From Deltaproteobacteria bacterium (lineage in GTDB: Bacteria > Desulfobacterota > Desulfobacteria > Desulfobacterales > Desulfobacteraceae): a DNA stretch of 64,000 bases. This document shows, one piece after another, positions 1-64,000 of this stretch (positions within the stretch are counted from its first letter, which is position 1; each line of letters opens with the position of its first letter). The stretch spans positions 1 through 64,000 of the forward strand of contig JAQIBP010000021.1 of the NCBI GenBank assembly GCA_027858995.1, read 5' to 3'. The notes beneath the pieces were generated by a model, which saw nothing but the letters and a program-made list of their open reading frames with translations, was not told the DNA's origin and made no database searches. The translations under genes and the position numbers were made by a program.

Positions 1-546
1 ATCCCAGAGGTGATCACCAGCAATATGGGGCTTGTTGAATCAATAAAGGTGGATATGGGAGAACCAGCTCTTTTATGTAAAGATATCCCTTTTAAAAGTG
101 AAAATGAAAAAGCAATTGACGAAATCCTAAAGGTTGGTGACAAGGAATACTGCATTACCGCAGTTGGAATGGGAAATCCAAATGCTGTTATCTTTGTTGA
201 TGATATAACAAAAATAGATGTTAAAACCACAGGTCCTTTAATTGAAAATCATGAAAGATTTCCTGAAAAGACCAATATTGAGTTTGTTGAAGTCGTGAGT
301 CCCGGGGAGGTGAAAATGAAGGTGTGGGAAAGGGGTGCCGGCATGACTCTTGCCTGCGGCACAGGTGCCTGTGCATGCCTTGTTGCGGCCAGTACTACCG
401 GGAGAACATCAAAAAAAGCAATTGTCCACCTTGATGGCGGAGATCTTGAGATTTACTGGGATGAGACTACAAATCATATTTTCAAGACCGGTCCTGCTGT
501 GGAAGTTTTTAAAGGTTTGGTAAATATAGGGCCTGCTGAAAAATAA
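1..546 (+). CDS. dapF: diaminopimelate epimerase, 3' part
   Basis: This is the C-terminal part of diaminopimelate epimerase, which converts LL- to meso-diaminopimelate for lysine and peptidoglycan synthesis in the cytoplasm. The frame is open from base 1, so the 5' end with the first catalytic Cys lies outside the window; the GTG at base 10 is internal and not the start. VDMGEP and the second active-site block ERGAGMTLACGTGACA, with its catalytic Cys, are both typical of DapF. About 180 of the usual 275-280 residues are visible. lysA, a later step of the same pathway, lies at 13.9 kb but is not in the same operon. Confidence 0.95.
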   Translation: MPEVITSNMGLVESIKVDMGEPALLCKDIPFKSENEKAIDEILKVGDKEYCITAVGMGNPNAVIFVDDITKIDVKTTGPLIENHERFPEKTNIEFVEVVSPGEVKMKVWERGAGMTLACGTGACACLVAASTTGRTSKKAIVHLDGGDLEIYWDETTNHIFKTGPAVEVFKGLVNIGPAEK

Positions 547-688
547 AAAATATCATTTGTAAGTTTTAGATTTTATACTAAGGTGAAAGAACTGGCGGGT
601 TGGAATTAAACTGAAAACTGTGATTTAAAAAAGAAAATAGAAATAAGCAATGAAAACAGATCATGGAAACAGATAAAAAGGAGATAAA

Positions 689-2395
689 ATGCCTGAACGT
701 ATAATTATTATTGGAGCAGTGGCTTTGGGTCCCAAAGTTGCGTGCCGTTTGAAACGCCTGAATCATGAGGCTGAAATTACTCTTATCGACAAAGATACAT
801 TGATATCCTACGGAGGGTGCGGCATTCCCTATTATATCGGAGGAGATATTGCTGATCTTGAAGGTCTTTACTCAACATTTGCCCATGCCATCAGGGATAA
901 AGAATTCTTTCGAACAGACAAGGGTGTTAAAGCACTGACTGGAGTTGAAGCGCTGTCCATCAATAGAAAAGAGAAAAAGCTCCTGGTACGCCATCTCAAT
1001 GATAAGATAGAAGAAGAACTTGAATATGATAAACTTGTTATTGCTACAGGAGCAACGCCTGTCAAACCACCGTTTCCAGGAGTTGATCTCTCTGGGGTTC
1101 ATGTGATTTCAAATTTACACCATGCCCTGGCAATAAAAACAAGTATAGCCGATGGAAAAGTTGGTCATGCTGTAGTAATTGGTGCTGGAGCAATTGGTAT
1201 TGAAATGGCTGAAGCTCTGACTGACCTGTGGGGTGTTGAAACCACACTCATTGAAATGGCTGATCATGTTCTGCCCGCAGCCCTTGGAAAAAATATATCA
1301 GCTGTTGTGGAAAAAGAGTTGAGGGAGAATGATATCAATGTTCTGCTATCTCAAAGGGTAGTTCGCATAAATGGTGATAAAGACAACAGAGTCACTTCTG
1401 TTGAAACCACTGAAACAACAATTTCATGTGATATGGTTGTACTGGCTGCAGGGGTCAGGCCAAACTCTGAAATTGCCAAAGATGCAGGACTTGCTATTGG
1501 AAGATATGGAGGGATTCTGGTTGATCCATGTATGCAGACTACAGATCCTGATATCTATGCAGGTGGTGATTGTGTAGAAGTCAAAAACATTATTAATGGC
1601 CAGTCCATGTTAATGCCTCTTGGCTCCCTTGCCAACAGGCAGGGCAGAATCATTGCCACGAATATAAATGGAGGGTGTGAACATTTTAAAGGAGCAGTTG
1701 GAAGTTTCTGCATCAAGGTTTTTGGTCTGGGTGTTGCCAAGGCAGGATTGACCTTTGAACAGGCAAAGTCTGCCGGATTTGATCCTATATATTCAATGGT
1801 TGCCCAGTCTGACAGAGCCCATTTTTATCCGGATTCAGATTTTATGTATATCAAACTTATTGCAGATCGAAACTCAAGAAAAATCCTTGGGATAGAAGCT
1901 GCAGGCCCCCAGGGAGATGCTGTCAAGGCAAGAGTTGATGCTGTTGCTCCTCTGTTTCAATATGGCGCAACCATAAGTGATATATGTTCCCTTGAAGTTG
2001 CATATGCCCCACCCTATGCTTCTGCCATGGATATTATTAACAATGCAGCCAACTGCCTTGATAATACAGTTAAAGGAAGCCATGTGAGCGTTGATGTTCA
2101 GGATTTTCTTGAAGAATTCAGACAGGAAAAGACAAGGGTTCTTGATATAAGAAGCAAAATACAGGCAGAGCCTTTTGTGAAAAAATATGGTGAGCGGTGG
2201 ATAAATATTCCCCAGGATGAATTCAGAGCAAGAGTCCAGGAAGTTCCAACAGATGAACCGCTATGCCTTCTTTGCGGTTCAGGTCCTCGATCCTACGAGA
2301 TCCAGGTTATTCTGGCAGCTCATGGCATTACCAATACAAGGAATATTCAAGGAGGTTACGCCATGATCCTTGCTGTTCATGGACCTTTGGATTGA
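689..2395 (+). CDS. FAD/NAD(P)-dependent CoA-disulfide reductase-like protein with rhodanese domain
   Basis: A 568-residue flavoprotein disulfide reductase fused to a C-terminal rhodanese domain, the architecture of CoADR-RHD / NADH-dependent persulfide reductases. The N-terminal dinucleotide fold has a degenerate glycine motif (IIIGAVALGP). The single redox Cys sits in SYGGCGIPYYIGG near residue 44. A second NAD-binding fold is at about 160-190 (VIGAGAIGIEMAEAL), and YAGGDCVEV near 290 is the FAD-contacting block. The rhodanese domain (about 465-568) keeps a candidate Cys in CLLCGSGPRS. Reduction of CoA disulfides or persulfides is the likely role, linked to sulfur metabolism; the exact substrate cannot be told. 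The start follows AAAAGGAG at 677-684. The 3' end overlaps the convergent hybD by 19 bp. Confidence 0.85.
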   Translation: MPERIIIIGAVALGPKVACRLKRLNHEAEITLIDKDTLISYGGCGIPYYIGGDIADLEGLYSTFAHAIRDKEFFRTDKGVKALTGVEALSINRKEKKLLVRHLNDKIEEELEYDKLVIATGATPVKPPFPGVDLSGVHVISNLHHALAIKTSIADGKVGHAVVIGAGAIGIEMAEALTDLWGVETTLIEMADHVLPAALGKNISAVVEKELRENDINVLLSQRVVRINGDKDNRVTSVETTETTISCDMVVLAAGVRPNSEIAKDAGLAIGRYGGILVDPCMQTTDPDIYAGGDCVEVKNIINGQSMLMPLGSLANRQGRIIATNINGGCEHFKGAVGSFCIKVFGLGVAKAGLTFEQAKSAGFDPIYSMVAQSDRAHFYPDSDFMYIKLIADRNSRKILGIEAAGPQGDAVKARVDAVAPLFQYGATISDICSLEVAYAPPYASAMDIINNAANCLDNTVKGSHVSVDVQDFLEEFRQEKTRVLDIRSKIQAEPFVKKYGERWINIPQDEFRARVQEVPTDEPLCLLCGSGPRSYEIQVILAAHGITNTRNIQGGYAMILAVHGPLD

Positions 2396-2865
2396 TGGTC
2401 TACGCCCCAGGTTTTTAATTTCAGCAGGCTCAGGTTGACCAGTTTATTAAATCTGGACTGTATGGTTTCAGATAATTGTATTTCCATTTCCACCTTTTCA
2501 GGCTGTATTCCGATAAGGCATAGATCCTCTGGAGTCTGGTCAAGAAGTTTGGCATAACTTAAAACATCTTTTAATCCAAGATGGTGCAGAGACATCTTTG
2601 TGGTAAAAAGAGTCAGGATATCATCATTTTCAATGGTGTCAATAAATCCTGGGCTTTTTTCAAAATCAACTGCATCCACAATAATCATTTTTTTGTATTC
2701 ATCAAAAAAGGGCAGAAGATCCATTCCCATATTGCCCCCGTCTATCAGGGCAATATGGGGATTAAAATCATATTTTTCTAACTCTCTTATGATATGGACG
2801 CCAATACCTTCATCTTGCATGAGAATGTTACCAATGCCCATAACAGCAATTTGGGGTTCATCCAT
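2377..2865 (-). CDS. hybD: hydrogenase maturation protease (HybD/HyaD family)
   Basis: A 162-residue endopeptidase that removes the C-terminal tail of the [NiFe] hydrogenase large subunit after nickel insertion. The family start MGIGNILMQDEGIGVHI is present with the nickel-sensing Glu. The Asp in IIVDAVDF and the His in SLHHLGL complete the metal site known for HybD. It is the last gene of the hyb cluster: its ATG overlaps the last base of the hybC stop codon, implying translational coupling. It is convergent with the CoA-disulfide-reductase-like gene. Confidence 0.93.
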   Translation of the reverse strand: MDEPQIAVMGIGNILMQDEGIGVHIIRELEKYDFNPHIALIDGGNMGMDLLPFFDEYKKMIIVDAVDFEKSPGFIDTIENDDILTLFTTKMSLHHLGLKDVLSYAKLLDQTPEDLCLIGIQPEKVEMEIQLSETIQSRFNKLVNLSLLKLKTWGVDHQSKGP

Positions 2866-4565
2866 TATAAAACATTGACCTTTACAATGTCTTTGTTTTT
2901 ATTGTCATGTACATGGATGGCACATGCAAGGCAAGGGTCAAAAGAATGAACAGTTCTTAAAACTTCAAGGGGCAGTTTCTCATCTGCCACAGGATTGCCC
3001 ACCAAAGATGCCTCATAGGGACCAGGCATATCATCCTGATTACGGGGACCTGCATTCCAGGTGGAAGGAACAACACATTGATAATTTTTAATTTTACCGT
3101 CTTTAATCACTATCCAGTGGGAGAGTGCGCCTCTGGGAGCTTCATGAAACCCAAAGCCTCTTTGCTCACCTTTTGGAAAAACAGGTTCATTAAAAGTATC
3201 AACATCACCTGAACTGATGTTATTTATGAGAAGATCATAATTTCTCTTCATGACTCCATACAGCGCAGCACATCGGACTGCTCTTGCTGCATGTCTTCCA
3301 AGAGTTGAATGCAGATGTTTAATGCCTGCCTTTATACCTGCAAGAGCACTTACTTTTTCCAATGCAAGGTTTGCATATTTTTGAACATCTTTATTGCCAG
3401 AAACATACATTGCCAATACGTTTGCAAGTGGTCCAACCTGTGCCGGTTTACCCATGAAAGAAGGAGCTTTTACCCATGAATATTTTGCATCAGCATTAAA
3501 ATCAGAAGGTTTGGGGTCTGTATCTTCCTCCCATGGATGCCTTGTCCAGTCACCCTCATACCAGGAGTGTTTTACGCTTTCCTGCACATTTGTTTTAAAC
3601 AGGTCATCTTTAAAACTTTTAATTGGTTGGAATTTACCAACATCACCATCTGGAATATATCCGCCCTCAGTACCAAAGACAGTACCTTTTTCATCTTCAG
3701 GGAAATCAGGAACAGACAGGTAGTTTGTCACTCCTGCACCATACCCAAACCATTCAGGATAGTTTGCAGCAACTGCTGCAACATCAATCAGATATACATC
3801 TTTGATAAAGCTGCCAACCTTATCCATTAATGATTTAATATAATACAGCCGTTCAAAATTTAGTGCAGACTGGCTGTCAGGGTTAATTGGATTGGCAACG
3901 CCGCCCACAGCAAGGTTCTGAATATGCGGTGTTTTACTGCCCAGAATTGTTACAATCTGGTTGGCATATCTTTGATATTCAAAGGCCTGGAGATAGTGGG
4001 CTGCGGCAACAAGATTGATTTCAGGTGACAGTTTCATGGCAGGATGTCCCCAGTACCCGTTCTGAAAAATACCAAGCTGGCCCGTATTTACAAAGCCTTT
4101 TAATTTATCCTGAACAGCCTGTAGCTCCTGAACTCCGTTGGAATGCCAGGGAGACAGGCTTTGAGCCATAGATGATGCTTTTTTTACATCAGCACTCAGG
4201 GCAGATACAATATCAACCCAGTCCAGAGCTGAAAGATGATAAAAATGCACTATATGGTCATGAATACCATGTGCTGCAATTATTATATTTCGGATATATT
4301 GAGCATTTTTAGGTATTGAAAGATCAATGGCATTTTCCACTGCCCGCACAGATGCCATGGCATGTACTGTTGTGCATACTCCGCAGAGTCTTTGAGCATA
4401 AAGCCAGGCATCCCTCGGATCACGACCTTTTAAGATAGTTTCAATACCGCGGAACATCTGGCCTGACGACCAGGCTTTTTCTATCTTTCCGTCATTGATT
4501 TTGCAGTCAATGCGCAGATGTCCTTCAATTCTTGTAACAGGATCAATTGTTATTATTTTTGACAT
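2865..4565 (-). CDS. hybC: [NiFe] hydrogenase large subunit (Hyb type)
   Basis: Catalytic large subunit (566 residues) of a periplasmic uptake [NiFe] hydrogenase; it holds the NiFe(CN)2CO site that oxidises H2. The first Cys pair is in RLCGVCTTVH near residue 62 and the second in DPCLACAIH near residue 545. The 15 residues after that His form the tail expected to be cut off by HybD. RIEGHLRIDC is the usual N-terminal signature. It has no signal peptide and would be exported as a complex by the Tat signal of HybO. The hybO-A-B-C-D order points to a group 1 enzyme feeding electrons to the quinone pool through HybA/HybB. Confidence 0.97.
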   Translation of the reverse strand: MSKIITIDPVTRIEGHLRIDCKINDGKIEKAWSSGQMFRGIETILKGRDPRDAWLYAQRLCGVCTTVHAMASVRAVENAIDLSIPKNAQYIRNIIIAAHGIHDHIVHFYHLSALDWVDIVSALSADVKKASSMAQSLSPWHSNGVQELQAVQDKLKGFVNTGQLGIFQNGYWGHPAMKLSPEINLVAAAHYLQAFEYQRYANQIVTILGSKTPHIQNLAVGGVANPINPDSQSALNFERLYYIKSLMDKVGSFIKDVYLIDVAAVAANYPEWFGYGAGVTNYLSVPDFPEDEKGTVFGTEGGYIPDGDVGKFQPIKSFKDDLFKTNVQESVKHSWYEGDWTRHPWEEDTDPKPSDFNADAKYSWVKAPSFMGKPAQVGPLANVLAMYVSGNKDVQKYANLALEKVSALAGIKAGIKHLHSTLGRHAARAVRCAALYGVMKRNYDLLINNISSGDVDTFNEPVFPKGEQRGFGFHEAPRGALSHWIVIKDGKIKNYQCVVPSTWNAGPRNQDDMPGPYEASLVGNPVADEKLPLEVLRTVHSFDPCLACAIHVHDNKNKDIVKVNVL

Positions 4566-4604
4566 TTTTTATGTTCTCCTTGCAGTTTTTAAGCAGATAA
4601 AGTT

Positions 4605-5741
4605 TTAAGCATGTTTAACATCAGGCAGTACAGGCAGTGTTTTAATAAAAATCAGATATGCCATTATCTCCACAGAAATGATTCCAACAGTAATCATGAT
4701 TTCAGCAAAAGAGGGGAAATAATGAAAGTTAACTCCAGGGTTGAATCCAACCAGGAATGTATCAAATCTATAAACTGCACCTGCAAGTACCAGAGAAGCA
4801 GCTGATAAAAATAGATATTTTGACTGATCTTTCTTCTCTTTTGATGATAGTATGATTAAAGGATAGATAAACAACAGGTTTTCAATTACAAACATCAGAC
4901 TTTGAAAATTAAAACTAAATATCAAACCAAGTTTACCTTTGAAAATCAAATCACCAAAGCGAATAATTAAAAATACAATCAAAAGTTTTGGAATTACACC
5001 TGATAATTTTGAAAGCAGTGATTTTTCAAGGGGCCTTTCAAGATGAACCGATGAAAACATGGATTCAAAAATTACCATGCCAAAACCCATCATGATGGCT
5101 GAAATTAAAAACAGCAGCGGCAGAAAATCTGTCTGCCACAAGCCTGATAATTTATCTCCTGCAATAATCATCAAACTTCCAAGGGATGATTGATGCATTG
5201 TCGGCAGTAGAACTCCAAGTGCAATAAAGATAAACATTGCAGAATTAATTTTTTTCAGTGTTTTTTCCTGACCCGGTTTTTCAAAAAAGGCAGGGGAAAA
5301 TTCCAGCCACATCACAAGAACATAAGTAGCAATACATGCTGCAACCTCAAACATGACAGAGTTTGTATTGGAATACCACGGCAAAAATATATTATACATC
5401 TGCCAGTATCTTCCAACATCAAAAAAGATGGAAACCGAGGCAAGGGTATAACCAAACATGCTTGCAAGCAGTGCTGATCTTACAAGGGGATGGTACTGCC
5501 CTTTATTAAATATATAAACCAGGATTGCCATGGCATATCCGCCACAGGCAATAGCGGTTCCTGTAACTACATCATAGACAATCCACATTCCCCAGGGATA
5601 TCCGTCGCTTAGATTTGATACTGCACCAAGTCCATACATAAACCGTTTTACTATAAACGGAATGGCAATAACAGATAATATCAAAAGAATGAAAAACGGC
5701 AGTGTGAAGATTTTTCCTTTAACCGGCTTAAGTTCGCTCAT
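4605..5741 (-). CDS. hybB: hydrogenase membrane subunit, NrfD/PsrC family
   Basis: A 378-residue integral membrane protein of the NrfD/PsrC/HybB family with about ten hydrophobic helices. It is expected to anchor the hydrogenase and pass electrons between the HybA Fe-S clusters and menaquinone. No haem-binding pattern is evident. It begins 2 bp downstream of hybA, and hybC follows 39 bp later, so all three are presumably one transcript. The early sequence SDGYPWGMWIVYDVVTG is typical of HybB. Confidence 0.93.
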   Translation of the reverse strand: MSELKPVKGKIFTLPFFILLILSVIAIPFIVKRFMYGLGAVSNLSDGYPWGMWIVYDVVTGTAIACGGYAMAILVYIFNKGQYHPLVRSALLASMFGYTLASVSIFFDVGRYWQMYNIFLPWYSNTNSVMFEVAACIATYVLVMWLEFSPAFFEKPGQEKTLKKINSAMFIFIALGVLLPTMHQSSLGSLMIIAGDKLSGLWQTDFLPLLFLISAIMMGFGMVIFESMFSSVHLERPLEKSLLSKLSGVIPKLLIVFLIIRFGDLIFKGKLGLIFSFNFQSLMFVIENLLFIYPLIILSSKEKKDQSKYLFLSAASLVLAGAVYRFDTFLVGFNPGVNFHYFPSFAEIMITVGIISVEIMAYLIFIKTLPVLPDVKHA

Positions 5742-5743
5742 AT

Positions 5744-6694
5744 TTATTCTCCTTTTTCATCTTCTGCTTTTGCAGTTTTATAGGTTGTAAATGCAAGTCC
5801 TGCAAACAGGACAATAGGAGCGATCATGCCTTTATACAGAGTGTGCTGTATTCCTTCAGTCTTTGCAGCATTTGAATAATCAGGTAGTTTTGGCAGTCCG
5901 AGATTTTCAAATGGTACAGCCGATAGAATCAGGTATTGAGTTCCTCCACCCTCCTTTTCTCCATATACATAATTTATGTATTTTTCAACTGGATTATTTT
6001 TTGATCTTTTACCGATGAGATCACCAACAGGATAATTATAATTACTCTTTTCCGGCAGAGCCAACCTGTTTTTTGCCTCCTGCAAAATATCTGAGAATTT
6101 TCCAAAAACAGAAGCTCCGGTAGGACAGAAATCACAACAGCCCGGGATTTTCCCTTTTACCTGAACATGCTGGCACATTTCACATTTTATAATTTCAGGA
6201 AAAGCTGCGCCATACTCAAATTTCGGTATTGAATAGGGACATGCAACCTGGCAGTAGCGACAGCCGATACATGCATCTGAGTTCCAGGAGACAATTCCGC
6301 TTTCTTCATCTTTTGTCAAGGCAGATGCAGGGCAGGCTGAGACACAATTTGGATCAACACAATGCATACAGGCTTTTTTAAAAAAGTTGTATTTATTTTC
6401 ACTCTCTTTATCTGTTTTGTCGCCATTCCTGTAGATTTGGATCTTGTTCAAAGCAAAAGTGTATGGATCAAAATCTCTGTTATTGCTGTCAGAAGGTTGT
6501 GCTGTTAATTTGTTATATCTCTGGCAGGCCATTTCACAGTTTTTACACCCTATGCACAAGGTGGAGTCATACAAGATTCCAACAGCATCGGGCGGGACAT
6601 CCTTTTTTGCTCTGGCAAAAACATTGTCAGGAACAGCAGCAGTTACAGCGCCGGCGGAGAGTACTTTTAGAAAATTTCTACGATCAACTTTCAT
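5744..6694 (-). CDS. hybA: Tat-exported 4Fe-4S ferredoxin subunit HybA
   Basis: A 316-residue periplasmic Fe-S protein with a twin-arginine signal (DRRNFLKVLSAGA). Multiple ferredoxin Cys blocks (CIGCKNCEMACQ, CMHCVDPNCVSACP, CIGCRYCQVACP, CEMCQ...CCDFCP) suggest four 4Fe-4S clusters. A C-terminal hydrophobic helix (MIAPIVLFAGLAFTTY) would anchor it in the membrane. It passes electrons from the HybO clusters to HybB. It lies 13 bp after hybO and 2 bp before hybB. Confidence 0.94.
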   Translation of the reverse strand: MKVDRRNFLKVLSAGAVTAAVPDNVFARAKKDVPPDAVGILYDSTLCIGCKNCEMACQRYNKLTAQPSDSNNRDFDPYTFALNKIQIYRNGDKTDKESENKYNFFKKACMHCVDPNCVSACPASALTKDEESGIVSWNSDACIGCRYCQVACPYSIPKFEYGAAFPEIIKCEMCQHVQVKGKIPGCCDFCPTGASVFGKFSDILQEAKNRLALPEKSNYNYPVGDLIGKRSKNNPVEKYINYVYGEKEGGGTQYLILSAVPFENLGLPKLPDYSNAAKTEGIQHTLYKGMIAPIVLFAGLAFTTYKTAKAEDEKGE

Positions 6695-6707
6695 ATATAC
6701 CTCCTTA

Positions 6708-7844
6708 TTATTTATTATCTAATTCAGTTTCTTCTTCTTTAAGCGCTTTTGTTACTTTTATTCCGGCAGTAAGTGCAGCTCCTACAACAGCTCCTGCAAT
6801 GGCAGCACCTCCGACATTCATCCCTTTACCCTGTTGAGTCCCTCCAACCTTTGGATATAATACAGGTGGAATAACAGAATCAACGGTCTGATGGAGTGGT
6901 TTTTCAAAACCAACTCCTTTTTCAGTACAACCAAAACATGGGTGGCCGGTACCAACAGGCCAGGCATTGGAACCAACATCACCAAACAATTGTACCGGAC
7001 AGTTGGCATGGGTTTCAGGACCTTTACATCCAAGTTGATATAAGCACCAGCCCTGACGGTGGCCTTCATCGCCATATTTCATAGCAAACCTGCCTGCATC
7101 ATAATGTGGACGACGTTCACAGTTTTCGTGAATTAATCTGCCATAGGCAAATTTTGGTCGACCTTTATCATCAAGTGCTGGAAGTTTTTTAAGGGTAAGA
7201 TAATAGAGAACAGTTGATAACAGGTTATAAGGACTTGCAGGACATCCCGGCAGAGTTATGACAGGTCTGTCAGTTATGATTTCAGGAACCCCTTTTGCGC
7301 CTGTGGGATTTGGTGCAGAAGCCTGGACACCTCCCCATGAAGCACATGAACCTATAGCTACTATGGCAGCAGCTTTTGGTGCAATGTCTTCAAGAATAGA
7401 CAAAGCGGTTTTCCCACCTATTTTGCAATATACGCCATTATCCTTGGTGGGAATTGAGCCTTCCACAACAAGAATAAATTTACCTTCATTTTCTTTAATG
7501 GATTTATGAAGAGCAGCTTCAGCCTGATGGCCGGCACCAGCCATTAATGTTTCAGAGTAATCAAGGGAAATAAGATCGAGGATGAGATGTTCAACAGTTG
7601 GGTGTGTTGCTCTAAGCAATGATTCCGTACATCCAGTGCATTCCTGAAAATGTAACCAGATTACAGGCGGGCGTTTTTTGCTGGCAATGGTGTCAGCAAT
7701 AGCCTGTCCCATACTTAAGGGTAATCCCAGACTTGCAGCAGTAATTGTACAGAATTTTAAAAAATCTCTGCGGGCAATACCTTTAATTTCGGGACTTTTT
7801 TTACCTTGTCCCTTATTAGATAAAGTATTAACGACTTTAGGCAT
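6708..7844 (-). CDS. hybO: [NiFe] hydrogenase small subunit, Tat-exported
   Basis: A 378-residue Fe-S small subunit. It starts with a Tat signal (ARRDFLKFCTITAAS). The proximal cluster ligands are in ECTGCTES, GSCASWGG and LPGCP, and the medial/distal ligands are in the CERRPHYDAGRFA and CPVQLFGD...CFGCTEKG regions. A C-terminal glycine/alanine-rich helix (residues about 345-368) anchors it to the membrane, as in HybO/HyaA. It is the first gene of the hyb operon, so the Tat signal here exports the large subunit too. Confidence 0.96.
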   Translation of the reverse strand: MPKVVNTLSNKGQGKKSPEIKGIARRDFLKFCTITAASLGLPLSMGQAIADTIASKKRPPVIWLHFQECTGCTESLLRATHPTVEHLILDLISLDYSETLMAGAGHQAEAALHKSIKENEGKFILVVEGSIPTKDNGVYCKIGGKTALSILEDIAPKAAAIVAIGSCASWGGVQASAPNPTGAKGVPEIITDRPVITLPGCPASPYNLLSTVLYYLTLKKLPALDDKGRPKFAYGRLIHENCERRPHYDAGRFAMKYGDEGHRQGWCLYQLGCKGPETHANCPVQLFGDVGSNAWPVGTGHPCFGCTEKGVGFEKPLHQTVDSVIPPVLYPKVGGTQQGKGMNVGGAAIAGAVVGAALTAGIKVTKALKEEETELDNK

Positions 7845-8052
7845 TCTTCTTACCTCCTTTATTTCGTGCCTGATAAAAAACCGCCAGATTCTAACTCAGA
7901 CACAGTTTATATTATAACTTTCCTCCTTAACTAAATTTTGAATATACAATATTATCTATTACACTAATGAATAGGTATAATATAATTAAATTGTATAATA
8001 CAAGGGGAAAATTTATTATTTTTGCTCTTTTGTAAGTGGTTTGTAAGTGATA
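7845..8052 (-). promoter_or_regulatory. hyb operon upstream region with a palindrome
   Basis: AT-rich non-coding DNA between hybO and the 3' end of hypE; the hyb promoter must lie here. A GAGG ribosome-binding site precedes the hybO ATG. The 13-bp perfect palindrome TTGTATAATACAA at 7991-8003 is a candidate operator or part of a promoter. On the minus strand TATAAT-like stretches are abundant, so no single -10/-35 pair can be fixed. No sigma-54 -24/-12 element was found. Confidence 0.35.
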
Positions 8053-8108
8053 ATTCCGCAATTCCGCAATTCCGCAATTCCGCAGATTCAGCAGATTCAG
8101 CAGATTCG
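8053..8108. repeat. two adjoining short tandem repeats at the hypE 3' end
   Basis: Four perfect copies of the 8-mer ATTCCGCA (8053-8084) run directly into GATTCAGCA (9-mer, 8085-8093 and 8094-8102) and a third partial copy. The second block overlaps the stop codon and last codons of hypE, so the repeat has grown out of the coding end. Slipped-strand variation here would change only the 3' untranslated part unless it crosses 8097. Confidence 0.9.
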
Positions 8109-9131
8109 TGGAAGCTGTTCTCCTGTCAGCATATCAATTATTCTAAAGCCGCCTATTGTTGTTTCAAGGAAGACTTTTCCAGGATTTCTATCTGTTACTT
8201 CACCAATGATAACAGCATTTTTTCCAAATTCATTCTGCTTAATAATATCAAGCACTTTTTTGGAATCCTTTTCAGTTACAAACGCCATGAGTTTGCCTTC
8301 GTTGGCTATATAGAGGGGATCAAATCCGAGAAGTTCGCATATTCCCTGTACCGGTGCCTGGATTGGAAGAGAATTTTCATGAATATTAATGCCAATATTG
8401 GATTGGGAGGCAATCTCGTTAAGTGTCGTGCCAAGGCCGCCTCTTGTGGGGTCACGAAGCACATGGATATCGAGGCCTGACCCGATAATGGATTCAACCA
8501 TTTTATTTAACGGGGCTGAATCGCTTTGTATATTGGAATCGAATTTCAGGCCCTCCCGTGTACTTAATATTGTGATGCCATGGTCAGCAATGGTTCCGCT
8601 GATAATAATTTTATCACCTGGCTGGGCTTTATCTCCTGATATGTTTACTCCTCTCTGAATCACGCCTATGCCTGAAGTATTGATGAATATCTTGTCAGCT
8701 TTGCCCTTGGGTACAACCTTGGTGTCACCGGTTACAATTTTAACTCCTGCTTTTTTTGCAGCATTTGCCATTGTTTTAAGAATGGCCTCAAGATCTTTTT
8801 TTGGAAAACCCTCTTCAATAATCAGTCCCACACTTATATAGAGTGGAATTGCTCCGCACATTGCAACATCATTGACAGTGCCGTTAACAGCAAGATCCCC
8901 AATATTACCGCCGGGAAAGAAAATGGGGTCAACCACATAGGAATCAGTTGAAAAAGCAAGCCTGCCCTCTTTTATATCAAGGACTGCCCCATCATCCCTT
9001 TTTGCAAGTTCAGCATTGTCAAATATTGGAAGGATCATATCAGAAAACATTGAGTGAGAAACCTTTCCTCCTGATCCATGATCAAGTAAAATTTTTTCAA
9101 CATTTTCTTTTTTCGGGTTTGTATCTGGCAT
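8097..9131 (-). CDS. hypE: hydrogenase maturation factor HypE
   Basis: HypE (344 residues) dehydrates the carbamoyl group delivered by HypF to a thiocyanate, the source of the CN ligands of the NiFe site. It is a PurM/AIR-synthase-type ATPase: N-terminal LLDHGSGGKVS, glycine-rich TGDTKVVPKG, and DPTRGGLGTTLNEIA. It ends in the invariant PRIC, whose Cys carries the carbamoyl/cyano group. It starts 15 bp downstream of the SDR gene, so it may be cotranscribed with that operon rather than with hyb. hypC, hypD and hypF are elsewhere in this window; hypA and hypB are absent. Confidence 0.96.
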   Translation of the reverse strand: MPDTNPKKENVEKILLDHGSGGKVSHSMFSDMILPIFDNAELAKRDDGAVLDIKEGRLAFSTDSYVVDPIFFPGGNIGDLAVNGTVNDVAMCGAIPLYISVGLIIEEGFPKKDLEAILKTMANAAKKAGVKIVTGDTKVVPKGKADKIFINTSGIGVIQRGVNISGDKAQPGDKIIISGTIADHGITILSTREGLKFDSNIQSDSAPLNKMVESIIGSGLDIHVLRDPTRGGLGTTLNEIASQSNIGINIHENSLPIQAPVQGICELLGFDPLYIANEGKLMAFVTEKDSKKVLDIIKQNEFGKNAVIIGEVTDRNPGKVFLETTIGGFRIIDMLTGEQLPRIC

Positions 9132-9146
9132 AATTTATTCCTGTTT

Positions 9147-10736
9147 TTACTTTTCTGTTATGTAAAAAGTTGCAAGATCCTGGAGCTTTTGCTCAACATC
9201 AGCTCTATGGGGAATATGTTCAATGGAGGGCTTTTCTGCCAATTGTTCAAAAACATTTTCCACTTCGTCAACAGCCAGTTGAATGGTCATTGCTATATTA
9301 TCATGGATAACCTGCTCCATGCCTTTAAGATCAGGGTTCTTAACAAGAATGGATATGATAATTCTGCCTGATTCTAAAATTGCATTACTCACTTCATGGG
9401 ATTCAAATCCCTCCCTGAATCGTATTGGCACCAATATATCTTTAAAATAATTAAGCAGAAGAAACCTGTCATGATTTCTAACAGAGGCAGTCAGCAATTG
9501 ATAAAATACACTTATATCCCACTCTAATTTTTCAGTTTCACTGCTTTGATAATGGGAGAAATTTTCTTTTCTGTTTTTATCCAATAAAAATTCTTTGATG
9601 CTGGTAGTAATTTCCCTGTTGAGTTCTACCATGACTTCATAAATCATATAATTATCCCGTTTTGGTGTTTTTAACAGTGCTGTTGTATTTTTTGAGCGAA
9701 ACATATCTGGATTGTTTTTCATTGTTTCAATAATGTATAATAGTCTTCGCAATATACCAAAACGCGGTATCGGCTTCCAGTCAAGCTCTTTTCTGGTATA
9801 TGAAGATTCAATATTAAGGGCTTTGTCGGTATATTTCATCATCCAGTATCTTTCAAAGGGTCTTATGCCTATAATGTTTCCCAGGATATCACGGACAACT
9901 ACACCAGTTGTTGCAATGGATTTGGGTATAAACAGAGATTTTATTCTCCTGCCGAAAAAATATCTTGTGGAAAACTCAAACAGCTCTTTGTGTGAAGTTG
10001 AACCGTTAGTGCTGGCAATATATACATCAAAGTTTGGAATCTTTTCGCTTTTCATAAATATTGTTATTAAAATCTGACAAAGACAGGTAGAGTGTATATA
10101 GGGTATTGCAAACTCTCCTTTTCCTGCCAATATTCTTGAATTCCATTTTTTTGAAAGCCATGTCTTTAAAAAAATGTATAGTGGCCCATATTCGCACCAG
10201 TCTGTAAAAACTGCTGCAAATCGTACAACAGAACAGGGAAAATATTGTGAGAAGTCTTTTACCAGTTTTTCACCAATTTTTTTACTCTTTGAGTAGGGCT
10301 TGTCGTCATTAAGAGGGCTTTTTTCATTAATCACCTCATTTTTGCCTGGGAATTTTGATGCAGCTACTGAACTTGCAAATATAAATCGCTTTATTTTCAG
10401 TTTTTTTGAATACTCTAAAATATAACGGGTGCCATTAATATTTGTTCTGATGTATTCCACATTATTGGTATTTTCAAAATCATAATAACCTGCAAGATGC
10501 AATACATAATCTATCTTCTCTTTTATGTTTATATCTAAAATTTTATTGAGATTTTTTTGATTACCAATATCTGCCTGAATCCATTTAATATTTCGGTGTC
10601 CATTAATGTGCACTTCCATTTGTGAACGCCGGGCAATTGCAAATATTTTAAAGTTTTCTTTTGCAGCGTCAAGAAAACTTTTTCCTACAATTCCCGAAGC
10701 ACCGGTAACAATGATATTTGGCAATGCTGGTTTCAT
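9147..10736 (-). CDS. extended SDR (NAD-dependent epimerase/dehydratase) with long C-terminal domain, copy A
   Basis: A 529-residue protein. Residues about 1-330 form an extended short-chain dehydrogenase: nucleotide motif VTGASGIVGKS, ASSVAASKFPG with the catalytic Ser region, and a YSKSKK Tyr/Lys active-site pair. The last 190 residues are helical and not part of normal SDRs. They include a segment with REGFESHEVSNAILESGRII that vaguely recalls the N-terminal helical domain of RsbR-type stress proteins; this is only a resemblance. It is paralogous along its full length to the protein at 11124-12713. The ATG overlaps the stop of the intervening membrane-protein gene by 4 bp. Substrate unknown; a nucleotide-sugar or lipid-linked substrate is possible. 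Confidence 0.75.
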   Translation of the reverse strand: MKPALPNIIVTGASGIVGKSFLDAAKENFKIFAIARRSQMEVHINGHRNIKWIQADIGNQKNLNKILDINIKEKIDYVLHLAGYYDFENTNNVEYIRTNINGTRYILEYSKKLKIKRFIFASSVAASKFPGKNEVINEKSPLNDDKPYSKSKKIGEKLVKDFSQYFPCSVVRFAAVFTDWCEYGPLYIFLKTWLSKKWNSRILAGKGEFAIPYIHSTCLCQILITIFMKSEKIPNFDVYIASTNGSTSHKELFEFSTRYFFGRRIKSLFIPKSIATTGVVVRDILGNIIGIRPFERYWMMKYTDKALNIESSYTRKELDWKPIPRFGILRRLLYIIETMKNNPDMFRSKNTTALLKTPKRDNYMIYEVMVELNREITTSIKEFLLDKNRKENFSHYQSSETEKLEWDISVFYQLLTASVRNHDRFLLLNYFKDILVPIRFREGFESHEVSNAILESGRIIISILVKNPDLKGMEQVIHDNIAMTIQLAVDEVENVFEQLAEKPSIEHIPHRADVEQKLQDLATFYITEK

Positions 10737-11158
10737 TTTTCAACTTTTTTTTGTCTATTATGATAAACATATAATAATAAAACTGCCATGGTACAATCTC
10801 CAAGCCCGGAAAGCAGCACACACAAAATTGAATCAAAAAAAAGAAAATATATGAACAGGAAAACTGTTGCTGATATTTTAGCAATAATGGAGAATATTAC
10901 AAGGCTTTTAAAATTATTATAACTGATTACAGGAAGAATATAGCCGATACTGAGTAAAATATGGAATACTCCGCCCTGAACCTGGAAAAATTTTTCATGG
11001 ACAAATTGAAAACCTATATATTCCATCAATTCTCCAGGGAAAAGTATAAGCCCGATTCCCACAAGAAAAGAGTGAATTGAAATAAGAGACAGTACAAAGG
11101 GTAAATGATATTTTTTTTCTATTTTAATTAAGGGGTTCATTTTTATTTGATAAAACAT
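10733..11158 (-). CDS. small four-helix membrane protein
   Basis: A 141-residue protein with four predicted hydrophobic helices (about residues 19-45, 55-78, 82-107, 112-134) and a basic C-terminal tail. I recognise no family. It lies between the two SDR paralogues, overlapping the 3' end of the upstream one and sharing ATGA with the downstream one, so the three are one translationally coupled unit. The start is uncertain: an internal ATG at 11140 is equally possible and neither has a good ribosome-binding site. It may be the membrane partner of the SDR proteins. Confidence 0.65.
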   Translation of the reverse strand: MFYQIKMNPLIKIEKKYHLPFVLSLISIHSFLVGIGLILFPGELMEYIGFQFVHEKFFQVQGGVFHILLSIGYILPVISYNNFKSLVIFSIIAKISATVFLFIYFLFFDSILCVLLSGLGDCTMAVLLLYVYHNRQKKVEK

Positions 11159-12713
11159 GTTTCATATAAAGCCTGTCAAAAGAATCCTCTAACTCGTCCA
11201 CGATTAACTGGATTGTCAAAGTAATACCATCATATATTCTTTGATCCATATCAAGAGATTCAGGCAGTTCTGTTAATTCAGGCAGTTTGATTAGAGTTTT
11301 AACAATATAGTCGCCAACCAGTTGAACAGCATCTGAGACCTCAGATAAATCAAAACCCTCTTTATAGCGTTCACTGGCCAGATTCCTTGCATAGCTTAAA
11401 ATATGTATTCTGTCTCCAGTGCGCACAGCAGTTTTAATCATGGAGTATATAAAAACAATGCGCTCTTTATGGATATCAAATTTAAGGGCTCTGTATTTTT
11501 TAAACCTGGTGTTATATTCATCAGAATACATGGCATCTAAAATTTGAGCAGCCACAGGCTCCTCAACGGCACTCATTGCATTATATATTTTTAAATTTGG
11601 ATTGATTTTTTTCCGTCTGTCAATGGATTCCAGATTTTTCCTGTGCCATTCATAAGGAGCACTTTTCATATGTTCAATCAGAAAAAGAAGTCTGCGCCGG
11701 ATATCAAAACGCGGTCTTAAATCCCAGTTGAGTTTTTTATGTGTATAAGAGGCATCCACATTTAATTTTAAATCCACATATTGTATCATCCATGGTCTTT
11801 CAAAGGGACGTTTGCCAATAATACTGCCTGCCCTGTCAAGGAATAAAACACCTAGATAAGAAAACCATTTTGGGAAAAACAGAGGTTTTTTTTGACGGCC
11901 CAGATTATATCTTACTGCAATATCATATAACTCTTTTTGTGATGTACATCCATCAGGGCTTGCAATGTAAATATCATATTTCGGCAGCTCTTTTGTGTGC
12001 TGGATTATATTATCAAACAGGGTATTTAGATTTTTTACATGCAGGTATGGAACAGCTGATTCTCCTTTTCCTGCAAGGATATTTGATCTCCAGTTTTTCC
12101 CAAGCCAGGTTTTAAGGAAATAGTACAAAGGTCCATATTCGCACCAGTCACTAAAAATAGCGGCTAATCTTATAATTGCAACAGGGAAGTCATCAGAATA
12201 TTTTTTGACCAGCTCCTCCCCCTTTTTTTTGCTGACTGCGTAATTAAAACTGGCATCACAAGGACTTTGTTCATTTATTATTAATCCAGGCTCTTTGAAT
12301 TGAGTGACAGTCAAAGAGCTGGCAAATATAAAACGTTTTATATTTAACATTTTTGAGGATTCTAAAATATAATTTGTACCTTTGATGTTGGTACGCTCAT
12401 ACTCCTTGCTGTCTTTGCCGTCAAAATCATAATATCCTGCAAGATGAATCACATAATCTGCACCACCGTTTTGTGCAATATCTGTGAAAACTTTTTCCAC
12501 TGATTTTTTTTCACCAATATCAACACGGACCCAGTTAATGTTTTTATGCATTTCAATGCCCGCATATTTTTGCGAACTTCTTGCCAGGGCATAAATATAA
12601 TAATCATTATAAAAATATGGCAGAAGATATCTTCCAATGAAACCAGAGGCACCTGTTACTATTAATACAGGTAATCCAGAAGGCCTTTTTTTTAAAATTT
12701 TTTCATCTGCCAT
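11124..12713 (-). CDS. extended SDR (NAD-dependent epimerase/dehydratase) with long C-terminal domain, copy B
   Basis: Full-length paralogue of the protein at 9147-10736 with the same length (529 residues) and domain order. The Rossmann motif VTGASGFIGRY, FASSLTVTQF and YAVSKKKGEE (Tyr-Lys) are intact. Shared landmarks include FSDWCEYGPLYYFLKTWL, LAGKGESAVPYLH and KRPFERPWM. The C-terminal ~190 residues are helical (RYKEGFDLSEVSDAVQLVGDY) and have no family I can name with confidence. It is the first gene of the three-gene unit and is divergent from the QueG-like gene at 12955. Confidence 0.75.
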   Translation of the reverse strand: MADEKILKKRPSGLPVLIVTGASGFIGRYLLPYFYNDYYIYALARSSQKYAGIEMHKNINWVRVDIGEKKSVEKVFTDIAQNGGADYVIHLAGYYDFDGKDSKEYERTNIKGTNYILESSKMLNIKRFIFASSLTVTQFKEPGLIINEQSPCDASFNYAVSKKKGEELVKKYSDDFPVAIIRLAAIFSDWCEYGPLYYFLKTWLGKNWRSNILAGKGESAVPYLHVKNLNTLFDNIIQHTKELPKYDIYIASPDGCTSQKELYDIAVRYNLGRQKKPLFFPKWFSYLGVLFLDRAGSIIGKRPFERPWMIQYVDLKLNVDASYTHKKLNWDLRPRFDIRRRLLFLIEHMKSAPYEWHRKNLESIDRRKKINPNLKIYNAMSAVEEPVAAQILDAMYSDEYNTRFKKYRALKFDIHKERIVFIYSMIKTAVRTGDRIHILSYARNLASERYKEGFDLSEVSDAVQLVGDYIVKTLIKLPELTELPESLDMDQRIYDGITLTIQLIVDELEDSFDRLYMKHVLSNKNEPLN

Positions 12714-12954
12714 GATTTATAGCTATCCATTTCATAATTTTTATCATCAATACGATATAGTGCTGAATATTGCTTGTCAATTGAGTAGTGCATCTAATTT
12801 AAATATAATTCAGGCAAATGCTTTGACTGAACCTGCCTGTTTTTATACCTTGAATAGTTATGGATTAATTTGATATATATGTTACATTTGGCATTAATAC
12901 TCAGGATTGGCTTTTGCATGACTATAAAAATAATAATTTTTCAGGCAGATTTTT

Positions 12955-13863
12955 ATGAATAGAAAAACTCTTTCAGAAAAGATCAGAAAAACAGCAGATT
13001 TATCTAAAATTGATATAGTTGGATTTGCAAAAGCTTCTGAATTTGTAGATTATTCATTAAATAAGCATCAACGAAGAGATCCGAGACTGACAATGCCAAA
13101 TGCAAAATCCATTATTGTTGCAGGGATTTACATTGGTGGTGTGGTTATTCCGGAATGGAAAGATCCGTGGTATGGACGTACAAGCAGACTGTATCTTTCC
13201 GGTTTTTTCCTTGATATTGTTAAACCCCTTGAACCTATTGCTGATTTATTAACAGATAGTGGATATCAAGCTGAAATCTGCAATGGCTCCATTGATGGAG
13301 TATCTATAATTTCCCTGAAACTCGCAGCTGTGAGAGCAGGATTGGGCTGGCAGGGAAAGCACTCTCTGCTTATATCAAAAAAATATGGGACATTTTTAGC
13401 ACTTGGCGGAATTTTAACCAATGCAGACCTTGAACACAGTGTCCAAGAAGAGCCAAACAGATGCCATAAATGTACTGAATGTCAGGAAGCCTGTCCTGTT
13501 AAAGCACTTGAAAAACCTTATGTATTGGATGTTAAAAAATGCATGTCCAATCTCCTTGCAAATGGTGATTTATCACAGGAAGTTATAGATTCAATGGAAA
13601 ACAGGATTCAGGATTGTGAAATATGCCAGGAGACCTGCCCCTGGAATAAAAAACATCTTAAAAATCCTTTGACTACAAAAATGACCAAACATTTTCAAAA
13701 AAAGATAAATGATTGGCAAGATAAATTCTTTTTAAAGGATTTAAACAGGCTTTCACAACATCAATATAAAATTTTGTTTGATAAATTTAACATTGACATC
13801 CCTTTTAATATCTTTCAGCGCAATGTTAAAATAGCAATAAAACATGCAGAAAAAGGAGATTAG
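12955..13863 (+). CDS. QueG-like double 4Fe-4S cluster protein
   Basis: A 302-residue protein resembling the core of epoxyqueuosine reductase QueG. Two ferredoxin-type clusters are indicated by CHKCTECQEACP (about 173-184) and CEICQETCPW (about 222-231). The segment AAVRAGLGWQGKHSLLIS matches the QueG-family region before the clusters. It lacks the C-terminal HEAT repeats of full-length QueG and the usual N-terminal RYALGRDYH-like block is not evident (RLYLSGFFLD instead). It may therefore be a QueG-like reductase with another role. It ends 2 bp before the probable lysA translation start. Confidence 0.7.
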   Translation: MNRKTLSEKIRKTADLSKIDIVGFAKASEFVDYSLNKHQRRDPRLTMPNAKSIIVAGIYIGGVVIPEWKDPWYGRTSRLYLSGFFLDIVKPLEPIADLLTDSGYQAEICNGSIDGVSIISLKLAAVRAGLGWQGKHSLLISKKYGTFLALGGILTNADLEHSVQEEPNRCHKCTECQEACPVKALEKPYVLDVKKCMSNLLANGDLSQEVIDSMENRIQDCEICQETCPWNKKHLKNPLTTKMTKHFQKKINDWQDKFFLKDLNRLSQHQYKILFDKFNIDIPFNIFQRNVKIAIKHAEKGD

Positions 13864-13910
13864 TTATCGATTCATTTAAGTATAAAAATGGGAAATTATT
13901 CGCAGAGGGT

Positions 13911-15143
13911 GTGGATGTTGCAGAGATTGCAGATCAGGTTGGTACTCCAGTGTATATTTACAGCAGGGCAACATTTCTTGATCATCTAAAAAAGATTCAA
14001 GATGCATATGTGGATATTGACACGACGATTTGTTATTCAATCAAAGCTTGCGGCAACATACATATTCTCAAGGAGCTGGCCGAGGCAGGCAGCGGCTTTG
14101 ACATTGTCAGCGGCGGTGAACTATATCGCGCCAGGCAGGCTGGAGCAGACTTGAGTAAGATTGTCTTTGCAGGCGTGGGTAAGACAGACAGAGAGATTAT
14201 TGAGGCATTGGATGCAGGCATTGGCTGTTTTAATATTGAGTCAGAAGCAGAACTTGAGAATCTCATCAAACTTTGCAAAACTCATGGAAAAACGACCAAA
14301 TCTGCTCTGCGCGTCAATCCGGATATCAGTTATGATGCGCACAAGCATACCACTACCGGAGTTAAGGAGACCAAATTTGGTATTGATATAGAACGGACAA
14401 TGAAAATTTATGACAGGTATGCAGACAACGGTGCTGTTGAAATGTCTGTGATTCATGTGCATCTTGGCTCCGGCGGCAAAACCATCGACCCGTATGTCAA
14501 CTATGTAAAGAAAATTCTGCCTCTGGTGGAGGAGCTGCGCAGCAAGGGTTACGCCATTGACACTCTCGATCTGGGCGGCGGTTACGGGGCTGATTACGAG
14601 ACGGCAACAGTTCCCTCTGCTGCTGATTATGCAGCAGGAGTTGTGCCGCTGTTGAAAGCTGCCAATTTGAAGCTGATTCTTGAACCGGGCAAAAGTATTA
14701 TTGCCAATGCAGGGATTATGCTGACAAGCACCCTGTTTAAAAAGTCAAGCGGCAACAAAACCTTTGTGATTGTTGATGCAGGTATGAATGATCTGATCCG
14801 TCCATGTTTGTATGAGGCATTTCATTTTATCTGGCCAACCAGGGTGTCTGCAAACCTGGTTCCTGAAAAACGAATCAATGGTTTGGAAATGGAAAATACA
14901 GAGAAGGTTGATGTGGTAGGTCCGATCTGCGAAGGTACAGACTATTTTGCAAAAAACAGGGCAATACCAAAGCTTGAGCGAGGTGACCTTGTGGCAGTTT
15001 TCAGCGTTGGTGCTTATGGTTATACAATGGCCAGCAATTACAATGCCCGCCCCATGTGCCCTGAAGTACTGGTAGACGGCGATCAGTTCCGAGTCATCCG
15101 CAAACGCCAGACCTATGAGGACTTAATTAAGATGGAAAAATAG
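13911..15143 (+). CDS. lysA: diaminopimelate decarboxylase
   Basis: PLP-dependent LysA, which turns meso-diaminopimelate into lysine. The PLP lysine is in CYSIKACGN, the phosphate-binding region in LDLGGGYGA and EPGKSII, and the second-subunit active-site Cys in GPICEGTD. MASNYNARPMCPEVLV is the usual C-terminal signature. Coordinates use the first canonical codon (GTG). The frame is open upstream, and the residues before it (DSFKYKNGKLFAEG) match the family N terminus. AAAAGGAG at 13851-13858 sits 7 nt before an in-frame ATC at 13866, the likely true start. No ATG/GTG/TTG lies in that stretch. The gene looks more GC-rich than its neighbours. Confidence 0.93.
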   Translation: MDVAEIADQVGTPVYIYSRATFLDHLKKIQDAYVDIDTTICYSIKACGNIHILKELAEAGSGFDIVSGGELYRARQAGADLSKIVFAGVGKTDREIIEALDAGIGCFNIESEAELENLIKLCKTHGKTTKSALRVNPDISYDAHKHTTTGVKETKFGIDIERTMKIYDRYADNGAVEMSVIHVHLGSGGKTIDPYVNYVKKILPLVEELRSKGYAIDTLDLGGGYGADYETATVPSAADYAAGVVPLLKAANLKLILEPGKSIIANAGIMLTSTLFKKSSGNKTFVIVDAGMNDLIRPCLYEAFHFIWPTRVSANLVPEKRINGLEMENTEKVDVVGPICEGTDYFAKNRAIPKLERGDLVAVFSVGAYGYTMASNYNARPMCPEVLVDGDQFRVIRKRQTYEDLIKMEK

Positions 15144-15144
15144 A

Positions 15145-15167
15145 GACAGGGCCTGTCACATTTTTTT
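15145..15167 (+). terminator. probable lysA terminator
   Basis: GACAG-GGC-CTGTC hairpin followed within 3 nt by seven T, directly after the lysA stop. The stem is short, so strength is uncertain. It lies 1 bp before the convergent hypD stop. Confidence 0.55.
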
Positions 15168-15168
15168 G

Positions 15169-16254
15169 CTAATTATATCTGTAATATGCAGCACATGCTC
15201 CTTCACTGGAAACCATACAGGGGCCAACAGGGTCCATGGGTGTACATGTTTTTTTATATAAGCTACATGATTCAGGTGTTTTTAAGCCCATTAGAATTTC
15301 ACCACAGGCACACCCTCTGGGCTCAGGTACTTCAGGCATATCCATATTAAATTTTATAGCTGCATCAAATTGCTTATATTCAGCCTTTAAACTCATTCCG
15401 CTCAAGGGAATTTCTCCGATTCCCCTCCAGACAGCATTGCAGGTTTCAAAAACCTGGTTCATAATGGTTTTAGCCTTTACATTACCCTGTTCAGAGACTG
15501 CTCTTGGATAGGCATTTTCAAGGGCAGGTGAATTGCTTTCATTCTGCCGGATAAGCATGAGGACAGCATTTAAGATATCAATGGGTTCAAAGCCAGCAAT
15601 TACAGAAGGGATATCATATTTTTCAAATGTAGCTCTGTATGCATTGGTGCCTGTAATAACAGAGACATGACCTGGAAGAATAAAGCCGTCAATTTTAACA
15701 CCCTTTGCTTCCATGAGTGCTGCAAGAGCAGGCGGAGTTAATTTGTTGGCAGAGTAAACAGTGAAATTATTAGTGCCTTCATTTTTTGCTGATAAAATAC
15801 CTGCTGCAATGGTGGGAATGGTGGTTTCAAAACCAACACCGCAGAATACAATTTCCTTGCCCTGATTGTTTTTTGCAATCTCCATGGCATCAAACATGGA
15901 GTAGACAATTTTTACATCAGCACCAAGGGCTTTTTCATTTGCAAGGCTTGAGCCTGATCCTGGAACCTTTATCAAATCTCCAAAGGTTGTTACAATAACA
16001 TTTTCTAATCTTGCAAATTCTACAAAAGCATCAATATCTTTCTGGGCAGTGACACAGACAGGGCAGCCAGGGCCAGTCAAAAGAGTGATGTTAGATGGTA
16101 AAACACTCCTGATTCCATGCCGGAAAATAGACATGGTATGGGTGCCGCATACCTCCATGAGAGCCAGCTCTTTTTTGCTCTCAGCCTTTATTGCTTTAAT
16201 TATATTTTTTGCAAGGTCAGCATCTCTGTATTCTTTAATATATTTTAAATTCAA
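15169..16254 (-). CDS. hypD: hydrogenase maturation factor HypD
   Basis: HypD (361 residues) is the Fe-S scaffold, with HypC, for assembling Fe(CN)2CO. Motifs: MEVCGTHTMSIFRHGIR, TGPGCPVCVT, LPGHVSVITG, EPRGCACGEILMG and a C-terminal Cys-rich cluster region CTPMDPVGPCMVSSEGAC. The open frame extends 35 codons further up, to an ATG at 16359. The family N terminus (LKYIKEYRDADLA), however, begins at the TTG at 16254, which has GGGAGAG 4 nt upstream, so that start was chosen. It is separated from hypF/hypC by the nuclease-like gene. Confidence 0.95.
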   Translation of the reverse strand: MNLKYIKEYRDADLAKNIIKAIKAESKKELALMEVCGTHTMSIFRHGIRSVLPSNITLLTGPGCPVCVTAQKDIDAFVEFARLENVIVTTFGDLIKVPGSGSSLANEKALGADVKIVYSMFDAMEIAKNNQGKEIVFCGVGFETTIPTIAAGILSAKNEGTNNFTVYSANKLTPPALAALMEAKGVKIDGFILPGHVSVITGTNAYRATFEKYDIPSVIAGFEPIDILNAVLMLIRQNESNSPALENAYPRAVSEQGNVKAKTIMNQVFETCNAVWRGIGEIPLSGMSLKAEYKQFDAAIKFNMDMPEVPEPRGCACGEILMGLKTPESCSLYKKTCTPMDPVGPCMVSSEGACAAYYRYN

Positions 16255-16450
16255 TGCTCTCTCCCAATTTATTTTATAACAGTTTTTATGTTTTGCTAAA
16301 TATTCTAACCTGAATAAACCCGTTCCAGGAGATTTCCCTTCCACTGGAGGATATGGCAACTTTTAAAACCATAATTATTTTCAAAAAAGCATTAACCATA
16401 TTCATTCTTTTATATACAACTTAAATAAAGTTTAATAATTCGTTACAAAT

Positions 16451-16467
16451 AACCGGCTTGACCGGTT
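16451..16467 (-). terminator. hairpin downstream of the nuclease-like gene
   Basis: AACCGG-CTTGA-CCGGTT inverted repeat, 68 bp after the stop of the minus-strand gene. There is no clear U-run (ATTTGT follows), so terminator function is a guess. Confidence 0.3.
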
Positions 16468-16535
16468 CATTTGAATTGTTGAAGTCATGTTAAAATCTAA
16501 ACAGGGATCTGACATATATCTGTTCTAATTTAAAA

Positions 16536-18386
16536 TTATCTGTTCAAAGCCTTCACAATTCTATCGCCACTCAAAACTCCGTCTTTCAACAACAGTCTTA
16601 CTGGTAATTCATCAAAATTGGACTCTTTCAAACCTTCATATATTTTTTTCAAATCAAGAGATGTAATTAGCGAAATACTCAAATTTAAATCATATTCACA
16701 TTCGCTTATAAAGTCTTCTGTAAAGTCATTTGCTACGATAACCACCTGATTCACATGGTAACCTTTTGTCTTACAATTATTTTCATAAGATTTTAGCTGA
16801 CGAGAAACTGCAGTATATTTATTATACTCTTTATCTTTAATGGTTTTACATTCAACAATGATGACATCTTTGCTGCCTATATTAATGAGGATATCCATTT
16901 TAGATCTGGCGGTATTTATCTTCTTCTTCAGATTTTCATCAACATTGAAACCAAGTTTCATAAAAATATCTTTTGTAACCTTTTCATATAGAAGGCCAAG
17001 CTCACTTTCTTTAACTGCCAAACCTCTTTCTTTCAGTGCATTGAGATCTCGGCACCCTATTTCAACAAAGTTATCAAAATATAAATCCTGAATATTTCTA
17101 AAATTGTTTATAATATTTCGAATAAGGTTCCCACGCGAATTGATCTTATTCTTTTTGCAAAATCCAGCAAGATCATTTTTCGGAACTAAATATAACAAAT
17201 CTCTTGGTCCGATGTTATAATTATTTAATAAACCAGCATTCATTACATCGTCATTTTGTATCTCAAATTCTAATTTTACAACTTGATTTAAATCGGGTTT
17301 AAATTCGACTATTAATGACAGCAATTTTGCCAAACCGTCTTTTGACAATGATGTAGTATCTTCCTTTTCCTGATTTCTTAAATGATCAAGAAGAATATAG
17401 ACCCGTTCCTCTAACGATCTACCCATTTTAGGCAGCTCAATATCAAGGTCCTTAAGTATAAGAGTTTGAATCCTTTTCGCTTTCTCAACTTTAGTTTCTC
17501 CAGCTTTATGCATATCTTCTGTTAACAAAGCTGTTACATTTACTCCCTGTTCTATTATCGTTTGGATTTTCTCTGTTCTATTCAGTTTTCTATCTATATT
17601 ATAATTCCGAGCGATAAGGTTAATCTCTGGATCTTTTAAGTGTTTAAGCATTCGCCGTAGATACTTATTAGGAAGTTCAATTCCCAATAACTTTCTTAAA
17701 AGGTATATTATTTCGTCTGGAACAAAAATTGTATTTGTTTTTCTATTAAAGAATATGATGCCAGCTTCTTTCAATTCTGCTATGACGTCATCGATTTCAT
17801 GTTTTTTCGGTGGAACGATTGAATATCTTATCGATTTTTCCTCTTCTCTTGATAACCTTAAACTTTTAGATAATGTGTGAAGAATAGTTCTTTCAGACCA
17901 TGTAATATGTTCTTCCCTATTATTTTGGATATCATTTGTATAAGCTGTATTTACACAATCCATATATATTTTGTAATCCCGCCGCTTTTCAGTACTTATA
18001 TCTCCATTATCTTTTTTCAGTTCAGAATTGATTTTCTTAATGTGTTTTCGAAGCGATGATAATGATTTTTTATATAATTTAGTAAACCAGTCCTTAGACA
18101 TCATCTGATTCCCATCACGAATAAAGATTTCTACGATTACATCTAACTGAAGGTTGCTAAAAATTATACTTGTTTCGAGATGTCTCATATAACCATATCT
18201 CAAGAGGCTAAAGAGATGCACGATGCTAGAATCCTCAGCTTTTTTTAATATATTATCGCTTTCGGTAAGGATTTTATCTATTTTGGGGTTCTTCTCTCTA
18301 TTTTCTTCACAAAATTTGTCCAAAATTTTTAAAAAGGATATTTTCTCAATTTGATTAACTCTTGATAGAACTTTTATCAAATTCAT
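16536..18386 (-). CDS. uncharacterised protein with C-terminal PD-(D/E)XK-like nuclease domain
   Basis: A 616-residue protein. Near the C terminus, SKMDILIN followed by DVIIVECKTIK (residues about 493-515) gives the D...ExK pattern of PD-(D/E)XK restriction-type nucleases. A preceding Glu-containing helix (ESELGLLYEKVTKDIFMKLGF) and a following QLKSYENNCK helix fit the Mrr-like fold. Upstream, LLNNYNIGPRDLLYLV...RGNLIRNII (about 385-425) has the look of a small SAP-like nucleic-acid-binding unit. The N-terminal 300 residues are helical and unrecognised. No methyltransferase neighbours it. It interrupts the hyp genes (hypF upstream, hypD downstream), which suggests insertion. The ATG at 18386 is preferred over the GTG at 18398. 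Confidence 0.6.
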   Translation of the reverse strand: MNLIKVLSRVNQIEKISFLKILDKFCEENREKNPKIDKILTESDNILKKAEDSSIVHLFSLLRYGYMRHLETSIIFSNLQLDVIVEIFIRDGNQMMSKDWFTKLYKKSLSSLRKHIKKINSELKKDNGDISTEKRRDYKIYMDCVNTAYTNDIQNNREEHITWSERTILHTLSKSLRLSREEEKSIRYSIVPPKKHEIDDVIAELKEAGIIFFNRKTNTIFVPDEIIYLLRKLLGIELPNKYLRRMLKHLKDPEINLIARNYNIDRKLNRTEKIQTIIEQGVNVTALLTEDMHKAGETKVEKAKRIQTLILKDLDIELPKMGRSLEERVYILLDHLRNQEKEDTTSLSKDGLAKLLSLIVEFKPDLNQVVKLEFEIQNDDVMNAGLLNNYNIGPRDLLYLVPKNDLAGFCKKNKINSRGNLIRNIINNFRNIQDLYFDNFVEIGCRDLNALKERGLAVKESELGLLYEKVTKDIFMKLGFNVDENLKKKINTARSKMDILINIGSKDVIIVECKTIKDKEYNKYTAVSRQLKSYENNCKTKGYHVNQVVIVANDFTEDFISECEYDLNLSISLITSLDLKKIYEGLKESNFDELPVRLLLKDGVLSGDRIVKALNR

Positions 18387-18618
18387 CGTTGCCCCCACTG
18401 AATGAAATTAAAAGCATAAAAAATTTATTTTTCCCCATTAATCAATATAAAATAGAACAAGTAGTTAAGCGGTTGTCCGTATATCTTTCATTATTGAAGA
18501 TAATCATGCCAGGTCTGGAAATGCAAGAGTAAAGTTTTTGCAATACAGTTTGGACGTGAATTTCGAAGACCATTCAAGCTCTTATATCATATTGTGTGAT
18601 TTTGATAGGAAGAGTGCT

Positions 18619-20997
18619 TTACGATTCTGTTAGCACTGCCAGTGGAGTCGTTTTTGCCATTTGTGCCCCGGCCGATACAACCTGCCCAAGACAGAGACCT
18701 CCATCCCCTGTGGGTACTTTTGAATGGGTAAAAACCTTCAGGTTGTTTTCTTCAAGTGCTTTGATCATTCCAGTTAAAATCAAATTATTGTTAAAAACTC
18801 CACCGGATAGTACTATCTTGTCAATTTCAGCGTCTGAGGCTATTTTGTTGGTGGTATTAGCAAAAGATGTTATCATGGTTTGATGAAACTTTTGACTGAT
18901 AATATTATGAGAAGTTTTGTCTATGAGATCACCCACAATTTCACGGATGCAGGGCATCAAGTCAATCTCAAAATATTTATCAGAATTGTATATATTTTTA
19001 TTATTTCCTTTTTTTTCTATAATAGAAAAGGTATAGGGCTTTTGTTTAAATTCAAGTTTTGGTTCAGATGCCACATATTCAAGTTCCATAGCTGCCTGGC
19101 TTTCATGGGATATTTCATGACGCAGGCATAAAAGAGAGGATATTGCATCAAAAAGCCTTCCCGCACTGGAAGTTAAAGGGGAATTTAAATTTTTTTGTAT
19201 CATCTGGATAATAAATTCAAGTTTTTTGATATCCATCTCTTTTATATACTTGATATCAAGATCCATAAAATTTTTTCCAAAGGCTTTGAACAGAACAGAA
19301 GCTGCCATGCGCCATGGTTCAAGCACAGCCTTGTCGCCACCCGGCATAGGTATATAGGAGAGTTGTGCCGCTCTTTTGAAATTTTTATGGGTGCAGAGTA
19401 GAATTTCGCCGCCCCAGATATGGCCATCTGTGCCATAACCTGTGCCGTCAAGGGTTATGGCAATGATCTGTTCTTTAAGGTTGTTTTCAGCCATGCAGGA
19501 GACAGCATGGGCATGGTGATGCTGGATTGCAAATTTTTTTCCTCCGGTCATGGCAAGGGCATTAACATATCGGGTACTTATATAATCAGGATGCATGTCA
19601 TGGGCAATTATTTCAGGTTCAATATCTAATATTTTTTTTAAATGATCAATGCTTTGAATATAAAAATCCTCAGTCTTGTGATTTTCCAACTCCCCGATAT
19701 GCTGACTTAAAAAAACTTTGGATTTTTTTGTAAGACAGATTGTATTTTTCATCTCGGCACCACATCCTAATATATTCGGCAGGTGGTCAATATTAATATC
19801 TAAAGGCAGGGGAGCATATCCCCTGGAACGTCTTATAAACCTTGAATGTCCTGCTTGTACCCTGACAATGGAATCATCAGCTCGAAAATAAATATCCCGG
19901 TCATGCAGGATAAAATAGTCAGCAATGTGGGAAAAAGCATTGACTGCATCTTTATTATCAATGGACAAAGGTTCTCCTGACCTGTTTCCTGAAGTCATTA
20001 CCAGGATATCCGGCCCTTTTTCCAATAAAAGATAATGAAGGGGTGTATATGGCAGCATTACTCCAAGACATGTATTAAATGGCGCAATGGCTTTTGAAAG
20101 TCCGGCATTTCCTTTTATATATTTTTTTTCCAGAAGAACTATGGGGCGGTTAAAAGAGTTAAGCATATCCTTTTCCATGTCAGACACATGCACATGATTA
20201 AACAGGCTTGAAAATGATTGAGCCATCAAGGCAAAGGGTTTATGCGGACGCTGCTTTTTCTCTCTCAGCAGGCGTACAGCTTCATTATTGCGGGCATCAA
20301 CAGCAAGATGGAACCCGCCCAATCCTTTTATGGCAAGGATTTTGCCTTTTTTCAGAAGTTCACCCGCTTTTTCCAGGACATTTTCAGAGTGCAAATGAAT
20401 TTTACAGCCCTTGTTGTCCATTAAAGAAATCCTGGGACCGCAGACCTGGCAGGCATTGGGCTGGGCATGGAACCGCCTGTCCATAGGATCATCATACTCC
20501 TGTTGACAATCTGGGCACATTTTAAAGGCTTTCATGGATGTTTTTGGCCGGTCATAGGGAATATCTTTGATTATAGTAAATCTTGGGCCGCAATTGGTGC
20601 AGTTGATAAACGGATATTCAAATCTTCTGTTATTGGGATTCTGCATCTCAGCAAGACAGTCGGCGCAAACCGTGACATCAGGTGAAATCAATGTGTTACT
20701 GCTTTCTGATGATTTGCTTTGAATAATCTGAAAGTCTTTAAACCCTGTCACCGGGATTTGCTTTGATGCAATGCGGGTTACGCTGGAGAGAGGAGGCTTT
20801 TTTTTCTCAATGGCATTAATAAATTGATCAAGCCTGCTTAAAGACCCTTCAATTATGGCCAGCACTCCGCTGGAGGTATTGGACACCGTGCCTGTCAATG
20901 CATATTGTTTTGCAAGATTTAATAAAAAGGGTCTGAAACCGACACCCTGGACTAATCCATTGATCTCAAGCTTTTTTGCAGCAATATTATTCTTCAT
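18619..20997 (-). CDS. hypF: carbamoyltransferase HypF
   Basis: HypF (792 residues) makes carbamoyl-AMP from carbamoyl phosphate and transfers the carbamoyl group to the HypE C-terminal Cys. Domains in order: acylphosphatase (GLVQGVGFRPF, residues about 15-95), zinc-finger region (CADCLAEM...CTNCGPRF, CPDCQQEY...CQVCGPR, about 110-185), YrdC-like domain (about 200-390) and a Kae1-like carbamoyltransferase domain with HHHAHAVSCM and SGGVFNNNLIL. All key blocks look intact. hypC lies 19 bp upstream in the same direction. Confidence 0.97.
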   Translation of the reverse strand: MKNNIAAKKLEINGLVQGVGFRPFLLNLAKQYALTGTVSNTSSGVLAIIEGSLSRLDQFINAIEKKKPPLSSVTRIASKQIPVTGFKDFQIIQSKSSESSNTLISPDVTVCADCLAEMQNPNNRRFEYPFINCTNCGPRFTIIKDIPYDRPKTSMKAFKMCPDCQQEYDDPMDRRFHAQPNACQVCGPRISLMDNKGCKIHLHSENVLEKAGELLKKGKILAIKGLGGFHLAVDARNNEAVRLLREKKQRPHKPFALMAQSFSSLFNHVHVSDMEKDMLNSFNRPIVLLEKKYIKGNAGLSKAIAPFNTCLGVMLPYTPLHYLLLEKGPDILVMTSGNRSGEPLSIDNKDAVNAFSHIADYFILHDRDIYFRADDSIVRVQAGHSRFIRRSRGYAPLPLDINIDHLPNILGCGAEMKNTICLTKKSKVFLSQHIGELENHKTEDFYIQSIDHLKKILDIEPEIIAHDMHPDYISTRYVNALAMTGGKKFAIQHHHAHAVSCMAENNLKEQIIAITLDGTGYGTDGHIWGGEILLCTHKNFKRAAQLSYIPMPGGDKAVLEPWRMAASVLFKAFGKNFMDLDIKYIKEMDIKKLEFIIQMIQKNLNSPLTSSAGRLFDAISSLLCLRHEISHESQAAMELEYVASEPKLEFKQKPYTFSIIEKKGNNKNIYNSDKYFEIDLMPCIREIVGDLIDKTSHNIISQKFHQTMITSFANTTNKIASDAEIDKIVLSGGVFNNNLILTGMIKALEENNLKVFTHSKVPTGDGGLCLGQVVSAGAQMAKTTPLAVLTES

Positions 20998-21016
20998 AAA
21001 TAATGATCAGACAAGC

Positions 21017-21247
21017 TTAATCATGTCCTGCATCAGCAGCCAGAATTTTGCGCATATCTTCAATGGTCTGGAGGGCTGCTTTTTCATCAAGCTTGTTAAT
21101 GGCAAACCCTGCATGGACAATTACATAATCACCAACTTTTGCATTGTCAATAAGCATGATACTTGCATCTCGGACTACTCCGCCCACATCCACTTTTGCC
21201 ATGAAATCATTTATTTCAATAATTTTTGATGGTACTGCAAGACACAT
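21017..21247 (-). CDS. hypC: hydrogenase assembly chaperone HypC
   Basis: HypC (76 residues) partners HypD in Fe(CN)2CO assembly and hands it to the large-subunit precursor. The frame is open further upstream, but the protein must start at MCLAVPSKI because Cys2 after Met1 is the functional residue of the family; this fixes the start at 21247. VGDYVIVHAGFAINKLDE is the typical OB-fold end. It is the first gene of a hypC-hypF unit. Confidence 0.95.
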   Translation of the reverse strand: MCLAVPSKIIEINDFMAKVDVGGVVRDASIMLIDNAKVGDYVIVHAGFAINKLDEKAALQTIEDMRKILAADAGHD

Positions 21248-21507
21248 AGAATCAGTTCCAAATTTAATAATTTTAAACCTGCATTGAAAATACAAATATA
21301 ACATAAGATAAATTTGGGCAATACTTATTTTAAATTTTGATTTTGATTTTTCTTGTATAATTGAATACTTTTTTGGAAACCGCTGCAATTAGTGAACTTG
21401 GCGTTCGCTTTCAAAGCAGATTCGGATACAATTCGCAATAGTATGTTGCATAATGCATTTTTTTTTGTTATCTTGTTATGTGAATGATACTTGAGGAGAC
21501 AACCATT

Positions 21508-21726
21508 ATGACAACCGCAGTAAGAATTACAGATGACTTGGCAAAAGAAGCAAAAATATTTAGCAAAATTGACAAACGTTCGTTAACTGGACAAATTGAA
21601 CACTGGGCGTATATTGGAAAATGTGCTGAAGAAAATCCTGATTTGACTTACAGCATGATTAAAGACATTCTCATCGGTCTTGTAGAGTTGGAACAGGGTG
21701 AGTCGTCAGAGTATGGATTTGGATAG
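21508..21726 (+). CDS. ParD-like antitoxin
   Basis: A 72-residue protein beginning MTTAVRITDDLAKEAKIFSK, typical of the ParD-like type II antitoxin family with a ribbon-helix-helix DNA-binding N terminus (TGQIEHWAYIGK). A GGAG motif is 5-6 nt upstream of this ATG; an in-frame ATG at 21484 would add 8 residues but has a poorer site. It precedes the toxin gene by 6 bp and is expected to neutralise it and repress the pair. Confidence 0.8.
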   Translation: MTTAVRITDDLAKEAKIFSKIDKRSLTGQIEHWAYIGKCAEENPDLTYSMIKDILIGLVELEQGESSEYGFG

Positions 21727-21732
21727 CACTCA

Positions 21733-22014
21733 ATGAAAATTATTCAATCCCGTTCATTTAAGCGGAAAGTAAAAAAAATTGGCAAGCAAGACAAAAAAGT
21801 GCTTGATAAGCAGATTTTAGAAATCGTTAAAACTCCATACCTCGGTACAGAAAAAAAAGGTGACCTTCGTGGCGTATTTGTTCATAAGTTCAAATTGAAA
21901 AACATTGAATACTTACTTTCATATCGGTTTATCAGAGATGATCTTGAATTGATAATGATTGGGCCACATGAAAACTACTATAGAGATTTAAAAAACTATC
22001 TCAAAGTCAGATAA
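21733..22014 (+). CDS. RelE/YafQ-like type II toxin
   Basis: A 93-residue RelE-superfamily toxin, probably a ribosome-dependent mRNA interferase. The fold is seen in RSFKRKVKKIGKQDKKVLDKQI (basic helix), LRGVFVHKFKLKNIEYLLSYRF (beta strands) and the C-terminal IMIGPHENYYRDLKNYL, whose His/Tyr residues may be catalytic. It follows its antitoxin by 6 bp in one operon. Confidence 0.82.
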   Translation: MKIIQSRSFKRKVKKIGKQDKKVLDKQILEIVKTPYLGTEKKGDLRGVFVHKFKLKNIEYLLSYRFIRDDLELIMIGPHENYYRDLKNYLKVR

Positions 22015-22070
22015 AAAGCGAACAAGCCGCCGAAATTGGGTAAATTGGGGTTGTGTAACAGCCTGTCGAG

Positions 22071-22940
22071 TTATATGCCTGAAAAAAATGCTGATAAAAG
22101 GATAAGCCCTGTTAAGATCAAAGCTATGGGGTCTTTCAAGCGGGATTGAATGAACCGGTTCAGAGGAAAGAACATGATGCCGGAACCAAGTCCGCTGAAA
22201 AATCCTAATACATGAGCCATTACATCTGTGTTTTCCCCCTGGCTGAACAAGGCAACAAGTATGGCCCCTGCAAAGAGAGGCATGAGATTATTCAGGGTAA
22301 CAGGTCTTTTGCCTTGTGTTATCTGGAAGGCTGCAAGAAGACCTGCAGCTCCCATGACTGCAGTGGATGCCCCAATTGAAAGATGGGCAGTCTGGTATAA
22401 ATGTGCATTGAGAAGATTACCAATGGTTCCTGTTAACAGCAGCATAAATGACCCTGTTCCATATCCTGAAATGGAAATCACAGGTGCTGCAAAAATGAGC
22501 AGGCCGACAATATTTCCCGCAAGGTGCTGGACATCAGAATGCAGAAAAAGAGCTGTAATGGCTCTGTATGTCTCGCCTTGAAATATGTAAAGGGCTGAGG
22601 CACCATATTTTAATATCATAGCTTCATGGATATTATAGTAAATGCATACTGTATGTATAAGTGAAAGCAGTCCCATGATGGAAAAAACGGTATATGATTT
22701 AAATGATGATATGGGAAAGGCTTGCAGTTGCTGCTTTAGTCTGAAAAATCTATTCTCTTTTTGATAGGCCTCAAGCATTAAGAGTGCTTTTTTTTCATCA
22801 CTGGCATTGATTAGAATATCAAACAGGCTGTTTTGTCGTTCTATCTTTGTTTCAATGTTCTGGCTTGTTAAAATAAGAATGATCAGATCGGCCTTTTTTG
22901 CCGGAAGATTGGTAAATATTTTTTTTAATTCTCTTGTCAT
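22071..22940 (-). CDS. rhomboid-family intramembrane serine protease
   Basis: A 289-residue polytopic protein. The catalytic Ser lies in IGASTAVMGAAGLLA (about residue 188) and the catalytic His in MAHVLGFFSGLGSG (about 242); HSDVQHLAGNIVGLL is the oxyanion-loop His/Asn block. Residues 1-85 form a cytosolic domain ahead of the six-helix core. It would cleave membrane proteins within the bilayer. It is divergent from the FAH-family gene. Confidence 0.9.
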   Translation of the reverse strand: MTRELKKIFTNLPAKKADLIILILTSQNIETKIERQNSLFDILINASDEKKALLMLEAYQKENRFFRLKQQLQAFPISSFKSYTVFSIMGLLSLIHTVCIYYNIHEAMILKYGASALYIFQGETYRAITALFLHSDVQHLAGNIVGLLIFAAPVISISGYGTGSFMLLLTGTIGNLLNAHLYQTAHLSIGASTAVMGAAGLLAAFQITQGKRPVTLNNLMPLFAGAILVALFSQGENTDVMAHVLGFFSGLGSGIMFFPLNRFIQSRLKDPIALILTGLILLSAFFSGI

Positions 22941-23036
22941 TCTTGAATGATCTTGACCTTTTATAAAAATGGTTTTAATAAAATTAATAAATATGCAGTA
23001 TTTTTTAATATATATGAATATCAGGAGAAAATAAAT

Positions 23037-23840
23037 ATGCAGATAATCAGATTTAAAAGTGATGATAATAAAATTTATACAGGATGTGATTTTGATAATA
23101 ACAGTGCATCTGTGATTGAGGGAGATATTTATACTGATTTTTTCAATACTGAGGAACGAAAATTTGTTGAGAAAATTTTAACACCGATTACACCAAGGGC
23201 TATCTTCTGCATAGGATTAAACTATAAACTTCATGCAAAAGAGACCGGAATTGATCTTCCGAAATATCCAATTGTATTTATGAAAAATCCGGGTGCAGCA
23301 GCAGGTCATCTTGATGATATTATAATTCCCTCTTCCTGTGCAAAGGTTCCTGAAGTGGATTACGAAGCTGAACTTGCCGTGGTTATAAAAAAGAGTGTAA
23401 AAAATGTCCTGCCTGAAAATGCCCTGGATTATGTTCTGGGATACACCTGTGCCAATGATATCTCTGCAAGAAGATGGCAGATGCATGCAGGCGGCAATCA
23501 ATGGATAAAGGGTAAAAGTTTTGATACCTTCTGCCCCTTTGGGCCCTGGATTGTGACCACAGACGAATTTGAAGATCCTGATAATCTTGCTCTTGAATGT
23601 GTGCTCAATGGCAAAACCATGCAGAAGAGCAATACAGGAGATATGATTTTTTCACCGGCTCAAATCATCTCATATCTTTCCGAGTCTGCCACCCTTGTTC
23701 CGGGAACAATTATTTTAACAGGAACTCCAAGCGGAGTTGGATTTACAAGGAAACCACCTGTTTACCTTGCTCCCGGAGATATCCTGGAGACAAAGATTGA
23801 AAAGATTGGTGTGCTGAAAAACCGGGTAATTGTTGAGTAA
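23037..23840 (+). CDS. fumarylacetoacetate hydrolase family protein
   Basis: A 267-residue FAH-family enzyme with the metal ligands in EVDYEAELAVVI, preceded by FCIGLNYKLHAKE and followed by YTCANDISARRWQ and TGTPSGVGFTRKPP. Members hydrolyse or decarboxylate acylpyruvates and related 2-oxo acids; the substrate is not evident. The frame extends 30 codons upstream, but the ATG at 23037 has AGGAGA at 23022 and starts the usual fold (MQIIRF). Convergent with the DUF4143 ATPase. Confidence 0.9.
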   Translation: MQIIRFKSDDNKIYTGCDFDNNSASVIEGDIYTDFFNTEERKFVEKILTPITPRAIFCIGLNYKLHAKETGIDLPKYPIVFMKNPGAAAGHLDDIIIPSSCAKVPEVDYEAELAVVIKKSVKNVLPENALDYVLGYTCANDISARRWQMHAGGNQWIKGKSFDTFCPFGPWIVTTDEFEDPDNLALECVLNGKTMQKSNTGDMIFSPAQIISYLSESATLVPGTIILTGTPSGVGFTRKPPVYLAPGDILETKIEKIGVLKNRVIVE

Positions 23841-23843
23841 AAA

Positions 23844-25166
23844 TTATTGCAAAATATCCCATATATTTTCCGCTGAATACAGCGGGATATTGATAATTTT
23901 AATACCTCCGTCCATATCAAAAATTCCATGGGGAGCAAGACTGATTACCACCCCTTTTTTCTGACCGTACATCTTAAGATAGGAGAGAATACCTTTTAAG
24001 TGTGTTTTTTTTATCTGTTTTGCAGCTTTGCATTCAACAGGTATAACCAGATCCATGTGCTGAAAAAGAAAATCTATTTCCATTCCAGAGGGGGATTTTT
24101 TCCAGCCGTGCAGATCAGAATTTCTCCTTGCAAGTTCAATGGCTGCTTGGTTTTCGATAATACCGCCAAGAGGTTTTCTGATTTCACTCCCTGCTGGATC
24201 TAAAAGCCCGATTGAAGGTATGGCAGCCTCCCTGTAATGTCTTAATATCCCTGTATCAAACAAATATCTTTTGGGCAGATAACGGTGACTTTTTTCCGGT
24301 GATATTCCATGCTGATCTGAACGGAATATCAGTTTCCACTGCTCAAGCCTTGTAAAAATACTATTGATTTTGTGATGTACAGGCGTAGTGGGAGAGGGTA
24401 CAACACTGCTGTTTTTTGAAGGAGAGCCTGCATAATTTGCCACACTGGTAAAACATGCTTTAACAATGCCAAGATCATCTTCACCAAACAATCGTATAAA
24501 ATCGTGTTCATAATCAGCAATAACCAGACTGCGGGACTGCCTGAAATCTTTTCCGGAAAAATAGTCTTTTACAACTGCTGGAAGCCCTCCGACTGTCAGG
24601 TACTTATCCAGCATTAAAAGAAGTTCATGGTGAATCGTATCAGACACTCTGGAAAATGTTTTAAGTTTTTCACTTAATAAATTCTTTTTCCCTGCCATTA
24701 AAAACTCACAAAATGAAAATGGAGAAACAACAAGCCTTTTGACCCGGCCGACCGGATAACGAACTTCTTTTCTAAAAAGCCTTGATAAAGTGGAGCCGGT
24801 AAGGATCGTAGCCGTATCTGGCCATGATTCTTTCATGAAACGGACAAACTGACCCAGCACCATACTTTCCTGGGATTCATCAATAAAAAGAATGGATTTT
24901 ACAGCAGGATTAAAATCAAAGGTAATTTGCAGCAGATCTTCAAATTCGGAAAACTGTCTGCATTTATCAAGTTTCAACCTGAAAAGACGGTCTTTTTCAA
25001 GGTTAATGATGATTTTTTTTATTGGAAACTGGTTGATCACATGCTCAACCACAGTACTTTTGCCAACCTGGCGTGCACCTTCCACCAAAAGAACATTTTT
25101 ATGCTTATCAGGTGAATTAATAAATCTATGCAGCTGGGTTTCAATATTTCTTGTAATATAATTCAT
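23844..25166 (-). CDS. AAA-family ATPase with DUF4143 domain
   Basis: A 440-residue protein of the common ATP-binding DUF4143 family. Walker A is GARQVGKST (about residues 31-39) and Walker B is ILFIDESQ (about 90-97). The C-terminal DUF4143 domain carries IENQAAIELARR and EIDFLF...VIPVECKA, a nuclease-like fold whose activity is unproven. Such proteins are scattered, often mobile or defence-associated, with no settled function. It ends 73 bp before the CRISPR array and reads away from it. Confidence 0.85.
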   Translation of the reverse strand: MNYITRNIETQLHRFINSPDKHKNVLLVEGARQVGKSTVVEHVINQFPIKKIIINLEKDRLFRLKLDKCRQFSEFEDLLQITFDFNPAVKSILFIDESQESMVLGQFVRFMKESWPDTATILTGSTLSRLFRKEVRYPVGRVKRLVVSPFSFCEFLMAGKKNLLSEKLKTFSRVSDTIHHELLLMLDKYLTVGGLPAVVKDYFSGKDFRQSRSLVIADYEHDFIRLFGEDDLGIVKACFTSVANYAGSPSKNSSVVPSPTTPVHHKINSIFTRLEQWKLIFRSDQHGISPEKSHRYLPKRYLFDTGILRHYREAAIPSIGLLDPAGSEIRKPLGGIIENQAAIELARRNSDLHGWKKSPSGMEIDFLFQHMDLVIPVECKAAKQIKKTHLKGILSYLKMYGQKKGVVISLAPHGIFDMDGGIKIINIPLYSAENIWDILQ

Positions 25167-25239
25167 ATTTATACGCAGAATATATCTATTCTACAAAAAA
25201 AAATCAAGAGAATATTTATTTTTTGCAAATCACAGAATT

Positions 25240-27647
25240 GTCTTAATCCCTTCTTAAATCAGGTCATTTCTTTCTCAGTACAAAGTAACCGGTTATGACT
25301 ACGGCTTAAGGTCTTAATCCCTTCTTAAATCAGGTCATTTCTTTCCCGATGCTGAAGGCTGGTGAAACAGAAAGAAAATACTGTCTTAATCCCTTCTTAA
25401 ATCAGGTCATTTCTTTCCTTAGCTATCCTTCATTCAATGCCCACAATATTTTATAGGTCTTAATCCCTTCTTAAATCAGGTCATTTCTTTCGAAAGATTA
25501 TCACAAGAAACAGAGCAATATGATAGTCTTAATCCCTTCTTAAATCAGGTCATTTCTTTCGTCATATATCTGACGTGTATCGGTCTTGCCATACGGGTGT
25601 CTTAATCCCTTCTTAAATCAGGTCATTTCTTTCCAACGTCTGTTCCGTACCATTCACCCATGGCTGATTCCGGTCTTAATCCCTTCTTAAATCAGGTCAT
25701 TTCTTTCCCAAAAGAGGGGTATCATGCACAAATATAATATGTCTTAATCCCTTCTTAAATCAGGTCATTTCTTTCTATATGACCTATCGAGGTATTGAGA
25801 ATTTCTTTGGGTCTTAATCCCTTCTTAAATCAGGTCATTTCTTTCCTTTTCAAGTGCATGTATTAGTTGGTTTGACTTATATCCCGTCTTAATCCCTTCT
25901 TAAATCAGGTCATTTCTTTCTTAAAAAACTTAAATGTAAGAGGTGTGAATATGAAGTCTTAATCCCTTCTTAAATCAGGTCATTTCTTTCCTGGGAAATG
26001 CAAATCTGGAAAATGCAAATCTGAATGGGGCGTCTTAATCCCTTCTTAAATCAGGTCATTTCTTTCCCGATCCTTGCAAGAGATGAGTTTAATGCTGGAT
26101 ATATTTGTCTTAATCCCTTCTTAAATCAGGTCATTTCTTTCAACTGACTGGCATGTGTCACAATTACAAGGTTTAGGTCTGGTCTTAATCCCTTCTTAAA
26201 TCAGGTCATTTCTTTCCTAAAGCACTGAGTCTGTTAAATGGATTAACACCAGAACAAGTCTTAATCCCTTCTTAAATCAGGTCATTTCTTTCCCTATAAA
26301 GGGAGAATAAAATGGACAACATCATTACGTCTTAATCCCTTCTTAAATCAGGTCATTTCTTTCAATTTCTTAATACTAATACCAGCTATTTTATTTGGGT
26401 CTTAATCCCTTCTTAAATCAGGTCATTTCTTTCCAACTTGAGACGGTTCAACAATTGAACCAACAGGTTTGTCTTAATCCCTTCTTAAATCAGGTCATTT
26501 CTTTCTGACTTTAATAGGCAAGATCCGGCGGTTGGATCATTTGTCTTAATCCCTTCTTAAATCAGGTCATTTCTTTCCCAAGAAAAAGAAACCAGCGAAT
26601 GGGAGTTGTATGAGGTCTTAATCCCTTCTTAAATCAGGTCATTTCTTTCGAGCAAAAAAGCAAAAAAAGTAGCTGATAGGTTGAGTGTGTCTTAATCCCT
26701 TCTTAAATCAGGTCATTTCTTTCACAATCAAATCCATGCAAGTATCAGTTTTTGGAAACGTGTCTTAATCCCTTCTTAAATCAGGTCATTTCTTTCCCAG
26801 GGATTGATGACGATACAATCAAGACCATGCAAGTGTCTTAATCCCTTCTTAAATCAGGTCATTTCTTTCAAAGTTAAATTTGTTATAGCCGTAATCAGTG
26901 ATGGTCTTAATCCCTTCTTAAATCAGGTCATTTCTTTCTTGCAGTCCGTTCAACAATTGAACCAACAGGTTTCAGTCTTAATCCCTTCTTAAATCAGGTC
27001 ATTTCTTTCATTAAAAAATGCAGTTTGCTTCACCAAAACCTTGGGTCTTAATCCCTTCTTAAATCAGGTCATTTCTTTCCCATAATCAGTGATGATGGAT
27101 ACGATGTATCATACCGTCTTAATCCCTTCTTAAATCAGGTCATTTCTTTCCAAGAATTTTATACAGAATTGGAAGCAAAAGAAGTCTTAATCCCTTCTTA
27201 AATCAGGTCATTTCTTTCCAAAAGCCTTGTCCAGGTTGTAGTAAAACAATAGATAATTGGTCTTAATCCCTTCTTAAATCAGGTCATTTCTTTCATCGAA
27301 TAACTGCGTGTGTTTACAAAAGTTACAAAAGCGTCTTAATCCCTTCTTAAATCAGGTCATTTCTTTCAATGGATTAACACCAGAACAAATGGCAAGAGTT
27401 ATTGCCGTCTTAATCCCTTCTTAAATCAGGTCATTTCTTTCAACTATGATAAAAGTGCAGATATAACAAGGATAAGGTCTTAATCCCTTCTTAAATCAGG
27501 TCATTTCTTTCAGGAATGAAAAAACACAATAAGAAAAAACAAGAGTCTTAATCCCTTCTTAAATCAGGTCATTTCTTTCCCAAAATGGATGTGTGAAGTG
27601 GGAGCAATTCTTGTCTTAATCCCTTCTTAAATCAGGTCATTTCTTTC
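25240..27647 (-). CRISPR. CRISPR array, 34 repeats of 35 bp, 33 spacers
   Basis: Thirty-four apparently identical 35-bp repeats (first 25240-25274, last 27613-27647) with spacers of 33-41 bp, counted by hand. On the + strand the repeat begins GTCTTAATCCCTTC and ends CATTTCTTTC. Read on the minus strand it ends in ATTAAGAC, which resembles the 8-nt 5' handle of type III crRNAs (compare AUUGAAAC). I therefore infer minus-strand transcription from the leader at 27648-27863, in the same direction as the cas genes, making the high-coordinate spacers the newest. No degenerate terminal repeat was seen at either end. Several spacers overlap each other's targets (see findings). Confidence 0.98.
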
Positions 27648-27863
27648 AGCTGCAATTTAATAATGAATGATTTTCAATGGTTATAGTATGATAAATGCGA
27701 GCCTTGATTAAATTTATCATTTTTTCCCTTAACACCCCCTTTAATTAAATATAATGTATTGTTTTTGTTATAAATGCGAACCATATATCAAGTTTGTCTG
27801 TTTTATCCTTTAATTCCAAGATAATATAATATTTCAAAATTAAATACCACAGGTTCGCAAATT
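27648..27863 (-). promoter_or_regulatory. CRISPR leader
   Basis: A 216-bp AT-rich non-coding stretch between cas2 and the first repeat on the transcribed strand. It contains ATAAATGCGAGCC (27691-27703), a near-identical ATAAATGCGAACC (27770-27782) about 79 bp away, and an inverted GGTTCGCA (27852-27859). These may be binding sites for Cas1-Cas2, an integration host factor or the array promoter. Confidence 0.7.
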
Positions 27864-28142
27864 TTATAAAATATAATACTCTTCATCAGGATCAATGAGA
27901 AAACCCTGACCTATAAGTTCTGTTCTTGTAGTGCATTTACGGCACAAAGGAAAGTATTTTACACCATCTTCAGCCGGCTCTATTGTATTATCAATCTGAA
28001 ATTTCATCTGTTTGAATACTGCTGGAGTCAAAGAGACCTCAAATATTGATTTTTGAACCCGTTGCCCAAAATCCTGCATAATCCTCGCAACTCTTCTCAA
28101 TCTTTTTGGATTGGCAATATCATATGTCACAAGCATGTCCAT
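27864..28142 (-). CDS. cas2: CRISPR-associated Cas2, second copy
   Basis: A 92-residue Cas2 with the ferredoxin-like fold: MLVTYDIANPKRLRRV with the metal-site Asp, RVQKSIFEV, and a C-terminal CRKCTTRTELIGQG. Cas2 dimers bridge two Cas1 dimers in spacer integration. This copy lies 1 bp after the other cas2 and next to the leader. Confidence 0.93.
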   Translation of the reverse strand: MDMLVTYDIANPKRLRRVARIMQDFGQRVQKSIFEVSLTPAVFKQMKFQIDNTIEPAEDGVKYFPLCRKCTTRTELIGQGFLIDPDEEYYIL

Positions 28143-28143
28143 A

Positions 28144-28419
28144 TTAAACTATCTGATATGTAAGATTAGTAACTTTCATACCCTGTCCTGACAGCATCAC
28201 TTTATTTATACATCTGGAGCATATTTTATAAATTCTTACAGAATCTTTACCAAGATCAAGAGAGGTTTTACAGTAATTACGAATCTTTTTTAATCCCTCA
28301 CTATCCATGTCACACTCAAAAACTGATTTTTGTGTATTAATTCCAAATTCCTTTAAAAACCTGTGAATTCTTTTTAATCGTTTTGGATCTGTAATATCAT
28401 ATGTAATGAGAATGATCAT
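28144..28419 (-). CDS. cas2: CRISPR-associated Cas2, first copy
   Basis: A 91-residue Cas2: ILITYDITDPKRLKRI, INTQKSVFEC and CSRCINKVMLSGQG. It is homologous to, but clearly diverged from, the following cas2 gene; both keep the YDI Asp and the CxxC region. Its start overlaps the cas1 stop by 4 bp, implying coupled translation. Two non-identical Cas2 proteins could form a heterodimer. Confidence 0.93.
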   Translation of the reverse strand: MIILITYDITDPKRLKRIHRFLKEFGINTQKSVFECDMDSEGLKKIRNYCKTSLDLGKDSVRIYKICSRCINKVMLSGQGMKVTNLTYQIV

Positions 28420-29561
28420 TTTAATAAAATCGGCTGGTACTGCTCAATTTCTCCTTCAATGATTTTTCTGTAATGTTTTGCCTGATAAAAAATTGCATCA
28501 TTATAACTAAATGTAGTATCAGCAGGGGGATAATAAAAACTGGTGGTTAATTTTTTTTCAAAAGCATCTATTACCCGTTTAAAAGCAGCACTTTTGAGTC
28601 TGACCGGATATCTGCCGGAAGCAAGGTCTTTAAAAGGGTTTGCCTCCATTCTCTGTTCAGGTATATCAAAACACTCCATATCAGAATTCTGCATTGTTAT
28701 CATGCCTATGGGATCTTTTGACACATCCGGTATATACGGTTTTTCAGCACTTTTCCCTTGTGGCGGATTGATTTGGAAATCATCACTTTTGAGTATTTTT
28801 AGATTAAAAAGTGATATTGTCAGTGTATCAACAATTATTGATCGAAATTCTTCCATTAAATCAAGAACAAGCGAGTATCGACCATAATCAATTGTATGCA
28901 GAAATCCAGGGTAGGGGTTTAAGCCAGCTGTTCTAACTCCTGCATATACCTTGTTTAATAAGAATGTATATAGCAATGATAATACTGCGTTTACAGGGTC
29001 AGTGGGCGGTCTTCTAATCCGTTTTTTAAAACCTATATTATCAATAAAACCCTGCTTTAATCCCTGGAAATAGATGGCACTCCCTCTTCCCTCATAGCCT
29101 CGAACTTTATCTATACTTGTAGTGTTTTCAAGTTTATGCAGCAAAGAGAGAATCTGTTTGGCTTTATTTCCTGCATCATGGTGTTTTCTGCTGCGTTTAA
29201 TCCGCTTTAAAAATGTTGCCATATTGGAAAGTTTACCTGATATAATGCTTTTTGCCATTTGCAGACCAAATCGCTTATCATCAAGCAGCAGGAACTGTTT
29301 TTTATGCAGAAATACATTTTTAGATTCAGGCGGGTTTATTCTCCCAAGGTATCTGCCGGTTTTTGTAAGATATACAGTATCAATATTTTTTCTCATGAGC
29401 TGGCACAAAGCACCATGAGTGACTTCTATATTCCCGAACAATAGAAGCTGTTTGAGTTTATAGGTGAACAGTGTGTGATAAGTGTTCCCGCCTTTTTTAG
29501 CCAGCAGATGCTGCCCCTCTTTTACTATGCGTACTCCTTGAGTCCTGATATAAACAACCAT
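28416..29561 (-). CDS. cas1: CRISPR integrase Cas1
   Basis: Cas1 (381 residues) catalyses spacer integration. The metal ligands fit Glu in GYEGRGSAIYF (about 157), His in PYPGFLHTIDYGR (about 220) and Asp in LVLDLMEEFR (about 233). It is longer than the usual ~330 residues because of an inserted stretch of roughly 60 residues after the Asp block (about 258-320, containing INPPQGKSAEKPYIPD). No reverse-transcriptase domain is fused. It is the first gene of cas1-cas2-cas2. Confidence 0.95.
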   Translation of the reverse strand: MVVYIRTQGVRIVKEGQHLLAKKGGNTYHTLFTYKLKQLLLFGNIEVTHGALCQLMRKNIDTVYLTKTGRYLGRINPPESKNVFLHKKQFLLLDDKRFGLQMAKSIISGKLSNMATFLKRIKRSRKHHDAGNKAKQILSLLHKLENTTSIDKVRGYEGRGSAIYFQGLKQGFIDNIGFKKRIRRPPTDPVNAVLSLLYTFLLNKVYAGVRTAGLNPYPGFLHTIDYGRYSLVLDLMEEFRSIIVDTLTISLFNLKILKSDDFQINPPQGKSAEKPYIPDVSKDPIGMITMQNSDMECFDIPEQRMEANPFKDLASGRYPVRLKSAAFKRVIDAFEKKLTTSFYYPPADTTFSYNDAIFYQAKHYRKIIEGEIEQYQPILLK

Positions 29562-29620
29562 AAACTGCCCCCTTGAATTTTATTCATAGTATAGAAGGCA
29601 GCTTAAGTTATTTCAAAGAC

Positions 29621-29632
29621 TGCAATGTTGCA
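29621..29632. promoter_or_regulatory. palindrome upstream of cas1
   Basis: TGCAATGTTGCA, an imperfect 12-bp palindrome 59 bp upstream of the cas1 start. It differs at one base from the palindrome at 41320-41331 upstream of cas6. It may be an operator controlling cas1-cas2-cas2. Confidence 0.5.
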
Positions 29633-29659
29633 AAGCACAAATTGTCAAAGAGCCAGGTT

Positions 29660-30997
29660 TTATTGTATTGATATATTTTTTTCTACCTCGACAATATAAT
29701 CTAAAAGGTTGATCTCCAGGGTTTTTTCTCTTGCTGGATTATTATTAAAGCCACAATGATTTATATCATTTCTTAAATTGGATAGATTACGATAGACCTT
29801 TATGAGAGCAGAATTATTTTTATATAAATCAATAAACTTATAAGTTAGGCTTTTATTTCTAATAGATGGTTGCTTCCACTGTTCTTCCGGTAATTTTTTT
29901 GACAATATAGTCACCGCCTGGTTTGCGATTGTTCTTTTTTTGTTTTGATGTTTAAAATCATTTGGATCCTCACCAATTCTATGGACAAAATAGGATATTA
30001 ATATTTCCTGTAATATCGTATACCCCTGCTGTACCAGATTGTGTTCAAGGCACCATCGTGCAGACTGAATACCATCAGTTACAATATTTTTATTAAAAGG
30101 CTCCATCTGCTTATTGATTTTTTCAAGTAAAGGTTTCAAAGGCTTATTTAAAGGCTCATTAAATTTCACTTTTTTGCAGGCATGAAGATTGTTTTTTAAT
30201 TTTTCTGCATTCATTGGGATATCACGACCCCTGCAGCTTGAAAGAGCTTTTGTAAATATATCCAGATTTTTGGCAAAATTTATAATTGTCTTTTGAGATC
30301 TGTCCTTGCCATTTGTCCTTGATAAGATTGTATTAGCTGATTTTGCAGCAAGCAGACTGACTGTCTTTGCATTACCACTTGTTAAAAACTGGTCAATTCC
30401 ATTTGTCCACTCCATAAGCTGATTAAAAGAACTTAAATCATGTATGGGAACGACCCTTTTTTCCAAAGCCATCTTTTCAATCTTGCTGATATTTCCTAAC
30501 GCTTCCATTGCTCCATAATACAACCCTTCCAGGGTAGCATCTTTCATTACTTTGGCATAATTTATTATGACAACAGCAAGCATGGGGATTGATCTGAAAG
30601 CATGTGTTATATCAAATATTATTTCATCATCCTGACCTATCTCACCAAACACTATTGAAAAAATTTCCCAGATTTCAGTTTCCGTTTTCCCATCTGGAAT
30701 ATTTATCTGTTTAATGGAGAAATCATATTGTAAATCAGAAAGGCGTTTTTCAAGACCGGTCCTTTCAAGGTTTTTACCCGTATTCCTATCTTTTTGACCA
30801 TGATTTTTCCAATTATTTTTAAAAGCCTGCCGGGTTGTAAATATTGCTATTTTGTCTCTTTTTGACCAGTCCCGGCATTTTAATCTTATGGTCGCTTCCT
30901 GGACAAAACGAACATCTTTTATAATATTTTTATGATATTCATAGGAACATTTAAGGTAATCACTGGTTCCAAGAAAAGATATGAATACTTTTGCCAT
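29660..30997 (-). CDS. csx2: Csx2/TM1812-family CARF-HEPN ancillary ribonuclease
   Basis: A 445-residue type III ancillary effector. The N-terminal CARF domain starts KVFISFLGTSDYLKCSY and has the TM1812 signature FDITHAFRSIPM near residue 140. The C-terminal region carries LRNDINHCGF (about 408-417), an intact R-x4-H HEPN active site. In characterised relatives, cyclic oligoadenylate made by Cas10 binds CARF and switches on HEPN to cut RNA indiscriminately. Cmr2 here keeps GGDD, so this pathway is plausible. It sits between vapC and cas1. Confidence 0.87.
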   Translation of the reverse strand: MAKVFISFLGTSDYLKCSYEYHKNIIKDVRFVQEATIRLKCRDWSKRDKIAIFTTRQAFKNNWKNHGQKDRNTGKNLERTGLEKRLSDLQYDFSIKQINIPDGKTETEIWEIFSIVFGEIGQDDEIIFDITHAFRSIPMLAVVIINYAKVMKDATLEGLYYGAMEALGNISKIEKMALEKRVVPIHDLSSFNQLMEWTNGIDQFLTSGNAKTVSLLAAKSANTILSRTNGKDRSQKTIINFAKNLDIFTKALSSCRGRDIPMNAEKLKNNLHACKKVKFNEPLNKPLKPLLEKINKQMEPFNKNIVTDGIQSARWCLEHNLVQQGYTILQEILISYFVHRIGEDPNDFKHQNKKRTIANQAVTILSKKLPEEQWKQPSIRNKSLTYKFIDLYKNNSALIKVYRNLSNLRNDINHCGFNNNPAREKTLEINLLDYIVEVEKNISIQ

Positions 30998-31002
30998 GAA
31001 AT

Positions 31003-31392
31003 TTACCCCTGTTTTGTATACGCTGGTTCTAAATTCTTTATCATGGGATAGTGTTTGATATTTAATGTCTTTAACTCAGCATTTTCTGCAAAAGCAGTGG
31101 CTGCTATGATTGCATCCGCAAGCCCTATGCCATGGGAGTTGCCGTAATCACGTTTATAAAGTCCGCCGGTTTGTGCAATCTCTGCGCTTACAGGAATGAC
31201 ACGAAACAGTGAGATAAAATTTTTCAAAACTGCTTGTTCTGCATCTCCTTTTACGCCGGCATACAGCTCTGCAACAGCAATTGATGAAATCAATACCATG
31301 GAAGAGTTTTTGTTTATAAAAGAGACAGCTTTACCATGCCCCCTGAGAAAATCAATTAAAACATCTGTATCAATGAGAATTGGTTCTGCCAT
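31003..31392 (-). CDS. vapC: VapC-like PIN-domain toxin
   Basis: A 129-residue PIN ribonuclease with acidic residues in LIDTDVLIDFL, AVAELYAG and GLADAIIAATA, the usual VapC active-site set. The ATG at 31392 comes 2 nt after the antitoxin stop; an overlapping upstream ATG at 31410 would add six residues but lies inside the antitoxin gene. It forms a VapBC module inserted in the cas locus in the same direction, 5 bp upstream of csx2. Confidence 0.88.
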   Translation of the reverse strand: MAEPILIDTDVLIDFLRGHGKAVSFINKNSSMVLISSIAVAELYAGVKGDAEQAVLKNFISLFRVIPVSAEIAQTGGLYKRDYGNSHGIGLADAIIAATAFAENAELKTLNIKHYPMIKNLEPAYTKQG

Positions 31393-31394
31393 AC

Positions 31395-31628
31395 TTATTG
31401 CCTGTCCCATTCAGAGCGGATTGCCTTGAAATCCGGAAGATTTCTGCGATCTTTCCAGAGTCCGGCAGCTTCAGATAATATAGCTTCCCGCCTTTTTCTT
31501 CCTTTCTGGTTAATAAGCAGATCAACAGCTTCCCGAATGAGTTCACTCTGCTTTTTTCCAAAAGTGTTGGAAAGAGCAGCTATCTCAGTTCGCTGTTTAT
31601 CAGTCAGATATATTTGTGTTCGTATCAT
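31395..31628 (-). CDS. vapB: ribbon-helix-helix antitoxin of the VapBC module
   Basis: A 77-residue protein with an RHH N terminus (MIRTQIYLTDKQRTEIAALS...SELIREAVDLLI) and a C-terminal toxin-binding tail ending in EWDRQ. An AGGAGG ribosome-binding site precedes it. It is expected to bind its own promoter (31629-31741) and neutralise the PIN toxin. Confidence 0.85.
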   Translation of the reverse strand: MIRTQIYLTDKQRTEIAALSNTFGKKQSELIREAVDLLINQKGRKRREAILSEAAGLWKDRRNLPDFKAIRSEWDRQ

Positions 31629-31741
31629 GTCAGCCTCCTATGCTATATACATTAGTATTATACATTGCTACCGGGTTCAGTCAAGATCATTAAAATTATC
31701 TATAGATCAGTTTAACCCTTATAATTTATCTTAATGCCTGG

Positions 31742-33160
31742 TTATAATGTCTTGCTGATCTTTTCAGGTAATCTTTTTATATTGCTGCATAAATCTGGGT
31801 AGTTCTTTTTATGCTTTTTCAGTATCTTTTTTTTCTCTTTTTTTAAGCAGAAACCACGTTTAATAATATTTTGAAGTTTTCCAATAATTTTGGAATTAAG
31901 CTGTTTTTCTGATATTGGAGGGGAGATAGGTTTTGGTTCTCCCTTGGGTTGATTTCCTATAATTTTACAAATAATTTCATAATATTTGGTAAAACCACCT
32001 CTTTTCTCTTTCTTTATTTTTGCTTCAAAAGCGTTTGCTATCCCGATATGATCAGCCATAAATTTTTTATCGTCATCGTTTTTGAAATTACGCCATTCAG
32101 CAAAGAGAGACTCAACCATTCCCGAGGCAACTATACTGATATCTGCTTTTTCAAGTTTATTCACCCGTTCTATAAACTTATTTATCTCCCGTTCCTTTTT
32201 TGCTTTATCCGTCAGCTGATCACCAAAATATTTGTTAAAATGAGTTTCAAGTATTGCCGGAATACCCTCAGATATTTTGAATCGCCCATATCCTGTAGCA
32301 GTTTTTGCACCAAACCCTTCTTGCTCAAGTGCGTTTTTTACTGCCGTTGATAGCTGTACTTTATGCTTTGCCGATTTAGAATCAAGCATGAATCTGAAAA
32401 CAAATTGAGCCCCGGGTGCAATGGTCAAAAATTTTACAGGCAGAGGATCTTGATAATCACCTGGAGGTTTGTTTTTATCACCATAATAGTCTGAATAATG
32501 GGGATTAATGATATCAGCTTTTATTTGTGGTGTGTTAACAGAATAGGCATCAAGGAAGAAAATGCTCCCCCTGAGTGTGTCAGTAATTTTATGGATTTTG
32601 TCTTTTATAGTACCACCAAAAAAAAGCGGGATGTGTGTATCTTTATCTGTCTCATTTAGGGACCCTTTTTCTACAAATTTATCCGTAAAATCGCCGTTGT
32701 CATCAAATAAAAGCTGCTTTGAATGGGAAAAACGAATCAAACCTTTAATGCCGGAGGCTGGAATATAGGGAATGCCAAGGGTATGGTCCAATACGATTGA
32801 AGTTTCAGTTGGATGAGTTTCTCCTAATCCTGTTATCATAGGTGATTTTAAGATTCCAGTAAAAGTCAAGCAATGAAAATCCTGTTGTTCCATACAATTC
32901 ATATAATGCATCTGCAGGCAGTGTTTTTTTACGAGAAGAGTTTCAATATTTTTATTTTTTTGAATCTTATCATATATATTTTTATAAAATTCACTTCTTT
33001 TATCTTTATTATTTTTATTGTCACAGGAACACCAGGCATCTTTATCCGCCTGTCCGATATTGGGTATTAGTTGATTATACCAGAGTCCGAAATTTCCTGA
33101 GGAAAAGCTATTACTATCTGCAAGAGCACGAAGGTCTTTATGAAATGGATAAAAAGTCAT
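31742..33160 (-). CDS. cmr6: type III-B RAMP subunit Cmr6
   Basis: Cmr6, a Cas7-group RAMP capping the 3' end of the crRNA in the Cmr complex. Family blocks: TGLGETHPTETSIVLDHTLGIPYIPASGIKG (the basic/Gly RAMP loop) and EGFGAKTATGYGRFKI. At 472 residues it is long: after the RAMP core there are about 150 extra residues, ending in a very Lys-rich tail (KKEKKKILKKHKK). The ATG at 33160 has GGAGGA 5-6 nt upstream, so it is preferred over the ATG at 33172, which overlaps that site. Confidence 0.9.
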   Translation of the reverse strand: MTFYPFHKDLRALADSNSFSSGNFGLWYNQLIPNIGQADKDAWCSCDNKNNKDKRSEFYKNIYDKIQKNKNIETLLVKKHCLQMHYMNCMEQQDFHCLTFTGILKSPMITGLGETHPTETSIVLDHTLGIPYIPASGIKGLIRFSHSKQLLFDDNGDFTDKFVEKGSLNETDKDTHIPLFFGGTIKDKIHKITDTLRGSIFFLDAYSVNTPQIKADIINPHYSDYYGDKNKPPGDYQDPLPVKFLTIAPGAQFVFRFMLDSKSAKHKVQLSTAVKNALEQEGFGAKTATGYGRFKISEGIPAILETHFNKYFGDQLTDKAKKEREINKFIERVNKLEKADISIVASGMVESLFAEWRNFKNDDDKKFMADHIGIANAFEAKIKKEKRGGFTKYYEIICKIIGNQPKGEPKPISPPISEKQLNSKIIGKLQNIIKRGFCLKKEKKKILKKHKKNYPDLCSNIKRLPEKISKTL

Positions 33161-33172
33161 TTTGTCCTCCAT

Positions 33173-33538
33173 TTATTTGTCTTCAATAAAAGCATTGGCA
33201 TACCTTTTAACCCATTCAAGAAGATACAATGTTTCCTGTTGGGCGCTAAAGTATTCGTCCTGGGAAGATTCTGAAATTTTTTCAAGAAATTCTTGTATTG
33301 ACTTAGATTGGAACATGCTGTTATCTTTATTAAACCAATCCCTTACTATGGTCATTAAAGCAATATGTTCATCTTTTCCCTTGGCAGCCCAGAAAGCAAG
33401 AGCCTGGCCAAAACCATTTTGCAAAATCATTGAAGGCGCTCCTGCCGAAAATGGTTTTAATGATTTTAGATTTATGTTCTCCATTACTTTCTTTAATGCA
33501 AATTCAGATCGCACCTGCCCAAGGGTTCTCATTTTCAT
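33173..33538 (-). CDS. cmr5: type III-B subunit Cmr5
   Basis: Cmr5, the small helical subunit of the Cmr complex (121 residues). It matches in size and in MRTLGQVRSEFAL, LPLK-like and FGQALAFWAAKGK segments typical of Cmr5. The ATG at 33538 overlaps the cmr4 stop (ATGA); the longer frame from 33565 runs inside cmr4. Confidence 0.85.
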   Translation of the reverse strand: MKMRTLGQVRSEFALKKVMENINLKSLKPFSAGAPSMILQNGFGQALAFWAAKGKDEHIALMTIVRDWFNKDNSMFQSKSIQEFLEKISESSQDEYFSAQQETLYLLEWVKRYANAFIEDK

Positions 33539-34410
33539 GATCCACCTTCCTTTCCGATCAGCCATCTTAATTTACACACCCCTCTGCCAAGAGTCTCATC
33601 ACCGCCTATCTGCATAAAATCCCTTATGTTTGTTTCAATAAAATTCTTTATCATGGATGCTTGTATTTTATTATTATGCCTGCTGTGGTGCACAACAATG
33701 TATAATAACGTATCCGAAGGCAGTAATTCTTCATATCGCAACGCTCCGGGTTGTGCTGTCCCTTTTTCATGATCAATTTTAATTTGGGTCTGTATCTCTG
33801 TACAAGTGGACACGATATGACCAAACAATTTGTCAGAAACTAATACAAGACGTTCAATATCCTTAAAATTATCAGCTAAAAACGGAACTTGCACAGTTTC
33901 TTCAGCCACCTGCACCACTGCATCTTCCATAATTATTTTTTTTTCTTTACACTGCCAGTTCAATAATATTGCATCATCATTATTTTTTATAACAGGATGG
34001 TTAATCTCTTCAGAAAAACCAGCCATTAAAAGATCATTTTGAAGACGTTTTAAAACTGCCGGGCAAGTTACTGTTATAAAAGGAGCTATGTTTGATCTCA
34101 CGGGAAAAACCAAAAGTTTAGCATCAGAGACAGAAATGGAGCCTGGAATATCCTGATCAAATCCCGGGTAGTCTTTATCTTGTTTGTCAGAGCCAAAAAT
34201 CTGGTTTATGGATTCTATATCTTTTTGGGCATAATTTCTAAAATGGGCCCGCATTGCACCTTTGACAGCAGAAGCCTGGACATGGGGCCAGTTGGTATGA
34301 CGTTCCCGCTGTATTGGCAAGTCAACTGCCCCGGTTGACATACCGCTTCCGGCATGAACAGGTGATATCGCATAAAGACTTGCTATAGAAACGATCTCTT
34401 TTTTATGCAT
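33535..34410 (-). CDS. cmr4: type III-B backbone subunit Cmr4
   Basis: Cmr4 (Cas7), the repeated backbone subunit that cuts target RNA every 6 nt. The block VHAGSGMSTGAVDLPIQRERHTN carries the candidate catalytic Asp (about residue 30), followed by the RAMP loop QASAVKGAMR. It ends with DETLGRGVCKLRW, the usual C-terminal Gly-rich strand. It starts 2 bp after cmr3. Confidence 0.93.
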   Translation of the reverse strand: MHKKEIVSIASLYAISPVHAGSGMSTGAVDLPIQRERHTNWPHVQASAVKGAMRAHFRNYAQKDIESINQIFGSDKQDKDYPGFDQDIPGSISVSDAKLLVFPVRSNIAPFITVTCPAVLKRLQNDLLMAGFSEEINHPVIKNNDDAILLNWQCKEKKIIMEDAVVQVAEETVQVPFLADNFKDIERLVLVSDKLFGHIVSTCTEIQTQIKIDHEKGTAQPGALRYEELLPSDTLLYIVVHHSRHNNKIQASMIKNFIETNIRDFMQIGGDETLGRGVCKLRWLIGKEGGS

Positions 34411-34412
34411 AA

Positions 34413-35435
34413 TTATTCTCCCTTTATTAATATTTGATTGTTATTTATTCTTTTTGTGAAAACAGAGCCTGCCGGATAAAAAGCACAAGAGGGCTTGTGG
34501 AAACCCTTTTTCATATCCCAGCCGCTTATATATTGAATTTTTCCTGTTGCAACAAGGTCGCTTGTATCAAAGTTTTTACAAAGCAAAGCTGAAAGACTCA
34601 TATATAGCTCAGCCCCATTATTTTTATCATGAAAATTAATATCAATGGTTTCATAATACCCTATCCTTTGTTCACCGCCCAGTCGTAAAATTCCCTTTTG
34701 ATTAAAAGGGAATTCAACTTTACTGCTCACACCAAATACAAGTTCCACATCAAGTTTCATCCTGATATGATTAAATGAATACAAATGGGATTCCCTTATT
34801 TTTCGATTCCGCTCCAATGCTATCCCAGTTCTTGGCTCACTATCAAAAAAATCGGAGAGCGGTCGAACTCTAATTGTCTTGTTTGTTGAATAAAAATCAT
34901 TTACTTCAATCCAGTTTCCGCCCATATTTGAAAGTTCACCTTCTCTTCCTTTTGCAATATACAACTTTTGGTTTTTTGATGTTTTGACATAGGGAGAATC
35001 AACAGGGTTGCCTTTATATACAGATATTGTTATCTCTTTATCTATATCCATGGTGGTTGCACATGTTATTTCCTGTCTGTTGCGCCTCATTTTTATTGCT
35101 TTATCCATATCATTTTTTTCCATATACCAGATATATGGTGCTGGGATGAAAGTTTTGCCTTCCATGGAAAAGAATGGTCCAAGTATATCAAAAGGCGCAT
35201 CATCACCCGCCTTCCCTATGGCAGAAAGAATTGTTGGATTATCAAATGATTTTTGTGCGTATTCTTTAAAACCTACACCTTGCTGACGTAGAACAGCAGT
35301 CCTGACAGCTCCGGAAATTGTTGCAACGTGGGGAGGGAATATAAATTCTGATGTATGATTCTCCCCCATGACCATGGGAGTTGATCCTTTAAAGAAAAAA
35401 GTATCAACAGGTTTGATTTTATACCATTTATTCAT
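34413..35435 (-). CDS. cmr3: type III-B subunit Cmr3 (Cas5 group)
   Basis: Cmr3 (340 residues) binds the 5' handle of the crRNA together with Cmr2. YKIKPVDTFFFKGSTPMVMGE and FPPHVATISGAVRTAVL are Cmr3/Cas5-type blocks; LRLGGEQRIGYY is the C-terminal Gly-rich segment. The ATG at 35435 lies 8 bp inside the end of cmr2 and has GGAGGTG upstream, so it is preferred over 35468. Confidence 0.92.
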   Translation of the reverse strand: MNKWYKIKPVDTFFFKGSTPMVMGENHTSEFIFPPHVATISGAVRTAVLRQQGVGFKEYAQKSFDNPTILSAIGKAGDDAPFDILGPFFSMEGKTFIPAPYIWYMEKNDMDKAIKMRRNRQEITCATTMDIDKEITISVYKGNPVDSPYVKTSKNQKLYIAKGREGELSNMGGNWIEVNDFYSTNKTIRVRPLSDFFDSEPRTGIALERNRKIRESHLYSFNHIRMKLDVELVFGVSSKVEFPFNQKGILRLGGEQRIGYYETIDINFHDKNNGAELYMSLSALLCKNFDTSDLVATGKIQYISGWDMKKGFHKPSCAFYPAGSVFTKRINNNQILIKGE

Positions 35436-38196
35436 GGGTTTCACCTCCAAAAAGAAATGATCCCACAATCAATCCCTCAGGTTTGAATCTGGGCTTTTGA
35501 TTCTTTTCTTTTTCAATAATGACATCAGCTATTTTTTGGGCAAACTCATTTTTAATAGATTTGCCAAGTGATGATCTTTCCAACTGTTTTTGAATAAACA
35601 TTGAAAGCAGTACATTCTCTTTGTTTTTTTCTGACTTGATAATTGCCTCAATACCTTCCCGGAAGTATTCAAGCCTGTAAACAAGGGATTTGGACACAGC
35701 TTCTATGTCTTTCACAAATCCACTGGAAGCTTTCCCAATGGTTGTAAAAGATTCCCAAACAGGATTATCCCATTTTCTAACGAAAAATCTTGAACCTCCG
35801 GACCTTTTTTTCAATTCAATGGCACATGCATTTTTTTCAGCGTTTTCCTTTGCCTGAGTATCTAAAAGTTGATGCGCCCGGGATATCATTTGAGAAAGAT
35901 TTTCTTTATGATGGCAAAGCAAAATACCTGCTGAAATAGAAATGTTTTCACCCATACCAAGATTGATAGAAAGTTTTCCTTTTTCAATCTGCCATATACC
36001 ACTGACTGGTGTAATTGCACCATTATCTAAACTTATCATCTGGAAAGCTGAATTGTAATATTGTTGTATCTGCCTTGCAGCTTTCATGACAGTATCCACG
36101 GGCAAAACTGCACAAACATCATCCCCACCTGCATATATCAGTCTGCCATGGTTGTTTTTTACAATGGATGCAACACCATATATGGCAAAATCTCCCAGTG
36201 ATTCAGATATCGCTGCGTGAATTGAAGGAGTCAGCAAACGCCGAGGATATTTTTTGAAAATTATATCCCAGTTGTTCTTGTACTTTGGATCAAAAGACTT
36301 CTTTTGTAAACGTTGATAAATATCAGGATGCAAAACTGACTGCCATGTTGATGCAAGCGTACTTCCATTTACAAGTTTACCAATGTTATCACCATCCATC
36401 ATGAGGATGGCATAATACTTGTCTTTGTCCGATGGTTCTTTATCTCTGCACTTACCAAGGATATCAGCAATGTTTCCATGCAGATTCTGGGCAAGTTTCT
36501 GCTTTTCTTTTTGATCTTTTATTCCATGCCTTTTGAAGTAGTTGAACAGACTGATTTCTGTTGTGGAAGGAAAATAGTCGTTTCTATGAAACATATGATA
36601 TAAAACATGTTTATAGCTGTTTTGGGATTGGGATTTTTCAAATATTCTGTACAAAACTCTTTTCATGAGGCAAATAGTACAAAGTTTTTCAGAATCTGTC
36701 TTGAAATCCGCCGCTCTTTGCCATGCTTTTTTAAAGTTATCCCAGAATTGCCTTGTCTTTTTCTTATATTCACCGGCTTTCATTGAAGCTGAATTTGCTT
36801 CTAAATGAAGGACTTCAAACTCACCGCATAAATGACATTTTTCCCCGTTTTCTTCTGCCCTGCTTGATGTTTTAATGGTTTTTGAAGCAGCCAGAACAGA
36901 CTGAACCATGGAGTGAGTCACAGAATAAAACACACCTTTACCAGATTTGTCATAATACTTTTCATCTTTGATTATTTCATTAAATATATCTAACAGCCCT
37001 GACTGGTTTAAATAAAAATTGTCTGGTAAAAATTTCATCATTTCTTTTTTTGAATCAGCTTCGCCTGAAAGCATTTTTACCGATGCCCAGTCAAATTCCC
37101 AGTATTTATGAGATTGTCTTTTAAACATTGAATGAATATGTTTTTTGTTGGTTTCATTTTTTAGAATATCTTTGATCAGATTTTCTCCATTGTCACAAAG
37201 TTTAATCCACTCCTGTGTAATATGCTCTTTAATCAAGCAGCCAATATCTTCTGCCTGGGATTGTGGCACCAGAAAAAGAAATTTATTAGGGAAAGAAGCT
37301 ATATCTTTTGAATTGTCAAAGGTTTTAATATCATCCATCCTCCATTGATTTTTAAGATATTCGTTCATCAGTGGTTGATCAATAAGTGAGGGGTAAAGCA
37401 CATGATCGGGGCCAAGATTTTCACTCACCCATCGTATCCCTTCAAAAGCAAGCCAGGATAAAATAATAGAGCCTGTCCATAAATCTCTGAGTTTTCTTGC
37501 CTTGCTGATAAAGGACTGAACCGGTGTTATACTAAACACCATCATTCCTATATCATCATTTTGACCTGATAGTTCCATACATGAATAAAAAGCTGAAGCC
37601 AGAGAGTTATGTTGCCAGATAGAGTGGTCTGGAAATCTCGAATCGGCGGGTATTCTGTGCCAGAAACCTCCCAGTGAAGATATATTGTTCTCAGCCAGAA
37701 TAAAGCGCAGTCTTAGATGAGTATAAAAAAATCTTGCCTTTGCAAAAAGGTCTGGCTCACCCATAAATTTTCCAGAATAACCGGTTTGATCATCTGTTTT
37801 ACCAATATATTTTTTTATAGCTTCAAGCAGGTTCCCGTAAATTGTTTTAGCAGCCTCATCTGCTGGTATTGTACTTAAATTTTTTGGCAACCCTATTTCA
37901 AGTGCATCTGCCTGTGAAGTCGGATGGGTTAGAACAGGGTTTCCTGCATAGTTCACAGCCCCGTTTTTATCATCATCCTTGTTGAAAGATGGAATTTGTC
38001 CTCTCTCAAAACCGGCTGCCATGGCATCAGCAGTTTTCCAAAATTTATCATTAGACATATCAAGTCCGAATTGTTCAATCAATTCAGCAGCCCTTGATTC
38101 ATGTCCCGGAATTTGAAACACCTTATCAAACGGATCATGCATAAATGCAGCAAATTTATTATTCCAGTATTCTGTGTCTGGTGTTGTGAATGCCAT
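35428..38196 (-). CDS. cmr2: type III-B Cas10 subunit Cmr2
   Basis: Cmr2/Cas10 (922 residues), the signature large subunit. The N terminus has the HD-domain start FMHDPFDKVFQIPGHESRA. A Zn ribbon is formed by CHLCGEFE...CTICLMKR (about 450-515). The palm domains carry ILMMDGDNIGK and the intact cyclase motif YAGGDDVCAVLP (about 686-697). GGDD predicts cyclic oligoadenylate synthesis upon target RNA binding. Its start overlaps the cmr1 stop by 1 bp (TAATG). Confidence 0.96.
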   Translation of the reverse strand: MAFTTPDTEYWNNKFAAFMHDPFDKVFQIPGHESRAAELIEQFGLDMSNDKFWKTADAMAAGFERGQIPSFNKDDDKNGAVNYAGNPVLTHPTSQADALEIGLPKNLSTIPADEAAKTIYGNLLEAIKKYIGKTDDQTGYSGKFMGEPDLFAKARFFYTHLRLRFILAENNISSLGGFWHRIPADSRFPDHSIWQHNSLASAFYSCMELSGQNDDIGMMVFSITPVQSFISKARKLRDLWTGSIILSWLAFEGIRWVSENLGPDHVLYPSLIDQPLMNEYLKNQWRMDDIKTFDNSKDIASFPNKFLFLVPQSQAEDIGCLIKEHITQEWIKLCDNGENLIKDILKNETNKKHIHSMFKRQSHKYWEFDWASVKMLSGEADSKKEMMKFLPDNFYLNQSGLLDIFNEIIKDEKYYDKSGKGVFYSVTHSMVQSVLAASKTIKTSSRAEENGEKCHLCGEFEVLHLEANSASMKAGEYKKKTRQFWDNFKKAWQRAADFKTDSEKLCTICLMKRVLYRIFEKSQSQNSYKHVLYHMFHRNDYFPSTTEISLFNYFKRHGIKDQKEKQKLAQNLHGNIADILGKCRDKEPSDKDKYYAILMMDGDNIGKLVNGSTLASTWQSVLHPDIYQRLQKKSFDPKYKNNWDIIFKKYPRRLLTPSIHAAISESLGDFAIYGVASIVKNNHGRLIYAGGDDVCAVLPVDTVMKAARQIQQYYNSAFQMISLDNGAITPVSGIWQIEKGKLSINLGMGENISISAGILLCHHKENLSQMISRAHQLLDTQAKENAEKNACAIELKKRSGGSRFFVRKWDNPVWESFTTIGKASSGFVKDIEAVSKSLVYRLEYFREGIEAIIKSEKNKENVLLSMFIQKQLERSSLGKSIKNEFAQKIADVIIEKEKNQKPRFKPEGLIVGSFLFGGETHE

Positions 38197-39182
38197 TATA
38201 CCCCCCTGGAAGCCGAAATTTCTTTATCGAAATTTAAAGCTTTTTTTATGCTTATATTCATATCACTGCATGCCTTGTCATACTCTCCAATTTTTTCATT
38301 TTTATAATATTGGTAGGGCAAAAATAAAATCTGTCCTCTGAATCTGCCACTTTCCATTTTGTGTACATGGAGGAAATAAGGTTTTGCATGACGGTCATTG
38401 ATTGGATTTCCAGCCTGTGCATCAATTGGAGAAGCAATTAATTGTCTTCGGGTATCCTGATGTCTATTTTCCAGAGATAATTTGGCATTTCTATAAGCCA
38501 CACCTATATCAAACATCGCCTTATTCCATGAAGTCTGCTTTCTGAAAAGAAAAAGTATGGAATTTTTTGAAAAACTGGTAAATTTTTTTCTTGAACCTTT
38601 TTTTATAGCATTAAATTCTTCTTCAGAATTTTGATTGTTATATTCTTTTATTTCAATGCTTCCAAAACCATTTCTGCAACGTGATCCAAAGCCACCAAAT
38701 TGATGAATCATTCGTAGAGAATTCCATATTTCTTGCTTTTTTTTAGAACAATTTAATTGCAAACTAAAGGAATTTTCTGGAGAATAATATCGTCTGATAT
38801 ATTTTCTTTCTCGTTGATCGAAAAGACCATATGCCAAATATTCAATAATACTGATTCGATACGTTTTGCCCTCCACAGGAATTAACTCGCCTCTTGCAAT
38901 ATTCTCCTCTGATGGTTTACAGTTCTCAGGGATATCCAAAGAAAGTACTACATCTGATTTATGGTCAGTATCACCAAAAATTGCTGCCTCATTTTTTTTC
39001 ATCTGTTTAATATCATCACTTCCATAAAGTGCTCTCCACCAGAATCGCATCATACCTTTTATAGTAGGTGCTCTTAGCTCTGCTGAAACGCCATCAGCTC
39101 CTCCGGAAAACAGAGGGGTGACAATTTCTATATTGAATCTATGAGTGGACATGTTCTTAAATTTTTTAACAGGAAATACCAT
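38196..39182 (-). CDS. cmr1: type III-B subunit Cmr1
   Basis: Cmr1 (328 residues), a Cas7-group RAMP of the Cmr complex. The N-terminal NIEIVTPLFSGGADG and the RAPTIKGMMRFWWRAL block are characteristic of Cmr1; GGFGSRCRNGFGSIEI is the Gly-rich RAMP loop. The ATG at 39182 has GGAGGA upstream, the same arrangement as for cmr6; the ATG at 39194 overlaps that site. Confidence 0.93.
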   Translation of the reverse strand: MVFPVKKFKNMSTHRFNIEIVTPLFSGGADGVSAELRAPTIKGMMRFWWRALYGSDDIKQMKKNEAAIFGDTDHKSDVVLSLDIPENCKPSEENIARGELIPVEGKTYRISIIEYLAYGLFDQRERKYIRRYYSPENSFSLQLNCSKKKQEIWNSLRMIHQFGGFGSRCRNGFGSIEIKEYNNQNSEEEFNAIKKGSRKKFTSFSKNSILFLFRKQTSWNKAMFDIGVAYRNAKLSLENRHQDTRRQLIASPIDAQAGNPINDRHAKPYFLHVHKMESGRFRGQILFLPYQYYKNEKIGEYDKACSDMNISIKKALNFDKEISASRGV

Positions 39183-39197
39183 GTTGTCCTCCATATT

Positions 39198-40322
39198 TTA
39201 TAAAACAATTTCAAGTTTTGATTTATCCATTTTTATCCCATACCGTGTATCCGGTCTCAAACCTGTTGAAGCGATTTCAATCTCTTCTAATGCCGGGCTT
39301 CCAAATCTGGTTTCAAGGCTTTTTTTGATTTTGCTTTTAAATGACCGCAAATTATCCTTATCAAGATTGATGATTCCTTCTCCCGACATTTCAGTGATCT
39401 GTCTCGCACCCCTTAATTTTTTGTATATTTTTGTTATTTCAGGCTGTTTTTCCAGTATTTCAAAGCTCTGTAAAAAACAGTCTGTGCAGTTGCCGCAGGT
39501 TTTTATCTCTTTCGGGCAATTTTTTTTCTGCATGGCAAAAAAACCATATAAAGCAAGATGAGCCGGCATTAAATCAAGTTCTATATTTTTATAGATGATT
39601 TTCTTTAAGGTAAAATCAATTCTGAGAGTTGGTTTTAAATCCTGAACAAGGGAGAGCATTAAAGTCCCGGGATCTTTGACCTCTTTTAAATCATTGTGTG
39701 TAAGATAATTTCTAATGGATATAAATGGTATATTTACAAGATTTATTTTTGCATATTTTGTGTTTTTGTAAAATGGTTCTCCATTTTTATTTTTAAGTTT
39801 GACACTGGTATTAATTTTTGGAGGATAATAAAAATTCCTGCTGCTTTCAAACTCAGGCGATACAAGCACATGGCACAATCTGTCCTGGGGCCTGCCATAT
39901 AGCTGAGCTGCAAGGGTGAGGCAGGAACTCATTGTTTTTCTGCCGCCTGCCACTGAAAAATATATGGATGTCTGAGCCATGTTTGTGAGCTTAAAAGTAA
40001 TTTCCAGGCATAATTTTAATAGATATCTGTTTTCATCTTCACTGACAAGATCGGAAATTGTATTGCCGTGCTCATCACAAATTACATGGATTGAATCATG
40101 GTTAAAGAGTATTGAGTTCCTGGGGATATTATATTCTTCAAAGAATTTATCAAAGTTACCATCCTGTCCTGCAAGAAGAGTGGAATAGATTTTTTCTTTA
40201 CCCTGATTCGTTGTTATCACTATAATTTCATCTATATTTTTTCCAGACTTAAAGATGGCATAAAGTGTTTCAGTAATAACCTGCGGGCTTAATCCGACAA
40301 CAGCAAGAAGGATGTTTTTCAT
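39198..40322 (-). CDS. NE0113-family CARF protein (Csm6-type/ring-nuclease-like)
   Basis: A 374-residue CRISPR ancillary protein starting with NILLAVVGLSPQVITETLYAI, the signature of the NE0113 family (TIGR02584). SVAGGRKTMSSCL is the second CARF block, near residue 128. The C-terminal half has a Cys cluster (CPKEIKTCGNCTDC, about 271-284) and no convincing HEPN domain. Members are annotated as CRISPR ring nucleases or Csm6-like sensors, so it may degrade or sense cyclic oligoadenylate. Its start overlaps the cas6 stop by 4 bp. Confidence 0.8.
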   Translation of the reverse strand: MKNILLAVVGLSPQVITETLYAIFKSGKNIDEIIVITTNQGKEKIYSTLLAGQDGNFDKFFEEYNIPRNSILFNHDSIHVICDEHGNTISDLVSEDENRYLLKLCLEITFKLTNMAQTSIYFSVAGGRKTMSSCLTLAAQLYGRPQDRLCHVLVSPEFESSRNFYYPPKINTSVKLKNKNGEPFYKNTKYAKINLVNIPFISIRNYLTHNDLKEVKDPGTLMLSLVQDLKPTLRIDFTLKKIIYKNIELDLMPAHLALYGFFAMQKKNCPKEIKTCGNCTDCFLQSFEILEKQPEITKIYKKLRGARQITEMSGEGIINLDKDNLRSFKSKIKKSLETRFGSPALEEIEIASTGLRPDTRYGIKMDKSKLEIVL

Positions 40323-41257
40323 GGAGTAACCTCATAATGAAATTTACCAAGTCCGAATGCTGTCTGCTTACCTATATGTGTTTTGCTGCAAAAATCAAGC
40401 AACGGAAGATAGTTTTCAAACTTTCCATTGTATGTAATGCTTCCTGTTATCCCACCCATGAGCATTTTTTCTTTCTGCCTTGATGAGTATCTTTTCCAGT
40501 CAAACCATTGAAGGCTGTTCCCCTTGATTTCAACAGCTTGTGCTTCTTTTACTAGACTTGAATAATCAATATCAGGTTCACCTTCACCATAACACTCCAA
40601 AAGAGTTGAAATTCTTCTTAACATTGCCCGTACAAGTACATGGAAAGGAAGATCTGCTTTCAGGTGGTTTTTAAATTTTATTCTCAAGGGTGTTTCAAAC
40701 GTTAACATTAAAGTTCCGTTGGTTTTTTTTGATTTTAAATTTTCAGGGAAAAGTAATTCATTCTTGTTTTGGAATTTGATTTTTTGCTCAGATGATTTAT
40801 AAATGACCTGCCCGGCTGCCTTAACTTTTATAAGTTTAAATTTGCCGCGCTGCCCATTGATTTTTTTCCCCACTCCAATTTTCCCCATTTGGTTCAAAGC
40901 ATAAATAAAATAGGGGATATTATTATTCATGTTTCCGAATATAAGAATTTTAAAATTAAAAAGATCACCTGTTTTAAATTTTGTCTGATTTGTTAAGGGT
41001 GGTTCAATTACAAAAGGGTGTGGCACAAAGGAAAGTTTTGATTCAGGGCTTGCAGAAACTGTTTTATCGGTCTCAAATACCAGTGCATATATGCAGTTAT
41101 TGTTCAACAGGCAGGAGTTGCATTCATTCTGTTTTAAAGCGCATACAACTTTTTTTAATGCTATACCAAAAACACCTCTGAAAGTGGAACCTTTATAATA
41201 CGGCAGCTCAGCATTGTTTTTGAATTTACAGGAAAATTTATATTCACCATACTCCAT
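40319..41257 (-). CDS. cas6: CRISPR pre-crRNA endoribonuclease Cas6
   Basis: A 312-residue Cas6-family RAMP expected to cut the repeat transcript and leave the 8-nt 5' handle. GSTFRGVFGIALKKVVCAL, a Cys group (CNSCLLNNNC), FETPLRIKFKN and the C-terminal Gly-rich KTHIGKQTAFGLGKFHYE mark the family. It is the first gene of the effector operon (cas6, NE0113-type, cmr1-6). Confidence 0.87.
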   Translation of the reverse strand: MEYGEYKFSCKFKNNAELPYYKGSTFRGVFGIALKKVVCALKQNECNSCLLNNNCIYALVFETDKTVSASPESKLSFVPHPFVIEPPLTNQTKFKTGDLFNFKILIFGNMNNNIPYFIYALNQMGKIGVGKKINGQRGKFKLIKVKAAGQVIYKSSEQKIKFQNKNELLFPENLKSKKTNGTLMLTFETPLRIKFKNHLKADLPFHVLVRAMLRRISTLLECYGEGEPDIDYSSLVKEAQAVEIKGNSLQWFDWKRYSSRQKEKMLMGGITGSITYNGKFENYLPLLDFCSKTHIGKQTAFGLGKFHYEVTP

Positions 41258-41319
41258 AGTTACTCCTGGATAGTTGTTCTATTGTATGGTTATTACATAA
41301 GCTAAAAAAAATAAAGCAT

Positions 41320-41331
41320 TGCAACGTTGCA
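41320..41331. promoter_or_regulatory. palindrome upstream of cas6
   Basis: Perfect 12-bp palindrome TGCAACGTTGCA 63 bp upstream of the cas6 start, flanked by AAAGC and GCTTT. Near-identical to 29621-29632 ahead of cas1. A shared operator is the simplest reading. Confidence 0.55.
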
Positions 41332-41468
41332 GCTTTCAGTTAGTTAACAAAACTTTAATCTTTATATGACAGGAAGTAAAATATAGCAATTGAAAAGCTA
41401 TATTTGCTCTTATTGATTTTTCACAGGAGATAGAAAGGTGATTTGTTGAAAATTTTTTTCATGATGTG

Positions 41469-41513
41469 CAGGCAGGTTGGATTCAGGCAGGTTGGATTCA
41501 GGCAGGTTTAATT
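41469..41513. repeat. three tandem copies of a 15-bp unit
   Basis: CAGGCAGGTTGGATT twice (41469-41483, 41484-41498) and a third copy with two changes (41499-41513). It abuts a hairpin and lies in the 313-bp gap between cas6 and zraP, which has no gene. Confidence 0.85.
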
Positions 41514-41558
41514 TGAGTGAAGGAAATTATGTTGTATATTTTCCTTCACTCATTTTTT
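41514..41558 (+). terminator. strong hairpin with T-run between cas6 and zraP
   Basis: Perfect 13-bp stem (TGAGTGAAGGAAA / TTTCCTTCACTCA) with a 13-nt loop, followed by six T on the + strand; on the minus strand it follows the zraP stop but the tail is AAATT. It could end zraP weakly. The + orientation has the better tail although no + strand gene precedes it. Confidence 0.6.
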
Positions 41559-41570
41559 AGATCTTACATT

Positions 41571-42086
41571 TTAATTATTATAATAGCGGCCTCCACCGTG
41601 GTATCCCATTCCCTCTCCATGGGAACCTCTTTGTCCGCCTTTACCAGACCCTCTGCCGCATCCCTGCCCAAAGCCTGCGCCTTTTCCAAGTTCAGGAGCG
41701 ATCTTTCTGGCTTTTAAACGAAAATCGATTCCTTTATCCCTTACCTGTTTTTGCAGATCTGTGAGCTCTTCGGATAATTTGCTGAGTTTGTCCCTGTCTG
41801 GATTAGATGTTTCCATGAGCATTCTCATCTCCTGCTGTTTTCCAAATTTTGCAGAGCGAAGTTCATAGGTCTCATCAATAAATTGCTGGCGAAGAGCAGT
41901 GAGTTCGTCCCTTTGACCTTTGGAGAGGTCACTGATACCGCCTTGTCCTCCACCATACCCTGGGCAGTCCTGATTGAATCCTCCACCCATCATTCCCCTG
42001 CCACTGCCAGGTCCCCATGCAAATACGCTTCCTGCCACAAAGGCAACCAAAAGAATTGAACTGATAATAATAATTGTTTTTTTCAT
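41571..42086 (-). CDS. zraP: ZraP-like periplasmic zinc-responsive chaperone
   Basis: A 171-residue Spy/CpxP-superfamily protein with a Sec signal peptide (residues about 1-22, ending VFAWG) and Gly-rich ends. The central helical region is LSKGQRDELTALRQQFIDE...MRMLMETSNPDRDKLSKLSEE. The His/Gly/Cys-rich C terminus (HGEGMGYHGGG) could bind metal. In enterobacteria ZraP binds zinc and represses ZraSR. It is divergent from zraSR and has a sigma-54 element upstream. The ATG at 42086 starts the signal peptide; the one at 42098 lacks one. Confidence 0.85.
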   Translation of the reverse strand: MKKTIIIISSILLVAFVAGSVFAWGPGSGRGMMGGGFNQDCPGYGGGQGGISDLSKGQRDELTALRQQFIDETYELRSAKFGKQQEMRMLMETSNPDRDKLSKLSEELTDLQKQVRDKGIDFRLKARKIAPELGKGAGFGQGCGRGSGKGGQRGSHGEGMGYHGGGRYYNN

Positions 42087-42162
42087 AATAACCTCCAAGT
42101 TAACGGTTTGTTTAATAATTGATCTATTTTGTCTTTATTCGTTCTTTCTGCAAATCATATAA

Positions 42163-42178
42163 AGCAAAGGGTGTGCCA
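42163..42178 (-). promoter_or_regulatory. sigma-54 promoter for zraP
   Basis: On the minus strand TGGCAC-ACCCT-TTGC: exact -24 (TGGCAC) and -12 (TTGC) elements with GG-to-GC spacing of 12, about 77 bp upstream of the zraP ATG. Confidence 0.82.
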
Positions 42179-42367
42179 TAGAGGAATGTTTTTTTAACAC
42201 ATTGAAATAACAATATATATAAAATTAAGCAGGGATAAAATATTTAACCGGGATTTTGCAACTGTTTACTTTTTACCCGGATCATGGTATCCACCTGGAT
42301 ATAAAATATCCATTGAAGCTGTTGTTTAAAATCAATATATCTCTATAAACTAAGGTTTAAGCAACAA

Positions 42368-42383
42368 TGGTATTATTTTTGCT
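42368..42383 (+). promoter_or_regulatory. probable sigma-54 promoter for zraSR
   Basis: TGGTAT-TATTT-TTGCT has GG and GC 12 bp apart and a good -12 half; the -24 half is degenerate after TGG. It lies 70 bp upstream of the zraS ATG. NtrC-type ZraR at 44343 would activate it. Confidence 0.6.
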
Positions 42384-42452
42384 TTATCTATATTTAAATA
42401 GAATAAAAAGCAGATAAATTTTATAAAAGGCTATTGAGGAATATTTAAAAAT

Positions 42453-44252
42453 ATGGCAGCTGTAAAAAAAAAGAGATTCCCATTAATATCGCCTCTGTTA
42501 TTTGTAGGGATTTTACTGGTTCTACTGCCGATCTTTACTTTCATGACCATGGACAGGCTTAAAAAGCAAAAAGAGTTTTCTACCCAAAGACTTATGGGAA
42601 AGGGAATCTCCTTGATCAGAACATTTGAAGCTGGAACCAGAACCGGATTTTTCACCATGGGGTGGGGGGCAAGAAGAATTCAGACTATGCTTTTTGAAAC
42701 ATCACTGCAGCCTGAAATTGTCTATATGATGATTACATCAAAAGAAGGCAGGATAGTGGCGCACTCGGATGCCTCCAGAGTTGGAAATATTTTTCATGCC
42801 ATGCCCGCAATTTCAAATATAAACCAGGATATCTCTGAATTTAATCACAGAATAAGGCAGCTGAAAAATCAAATCCAGGTTTTTGAAGTATTCAAGCGCT
42901 TTGTCCCTGTTCGTGCAAACTTTAAGGGCAGGCATATGAAAATGCGTGGCATGTTACTGCATGGGGATAAAACACGGTCAAGCAAGCGTAAATTTGAGAG
43001 ACAGACAAAGGAGTGGTGCCAGCCATATCTCCAAAGCCAGGATGGGAATATGCCTGAAAAAGCGCAGCATTATATTTTTGCAGGTCTTTCCATGGCAAAA
43101 GAAAAAATTGCCAGGAAGAGACTGCTGAGACACACCATCTGGCGGGGGTTTTTCTATTTTGCATTGGGGTGTGTTGGTTTTATTGCTCTCTTTGCATTCC
43201 ACGGATACAGATCTGCAAAAGAATCTTTAACCCGTGTAAAGGCATTTTCCGATAATGTGATTGAAAATATGCCATCGGGATTGATCTCCATTAATTTAGA
43301 TCATGAAATAACATCCATGAATAAAACAGCAAAAGATATTCTGGGTGAAGATTTGACCAAATCAGTTCCCAAACTGATTGCATTGATAAAAAAACAAGAG
43401 ACATCCAAAGAAATTATTCATCAGGAAATTGATCTTGTTGTTGACCGGAATAAAACCATTGGGCTGGACATAACGGCATCTCCCATAAAAGACAGTGAAA
43501 ATCAAATCACGGGATTTTTATTTCTTTTTAAAGATTTAACCCAGATTAAAGAACTTAAAAAACAGGTGGAGACCAACAGGCGGCTTGCAGCAATTGGCAA
43601 GCTTGCAGCAGGAGTTGCCCATGAAATAAGGAATCCTTTAAGTTCTGTAAAAGGTTTTGCAACCTATTTTGGCAAACGTTATGAAGAGAATTCTTCTGAC
43701 AGGCAGACAGCTGATATCATGGTTAAGGAAGTGGAACGTATAAACAGATCTATTACCCAGCTGCTTGAATTTGCAAAACCCATGAGTGTTGAAAAAAAAC
43801 CTGTGGATATAAATGTTATGATAGAACACTCCTTGAAACTTGTTCACCATGATATTGTTCAAAAGAAAATCCAGACAAAGGTTGATATTAATCTTGAATC
43901 ACCTTTGATTTACACAGATGGGGACAGGATGAACCAGGTGCTTTTAAATTTATATATTAATGCCATACAAGCCATGGAAGAAGAGGGTAAGCTGGAAATC
44001 AGGGTGCAGGAAAAAGAGCAGCAGGGTGTAATTGAAATTATGGTAAAAGACAATGGCTCCGGGATTGGTAAAGAGACACTTAACCTGATTTTTGATCCAT
44101 ATTTTACTACCAGGCCCACAGGAACAGGATTGGGACTTTCAATTGTTCACACTATTATTGAAAACCTTGGAGGCAGTATAAAGGTTCAAAGCACAGAAGG
44201 TGAGGGCTCTTGTTTTATTATCAATCTGCCTGTCCAGGAGACTGGAAATTGA
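42453..44252 (+). CDS. zraS: ZraS-like membrane sensor histidine kinase
   Basis: A 599-residue kinase: TM1 (about 12-30), a periplasmic sensor loop to about 230 with IVAHSDASRVGNIF, TM2 (about 232-253), a PAS domain (about 265-370), HisKA with the phospho-acceptor His in AAGVAHEIRNPLSS (about 392), and HATPase (DGDRMNQVLLNLYINA, DNGSGIGKE, GTGLGLSIVHTII). Paired with the NtrC-type regulator downstream and divergent from zraP. In E. coli ZraS senses envelope stress/zinc. GAGGA precedes the ATG. Confidence 0.88.
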   Translation: MAAVKKKRFPLISPLLFVGILLVLLPIFTFMTMDRLKKQKEFSTQRLMGKGISLIRTFEAGTRTGFFTMGWGARRIQTMLFETSLQPEIVYMMITSKEGRIVAHSDASRVGNIFHAMPAISNINQDISEFNHRIRQLKNQIQVFEVFKRFVPVRANFKGRHMKMRGMLLHGDKTRSSKRKFERQTKEWCQPYLQSQDGNMPEKAQHYIFAGLSMAKEKIARKRLLRHTIWRGFFYFALGCVGFIALFAFHGYRSAKESLTRVKAFSDNVIENMPSGLISINLDHEITSMNKTAKDILGEDLTKSVPKLIALIKKQETSKEIIHQEIDLVVDRNKTIGLDITASPIKDSENQITGFLFLFKDLTQIKELKKQVETNRRLAAIGKLAAGVAHEIRNPLSSVKGFATYFGKRYEENSSDRQTADIMVKEVERINRSITQLLEFAKPMSVEKKPVDINVMIEHSLKLVHHDIVQKKIQTKVDINLESPLIYTDGDRMNQVLLNLYINAIQAMEEEGKLEIRVQEKEQQGVIEIMVKDNGSGIGKETLNLIFDPYFTTRPTGTGLGLSIVHTIIENLGGSIKVQSTEGEGSCFIINLPVQETGN

Positions 44253-44342
44253 AAATTGAAATTGGAAAAACGATTTAATGGTTTGCTGTTGGCAGAAGCA
44301 TTCAAAGCCGGTTGCAGTAGTTTTTAAAAGGATAAAAAACAG

Positions 44343-45689
44343 ATGAAAAAAATACTTGTGGTTGATGATGATACAGCCCATGCCAGAATGCTGAAAATTT
44401 TGATGACGGAGTGGGAATATGAGATCCATCTTGCAGAGGATGGTACAATTGCTGTAAAAATGGTAAAAGAGCAGCCCTTTGATATGGTATTGATGGATAT
44501 GAAAATGGTGAAAATGTCAGGTATGGAAGCTTTGCAGCTGATCAAGACCTATAATCCATCTTTGCCTGTGATTATCATGACTGCCTATTCATCGGTTAAT
44601 ACTGCGGTAAAAGCTTTGAAAATAGGTGCCTATGATTATCTGACCAAACCACTGGATTTTGATAAGCTTAAACTTACCATTGAGCGTATATTTGAAAGTA
44701 TTTTTTTGAAAACAGAAAATGAGGACTTAAAAATCAGGTTAGATGAAAAGGCTTTCAAACATGATATTATCGGTAAAAGTCCTGCAATCTGTGCGTTATT
44801 AGATACGATTACTATGGTGGCACCCACGGATGCCAATGTTTTGATTTCAGGAGAATCAGGAACAGGCAAAGAGTTAGTCGCATCTGCCATCCATTATAAC
44901 TCTTTGAGAAAGCATCAGACTTTTGTGAGGATCAATTGTGCTGCCATCACAGAAAGCCTGCTTGAATCTGAACTTTTCGGGCATGAAAAAGGATCTTTTA
45001 CCGGAGCAGACAAAAAAAGAGAGGGGAAATTTTTAAAGGCCAACAAAGGCAGTATCCTTTTGGATGAAATCGGTGAAATGAGCCTTGCCATGCAGGCAAA
45101 GCTGTTAAGGGTAATCCAGGAAAAAGAGATCACTCCTGTGGGAAGTGACCAGAATATTAAAACAGATGTCAGGATTATTGCATCAACCAATAAAGATTTG
45201 AAAAAAATGTCAGAACAGGGAAGCTTCCGCCAGGATTTATATTTTCGCCTGAATGTAGTAAATGTTGAAATTCCTCCTTTAAGGGAGAGAAATGAAGATA
45301 TTCCAAACCTTGCTCTACATTTTCTGCAAAATTTTTCAAAAAAGAATCACAGGGATATAAAAGGTTTCGCCCCCGAGGCCATGGATGCCATGATCCGGTA
45401 TGGGTGGGAAGGCAATGTCAGGGAATTAAGCAATTGTGTGGAAAGAGCAGTCGTTCTTGCCAGGTCTGACTATATAACTATTGATGACTTATCATTCATA
45501 CAGGCAGAAGGTATGGAGAATATAGAATCTGGAGCAAATTTAGAAAATATTAAACTTTCACACATAGAAGAGAAAGCCATTATTTCCACCCTTGAATCAA
45601 CTGGCGGGAATAAAAGTGAAGCTGCCCGAAGACTTGGTATTACAAGAAAAACTTTATTAAAGAAATTAAAACAATATGGAAAAGCCTGA
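44343..45689 (+). CDS. zraR: ZraR-like NtrC-family response regulator
   Basis: A 448-residue sigma-54 activator. The receiver domain has VVDDDTA and the phospho-acceptor Asp in VLMDMKM (about 53). The AAA+ domain has Walker A GESGTGKE (about 170), the sigma-54 contact loop GSFTGA (about 218) and Walker B ILLDEIGEM. The C-terminal Fis-type HTH is GNKSEAARRLGITRKTLLKKL. It likely activates the two sigma-54 elements in the zraP-zraS gap. Confidence 0.92.
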   Translation: MKKILVVDDDTAHARMLKILMTEWEYEIHLAEDGTIAVKMVKEQPFDMVLMDMKMVKMSGMEALQLIKTYNPSLPVIIMTAYSSVNTAVKALKIGAYDYLTKPLDFDKLKLTIERIFESIFLKTENEDLKIRLDEKAFKHDIIGKSPAICALLDTITMVAPTDANVLISGESGTGKELVASAIHYNSLRKHQTFVRINCAAITESLLESELFGHEKGSFTGADKKREGKFLKANKGSILLDEIGEMSLAMQAKLLRVIQEKEITPVGSDQNIKTDVRIIASTNKDLKKMSEQGSFRQDLYFRLNVVNVEIPPLRERNEDIPNLALHFLQNFSKKNHRDIKGFAPEAMDAMIRYGWEGNVRELSNCVERAVVLARSDYITIDDLSFIQAEGMENIESGANLENIKLSHIEEKAIISTLESTGGNKSEAARRLGITRKTLLKKLKQYGKA

Positions 45690-45719
45690 AAAGAGAGCAG
45701 TTAGTATTATATGAATTTT

Positions 45720-46466
45720 TTACACAATCCCGCCGTTAATACCAATCACCTGGCCTGTTATATATCCGGCATCTTTTGAACATAGAAAAACTATTGCTGC
45801 AGCAACTTCTTCTGGTTTGCCAAGTCTTCCTGCCGGGATTGTTTTTGTAATCTCTTTCACTTTCAGATCATCAGTCATATCAGTTTCTATAAACCCGGGT
45901 GCCACGGCATTTACAGTAATGTCTCTTTTTGCAACTTCCCGTGCAAGGGCTTTGGTTGCCCCCCCTATAAGACCTGCCTTTGATGCAGAGTAGTTTACCT
46001 GGCCTGCCTGGCCGGTCTGGCCTGAGGCGGATGATATGTTGACAATTCTGCCAAACCGCTTTGGCAGCATATGTTTAACCGTAAGTCTGGTTACATTGAA
46101 AAACCCTGTCAGATTGATATCCAGAACATTTTGCCAGTTTTCCTGTTTCATCCATACCATGAGCATATCATCCCTGATACCAGCATTGTTTACCAGAATA
46201 TCTATTTGTCCTTTTTGTTTAATGATTTGCTTGATGGCCTTCTCAGACTCTTTCCTGCTGCTTACATTAAATTGCAGCAACTGTGCTCTCCCGCCATGAT
46301 TTATAATCTCTTTCAGGGTATTTTCTGCTTTTTCTCTGTTTGAATTATAGTTAAGATATACAAATCTTCCTGTGCGGGATAAAGCTTTGGCAATAGCTTT
46401 GCCTATCCCCCTGCTAGCTCCTGTTACAAGTGCGATTTGATCTTTTTCAAGCTGTTTTTCTGACAT
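45720..46466 (-). CDS. fabG: 3-oxoacyl-ACP reductase-like SDR
   Basis: A 248-residue classical SDR: cofactor motif VTGASRGIGKA, NNAG in LVNNAGIRDD, the catalytic Ser-Tyr-Lys set (NISSASGQTGQAGQVNYSASKAG), and the C-terminal AGYITGQVIGINGG of FabG. It likely reduces 3-oxoacyl-ACP or -CoA. It stands alone here, not with other fab genes, so a specialised role is possible. The ATG at 46466 has AAAGGAG upstream. Confidence 0.87.
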   Translation of the reverse strand: MSEKQLEKDQIALVTGASRGIGKAIAKALSRTGRFVYLNYNSNREKAENTLKEIINHGGRAQLLQFNVSSRKESEKAIKQIIKQKGQIDILVNNAGIRDDMLMVWMKQENWQNVLDINLTGFFNVTRLTVKHMLPKRFGRIVNISSASGQTGQAGQVNYSASKAGLIGGATKALAREVAKRDITVNAVAPGFIETDMTDDLKVKEITKTIPAGRLGKPEEVAAAIVFLCSKDAGYITGQVIGINGGIV

Positions 46467-46513
46467 GTTTTCTCCTTTGCATGGCAAATCATATATAAAG
46501 TATCCGGTAAATA

Positions 46514-47416
46514 TCAGTTTTTTGCTTCTCTGGATCTTTTTATAATCAAATTACAACAATTTTGAATATTTTCCGGAGTATAGAGGGTGAATTCATCTTT
46601 ATAACCCTGTTCAAACAGTTGATCTGCAAGTGTTTTGTCATCAAGGTCAGATTCTTTTATCCTGTTTATTGTGTTGATAGTTAAATCATAGGATTCCAGG
46701 ATACCTTGTAACACTTTTTCCCCGGTCAAAGGCCCCTGATGGGCTGGACAGAGAGTGGAAGGGTTAAATTCCCTGATAAAATTCATGGTTGAAAGATATG
46801 GATCAGCACCGGTAAAAAATAGAGGGAAAAACCCCCTGCCAGGATAATGAAATCCAATGCTGTCAGAGCAGAAAATGATTTTTTTTCTGTTTATTGATCC
46901 AATAAGATTTCCAGGAGAGTGTCCTGTTACTTTGATTAAATCTAAAGTAATGCCTCCAAGATCTAAAGATTTTTGTTTATTAATAACAAGGGATTCATTA
47001 AGATCAGGAATCTTCTCTAAAGAAGGTCTGCCAGGTGTTATATCAAATCTCATTAGGTTTTTTGCCATGAATTTGTCTTCTTTGAACATCAATGGTGCAG
47101 CTTTGGGATGTTCAACAAATTCCTTTGCCCCCTTTGCAGCAATGATTTGTGCGTTTGGAAACATTTCAATAAGGCCTGGCAGACCTGTAATATGATCGGA
47201 ATGGGGATGGGAAGGAATAATATAATCAGGAGTAGCGCCAAGGGTATCCAACTGCTTGATTACCTGGTCAATTACTGCTGAAATACCAACTTCAAACAGG
47301 GCACAATGATGGTCTCCAACAATCAGGAATAAATTAAAAAAATAGTTACCCAGTATAAAAATATTTTCATCAAGTTTAATGGGAAACCTGTTTGCAGGTA
47401 TATAATGTTTTTTCAT
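46514..47416 (-). CDS. metallo-beta-lactamase-fold hydrolase
   Basis: A 300-residue MBL-fold protein. Metal ligands: SHPHSDHITG (HxHxDH), the His in VTGHSPGNLIG, the Asp in IIFCSDSIG, and the His of CPAHQGPL. This is a glyoxalase-II-like set of unknown substrate. It lies 47 bp upstream of the FabG-like gene in the same direction and may be cotranscribed. Confidence 0.85.
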   Translation of the reverse strand: MKKHYIPANRFPIKLDENIFILGNYFFNLFLIVGDHHCALFEVGISAVIDQVIKQLDTLGATPDYIIPSHPHSDHITGLPGLIEMFPNAQIIAAKGAKEFVEHPKAAPLMFKEDKFMAKNLMRFDITPGRPSLEKIPDLNESLVINKQKSLDLGGITLDLIKVTGHSPGNLIGSINRKKIIFCSDSIGFHYPGRGFFPLFFTGADPYLSTMNFIREFNPSTLCPAHQGPLTGEKVLQGILESYDLTINTINRIKESDLDDKTLADQLFEQGYKDEFTLYTPENIQNCCNLIIKRSREAKN

Positions 47417-47583
47417 TGAAGTATCTTTTTATTTAAATTATTGTTAAGACCTCTCTTATCACACTCAAATAATTTCTTAAATAGTGTATGGCAAAGAAAA
47501 ATATCGTTACAGGCCTGTAATTTCTGAATCTTTTCTTTGTTTTAAGTTAAAGAGTAATTTGAACAACAGAGGAAGGTATTTTT

Positions 47584-47613
47584 ATGGCTGAAGTAGTGCT
47601 CAGCAGCCTGTAG
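47584..47613 (+). other. nine-codon ORF with good ribosome-binding site
   Basis: GAGGAAGG, then ATG and MAEVVLSSL before a stop, inside the gap between the MBL and HDOD genes. It may be the stump of a deleted gene or chance. The rest of the 47417-47617 gap has no gene. Confidence 0.25.
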
Positions 47614-47617
47614 TTGT

Positions 47618-48490
47618 CTATCTTGACACAGGCTTAATCTTATAATGCGCGTTGACTCTTTTTAAAGCATCTTCGATCTGCAGTTCAAGTTGAGCCAGTT
47701 TGATTTCAGAAAACCCGAAAAAATTTGCTTCAGCAGTAATTGAATCAACGCTGCTTTTTTGTTTGTCAGTGGAAATCCCAACCTTATTGCACGTTTTATT
47801 TACAAGCCTCAGAATAATAAGGGAGACATTTTTAAGATCGAATTCTTTGTCATGGTGGTCTTTTGCTGCCTGGCAGTATTTATCCGGGAGATTCCATTTT
47901 TTCATCAGCTTATATCCCTGCTCAGCATGATGATCTTTAATGATCTCATTGATTATAGATTTTGATGGGATAAAAGGAACAGCGTTGGATTTTTTTATAT
48001 TTTCAATAACAGTTATTAAAAAAAGTTTTCCTATATCATGCATTAAAGAGGCAAAAAAGATTTCCTGTGTAATTTCTTCAAATCCAGCTTCCTTTGCTAC
48101 CCACTGACTGGTCTGAGCGCAGACAAGGGCATGCTGCCATAATTTGCTTCTGTAATTTTTAATAAAGGTATCTTTTGTGCCATATAAATCTTTTTGAGTC
48201 AGTATTATTATTATTCTTATAATTTCATCCAATCCTAATCTGACAATGGCTTCTCTTATGGTTATGACCTTTGATAATCCCTTGAAAAAAGCTGAATTGG
48301 CAATTTTTAGAATCTGGCTGGACATTGCAAGGTCTGTAATTATAAGGCTTTCAATTTTGGAAATCTTAACATCTGGTTTTTGTATCTCTTGTTGAATCAT
48401 TAAGGCAGTTCTGTCAAACGGCGGAAGTGTGACCTTGTCTGATTCAACATAATCTTCAAGAATTTCTAAAAATGACTGGTTGTTTTGCAC
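47618..48490 (-). CDS. HDOD-domain protein
   Basis: A 290-residue HDOD signalling protein: LPPFDRTALMIQQEIQ, SSQILKIANSAFF, the HD-like FASLMHDIGKLFLI and DHHAEQGYKLMKKWNLPDKYCQAAKDHH. HDOD proteins are non-enzymatic or HD-like regulators. It starts 2 bp after the GspE/PilB-like gene, so the two are one operon. Confidence 0.88.
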   Translation of the reverse strand: MQNNQSFLEILEDYVESDKVTLPPFDRTALMIQQEIQKPDVKISKIESLIITDLAMSSQILKIANSAFFKGLSKVITIREAIVRLGLDEIIRIIIILTQKDLYGTKDTFIKNYRSKLWQHALVCAQTSQWVAKEAGFEEITQEIFFASLMHDIGKLFLITVIENIKKSNAVPFIPSKSIINEIIKDHHAEQGYKLMKKWNLPDKYCQAAKDHHDKEFDLKNVSLIILRLVNKTCNKVGISTDKQKSSVDSITAEANFFGFSEIKLAQLELQIEDALKRVNAHYKIKPVSR

Positions 48491-48492
48491 GA

Positions 48493-50412
48493 TTATCCTC
48501 CAAGAAGTCTTTTAATTTCAGAAAGTGGTCTGGGGGGCATAATTCTAGGCAGGCATCTCAAGACTTCTTCAATGGTTGTTATCCCTTTGGATGCTTTATA
48601 AATACCATTTTCAAACAGGGTTACAAGACCTGTGCTGCTGATACTGATTTCTCTTAGTATCCGGGTTGTTGAATTTTCTAATACTGCATCCCTTAACTTT
48701 TCATCAGGAAGAAGCAGTTCATGAACAGCCATCCTGCCGCTGTACCCTGTATGCCGGCAGCTGCTGCAGCCTTTGCCTTGATAAAAGGTTCCTCCAGACA
48801 ATTCCCCTCCTTGATATCCCAGTAATTTCATCTCTCTGGCTTCTGGAGTAAATTGTTGTTTGCAGTTAGGGCAGATTCGTCTTAAAAGCCTCTGGGCAAG
48901 AACACAGTTAATGGTTGATGCAATTAAAAAAAGTTCTACTTTCATATTTATTAATCTGATTAAAGCACCGATACTGTCTTCGGTATTAAAAGTTGATAAC
49001 ACTTTATGTCCTATAAGTGCAGCCTGAACTGCAATATCTGCAGAGAAAAAGTCTCTTATTTCACCTATGACAATAATATCAGGGTCCTGGCGGACAATGT
49101 GTCGAAGTGTCTCTTCAAATATCAGGTTTACCTTTTCATCAATGGAACACTGGGCAACCCCTTCAATAACATATTCAACAGGATCTTCTACTGTAATAAT
49201 ATTTTTCTCAGGAGAATTAAGATAATCAATACAGGAGTAAACAGTTGATGTTTTTCCAGACCCTGTAGGTCCTGTAACAATTGTAACTCCGCTGGGTGCA
49301 TTAATAGCTTTTGTGATAAAATCATCATACATTCTTGGAGCCAGGCCAAGTTCTTTAACCTTAAGAAGTGAGTCCATTTTATTGATGATCTTTAAAGTTA
49401 TTTTCTCCCCGTGAACCGTAACATAGGTGGAAACCCTTATATCAACCTTATATCCTCCAGACTGAAAATTAATACGCCCATCCTGGTGTCTTCTTTTTTT
49501 TGCAATATCAAGTCCAGTTAGAATTTTAATCCTGTTTACAATCATGGGCATCATATCATGTGAATAGTCTTCGATATGGTGCATGATCCCGTCAATTCTA
49601 AACCTGACTCTGAGCCTGTCCACCATTGGTTCTATATGTATATCACTGGCTTTGTCTTTAATGGCATTCATGATGATGGTGTTAACAATGCCTATAATGG
49701 AATCATCATCCTCTGTCAGATGTTTTTTATCCTTACTTTCTTCTTTGATCATTTTTTGAATGACATAATCAATAGAGTCTCTTTTTGTAATAGCTATAAC
49801 TACATCTTTTTTAAAAATTTTTTTTGCCAACTCAATGGTTGGTTTGTAAAGAGGATCTATAAAAGCAACAAGAATTTTTTCTCCCACTTTTTTTATTGGT
49901 ATAAACTTGTTTTGCTTAAAAAGTTTATAAGAAACACTTTTAAAAAGATTATGGTCAAGCTCCATGGATTCAGGTTTCAGAAAAGGGAAACCCATTTGAA
50001 GAGATAATAGTTCAATCATTTTTTTTTCATCAATAACCCGATTGTCTATAAGAATATCTCCAATTTTTCTTCTTCTCTTTTCTTCATCTTGTATTCTCAG
50101 GGCATCATCAAGATCCTCATGGGCGATGAGTCCAAGTTCAACAAGCAGAGTACCGATTTTCAGGTTTGCACGGTTTGCCTTGATTACATGGTTGATTTTA
50201 TCGTCATTTACATACTCAAGTTCTTTTAATACGTCGAGCAGTGGTTTAGGCAGAGCAAGTTTTTTCTGGATTCTTATGGCATAATTAATATTTTCTTTGG
50301 ATAGATGTTTTTCTTTGAGAAGATAAGAAATGATTCTTCCAAGTTTTTCCTTTGTAGTATCTTTTGTTTTATTAAAATTTAAATCCATGCGCATTCCCAT
50401 AATATGGCTCAT
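48493..50412 (-). CDS. GspE/PilB-type secretion or pilus ATPase
   Basis: A 639-residue ATPase: an N-terminal helical region and GspE_N/MshEN-like domains (about 25-210), Walker A GPTGSGKTST (about 381), the Asp box VEDPVEYVIEG, Walker B DPDIIVIGEIRD and a four-Cys zinc site (CPNCKQQF...CSSCRHTG, about 535-565). The His box reads GHKVLSTFNTEDS: the second His of the usual LHTN/FHTE is Asn. No other pilus or secretion genes are nearby. The start is uncertain, with four ATG codons in the first nine residues. Confidence 0.85.
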   Translation of the reverse strand: MSHIMGMRMDLNFNKTKDTTKEKLGRIISYLLKEKHLSKENINYAIRIQKKLALPKPLLDVLKELEYVNDDKINHVIKANRANLKIGTLLVELGLIAHEDLDDALRIQDEEKRRRKIGDILIDNRVIDEKKMIELLSLQMGFPFLKPESMELDHNLFKSVSYKLFKQNKFIPIKKVGEKILVAFIDPLYKPTIELAKKIFKKDVVIAITKRDSIDYVIQKMIKEESKDKKHLTEDDDSIIGIVNTIIMNAIKDKASDIHIEPMVDRLRVRFRIDGIMHHIEDYSHDMMPMIVNRIKILTGLDIAKKRRHQDGRINFQSGGYKVDIRVSTYVTVHGEKITLKIINKMDSLLKVKELGLAPRMYDDFITKAINAPSGVTIVTGPTGSGKTSTVYSCIDYLNSPEKNIITVEDPVEYVIEGVAQCSIDEKVNLIFEETLRHIVRQDPDIIVIGEIRDFFSADIAVQAALIGHKVLSTFNTEDSIGALIRLINMKVELFLIASTINCVLAQRLLRRICPNCKQQFTPEAREMKLLGYQGGELSGGTFYQGKGCSSCRHTGYSGRMAVHELLLPDEKLRDAVLENSTTRILREISISSTGLVTLFENGIYKASKGITTIEEVLRCLPRIMPPRPLSEIKRLLGG

Positions 50413-50608
50413 ATGAATGATTCAAGGAAAATTATATTATTTATAATCTCATATCAATTTACTTTGTGTAAGTTGGAAATGTCAAGATAATACTGATTAA
50501 AATAAAAACAAAACTTGAAAAATCATTGTATTCAGCAATATAATATTTAGGCAATAGTATTTTTTTAATATTTTTTTAAGACTAACGATGGTATCGGAGT
50601 TATAAATT

Positions 50609-52012
50609 ATGGTTAACAAGAAAATTTTAAGGCGATCTGTTATATTTACAGGTATTCTTCTGCTGTTTCTTTCAGGAGCAATAATCTTTTTTTTTTATGA
50701 TGGGAATCTTCGGAAGAGTTCTAAAGATCTGAATAGAATTACAAATCTGAATAGAATTAAAACGCAGGGTAAAATAACGATGATAACAGACAATAATGCT
50801 GTATCATATTATATCTACCGGGATGCTCCCATGGGGTTTGAGTATGAACTTGCAAAGAAGTTTGCTGATTATCTTGGCGTTGAACTTGAGATTGTCACTC
50901 CTGGCTGGGATTCAATGTTTGAATCTTTAAATGAAGGAAAAGGTGATTTTATAGCATCAAGTCTCACAATTACAGAAGAAAGAAAGCAATTCTTGTTATT
51001 TTCACGGCCATATATGACTATTCAACAAAAATTTATTCATCATAATTTAAAATTTGGTATAAAAAATCTTAATCAGCTGGCCGGGAAAACCATCCATGTA
51101 AGAGAAGGGACATCATACCAGGAAAGGCTTGAAGAACTTAAAGAAAGCGGAATTGATATTGACATACAACTTTTGCCGAATATATCAACTGACGAAATTA
51201 TCCGTATGGTTTCAGAAAAAGAGATCAAATATGCCATTGCAGATTCCAATATTGCCTTGTTAAACCGCAGGTATTATCCTGACATTATGATAGGCAAATC
51301 CATACAGGAAGAAGAATCTCTTGGATGGGCAGTAAAAAAAGAGGACCAGGAGCTGTGTGAACAGATAAATTTATTTTTTGAAAAAGCCGAAGAGACTGGT
51401 ACCTTCGGGAAAATTTATGAAAAATATTATGGCCGCATTGAAATATTTGACTATTTTGATCTTAAAAAATTCCATGAGCGCATCACTACAAGACTTCCAA
51501 AGTACAAAAAAACTATTATCAGAGAGTCTAAAAAATATGGATTTGACTGGCGGATGATAGCAGCAGTTGTTTATCAGGAATCACATTTTAATGCCATGGC
51601 AGAAAGCCGTACAGGAGTTCGAGGCTTGATGCAGGTGACAAAGGCTACTGCAAAGCAGATGGGAATAAAAAACAGACTGGAGCCTGAACAGAGTCTTAAA
51701 GCCGGTATTAAATATTTAGATATTCAGTATAAAAAATTCAAAGAGATAAAAAATCATCACCAGAGACTGCTTTTTACCCTTGCAAGCTATAATGTTGGCT
51801 ACGGACATATCAGGGATGCACAGAAAATTGCAGAAGCACAGGGCCTTGATAAGAACAAATGGACATCCCTGAAACAGACTCTGCCTCTTCTTGCCAAACG
51901 CAAATACTATAAAAAGACAAAATATGGATATGCCAGAGGAAGAGAACCTGTTAAATATATTGAAAACATTCTTATTTATTACGATATCCTTAAACAGAAG
52001 GCCAATGCATGA
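50609..52012 (+). CDS. mltF: MltF-like membrane-bound lytic transglycosylase
   Basis: A 467-residue protein: an N-terminal membrane/signal segment (about 9-30), a periplasmic solute-binding (SBP_bac_3-like) domain with YRDAPMGFEYELAKKFADYLG, and a C-terminal SLT domain with the catalytic Glu in VVYQESHFNAMAES (about 322) and GVRGLMQVTKATA. It cleaves glycan strands of peptidoglycan. No operon partner on this strand. Confidence 0.9.
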   Translation: MVNKKILRRSVIFTGILLLFLSGAIIFFFYDGNLRKSSKDLNRITNLNRIKTQGKITMITDNNAVSYYIYRDAPMGFEYELAKKFADYLGVELEIVTPGWDSMFESLNEGKGDFIASSLTITEERKQFLLFSRPYMTIQQKFIHHNLKFGIKNLNQLAGKTIHVREGTSYQERLEELKESGIDIDIQLLPNISTDEIIRMVSEKEIKYAIADSNIALLNRRYYPDIMIGKSIQEEESLGWAVKKEDQELCEQINLFFEKAEETGTFGKIYEKYYGRIEIFDYFDLKKFHERITTRLPKYKKTIIRESKKYGFDWRMIAAVVYQESHFNAMAESRTGVRGLMQVTKATAKQMGIKNRLEPEQSLKAGIKYLDIQYKKFKEIKNHHQRLLFTLASYNVGYGHIRDAQKIAEAQGLDKNKWTSLKQTLPLLAKRKYYKKTKYGYARGREPVKYIENILIYYDILKQKANA

Positions 52013-52037
52013 ATAATTGCAATAAAAAATTCCAACT

Positions 52038-53312
52038 CTATTGACTGGTCAGTTTGATTTCAATTCTTCGGTTTTTTTTATATGCCTCAGCTGTATCAGC
52101 TGAATCAATTGGATGGTATTTGCTGAATCCTGCTGCTGCCATCCGGTTTTTCGGAATACCGTTCTGACTTAAAAACCTAACCACGGAAACAGCCCTTGCT
52201 GTTGATAATTCCCAGTTTGATGCAAATATTTCGTTGTGAATGGGAATACGATCTGTATGACCATCTATACGTAATATCCATTTTAAATCTTTGGGGATTT
52301 TATTTGAGACTTCCAGCAGAGTGTGTGCAAGGATTGCAAGATGAGTCCTGCCTTCAGCACCAAGATCGGCAGATGCAGATTTAAAGAGAAGTCCGGCCTG
52401 AAATACAAACCTGTCTCCCTGGGTCTGTATGGCAGGATTTTTGCCCAGAATCTTTTTCAGCCGTTTGAAAAATTCAGACTGATACTTTTCAAGCTCATTA
52501 ATCTTTTTTGCAAGGGCAATATTTAATTTTTTGCCAAGCTCGGCAATTTTTTCATCTTTTTTTCTGGCTTTCGCTTTTGTTAATGCAAGGGCATCACTGA
52601 TCATTTTAAGCTGATCACGAAGGCCGTTGATTTGTTTAGTGAGCAGACTCACCTCTGCTCTTGTATTTGCGGACAGCTGTTTTTCCCTGGCAATGGCTTC
52701 TTCCTGGGTATCTACCACTGAAATTAAAGCCTGAATCCGTATGGTCTGCTCTTTTATCTCTTTTTGTGCCAGAGCAGTCATTTCAGCCTTTTTGGCGAGC
52801 CTGGCTACCAGCGCCTTTGATCTGTCCCGTAATACAAGAATCTCATGTTCGCTTTTGTAAAGAGCGCCTGCAAGGTCTGTTACATTTTTTTCAAGTTCAT
52901 TTTTAACCTGCCTCAGGGTATTTATATCCTCGTTCAGACTTGCAATGGTCAACATCTGCTTTTCCAGCTCTGCCTTATCTATCTCACTCTGGGCAGTATA
53001 GTCTGAGAGTTCAGCACTAAGCATCTCCTTCTCTTCAGACAATCCCGCAATGGTATCTGATAACCGGCTGACATCTTTTTTTAACTGAAGAGATTTTTTT
53101 GTTTCCAAACCCAGCAGTTTTGTAAGTTCACTGATCTGCCCATGGAGTTCCATTAATTCATTCTTCTGACTGTGGAGCATATTGCTGAGCAGGAACTGGG
53201 CTATGGTAAAGATCATCAATACAAAAATTACCACCATCAACAATGCTGACAGAACATCCACATATCCTGGCCAGGCTGTTATAGGGCTTGATATCCGCCG
53301 TTTCCTTCCCAT
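52038..53312 (-). CDS. MotB/OmpA-type protein with long coiled coil
   Basis: A 424-residue protein: N-terminal TM helix with a proton-path-type Asp (GYVDVLSALLMVVIFVLM), a long coiled coil (about 45-275), and a C-terminal OmpA/MotB peptidoglycan-binding domain (ILRIDGHTDRIPI...NWELSTARAVSVVRFL). It pairs with the MotA-like gene 15 bp upstream. With no flagellar or Tol genes nearby it may be a stator for another envelope machine. Confidence 0.85.
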   Translation of the reverse strand: MGRKRRISSPITAWPGYVDVLSALLMVVIFVLMIFTIAQFLLSNMLHSQKNELMELHGQISELTKLLGLETKKSLQLKKDVSRLSDTIAGLSEEKEMLSAELSDYTAQSEIDKAELEKQMLTIASLNEDINTLRQVKNELEKNVTDLAGALYKSEHEILVLRDRSKALVARLAKKAEMTALAQKEIKEQTIRIQALISVVDTQEEAIAREKQLSANTRAEVSLLTKQINGLRDQLKMISDALALTKAKARKKDEKIAELGKKLNIALAKKINELEKYQSEFFKRLKKILGKNPAIQTQGDRFVFQAGLLFKSASADLGAEGRTHLAILAHTLLEVSNKIPKDLKWILRIDGHTDRIPIHNEIFASNWELSTARAVSVVRFLSQNGIPKNRMAAAGFSKYHPIDSADTAEAYKKNRRIEIKLTSQ

Positions 53313-53327
53313 TATTGAGGACTCCTG

Positions 53328-54197
53328 TTATGACTTCTTGGATATGGGCGCATTCTTATCCCTGGAAGACTTTTGTTTCACCAGTGAAGCCATGATCTGG
53401 TTGTTTTTTTGCATCTGCCTTATTAAAATTTTTAGATGACCATCAATTTCATACAGTGCTGCAGCCGGGCTGTCTGCCGCACCTTGATATGAATCATCTG
53501 TTTCAACAAGCCGTGTAACCCCGGAGAGCCACTCTTCCATCTCATTGAAAAAACGATTTTGCGCATGACCGGCCTGGATATCCACAAAGCCTAAAACCAG
53601 GGATCCGCCAAGACCAAACAGAGATGAACTGAAAGCTGTCCCCATTCCCTCCAACGGCCCTTCAAGCCCCTGTTTCAGATGTTGAAATAAATTAATAAAA
53701 TCCTCACCACCCACATCAAGACCGCTTATAACCTGGCCTATTGTTCCTATGGTCTGCAATAACCCCCAGAAGGTACCAAGAAGCCCTAAAAAAATCAAAA
53801 GCCCGATCATATATTTTGAAATTTCTCTTGAGTCATCAAGATGCCCGCGAATACCGTCAAGGACCGTAGTTAAAGAGAGAGCAGACAATCTGAATTTATC
53901 CCTGTGAATCTCTTCAAGGTGTTTTGCAAGCGGAGCGAGAAGAATTGTTGGTTCTGCAATGGATAGACCTGGATCACCTGTCCTGAAAATTTTAATCCAT
54001 TTGATTTCAGGTTCCAGATTTAAAATTTGAAATATATTAATACCAATACCAACAACTAAGGCAGCAAAAATCAAAAGGTTGAATCCCCAGTTTGCCATGA
54101 ATGCAGCCTTTAAAGGAGAAAAAAGCAGGCTGCAAACCCCTGCAACCACCAGAAGATATAAAATTGTCCAGAAAAGATAATGTTTTGGATTTGTCAT
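53328..54197 (-). CDS. MotA/TolQ/ExbB-type proton channel protein
   Basis: A 289-residue membrane protein: two N-terminal TM helices, the conserved MotA/TolQ block (GLLIFLGLLGTFWGLLQTIGTIGQV and GLEGPLEGMGTAFSSSLFGLGGSLVLGF) and a cytoplasmic C-terminal tail. It likely forms the channel around the TM helix of the MotB-like partner. It lacks the very long tail of ZorA, and no zorC/D follow, so Zorya defence is unlikely. Confidence 0.87.
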   Translation of the reverse strand: MTNPKHYLFWTILYLLVVAGVCSLLFSPLKAAFMANWGFNLLIFAALVVGIGINIFQILNLEPEIKWIKIFRTGDPGLSIAEPTILLAPLAKHLEEIHRDKFRLSALSLTTVLDGIRGHLDDSREISKYMIGLLIFLGLLGTFWGLLQTIGTIGQVISGLDVGGEDFINLFQHLKQGLEGPLEGMGTAFSSSLFGLGGSLVLGFVDIQAGHAQNRFFNEMEEWLSGVTRLVETDDSYQGAADSPAAALYEIDGHLKILIRQMQKNNQIMASLVKQKSSRDKNAPISKKS

Positions 54198-54524
54198 ATG
54201 AATTCTGCCTCCTTGATCTAATGTATTATGGAATTTTTAACAAATTATATAGAAAAGTCAAGGCAATCAGAGGATGTAATCTTTTTTCAATGTTTTTTTC
54301 GCGGCTCACAGCCCTGGAGGTATTGTTGTCCAAAGAATGATAGCTCTCTGTAATGTTAAGAATATTGATGGATTTGTAATGATAGCACCACCTAATAATG
54401 CATCAGTTTTTGTGGATCACCGTATAAATCAGGATTGTTTCCACTATTATTTTATGATAAAAAATAAACGGGTTATCATCTGAAAGCTCCATTTTTCATT
54501 AATAGAATTAAAAAGGGAGAGATT

Positions 54525-54646
54525 ATGAAAAAATTATCCTTGATTTAAAATATCGTTATTTTGGAACAGCAGATCCAGAATTTGATACCACAGAAATAGA
54601 ATATTCAAGTCATAAGTTGTATGTTGGTATCAGGGCCTTTTTTTAA
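54525..54646 (+). pseudogene. remnant of an outer-membrane beta-barrel gene
   Basis: GGGAGA and ATG give MKKLSLI then a stop. In another frame, 54539-54646 reads LDLKYRYFGTADPEFD... and ends LYVGIRAFF*, an alternating barrel strand with the aromatic C terminus typical of porin/OmpA-like proteins. The start and the last ~35 codons seem joined by an internal deletion. Nothing else is seen in the 527-bp gap 54198-54724. Confidence 0.6.
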
Positions 54647-54724
54647 AGCATTTCCAATCATTATCAATGCCGGGGACAATATTTGCCACTTGTTTCTGGC
54701 ATTGAAGTTAGAAGTACCAGATAT

Positions 54725-55180
54725 TTATAAAAGCTGCTTTCTTGCCCTTAGCTTAGCATCGATCAGCTCGTTATGGCTTAATTGAAGAAGGTTTGCAAGT
54801 TTGTGGGCAAAGTGGTCCTCATGCGCTTCAAGGTGATCGTCTATCAAAATGATGCGCCATACAGATTCCATTATGCTGATTTTTTGCTTTTCAGAAAAAT
54901 TTTCGTTAATAAAGTGAGTATAGCGAAAAAGGCTCACATACTCTCTTTGTTCTTTATCCCTATCAGTGAGCAGGGTATCAATTTCCTGCCTTGATACCCC
55001 AAAATTTGTCACAAGTGTTGCAATAAGATGCTCTTTTTCTTCTCCACTGCACTCGCCATCGGCATAAGCTGCCTCAAGTAACAGTATGGTTAGCGCCAAA
55101 TGAGCATCTATAATATCCTGATCTGTGGTTTTTGTTTTACCATTATCATTGCTAATAATTTTTTTTATTAAATCAAACAT
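54725..55180 (-). CDS. TerB-family protein
   Basis: A 151-residue helical protein of the TerB (tellurite-resistance-like) family: LTILLLEAAYADGECSGEEKEHLI and WRIILIDDHLEAHEDHFAHKLANLL, with acidic residues that may bind metal. Function in isolation is unknown; no other ter genes are near. The ATG at 55180 follows AAAGGATG; the ATG at 55204 would place that site inside the gene. Confidence 0.8.
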   Translation of the reverse strand: MFDLIKKIISNDNGKTKTTDQDIIDAHLALTILLLEAAYADGECSGEEKEHLIATLVTNFGVSRQEIDTLLTDRDKEQREYVSLFRYTHFINENFSEKQKISIMESVWRIILIDDHLEAHEDHFAHKLANLLQLSHNELIDAKLRARKQLL

Positions 55181-55248
55181 TTTACTGTGACATCCTTTTT
55201 CCAAATAGTTTATTACTGGAGTCGTAGAACACTTTTTTTATGATGAAA

Positions 55249-55557
55249 TTATATAATCTCTAAGCCTGTTTTTAAAATTTCATTGGCCAGAGGATTGGAG
55301 ATTTTAAAATCTGACTCTCTGAATGCATGGGGTTCAATTCTGGTATCAAATTTTCTTCTGAGTTTCATTAATTTAACCTGCATATCAAATGTATCATCAA
55401 GTTTCTTAAATATAATTGCCAGGTCAATATCACTATCTTTTTGCATAGTGCCTTTAACATATGAGCCGAAAATATAAGCCTTTTGAACATTAGGGTCTAT
55501 CTTTTTGATGAAATTAATATAGTTGCGGGCTATATTTGAAACTTTATCTTTATCCAT
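55249..55557 (-). CDS. MNT-type minimal nucleotidyltransferase
   Basis: A 102-residue nucleotidyltransferase: IFGSYVKGTMQKDSDIDLAIIF gives the GSx10DxD active-site pattern, and a third acidic site may be RIEPHAF. It overlaps the 3' end of the HEPN gene by 28 bp. In HEPN/MNT toxin-antitoxin pairs the MNT protein AMPylates and silences the HEPN toxin. Confidence 0.85.
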   Translation of the reverse strand: MDKDKVSNIARNYINFIKKIDPNVQKAYIFGSYVKGTMQKDSDIDLAIIFKKLDDTFDMQVKLMKLRRKFDTRIEPHAFRESDFKISNPLANEILKTGLEII

Positions 55558-55922
55558 TTTCTTAATCTTTTAATATGGTCAATCCATGTTTTAGTAAAAG
55601 TATTGGTACATTTTTTATGAAATTCTCTTTTATAGTCGTCATATCTTCCTCGAATATTAAAAGTAGATATGGTATCTAGAATGTCTTTTTGTTCATCATC
55701 AAGTGCCAAATTTCCCTTTTCAGCCAAACGCACCAGATCATGAATAAAAGGAGGTGTTTTTGAATTGACTTTAACGTACCAGGCTTTTATCAGTTTTTCT
55801 AATACCAAATGTCCTATAAACAGAGCCCAAGTGTTATTCCCTTTTTCGGACAAATGGATCATTGCCTGAAAATCATCGTCAGAACTATCAATCCAATATT
55901 GAATATGTTCATCAGCTTTCAT
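55530..55922 (-). CDS. HEPN-domain protein of a HEPN/MNT pair
   Basis: A 130-residue helical HEPN protein (IQYWIDSSDDDFQAMIHL, FIGHLVLEKLIKAWYV, TFNIRGRYDDYKREFH). The classical R-x4-H is not obvious; RGRYDDYKREFH offers an Arg and a His farther apart. It is probably the toxin half of the module with the overlapping MNT gene. Confidence 0.78.
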   Translation of the reverse strand: MKADEHIQYWIDSSDDDFQAMIHLSEKGNNTWALFIGHLVLEKLIKAWYVKVNSKTPPFIHDLVRLAEKGNLALDDEQKDILDTISTFNIRGRYDDYKREFHKKCTNTFTKTWIDHIKRLRKWIKIKFQI

Positions 55923-55977
55923 AAATTATAGCATACAGCCTGCAATGGAAAATAACAATATTATTTCTTTAATTTGG

Positions 55978-56050
55978 TGATCCAACAAGAAATCGAACCC
56001 CGGTTTCCGACATGAGAGTTCATGCACTTATACCCGCCTTCCCATGATTT
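55978..56050 (-). pseudogene. tRNA-like 3' remnant
   Basis: On the minus strand, CCGGGGTTCGATTTC followed by GTTGGATCACCA looks like a T-arm, acceptor and CCA end. No matching 5' acceptor strand or clean anticodon arm was found, and T-stem pairing needs several G-U pairs. It may be a decayed tRNA or an old integration scar. The rest of the 55923-56306 gap shows no gene. Confidence 0.4.
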
Positions 56051-56306
56051 CAGTATGTTACGTTTTATACTGATACATAAGAATGCATGTGGATACCCAC
56101 AATTACTTTTATCAGTTCTGCCTTTTATTAAAAACACCGCCGATCATGCTTATTATCCTGAAAAATTGTGATAAGATCTGATTAAAAATCATTGTTTTTT
56201 TGTATCTTATTGGTTAAATATGAAATGTTGTGTCACAAACTGGCCCAGAACCAGGAAATCTAAAAAGTATACTTGGATCAACAAATTTTAAAAGGAGTCA
56301 TTCAAA

Positions 56307-57296
56307 GTGGATCAAAATGCTAAGGCACTTCATGAGGCAACTATAGTGATCGATTGCCTGGAAATTAGCAATTGGAGTGAAACAGTTTTTAAAAACATGC
56401 GCCTCGGAGGCCTGACAGCAGTTAACTGCACCTGTTCTATTCTGGAAAATTTCCGTCAGACTGTGAAGAACCTCGTTTGGTGGCGAAAGGCTTTTAACAA
56501 GTATTCTGATCTCATTATGCCTGTTCATGAAATATCTGACATTACGACAGCCAAAAAATCGGAGAAGACCGGCATCATTCTAAGCTTTCAAAATACATCC
56601 GCCATTGAGGATGACCTTGATCTACTGACGATCTTCCATGGTTTGGGTGTAAGGGTTATGCAGTTGACCTACATGGAAGGGAATTTGACCGGTCAAGGAT
56701 GTCTGGAAAAGTTTGATGCCGGACTCACCTTTTTTGGACTTGAGGTGATAGAGGAAATGAACCGATTAGGAATTCTTATCGATTTATCTCACGTCGGACC
56801 TCGGACGGCTATTGATGCTTTAGAGGCCTCTCAAAAACCGGTTGTCTTTACCCATGCCAATCCAAGTAGTTTATGCGATCACCCTCGCAACAAATCGGAC
56901 GAAGCCTTAAAGGCTATTGCAGAAAAAGGCGGGGTGGTTGGGGCAACAATCTTCCCTCCCTTTTTACCAGCAGGGAACAAATCAACCCTCAACGATTACA
57001 TTGATGTGATTGACTATATGGCAGATATGATCGGTCATGATCACATTGCAGTTGGGACTGATTTCACCGAAGGGCAGCCTAAGGAGTGGTTTGACTGGAT
57101 TCTTACCGGTAAATCTAAAAAGGGGCCTGCCCTGAATCTAAACCATCCACTCAAAAATCCAAAAGGTATAGAATGTTCAGCTGATTTTCCCAACGTGACT
57201 AACGCTTTGCTTGACCGTGGATATAGTGAATTAGATGTCAAGAAAATAATGGGAGGAAACATAATGAGAGTTTTTTCTGAAGTTTGGGGAAGTTGA
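56307..57296 (+). CDS. M19-family (membrane dipeptidase-like) metallopeptidase
   Basis: A 329-residue renal-dipeptidase-family protein. LIDLSHVGPRTAIDAL, VVFTHANPSSLCDHPRN and HIAVGTDFTEG hold the later metal/active-site residues. The N-terminal HxD metal motif is replaced by VIDCLEISNW, as in a divergent M19 subgroup, so the metal site may differ. The start is GTG with AAAGGAG upstream. An ATC-hydrolase-like gene follows 130 bp later. Confidence 0.85.
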   Translation: MDQNAKALHEATIVIDCLEISNWSETVFKNMRLGGLTAVNCTCSILENFRQTVKNLVWWRKAFNKYSDLIMPVHEISDITTAKKSEKTGIILSFQNTSAIEDDLDLLTIFHGLGVRVMQLTYMEGNLTGQGCLEKFDAGLTFFGLEVIEEMNRLGILIDLSHVGPRTAIDALEASQKPVVFTHANPSSLCDHPRNKSDEALKAIAEKGGVVGATIFPPFLPAGNKSTLNDYIDVIDYMADMIGHDHIAVGTDFTEGQPKEWFDWILTGKSKKGPALNLNHPLKNPKGIECSADFPNVTNALLDRGYSELDVKKIMGGNIMRVFSEVWGS

Positions 57297-57426
57297 TGGC
57301 ATTATTTTATAAGCCCAAAGATAAAGATGTTTTTATTCCTGGCAAGCGTGGAACATAGAAGCATCAGGTAGTAATTATGGAACATAAAACCAACTACGAA
57401 AATCAATTGACAAAGGAAAAGCATAT

Positions 57427-57894
57427 ATGGAAGCTAACAAAGTAGATTTGATCGAACAAAGAGTTATAGTGGCTTGTGCTTTGGTTCCTGTTATCAAGGC
57501 TTTTGGTGAAAAGATAGGAATTGATTCTGCCAAAGCATTGGTCCAGCAAACCCACGAGGATATGAGCAGGATTTATGGCGAAGCATGTGCAAAAGAAAGA
57601 GGGAGGAACAACATAGCGGTTCTGGCTGAAATCGTTAGAGGATGGGCTAAGGGCGGTGCCCTTGAAGAGGAAATAATTGAGTTTAGTGAAACATCTTATG
57701 CTTTTAATGTGGTCAAATGCATGTATGCGGAACGTTACCGGCAACTTGGAATGGAAGAGTTCGGATATTGTCTCTCATGCTGTCGAGATGAACCATTTGC
57801 ACAGGGTTTTAATGCTAATATCAGGTTCGAACGGAATCAAACAATTATGGAGGGAGCTCCACATTGTGATTTCAGATTTACCCTGTCAGGGTAG
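57427..57894 (+). CDS. L-2-amino-thiazoline-4-carboxylate hydrolase-like protein
   Basis: A 155-residue member of the ATC-hydrolase family (PF14196-like): ALVPVIKAFGEKIG, a C-x-x-x-A-E-x-Y block (CMYAERYRQLGMEEFGYCLSCCRDE) and the C-terminal GAPHCDFRFTL. In Pseudomonas such an enzyme opens ATC to N-carbamoyl-L-cysteine. The family is broad, so the reaction here is an inference. Confidence 0.75.
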   Translation: MEANKVDLIEQRVIVACALVPVIKAFGEKIGIDSAKALVQQTHEDMSRIYGEACAKERGRNNIAVLAEIVRGWAKGGALEEEIIEFSETSYAFNVVKCMYAERYRQLGMEEFGYCLSCCRDEPFAQGFNANIRFERNQTIMEGAPHCDFRFTLSG

Positions 57895-58017
57895 GGCATG
57901 GGCGTTTGCATTTACTGTTGCATTTCCCACGGTAATTGTAGTGACACCAGCTGTTAGAAAATTAGTGACTATAACACTGAAATCAAAAAATCCTGACATA
58001 TAGCAAGGAGACAATCC

Positions 58018-58641
58018 ATGGGCCTGCTCAATCTGTTACTTAAAGACCCGCTCGCGTTCATCCTCATCGCCATACCGCTGATGTATGCCATAATTTTTCA
58101 TGAATTGGCTCATGGCTGGGTAGCCTATCGTATGGGTGATCCGACAGCCAAGTTGCTCGGCCGCTTAAGCCTCAACCCTCTTAAACACCTTGATCCTGTG
58201 GGCACCATCATGCTCTTTATTTTCGGTTTTGGCTGGGCAAAGCCTGTGCCTGTGAATTTCAACCAGCTGCGTGACAGGCGCAAGGGGATGATAGCAGTCT
58301 CTTCCGCGGGGATCATAGCAAACATGCTATTAGCGTTTAGTGCCCTTTTTTTGGATCGCTTGCTGTCCCCTTCGCCGTCAGGTATGCTGGCACTGCTTCT
58401 TTATTATTTTGCTAAAATCAACATAATTCTGGCCGCTTTTAATTTAATACCACTGCCACCTCTTGATGGGTCAAAAATTCTTATGGGTTTTGCATCCCCA
58501 AGCATTCAAAATTATCTTTTCCGTCTTGAGCGGTATGGATTTTTTATTATTATCGGGTTTCTTTATTTAGGTGTTCTAAACCCTGTAATTCACTTTTTCC
58601 AATGGATGATTCTATCGCTTATCAATCTGTTGTTGCCTTAA
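58018..58641 (+). CDS. site-2 protease (M50) family membrane protein
   Basis: A 207-residue polytopic metalloprotease. Zinc ligands: HELAH in AIIFHELAHGWVAY (about 27-31) and the Asp of NLIPLPPLDGSKIL. LGRLSLNPLKHLDPVGTI is the usual second block. This compact type lacks PDZ domains. AAGGAG lies 8-9 nt upstream of the start. Confidence 0.9.
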   Translation: MGLLNLLLKDPLAFILIAIPLMYAIIFHELAHGWVAYRMGDPTAKLLGRLSLNPLKHLDPVGTIMLFIFGFGWAKPVPVNFNQLRDRRKGMIAVSSAGIIANMLLAFSALFLDRLLSPSPSGMLALLLYYFAKINIILAAFNLIPLPPLDGSKILMGFASPSIQNYLFRLERYGFFIIIGFLYLGVLNPVIHFFQWMILSLINLLLP

Positions 58642-59089
58642 GTGTGATCCTCCATCTGTTATCCAGAGTCCAAACTTCAAATTAAAAGCCCTTTTTAGGC
58701 TATAGGACAACTGTCCTGACACATAGGGCATGAGAGAATACTTGTGATATTATATGAACTTTTTCCTTATCAAAATATTAAAATTATCCTGTAATTTATA
58801 TATGTTATATATCAAAATCAACAAAAAAGATCAATTGATATTAGCCGGATTTTTCAATATTCAAAGCAGATGATTCTGGGAGAATGTTTTTTATATATTA
58901 TACATTTTAATCTGAAAGAATGGCTTTTGATAACGTTCTTGGTTCATATAATTTAATGCCAGGTGTCAAAATAATGTTCTTCCCAAGCACAAGGTATAGT
59001 CTCCAAGCATAATTTAAATAATCAGAAGAATGCTCCTGCTATTCTGCAATTTTTATAGGAGATAAAAAATTTAAGCTCTTAGTGTTTAT
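58642..59089. other. intergenic gap without a gene
   Basis: A 448-bp AT-rich stretch between convergent genes. The only structure noted is the inverted repeat AGGACA-AC-TGTCCT at 58704-58717. No coding frame or RNA gene was recognised. Confidence 0.6.
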
Positions 59090-60720
59090 TTATTCATTAT
59101 TTATGGCAAATTGAAACTGATTTTTCCCTTTCTTTTTTACTTTATACATAGCATTGTCTGCATTTTGTAGTAGGCGATCAATCGTTTCTCCATTTTCAGG
59201 GAATATGCCTATTCCTATACTTACACCAATCTGTAGTTCCTTTCCTTTTATTGTGAATGGACTTGAAAGATTTTTTATTATTTTTCCGGCCACTAATCCG
59301 GCATCATTTTTTGATATCAGGTTGGTTAGGACAATGGCAAATTCATCCCCCCCAAATCTGGCGGCTGTATCAGATTCCCGTACACAGGATTGAAGTTTTT
59401 CCGCGACTTTCTTTAGCAACGCATCCCCTCCATCGTGGCCCAAGGTATCATTCATGGTTTTAAACCCATCAAGGTCAAGAAATAATAGTGCAAACTTTCT
59501 TTCATTTCTATGGCCCTGCTTAAGAGTTTGCTCAGTCCTTTCAAAAAAAAGACTTCGATTTGGTAAACCGGTCAATTGATCAAAACTGGCTGAACGGAAT
59601 AATTCAAGCTGATGAGATTTTCTTTTAACAATTGCCTGAGCTAAAGACCAGGACAATACAGCTATAAAAATAACTAAAAAAATCACTAAAAAAGAAAGAT
59701 TTCTTACAAGGTCATTGGCGCTTGACTTTAAAATTTTTGCAGGAACATGGGAAACAATTTTCCAATAATATTCTTTAGCTGGTAGATAAGTTTGGCTATC
59801 CCCAAAAGCATCCACAGATCCAGAACTTGACTTTAGACCTTCTAAAATGGATAAATTGTTGCGGATGTGAATAGCCCATTGCCAGTATGAAATTGTGTTT
59901 GTTGGGACCCTGAAATATGTTTCCATGCTTCTGGAAAACGTGCAGGAAATGTTTTATCTTCTCTATCTTTAATCATAAAGCCCCATTCATCCTGTTGATT
60001 AGGGCTGCAAAGCCAGTATCCATCAGAGTTGAGCAGCATGATATTCTCACCGGATAATTTTGCGGCTTTTTTGATTGATTCAAGCATTTGGTTTCCAAGA
60101 TAATTCAACAGAACCACACCCCGTTTCTGCCCAATAGTATTAAATACAGGAATTCCAAATCGAATCATGGGTTTCAAGGGATGTTCAATTTTACCTTTCT
60201 CGATATTTAGATCAAGGGGAGAAACAAACACTTCCTGGGCTTTAAGACGGATAGAATCTTTAAAATAGTATCGGTCTCCTTTAAATTGCAATTGATCATC
60301 CTTCACCACAGAAGGTTGGCCATTTTTATAATCTACCCTGACAATTTCCATTCCCTTTTCATCCAGATAACGGATTTGGTCATAAACACCTTTAAAACGA
60401 CTGAATTCAAGATATTCTTTTGAAATGGGTTTTGTACTTCCAATGGTTTCACCATCAATCAGGGTCAATAATTCATTTTGCCTGGACAAATAAAGGATGT
60501 CAGAAATAATTGCAGCAAAATTATGAGTAATCAATCCCACCTGTAATTCCAATGCAGCCTGTTCTTCAAGTTCTAATTTAAACCGATAGTCTTTGGATTC
60601 CAGGTTATACAATATTAGGATTGTGCCTCCCAGAATTGAACCAATGAATAAGAAAATAATAAAAAAGTATCGAAATATTAAGAACCTAACAGGTTTTTCA
60701 GATAAAGAAATTGTTTCCAT
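59090..60720 (-). pseudogene. frameshifted dCache-GGDEF diguanylate cyclase
   Basis: Two overlapping frames make one protein. 60720-59842 encodes TM1 and a periplasmic dCache-like domain ending GLFTSATIYPF*. 59926-59090 continues with LEGLKSSSGSVDAFGD, TM2 and a GGDEF domain (SFDQLTGLPNRSLFF, active site RFGGDEFAIVL). The switch lies in CCATTTTAG at about 59842-59850: one extra T would restore ...IYPFLEGLKSS. It is therefore a single-base loss in a T-run, or a sequencing error. The GGDEF motif itself is intact. Confidence 0.85.
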
Positions 60721-60723
60721 TCT

Positions 60724-63210
60724 CTATTTCCCCATCATTCCTGTTAGTTTATTATCCAGCACTTCACGTATCTTTTGGGCAAGATCCTTCATAACAATCG
60801 GTTTCAATAAAAAACCTTTGATACCAATAGATGCTGCTTTTTCTTCAGACATGGTTTCGCTGAACCTTGTGCAAAGCAATACGGGAATATCAGGGCGTAT
60901 TTTAGTCAGTTTAACCGATAATTTATCCCCAGACATATTGGGCATTGTCATATCAGTGATGACCAGATCAAATTTATCGGGACTATCTCTAAAAGCTTCA
61001 AGCGCTTCAATGCTGCTGGTACGTGAAGTAACTTGATACCCCAAACGCTCCAGCATCCGTTTTCCCATTGAAAGTATCGCTTCTTCATCATCCACAAAAA
61101 GGATCTGTTCAGTGCCGCCCTGGATTGGTGCTTCTACATTAGTTGCCTGTTGTTTTTTCACAGCCTCTGCAAGTGGTAGATATACATGAAAGTGTGTCCC
61201 TTTTCCAGGTTCACTGTAAACCTGAATTTCCCCATTCATGCTCTTCACTATCCCATGAACCACTGAAAGCCCCATTCCAGTTCCCTTGCCAACCTTTTTG
61301 GTGGTAAAAAACGGATCAAAGATTTTCTGTGTTAAGTTTTTATCTATGCCCACCCCTGTATCAGCCACTGTCAGACAAGCATAAATTCCAGGTGTCATAT
61401 CCGGAGTTATTATGTCGTACTCACCTAATTCGACTTCTTTGAGGCTTACTTTCAGTTCCCCACCCGTCTCTTCCATGGCATGAAGGGCATTGGTTGTAAG
61501 ATTCATTACAATCTGATGAATTTGGGTGGGATCAGCTTTAATTACACCACAGTTAGGATTGATATCCTGTTTGATTTCAATTGTTGTGGGGATTGTAGAC
61601 CTTATAAGCTTTAATGCTTCCTTGAGAATCTGCTGCATTGCCATCAGCATAAGTTCACCGCTCCCTTGACGAGAAAATGTGAGGATCTGTTTTACCAAAT
61701 CTTTGGCTCTTAAGGCACTGGTATAGATCTGGTTAAGACTATCTCGAACTGGACTGTCTTCAGGAGTATCCATTAAAATCATCTCAGTATACCCTATAAT
61801 TGGGAAAAGAATATTATTAAAATCATGGGCAATGCCACCGGCAAGGATGCCTATGGATTCCATTTTTTGGGCTTGTTGGAGCTGTGATTCGAATTTCTTG
61901 CTTTTTCCCTCAGCTTCTTTACGCTCAATAAAGCGGGTTATCCGCTCAGCAATTTCATCAATCAAATCCCTTTCTTCTTTCAAAAAAGGACCTTCATCAA
62001 TTGGTGGCATTTCCTTTAAGTAATAAACCTCCACTGTTCCTGTATGCTTACCGTCTATCAAAATGTTACTATGTTGTTTCCAGTTGCTTGGCTCAAAGTT
62101 GCTTGTTTTGTATTGGGTGTCGGTAAATATTATTTGAGCACAGGTGATTTCTGGATATTGCCAAGCTGGAGGTATCAAATTAACTATACGCTGAAAAATT
62201 TTTTCCAGAGAAATATTCTTTTTTTCAAAGAGAATTGAAATTGCAAAAAGGCATTTCAATTCTTTGTTACGTTCACCGATATCATGTGTTTTTTTCTTCA
62301 ACTCACTCTCAATCCTCTTGCGCTTAGTTATGTTGGTGATAAAGACTGTTAATCCTGTAACTTGATTTGAAGTGTTACTAATTGGATTAAAAATCAATTC
62401 ATACCAAAACCGACTGCCGGCTTCTCCATATTTCTGAATTTCGATAAACCTTTCACCCTTTAGAACACGTTTGTAATTTATTTCAGATTTAAACTGGTCA
62501 TCTTCTCTGAGCATATATGAAAAGATATGCTGTCCAATCTCAATATCAGCGCCATAAACTTTCTTCATTTCTATTACATGAGCGTTGTTAAAGCTCAAAT
62601 AATTATAATTCGTATCCAAAGCAAACATAATAATATTATCCGGGCTTTCGATGATGGAAGAGAGTAATGAGTTTGATTTTTGAATAGCTTGTTCGGCCTG
62701 CTTACGTTCGGTGATGTCGTAATGTTGAAGCACTACATATTTTAAATCGCCTTTACTATTCAATACAGGATATCCAAAGACTTCAAGAAATATTTTACCC
62801 GTTTTTGATGTGGGTGTTTTTGTTGATTCTGAAGCTGATTCAATATTAAAGTCAATCTCCCATTTTTTTGTCTTCTTTTTATCGAAAATATCTCTCAATA
62901 ATGGAATAACCCCTCCATCAATGGTGGCTTTATCCTTAAATAAGTTATAGCCTGAATTTATAATTGTTTTTTCTTCAAAACCAAACATTTTACAAAATTC
63001 AGAGTTGGTTTTGATAATCGTTCCATCTGGGCTATAAAGGCCAGTGCTTGTTGTTGTTTGTTCAAACATTTGTGAAAATAAAAAATCACTTTCCTGCTGC
63101 TCTTCCTTCATCTGTTTACGGTCAGTAATATCCTGGGTAAATCCTATCCCGCTTATGCAGTCATCGTTTTCATTAAATTCAAGATCTGCTTTTTGCCTCA
63201 CCCATTTCAC
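60724..63210 (-). CDS. 5'-truncated hybrid sensor histidine kinase (PAS-PAS-HisKA-HATPase-REC)
   Basis: An 828-residue soluble hybrid kinase: the end of a PAS domain ([11 protein letters not shown]), two more PAS domains (about 45-170, 175-300), a GAF-like segment, HisKA with the His in [13 protein letters not shown] (about 461), HATPase ([22 protein letters not shown]) and a C-terminal receiver with the Asp in LVITDMTMP (about 750). The first codon is GTG inside a PAS fold: in-frame residues before it (YDVEHRLLVDGK) are PAS-like, then a TAG follows. The gene has lost its 5' part (see 63254-63289). It ends 4 bp before the cyclase gene. Confidence 0.85.
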
Positions 63211-63253
63211 CTTCCCATCAACTAATAAACGGTGTTCAACATCATAAGATTTT

Positions 63254-63289
63254 TTATTCTAATTCTTCATAAGACGGTTTTTTAGGCAT
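63254..63289 (-). pseudogene. retained N-terminal stump of the hybrid kinase
   Basis: MPKKPSYEELE then a stop. This matches the stereotyped start of Desulfobacterota PAS kinases (xKKPTYEELEQR...). It is directly followed by the truncated kinase frame, implying an internal deletion of the first PAS domain. Confidence 0.55.
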
Positions 63290-63734
63290 ATTGAATCTCT
63301 TTTATTTACAAAATGAACTCCTGGGAACGAAATCCTGCCATAGCCCACATACTGCCCAAACCATAAACCATCAGAAGGCTTTTAATATTCTGGTCAATCT
63401 AAATAAAAATCACCATAATATATGTTGTGGCGTAAAGTAAATAAATTTTTAAAAAAATATTCCATTATATAACCGAAAGCAAAAACTCGCAACAAAATAA
63501 ACTCGCAACATAATTGGAGATCTACCGTAAGGGTGACGGAAAATCTCCCATTAGAATTTTACTTTAATGAGTGGTATTTAATCTAAATGAAAATTTTGAA
63601 TTTCTGATATTGCCTGGAAATATACAGAGAGCATGGTCCTGGACTTGAACCATGGATAAAAATATATCACCCAGTTTAATAAATAATATGGGGACAGGAT
63701 GGGGACAGGAGCGAGTTTGTAAACAGACATTAAA
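63290..63734. other. intergenic stretch with a short direct repeat
   Basis: No gene recognised. TGGGGACAGGA occurs twice in tandem (63689-63699, 63700-63710). Confidence 0.5.
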
Positions 63735-63768
63735 CAAAAAGGGTTTAACCTAAAACGGCTAAACCCTT
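63735..63768 (-). terminator. terminator of tRNA-Leu
   Basis: On the minus strand AAGGGTTTA-loop-TAAACCCTT followed by TTTGTTT, 10 bp after the tRNA 3' end. Confidence 0.75.
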
Positions 63769-63777
63769 CTTAGAAGC

Positions 63778-63865
63778 TGGTACCGGAGGCGAGACTTGAA
63801 CTCGCAAGGACACAAGGTCCGGAGGATTTTGAGTCCTCTACGTCTACCAATTCCGCCACTCCGGC
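63778..63865 (-). tRNA. tRNA-Leu (anticodon CAA)
   Basis: An 88-nt class II tRNA. Acceptor GCCGGAG pairs with CTCCGGT; D-arm GCGGAATTGGTAGACG; anticodon loop CTCAAAA (anticodon CAA) on stem GAGGA/TCCTC; a long variable arm; T-arm GAGTTCAAGTCTC; encoded CCA end. Confidence 0.96.
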
Positions 63866-63911
63866 ATGAATTTGCGTGTTGCTTAAAATCAAGCTGAATT
63901 TATGAGAAAAC

Positions 63912-64000
63912 TTAATATTTGTCAAGGATTTCATTGATTCTAAGTGCTGAAATTTCTCCCTGCCTGATGATATTAATCTTTGCAGATGTGGTAACATCTA
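63912..64000 (-). CDS. C-terminal end of an unidentified protein
   Basis: The last 28 codons of a minus-strand frame that enters from beyond the window, ending SALRINEILDKY*. Composition looks coding, but the family is not recognisable from this piece. It lies 46 bp upstream of tRNA-Leu. Confidence 0.45.
   Translation of the reverse strand, partial: DVTTSAKINIIRQGEISALRINEILDKY

Follow-up and report, generated by a model that had tools for sequence, protein, structure and literature searches.

The window analysed here is the whole 64,000-nucleotide stretch of DNA, and at positions 25240–27647 it carries a CRISPR array that adjoins what is, by its predicted gene content, a complete type III-B (Cmr) operon, free of reverse transcriptase (RT) and equipped with adaptation genes of its own. 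To the right of the array, on the minus strand, the gene order is Cas2, Cas2, Cas1, Csx1, PIN, Cmr6, Cmr5, Cmr4, Cmr3, Cas10/Cmr2, RAMP, CARF and Cas6. The features are as follows, with the basis of each assignment in brackets.

25240–27647, minus strand: CRISPR array of 34 identical 35-nt repeats and 33 spacers
27648–27863, minus strand: leader-like gap, A+T-rich (74.5%), separating the array from cas2 (sequence; gene order conserved in related loci)
27864–28142, minus strand: Cas2, paralogue 'Cas2a' (Pfam CRISPR_Cas2, 4.6e-21; in a clade of 49)
28144–28419, minus strand: Cas2, paralogue 'Cas2b' (Pfam CRISPR_Cas2, 1.7e-21; in a clade of 47)
28416–29561, minus strand: Cas1, 381 aa, without RT fusion (Pfam Cas_Cas1, 6.9e-82; PDB relatives)
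29660–30997, minus strand: Csx1 (CARF-HEPN) with the R-X4-H motif RNDINH (PADLOC, 9.6e-112; motif)
31003–31410, minus strand: PIN-domain (VapC-like) protein (Pfam PIN, 8.6e-14)
31742–33172, minus strand: Cmr6 (Pfam/PADLOC)
33173–33565, minus strand: Cmr5 (Pfam, 1.2e-26)
33535–34410, minus strand: Cmr4 (Cas7) (PADLOC, 5.9e-62)
34413–35468, minus strand: Cmr3 (Cas5) (Pfam, 4.9e-31)
35428–38196, minus strand: Cas10/Cmr2 with HD (HDPFDK...GHE) and GGDD motifs (Pfam/PADLOC; motifs)
38196–39194, minus strand: RAMP protein in the Cmr1 position (Pfam RAMPs, 2.1e-21)
39198–40322, minus strand: CARF protein of the Cas_NE0113 family (Pfam, 2.4e-60; PADLOC CARF5)
40319–41257, minus strand: Cas6 (Pfam CRISPR_Cas6, 3.5e-18)

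The type III-B assignment is based on a Cas10 palm domain with a GGDD motif, the Cmr1, Cmr3, Cmr4, Cmr5 and Cmr6 subunits in one operon, Cas6 as the predicted crRNA-processing enzyme, and two CARF effectors of predicted cyclic-oligoadenylate signalling, namely Csx1 with its R-X4-H motif and a second CARF protein. Within Cas10/Cmr2 the Pfam domains Cmr2_N (9.9e-35) and palm2 (4.3e-31) were detected, and the GGDD motif lies at residue 690. Cmr3 to Cmr6 were identified by Pfam/PADLOC, while the gene in the Cmr1 position matched the general RAMP model only. The HD, GGDD and HEPN motifs of the gene set are intact, and the hallmark of RT-Cas1 systems, an RT fused to or beside Cas1, was not found. 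The PIN-domain (VapC-like) gene at 31003–31410 was observed to be embedded in the cmr operon, with csx1 on one side and cmr6 on the other, and Cas1 (28416–29561) has about 60 residues (about 264–323) that lack a counterpart in the closest solved Cas1 structure (8d3p).

The spacers of the array are 33–41 nt long, with coordinates matching those given by an earlier reading of the sequence alone (hereafter the sequence-only reading), and the host genome contains no second array carrying the same repeat. The repeat has the 3′ end ...GGGATTAAGAC, giving the handle ATTAAGAC, and putative crRNAs from the minus strand would bear the 5′ handle AUUAAGAC; in related repeats the 3′ end is GGGATTGCGAC or GGGATTGAGAC. 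In all 36 related loci scored, among the matches listed, the repeat and the cas operon point in opposite directions. From the repeat 3′ end ...GGGATTAAGAC, together with this constant polarity relative to the operon, we infer that the crRNAs of the window array are transcribed from the minus strand. The leader-like gap is expected to mark the end with the newest spacers.

Several spacers share sequence with one another, and these are listed below together with one gene-start-like spacer (no strand is assigned to single spacers).

26217–26257: spacer S14, sharing 21 identical nt with S30 (KALSLLNGLTPEQ)
27368–27406: spacer S30, partner of S14 (NGLTPEQMARVIA)
26434–26470: spacer S17, sharing 25 identical nt with S24 (QLETVQQLNQQV)
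26939–26974: spacer S24, partner of S17 (LQSVQQLNQQVS)
26724–26761: spacer S21, 20-nt overlap with the adjacent S22, 2 mismatches (TIKSMQVSVFGN)
26797–26834: spacer S22, partner of S21 (PGIDDDTIKTMQ)
26870–26903: spacer S23, 15-nt overlap with S26, 1 mismatch (KVKFVIAVISD)
27080–27115: spacer S26, partner of S23 (IISDDGYDVSY)
26293–26328: spacer S15, reading GGGAG, a short gap and ATG on the plus strand; gene-start-like

The sequence-only reading had described these four pairs as overlapping in one orientation, and all four were recovered. The ungapped overlap scores were 25 for S17/S24, 21 for S14/S30, 15 for S21/S22 and 12.5 for S23/S26, against 10.5 for the best opposite-strand pair among the 33 spacers. 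In 60 shuffled spacer sets the mean maximum was 10.6 and the largest score 14, with 0.17 pairs scoring at least 12 per set. The first three overlaps therefore exceed chance, while S23/S26 is marginal on DNA alone and could be a chance match. The overlap translations quoted in that reading are correct and lie in one plus-strand frame, and its gene start (26293–26328), CxxC motifs (25921–25955 and 27219–27259) and pentapeptide repeat (25991–26031) hold as translations.

Within the window, the plus strand was purine-rich in 25 spacers against 7 (p=0.002), and a codon model scored 22 of the 33 spacers as positive, giving a sense fraction of 0.92–0.975 with a wide interval (0.63–1.0); a few leader-distal spacers (S5, S6) leaned to the opposite strand. 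The 4:0 ratio of same-strand pairs is not significant (p=0.125), and the window alone, with this ratio and short peptides, is insufficient to establish a strand bias.

A search for protospacers had been suggested as the means of scoring strand. The whole array was compared with phages (best matches about 27 nt at E=3), with plasmids (only other CRISPR arrays and weak chance matches) and with its own genome (best non-self match E=0.18). Across 389 genomes of the order, spacer matches stayed at chance level except for a pentapeptide-repeat match; the spacer at 25991–26031 was 88% identical over 33 nt to a pentapeptide-repeat reading frame of the related locus L039. Degenerate codon patterns for the peptides of the four overlap pairs and two other spacers retrieved no true protospacer from IMG/VR, and two large related arrays and a Mailhella array gave no phage match. 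A small protein with the motif NGLTPEQMA (L010, 4217–4429), 82% identical to S30 over 38 nt, was rejected as a chance or shared-motif match; its contig looks like an enteric prophage. Pentapeptide-repeat-like (AxLxx) spacers were also seen in several arrays (L064, L159, L166), sometimes several per array. As the searches of phages, plasmids, IMG/VR patterns and the host genome produced no true protospacer, strand bias was measured through overlaps, and strand relative to genes was read from codon and start-site signals.

GTDB genomes were scanned for the repeat family, which yielded at least 1,544 unique spacers from at least about 83 arrays, mostly on contigs labelled Deltaproteobacteria/Desulfobacterota; these arrays are partly non-independent, since some share one genome and one (L067) contains a multi-spacer cluster. 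Among the matches listed for the 1,544 spacers, overlaps scoring at least 16 comprised 88 same-strand pairs in 62 clusters and no opposite-strand pair. Clusters with an offset of at least 3 nt were all same-strand (46:0), as were those joining different arrays (13:0), again among the matches listed. When the threshold was lowered to 15, three opposite pairs appeared, all between arrays, as expected near chance level. The absence of discordance in 46 clusters puts the one-orientation fraction at 0.967 or above (95% bound) for recurrently sampled targets only, and the same outcome under a bias of 0.88 has a probability of 2e-5.

The direction of this polarity was read from gene-level signals. 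Among the matches listed, a Shine-Dalgarno sequence followed by a start codon (GGAG-N4-10-ATG) was present on the plus strand of 60 spacers and on the minus strand of 8, and purine-rich plus strands outnumbered the reverse by 1,091 to 387. The family sense fraction was 0.995 (0.955–1.0) with a codon model trained on genes from the loci themselves and 0.95 (0.915–0.98) with a model calibrated on viral genes; recovery on known viral sense fragments was 0.99–1.0. As a control, 671 type I-C spacers from the same phylum were processed identically. Their sense fraction was 0.53 (0.44–0.62), so that the coding-strand bias of the type III family (0.95–0.995) stands out against a DNA-targeting system. 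The control overlaps comprised 16 same-strand and 6 opposite-strand pairs, purine skew was absent, and at an offset of at least 3 nt the ratio was 7:5 compared with 46:0 in the family (Fisher p=0.0002). Enrichment of gene starts as such was not clear (68 of 1,544 spacers against 21 of 671 in the controls). Because the one-strand overlaps, the gene-start motifs and the codon model agree, and the type I-C controls show opposite pairs and a sense fraction of 0.53, there is strong statistical support for the plus strand being the mRNA sense strand, to which the predicted crRNAs would be antisense. The proposal of antisense crRNAs made in the sequence-only reading is supported by the 62:0 clusters and by the Shine-Dalgarno/ATG and codon signals on the plus strand. 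Polarity showed no trend with spacer age (rho=0.0004, n=1,457), leader-distal spacers being as polar as leader-proximal ones; the polarity would therefore have been set at or soon after acquisition, rather than through a gradual loss of non-functional spacers.

The overlaps also carry a record of change in the targets. Of the changed codons, 48% were synonymous, where a null of random changes gives 29%; examples are INFQKRNGVPVP (6/6) and LDREEWAKLR and ENAPVKPEMT (3/3). For the distance test, one pair per spacer was taken and the L067 multi-spacer cluster was removed, leaving 43 pairs. Overlapping spacers lay a median of 3 positions apart compared with 12 expected, and none of 5,000 randomisations was as close. 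The overlap was identical in 16 of 22 pairs within 3 positions but in 6 of 21 more distant pairs (p=0.006), and divergence rose with distance (rho=0.45, p=0.002, 43 pairs). Mismatch spacing gave no significant signal in a mod-3 test, and among independent pairs the more recent spacer of an overlap was not significantly more often the downstream one (27:16, p=0.13). In the window, two pairs differ by 10–15% and one distant pair is identical, a loose fit to the family trend. Since close pairs are mostly identical and distant pairs diverged, the data support a reading in which the arrays record bursts of uptake from one virus, followed by uptake from its drifted relatives, in line with the earlier suggestion that diverging relatives had been sampled repeatedly.

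The adaptation genes show a recurrent arrangement. The order Cas1-Cas2b-Cas2a-array, with two divergent Cas2 proteins, was present in 45 of the 49 related loci in which a Cas2 was called (L061–L177; among the matches listed), and the remaining 4 have a single Cas2, mostly at contig ends. A tree of 96 Cas2 proteins split cleanly into clades of 47 and 49 (support 0.99/0.97), and Asp8 and the CxxC motif are kept in both. No paper on paired Cas2 genes was found in the open-access literature searched. Three single-Cas2 type III arrays of the phylum, a small comparison of 51 spacers, had a sense fraction near 1 (0.79–1.0). A requirement of polarity for two Cas2 proteins is not supported, as single-Cas2 type III arrays seem equally polar.

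The interpretation that we consider probable is that the window holds an RT-free type III-B memory array with antisense crRNAs, whose spacer orientation was fixed by selection at or soon after acquisition. Type III interference requires pairing between crRNA and mRNA, and selection predicts an antisense orientation for that reason. The crRNAs from the minus strand would pair with invader mRNAs, Cmr-crRNA complexes would bind the transcripts, and binding is predicted to activate Cas10 and the CARF effectors. Only transcript-complementary spacers would then protect, cells inserting them that way would survive, and selection would leave the plus strand as mRNA sense in about 95% of spacers or more; that it would act at or soon after acquisition follows from the polarity being independent of spacer age. 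The overlaps would represent repeated uptake from one gene, from the same virus where spacers lie near each other in the array and from diverged relatives where they lie farther apart. The type III-B genes, the overlaps, the one-strand polarity of the family, the plus-strand coding signal and the divergence trend are read directly from sequence; both the activity of Cmr and selection, as opposed to oriented insertion, as the cause are what we infer from these patterns.

Going against this interpretation, the published type III bias (65% on average, 88% in one III-B genus) is lower than that of the family. Selection acting purely should also leave some wrong-way passengers, and almost none are seen; this scarcity leaves room for oriented insertion. 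A Cas1-Cas2-Cas2′ integrase could already give prespacers their functional orientation on insertion, ahead of selection, perhaps through asymmetry of a Cas2 heterodimer or through single-stranded DNA from transcription bubbles. The near-absolute polarity of the family, its independence of spacer age and the two Cas2 paralogues accompanying Cas1 in 45 of 49 related loci would all suit such a mechanism, but the three single-Cas2 arrays are also near 1. Moreover, in the RT-free type III system of Thermus thermophilus, naive uptake draws on both strands and the bias of protective spacers was attributed to selection (Artamonova et al. 2020, PMC7515739), and published data on Streptococcus show an RT-free preference for the coding strand, which is not the functional direction (PMC9048733). 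We regard oriented insertion as somewhat unlikely. Two reasons lead us to favour selection: it has been shown to operate elsewhere, and type III arrays with a single Cas2 seem equally polar. A stronger version, in which Cas1-Cas2b-Cas2a modules would both orient their own insertion and re-acquire beside an existing match in a primed-like burst, leaving arrays strand-pure without selection, is a speculative idea and a good deal more doubtful.

Acquisition from RNA by an RT would also tie spacers to mRNA, an origin that has been proposed for RT-Cas1 systems (PMC9048733). It appears very improbable here: Cas1 is unfused to RT, an RT match was present in 0 of 117 related stretches among the matches listed, and the host's sole RT is on an unlinked contig. 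In Marinomonas mediterranea, moreover, whose RT-Cas1 type III-B system functions only with crRNA antisense to the transcript, naive uptake shows no more than a moderate orientation bias (Silas et al. 2017, PMC5576922). That sole RT match of the host (G000:C157:8995–9573, on a 9.6-kb contig) resembles a group II intron maturase. Of the earlier proposal of strand-selected or transcript-biased acquisition, the strand bias stands; that acquisition itself is transcript-biased does not follow, with no RT in the adaptation module, no protospacer found in the searches above and selection explaining the pattern equally well. Replication strand bias could by itself produce a purine skew, so target base composition or leading-strand skew, not transcription, might set direction, but the start-site motifs (60:8) and the codon signal are gene-level and the type I-C spacers of the same phylum lack the skew, which leaves this account barely credible. 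Least credible is that the shared segments arose by recombination or by duplication within the array, the latter named in the sequence-only reading as a possible refutation. Near-identical spacers (offset 0–2) do occur in a few related arrays; the four window pairs, however, are offset by 3–20 nt with new flanking sequence, and 46 family clusters are likewise offset by at least 3 nt with unrelated flanks; 13 clusters in the family join different arrays.

Type III spacers are already known from published work to be biased towards the coding strand, and the window is a new, strong example, as judged by its sequence family, of this known bias. Among mapped protospacers the bias was 65% on average and 88% in Moraxella III-B, and a PAM was rarely seen for type III clusters that have their own Cas1-Cas2 (Vink et al. 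2021, PMC8482600). The likeness is that the preferred spacer orientation is the one whose crRNA pairs with mRNA; the difference is that the 65% average compares with at least 95% here, in one repeat family and measured without protospacers. Thermus shares with the window family an RT-free type III system and a strong strand bias, but concerns laboratory infection, whereas the family consists of natural arrays that have no age trend and record target drift. Marinomonas mediterranea is alike in being type III-B and differs in its RT-Cas1, as there is no RT here. Among open-access papers, none was found on near-absolute bias in natural RT-free arrays, on a protospacer-free overlap test or on the divergence trend.

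To the question of how spacers come to have the right orientation in RT-free type III systems, the published answer, selection, comes from laboratory infections. The present family indicates that natural arrays are near strand-pure without an age trend, as revealed by comparing overlap pairs on the same and opposite strands. Along the array, the overlaps would in addition trace the drift of viruses, and both measures may be used on any CRISPR collection without known viruses.
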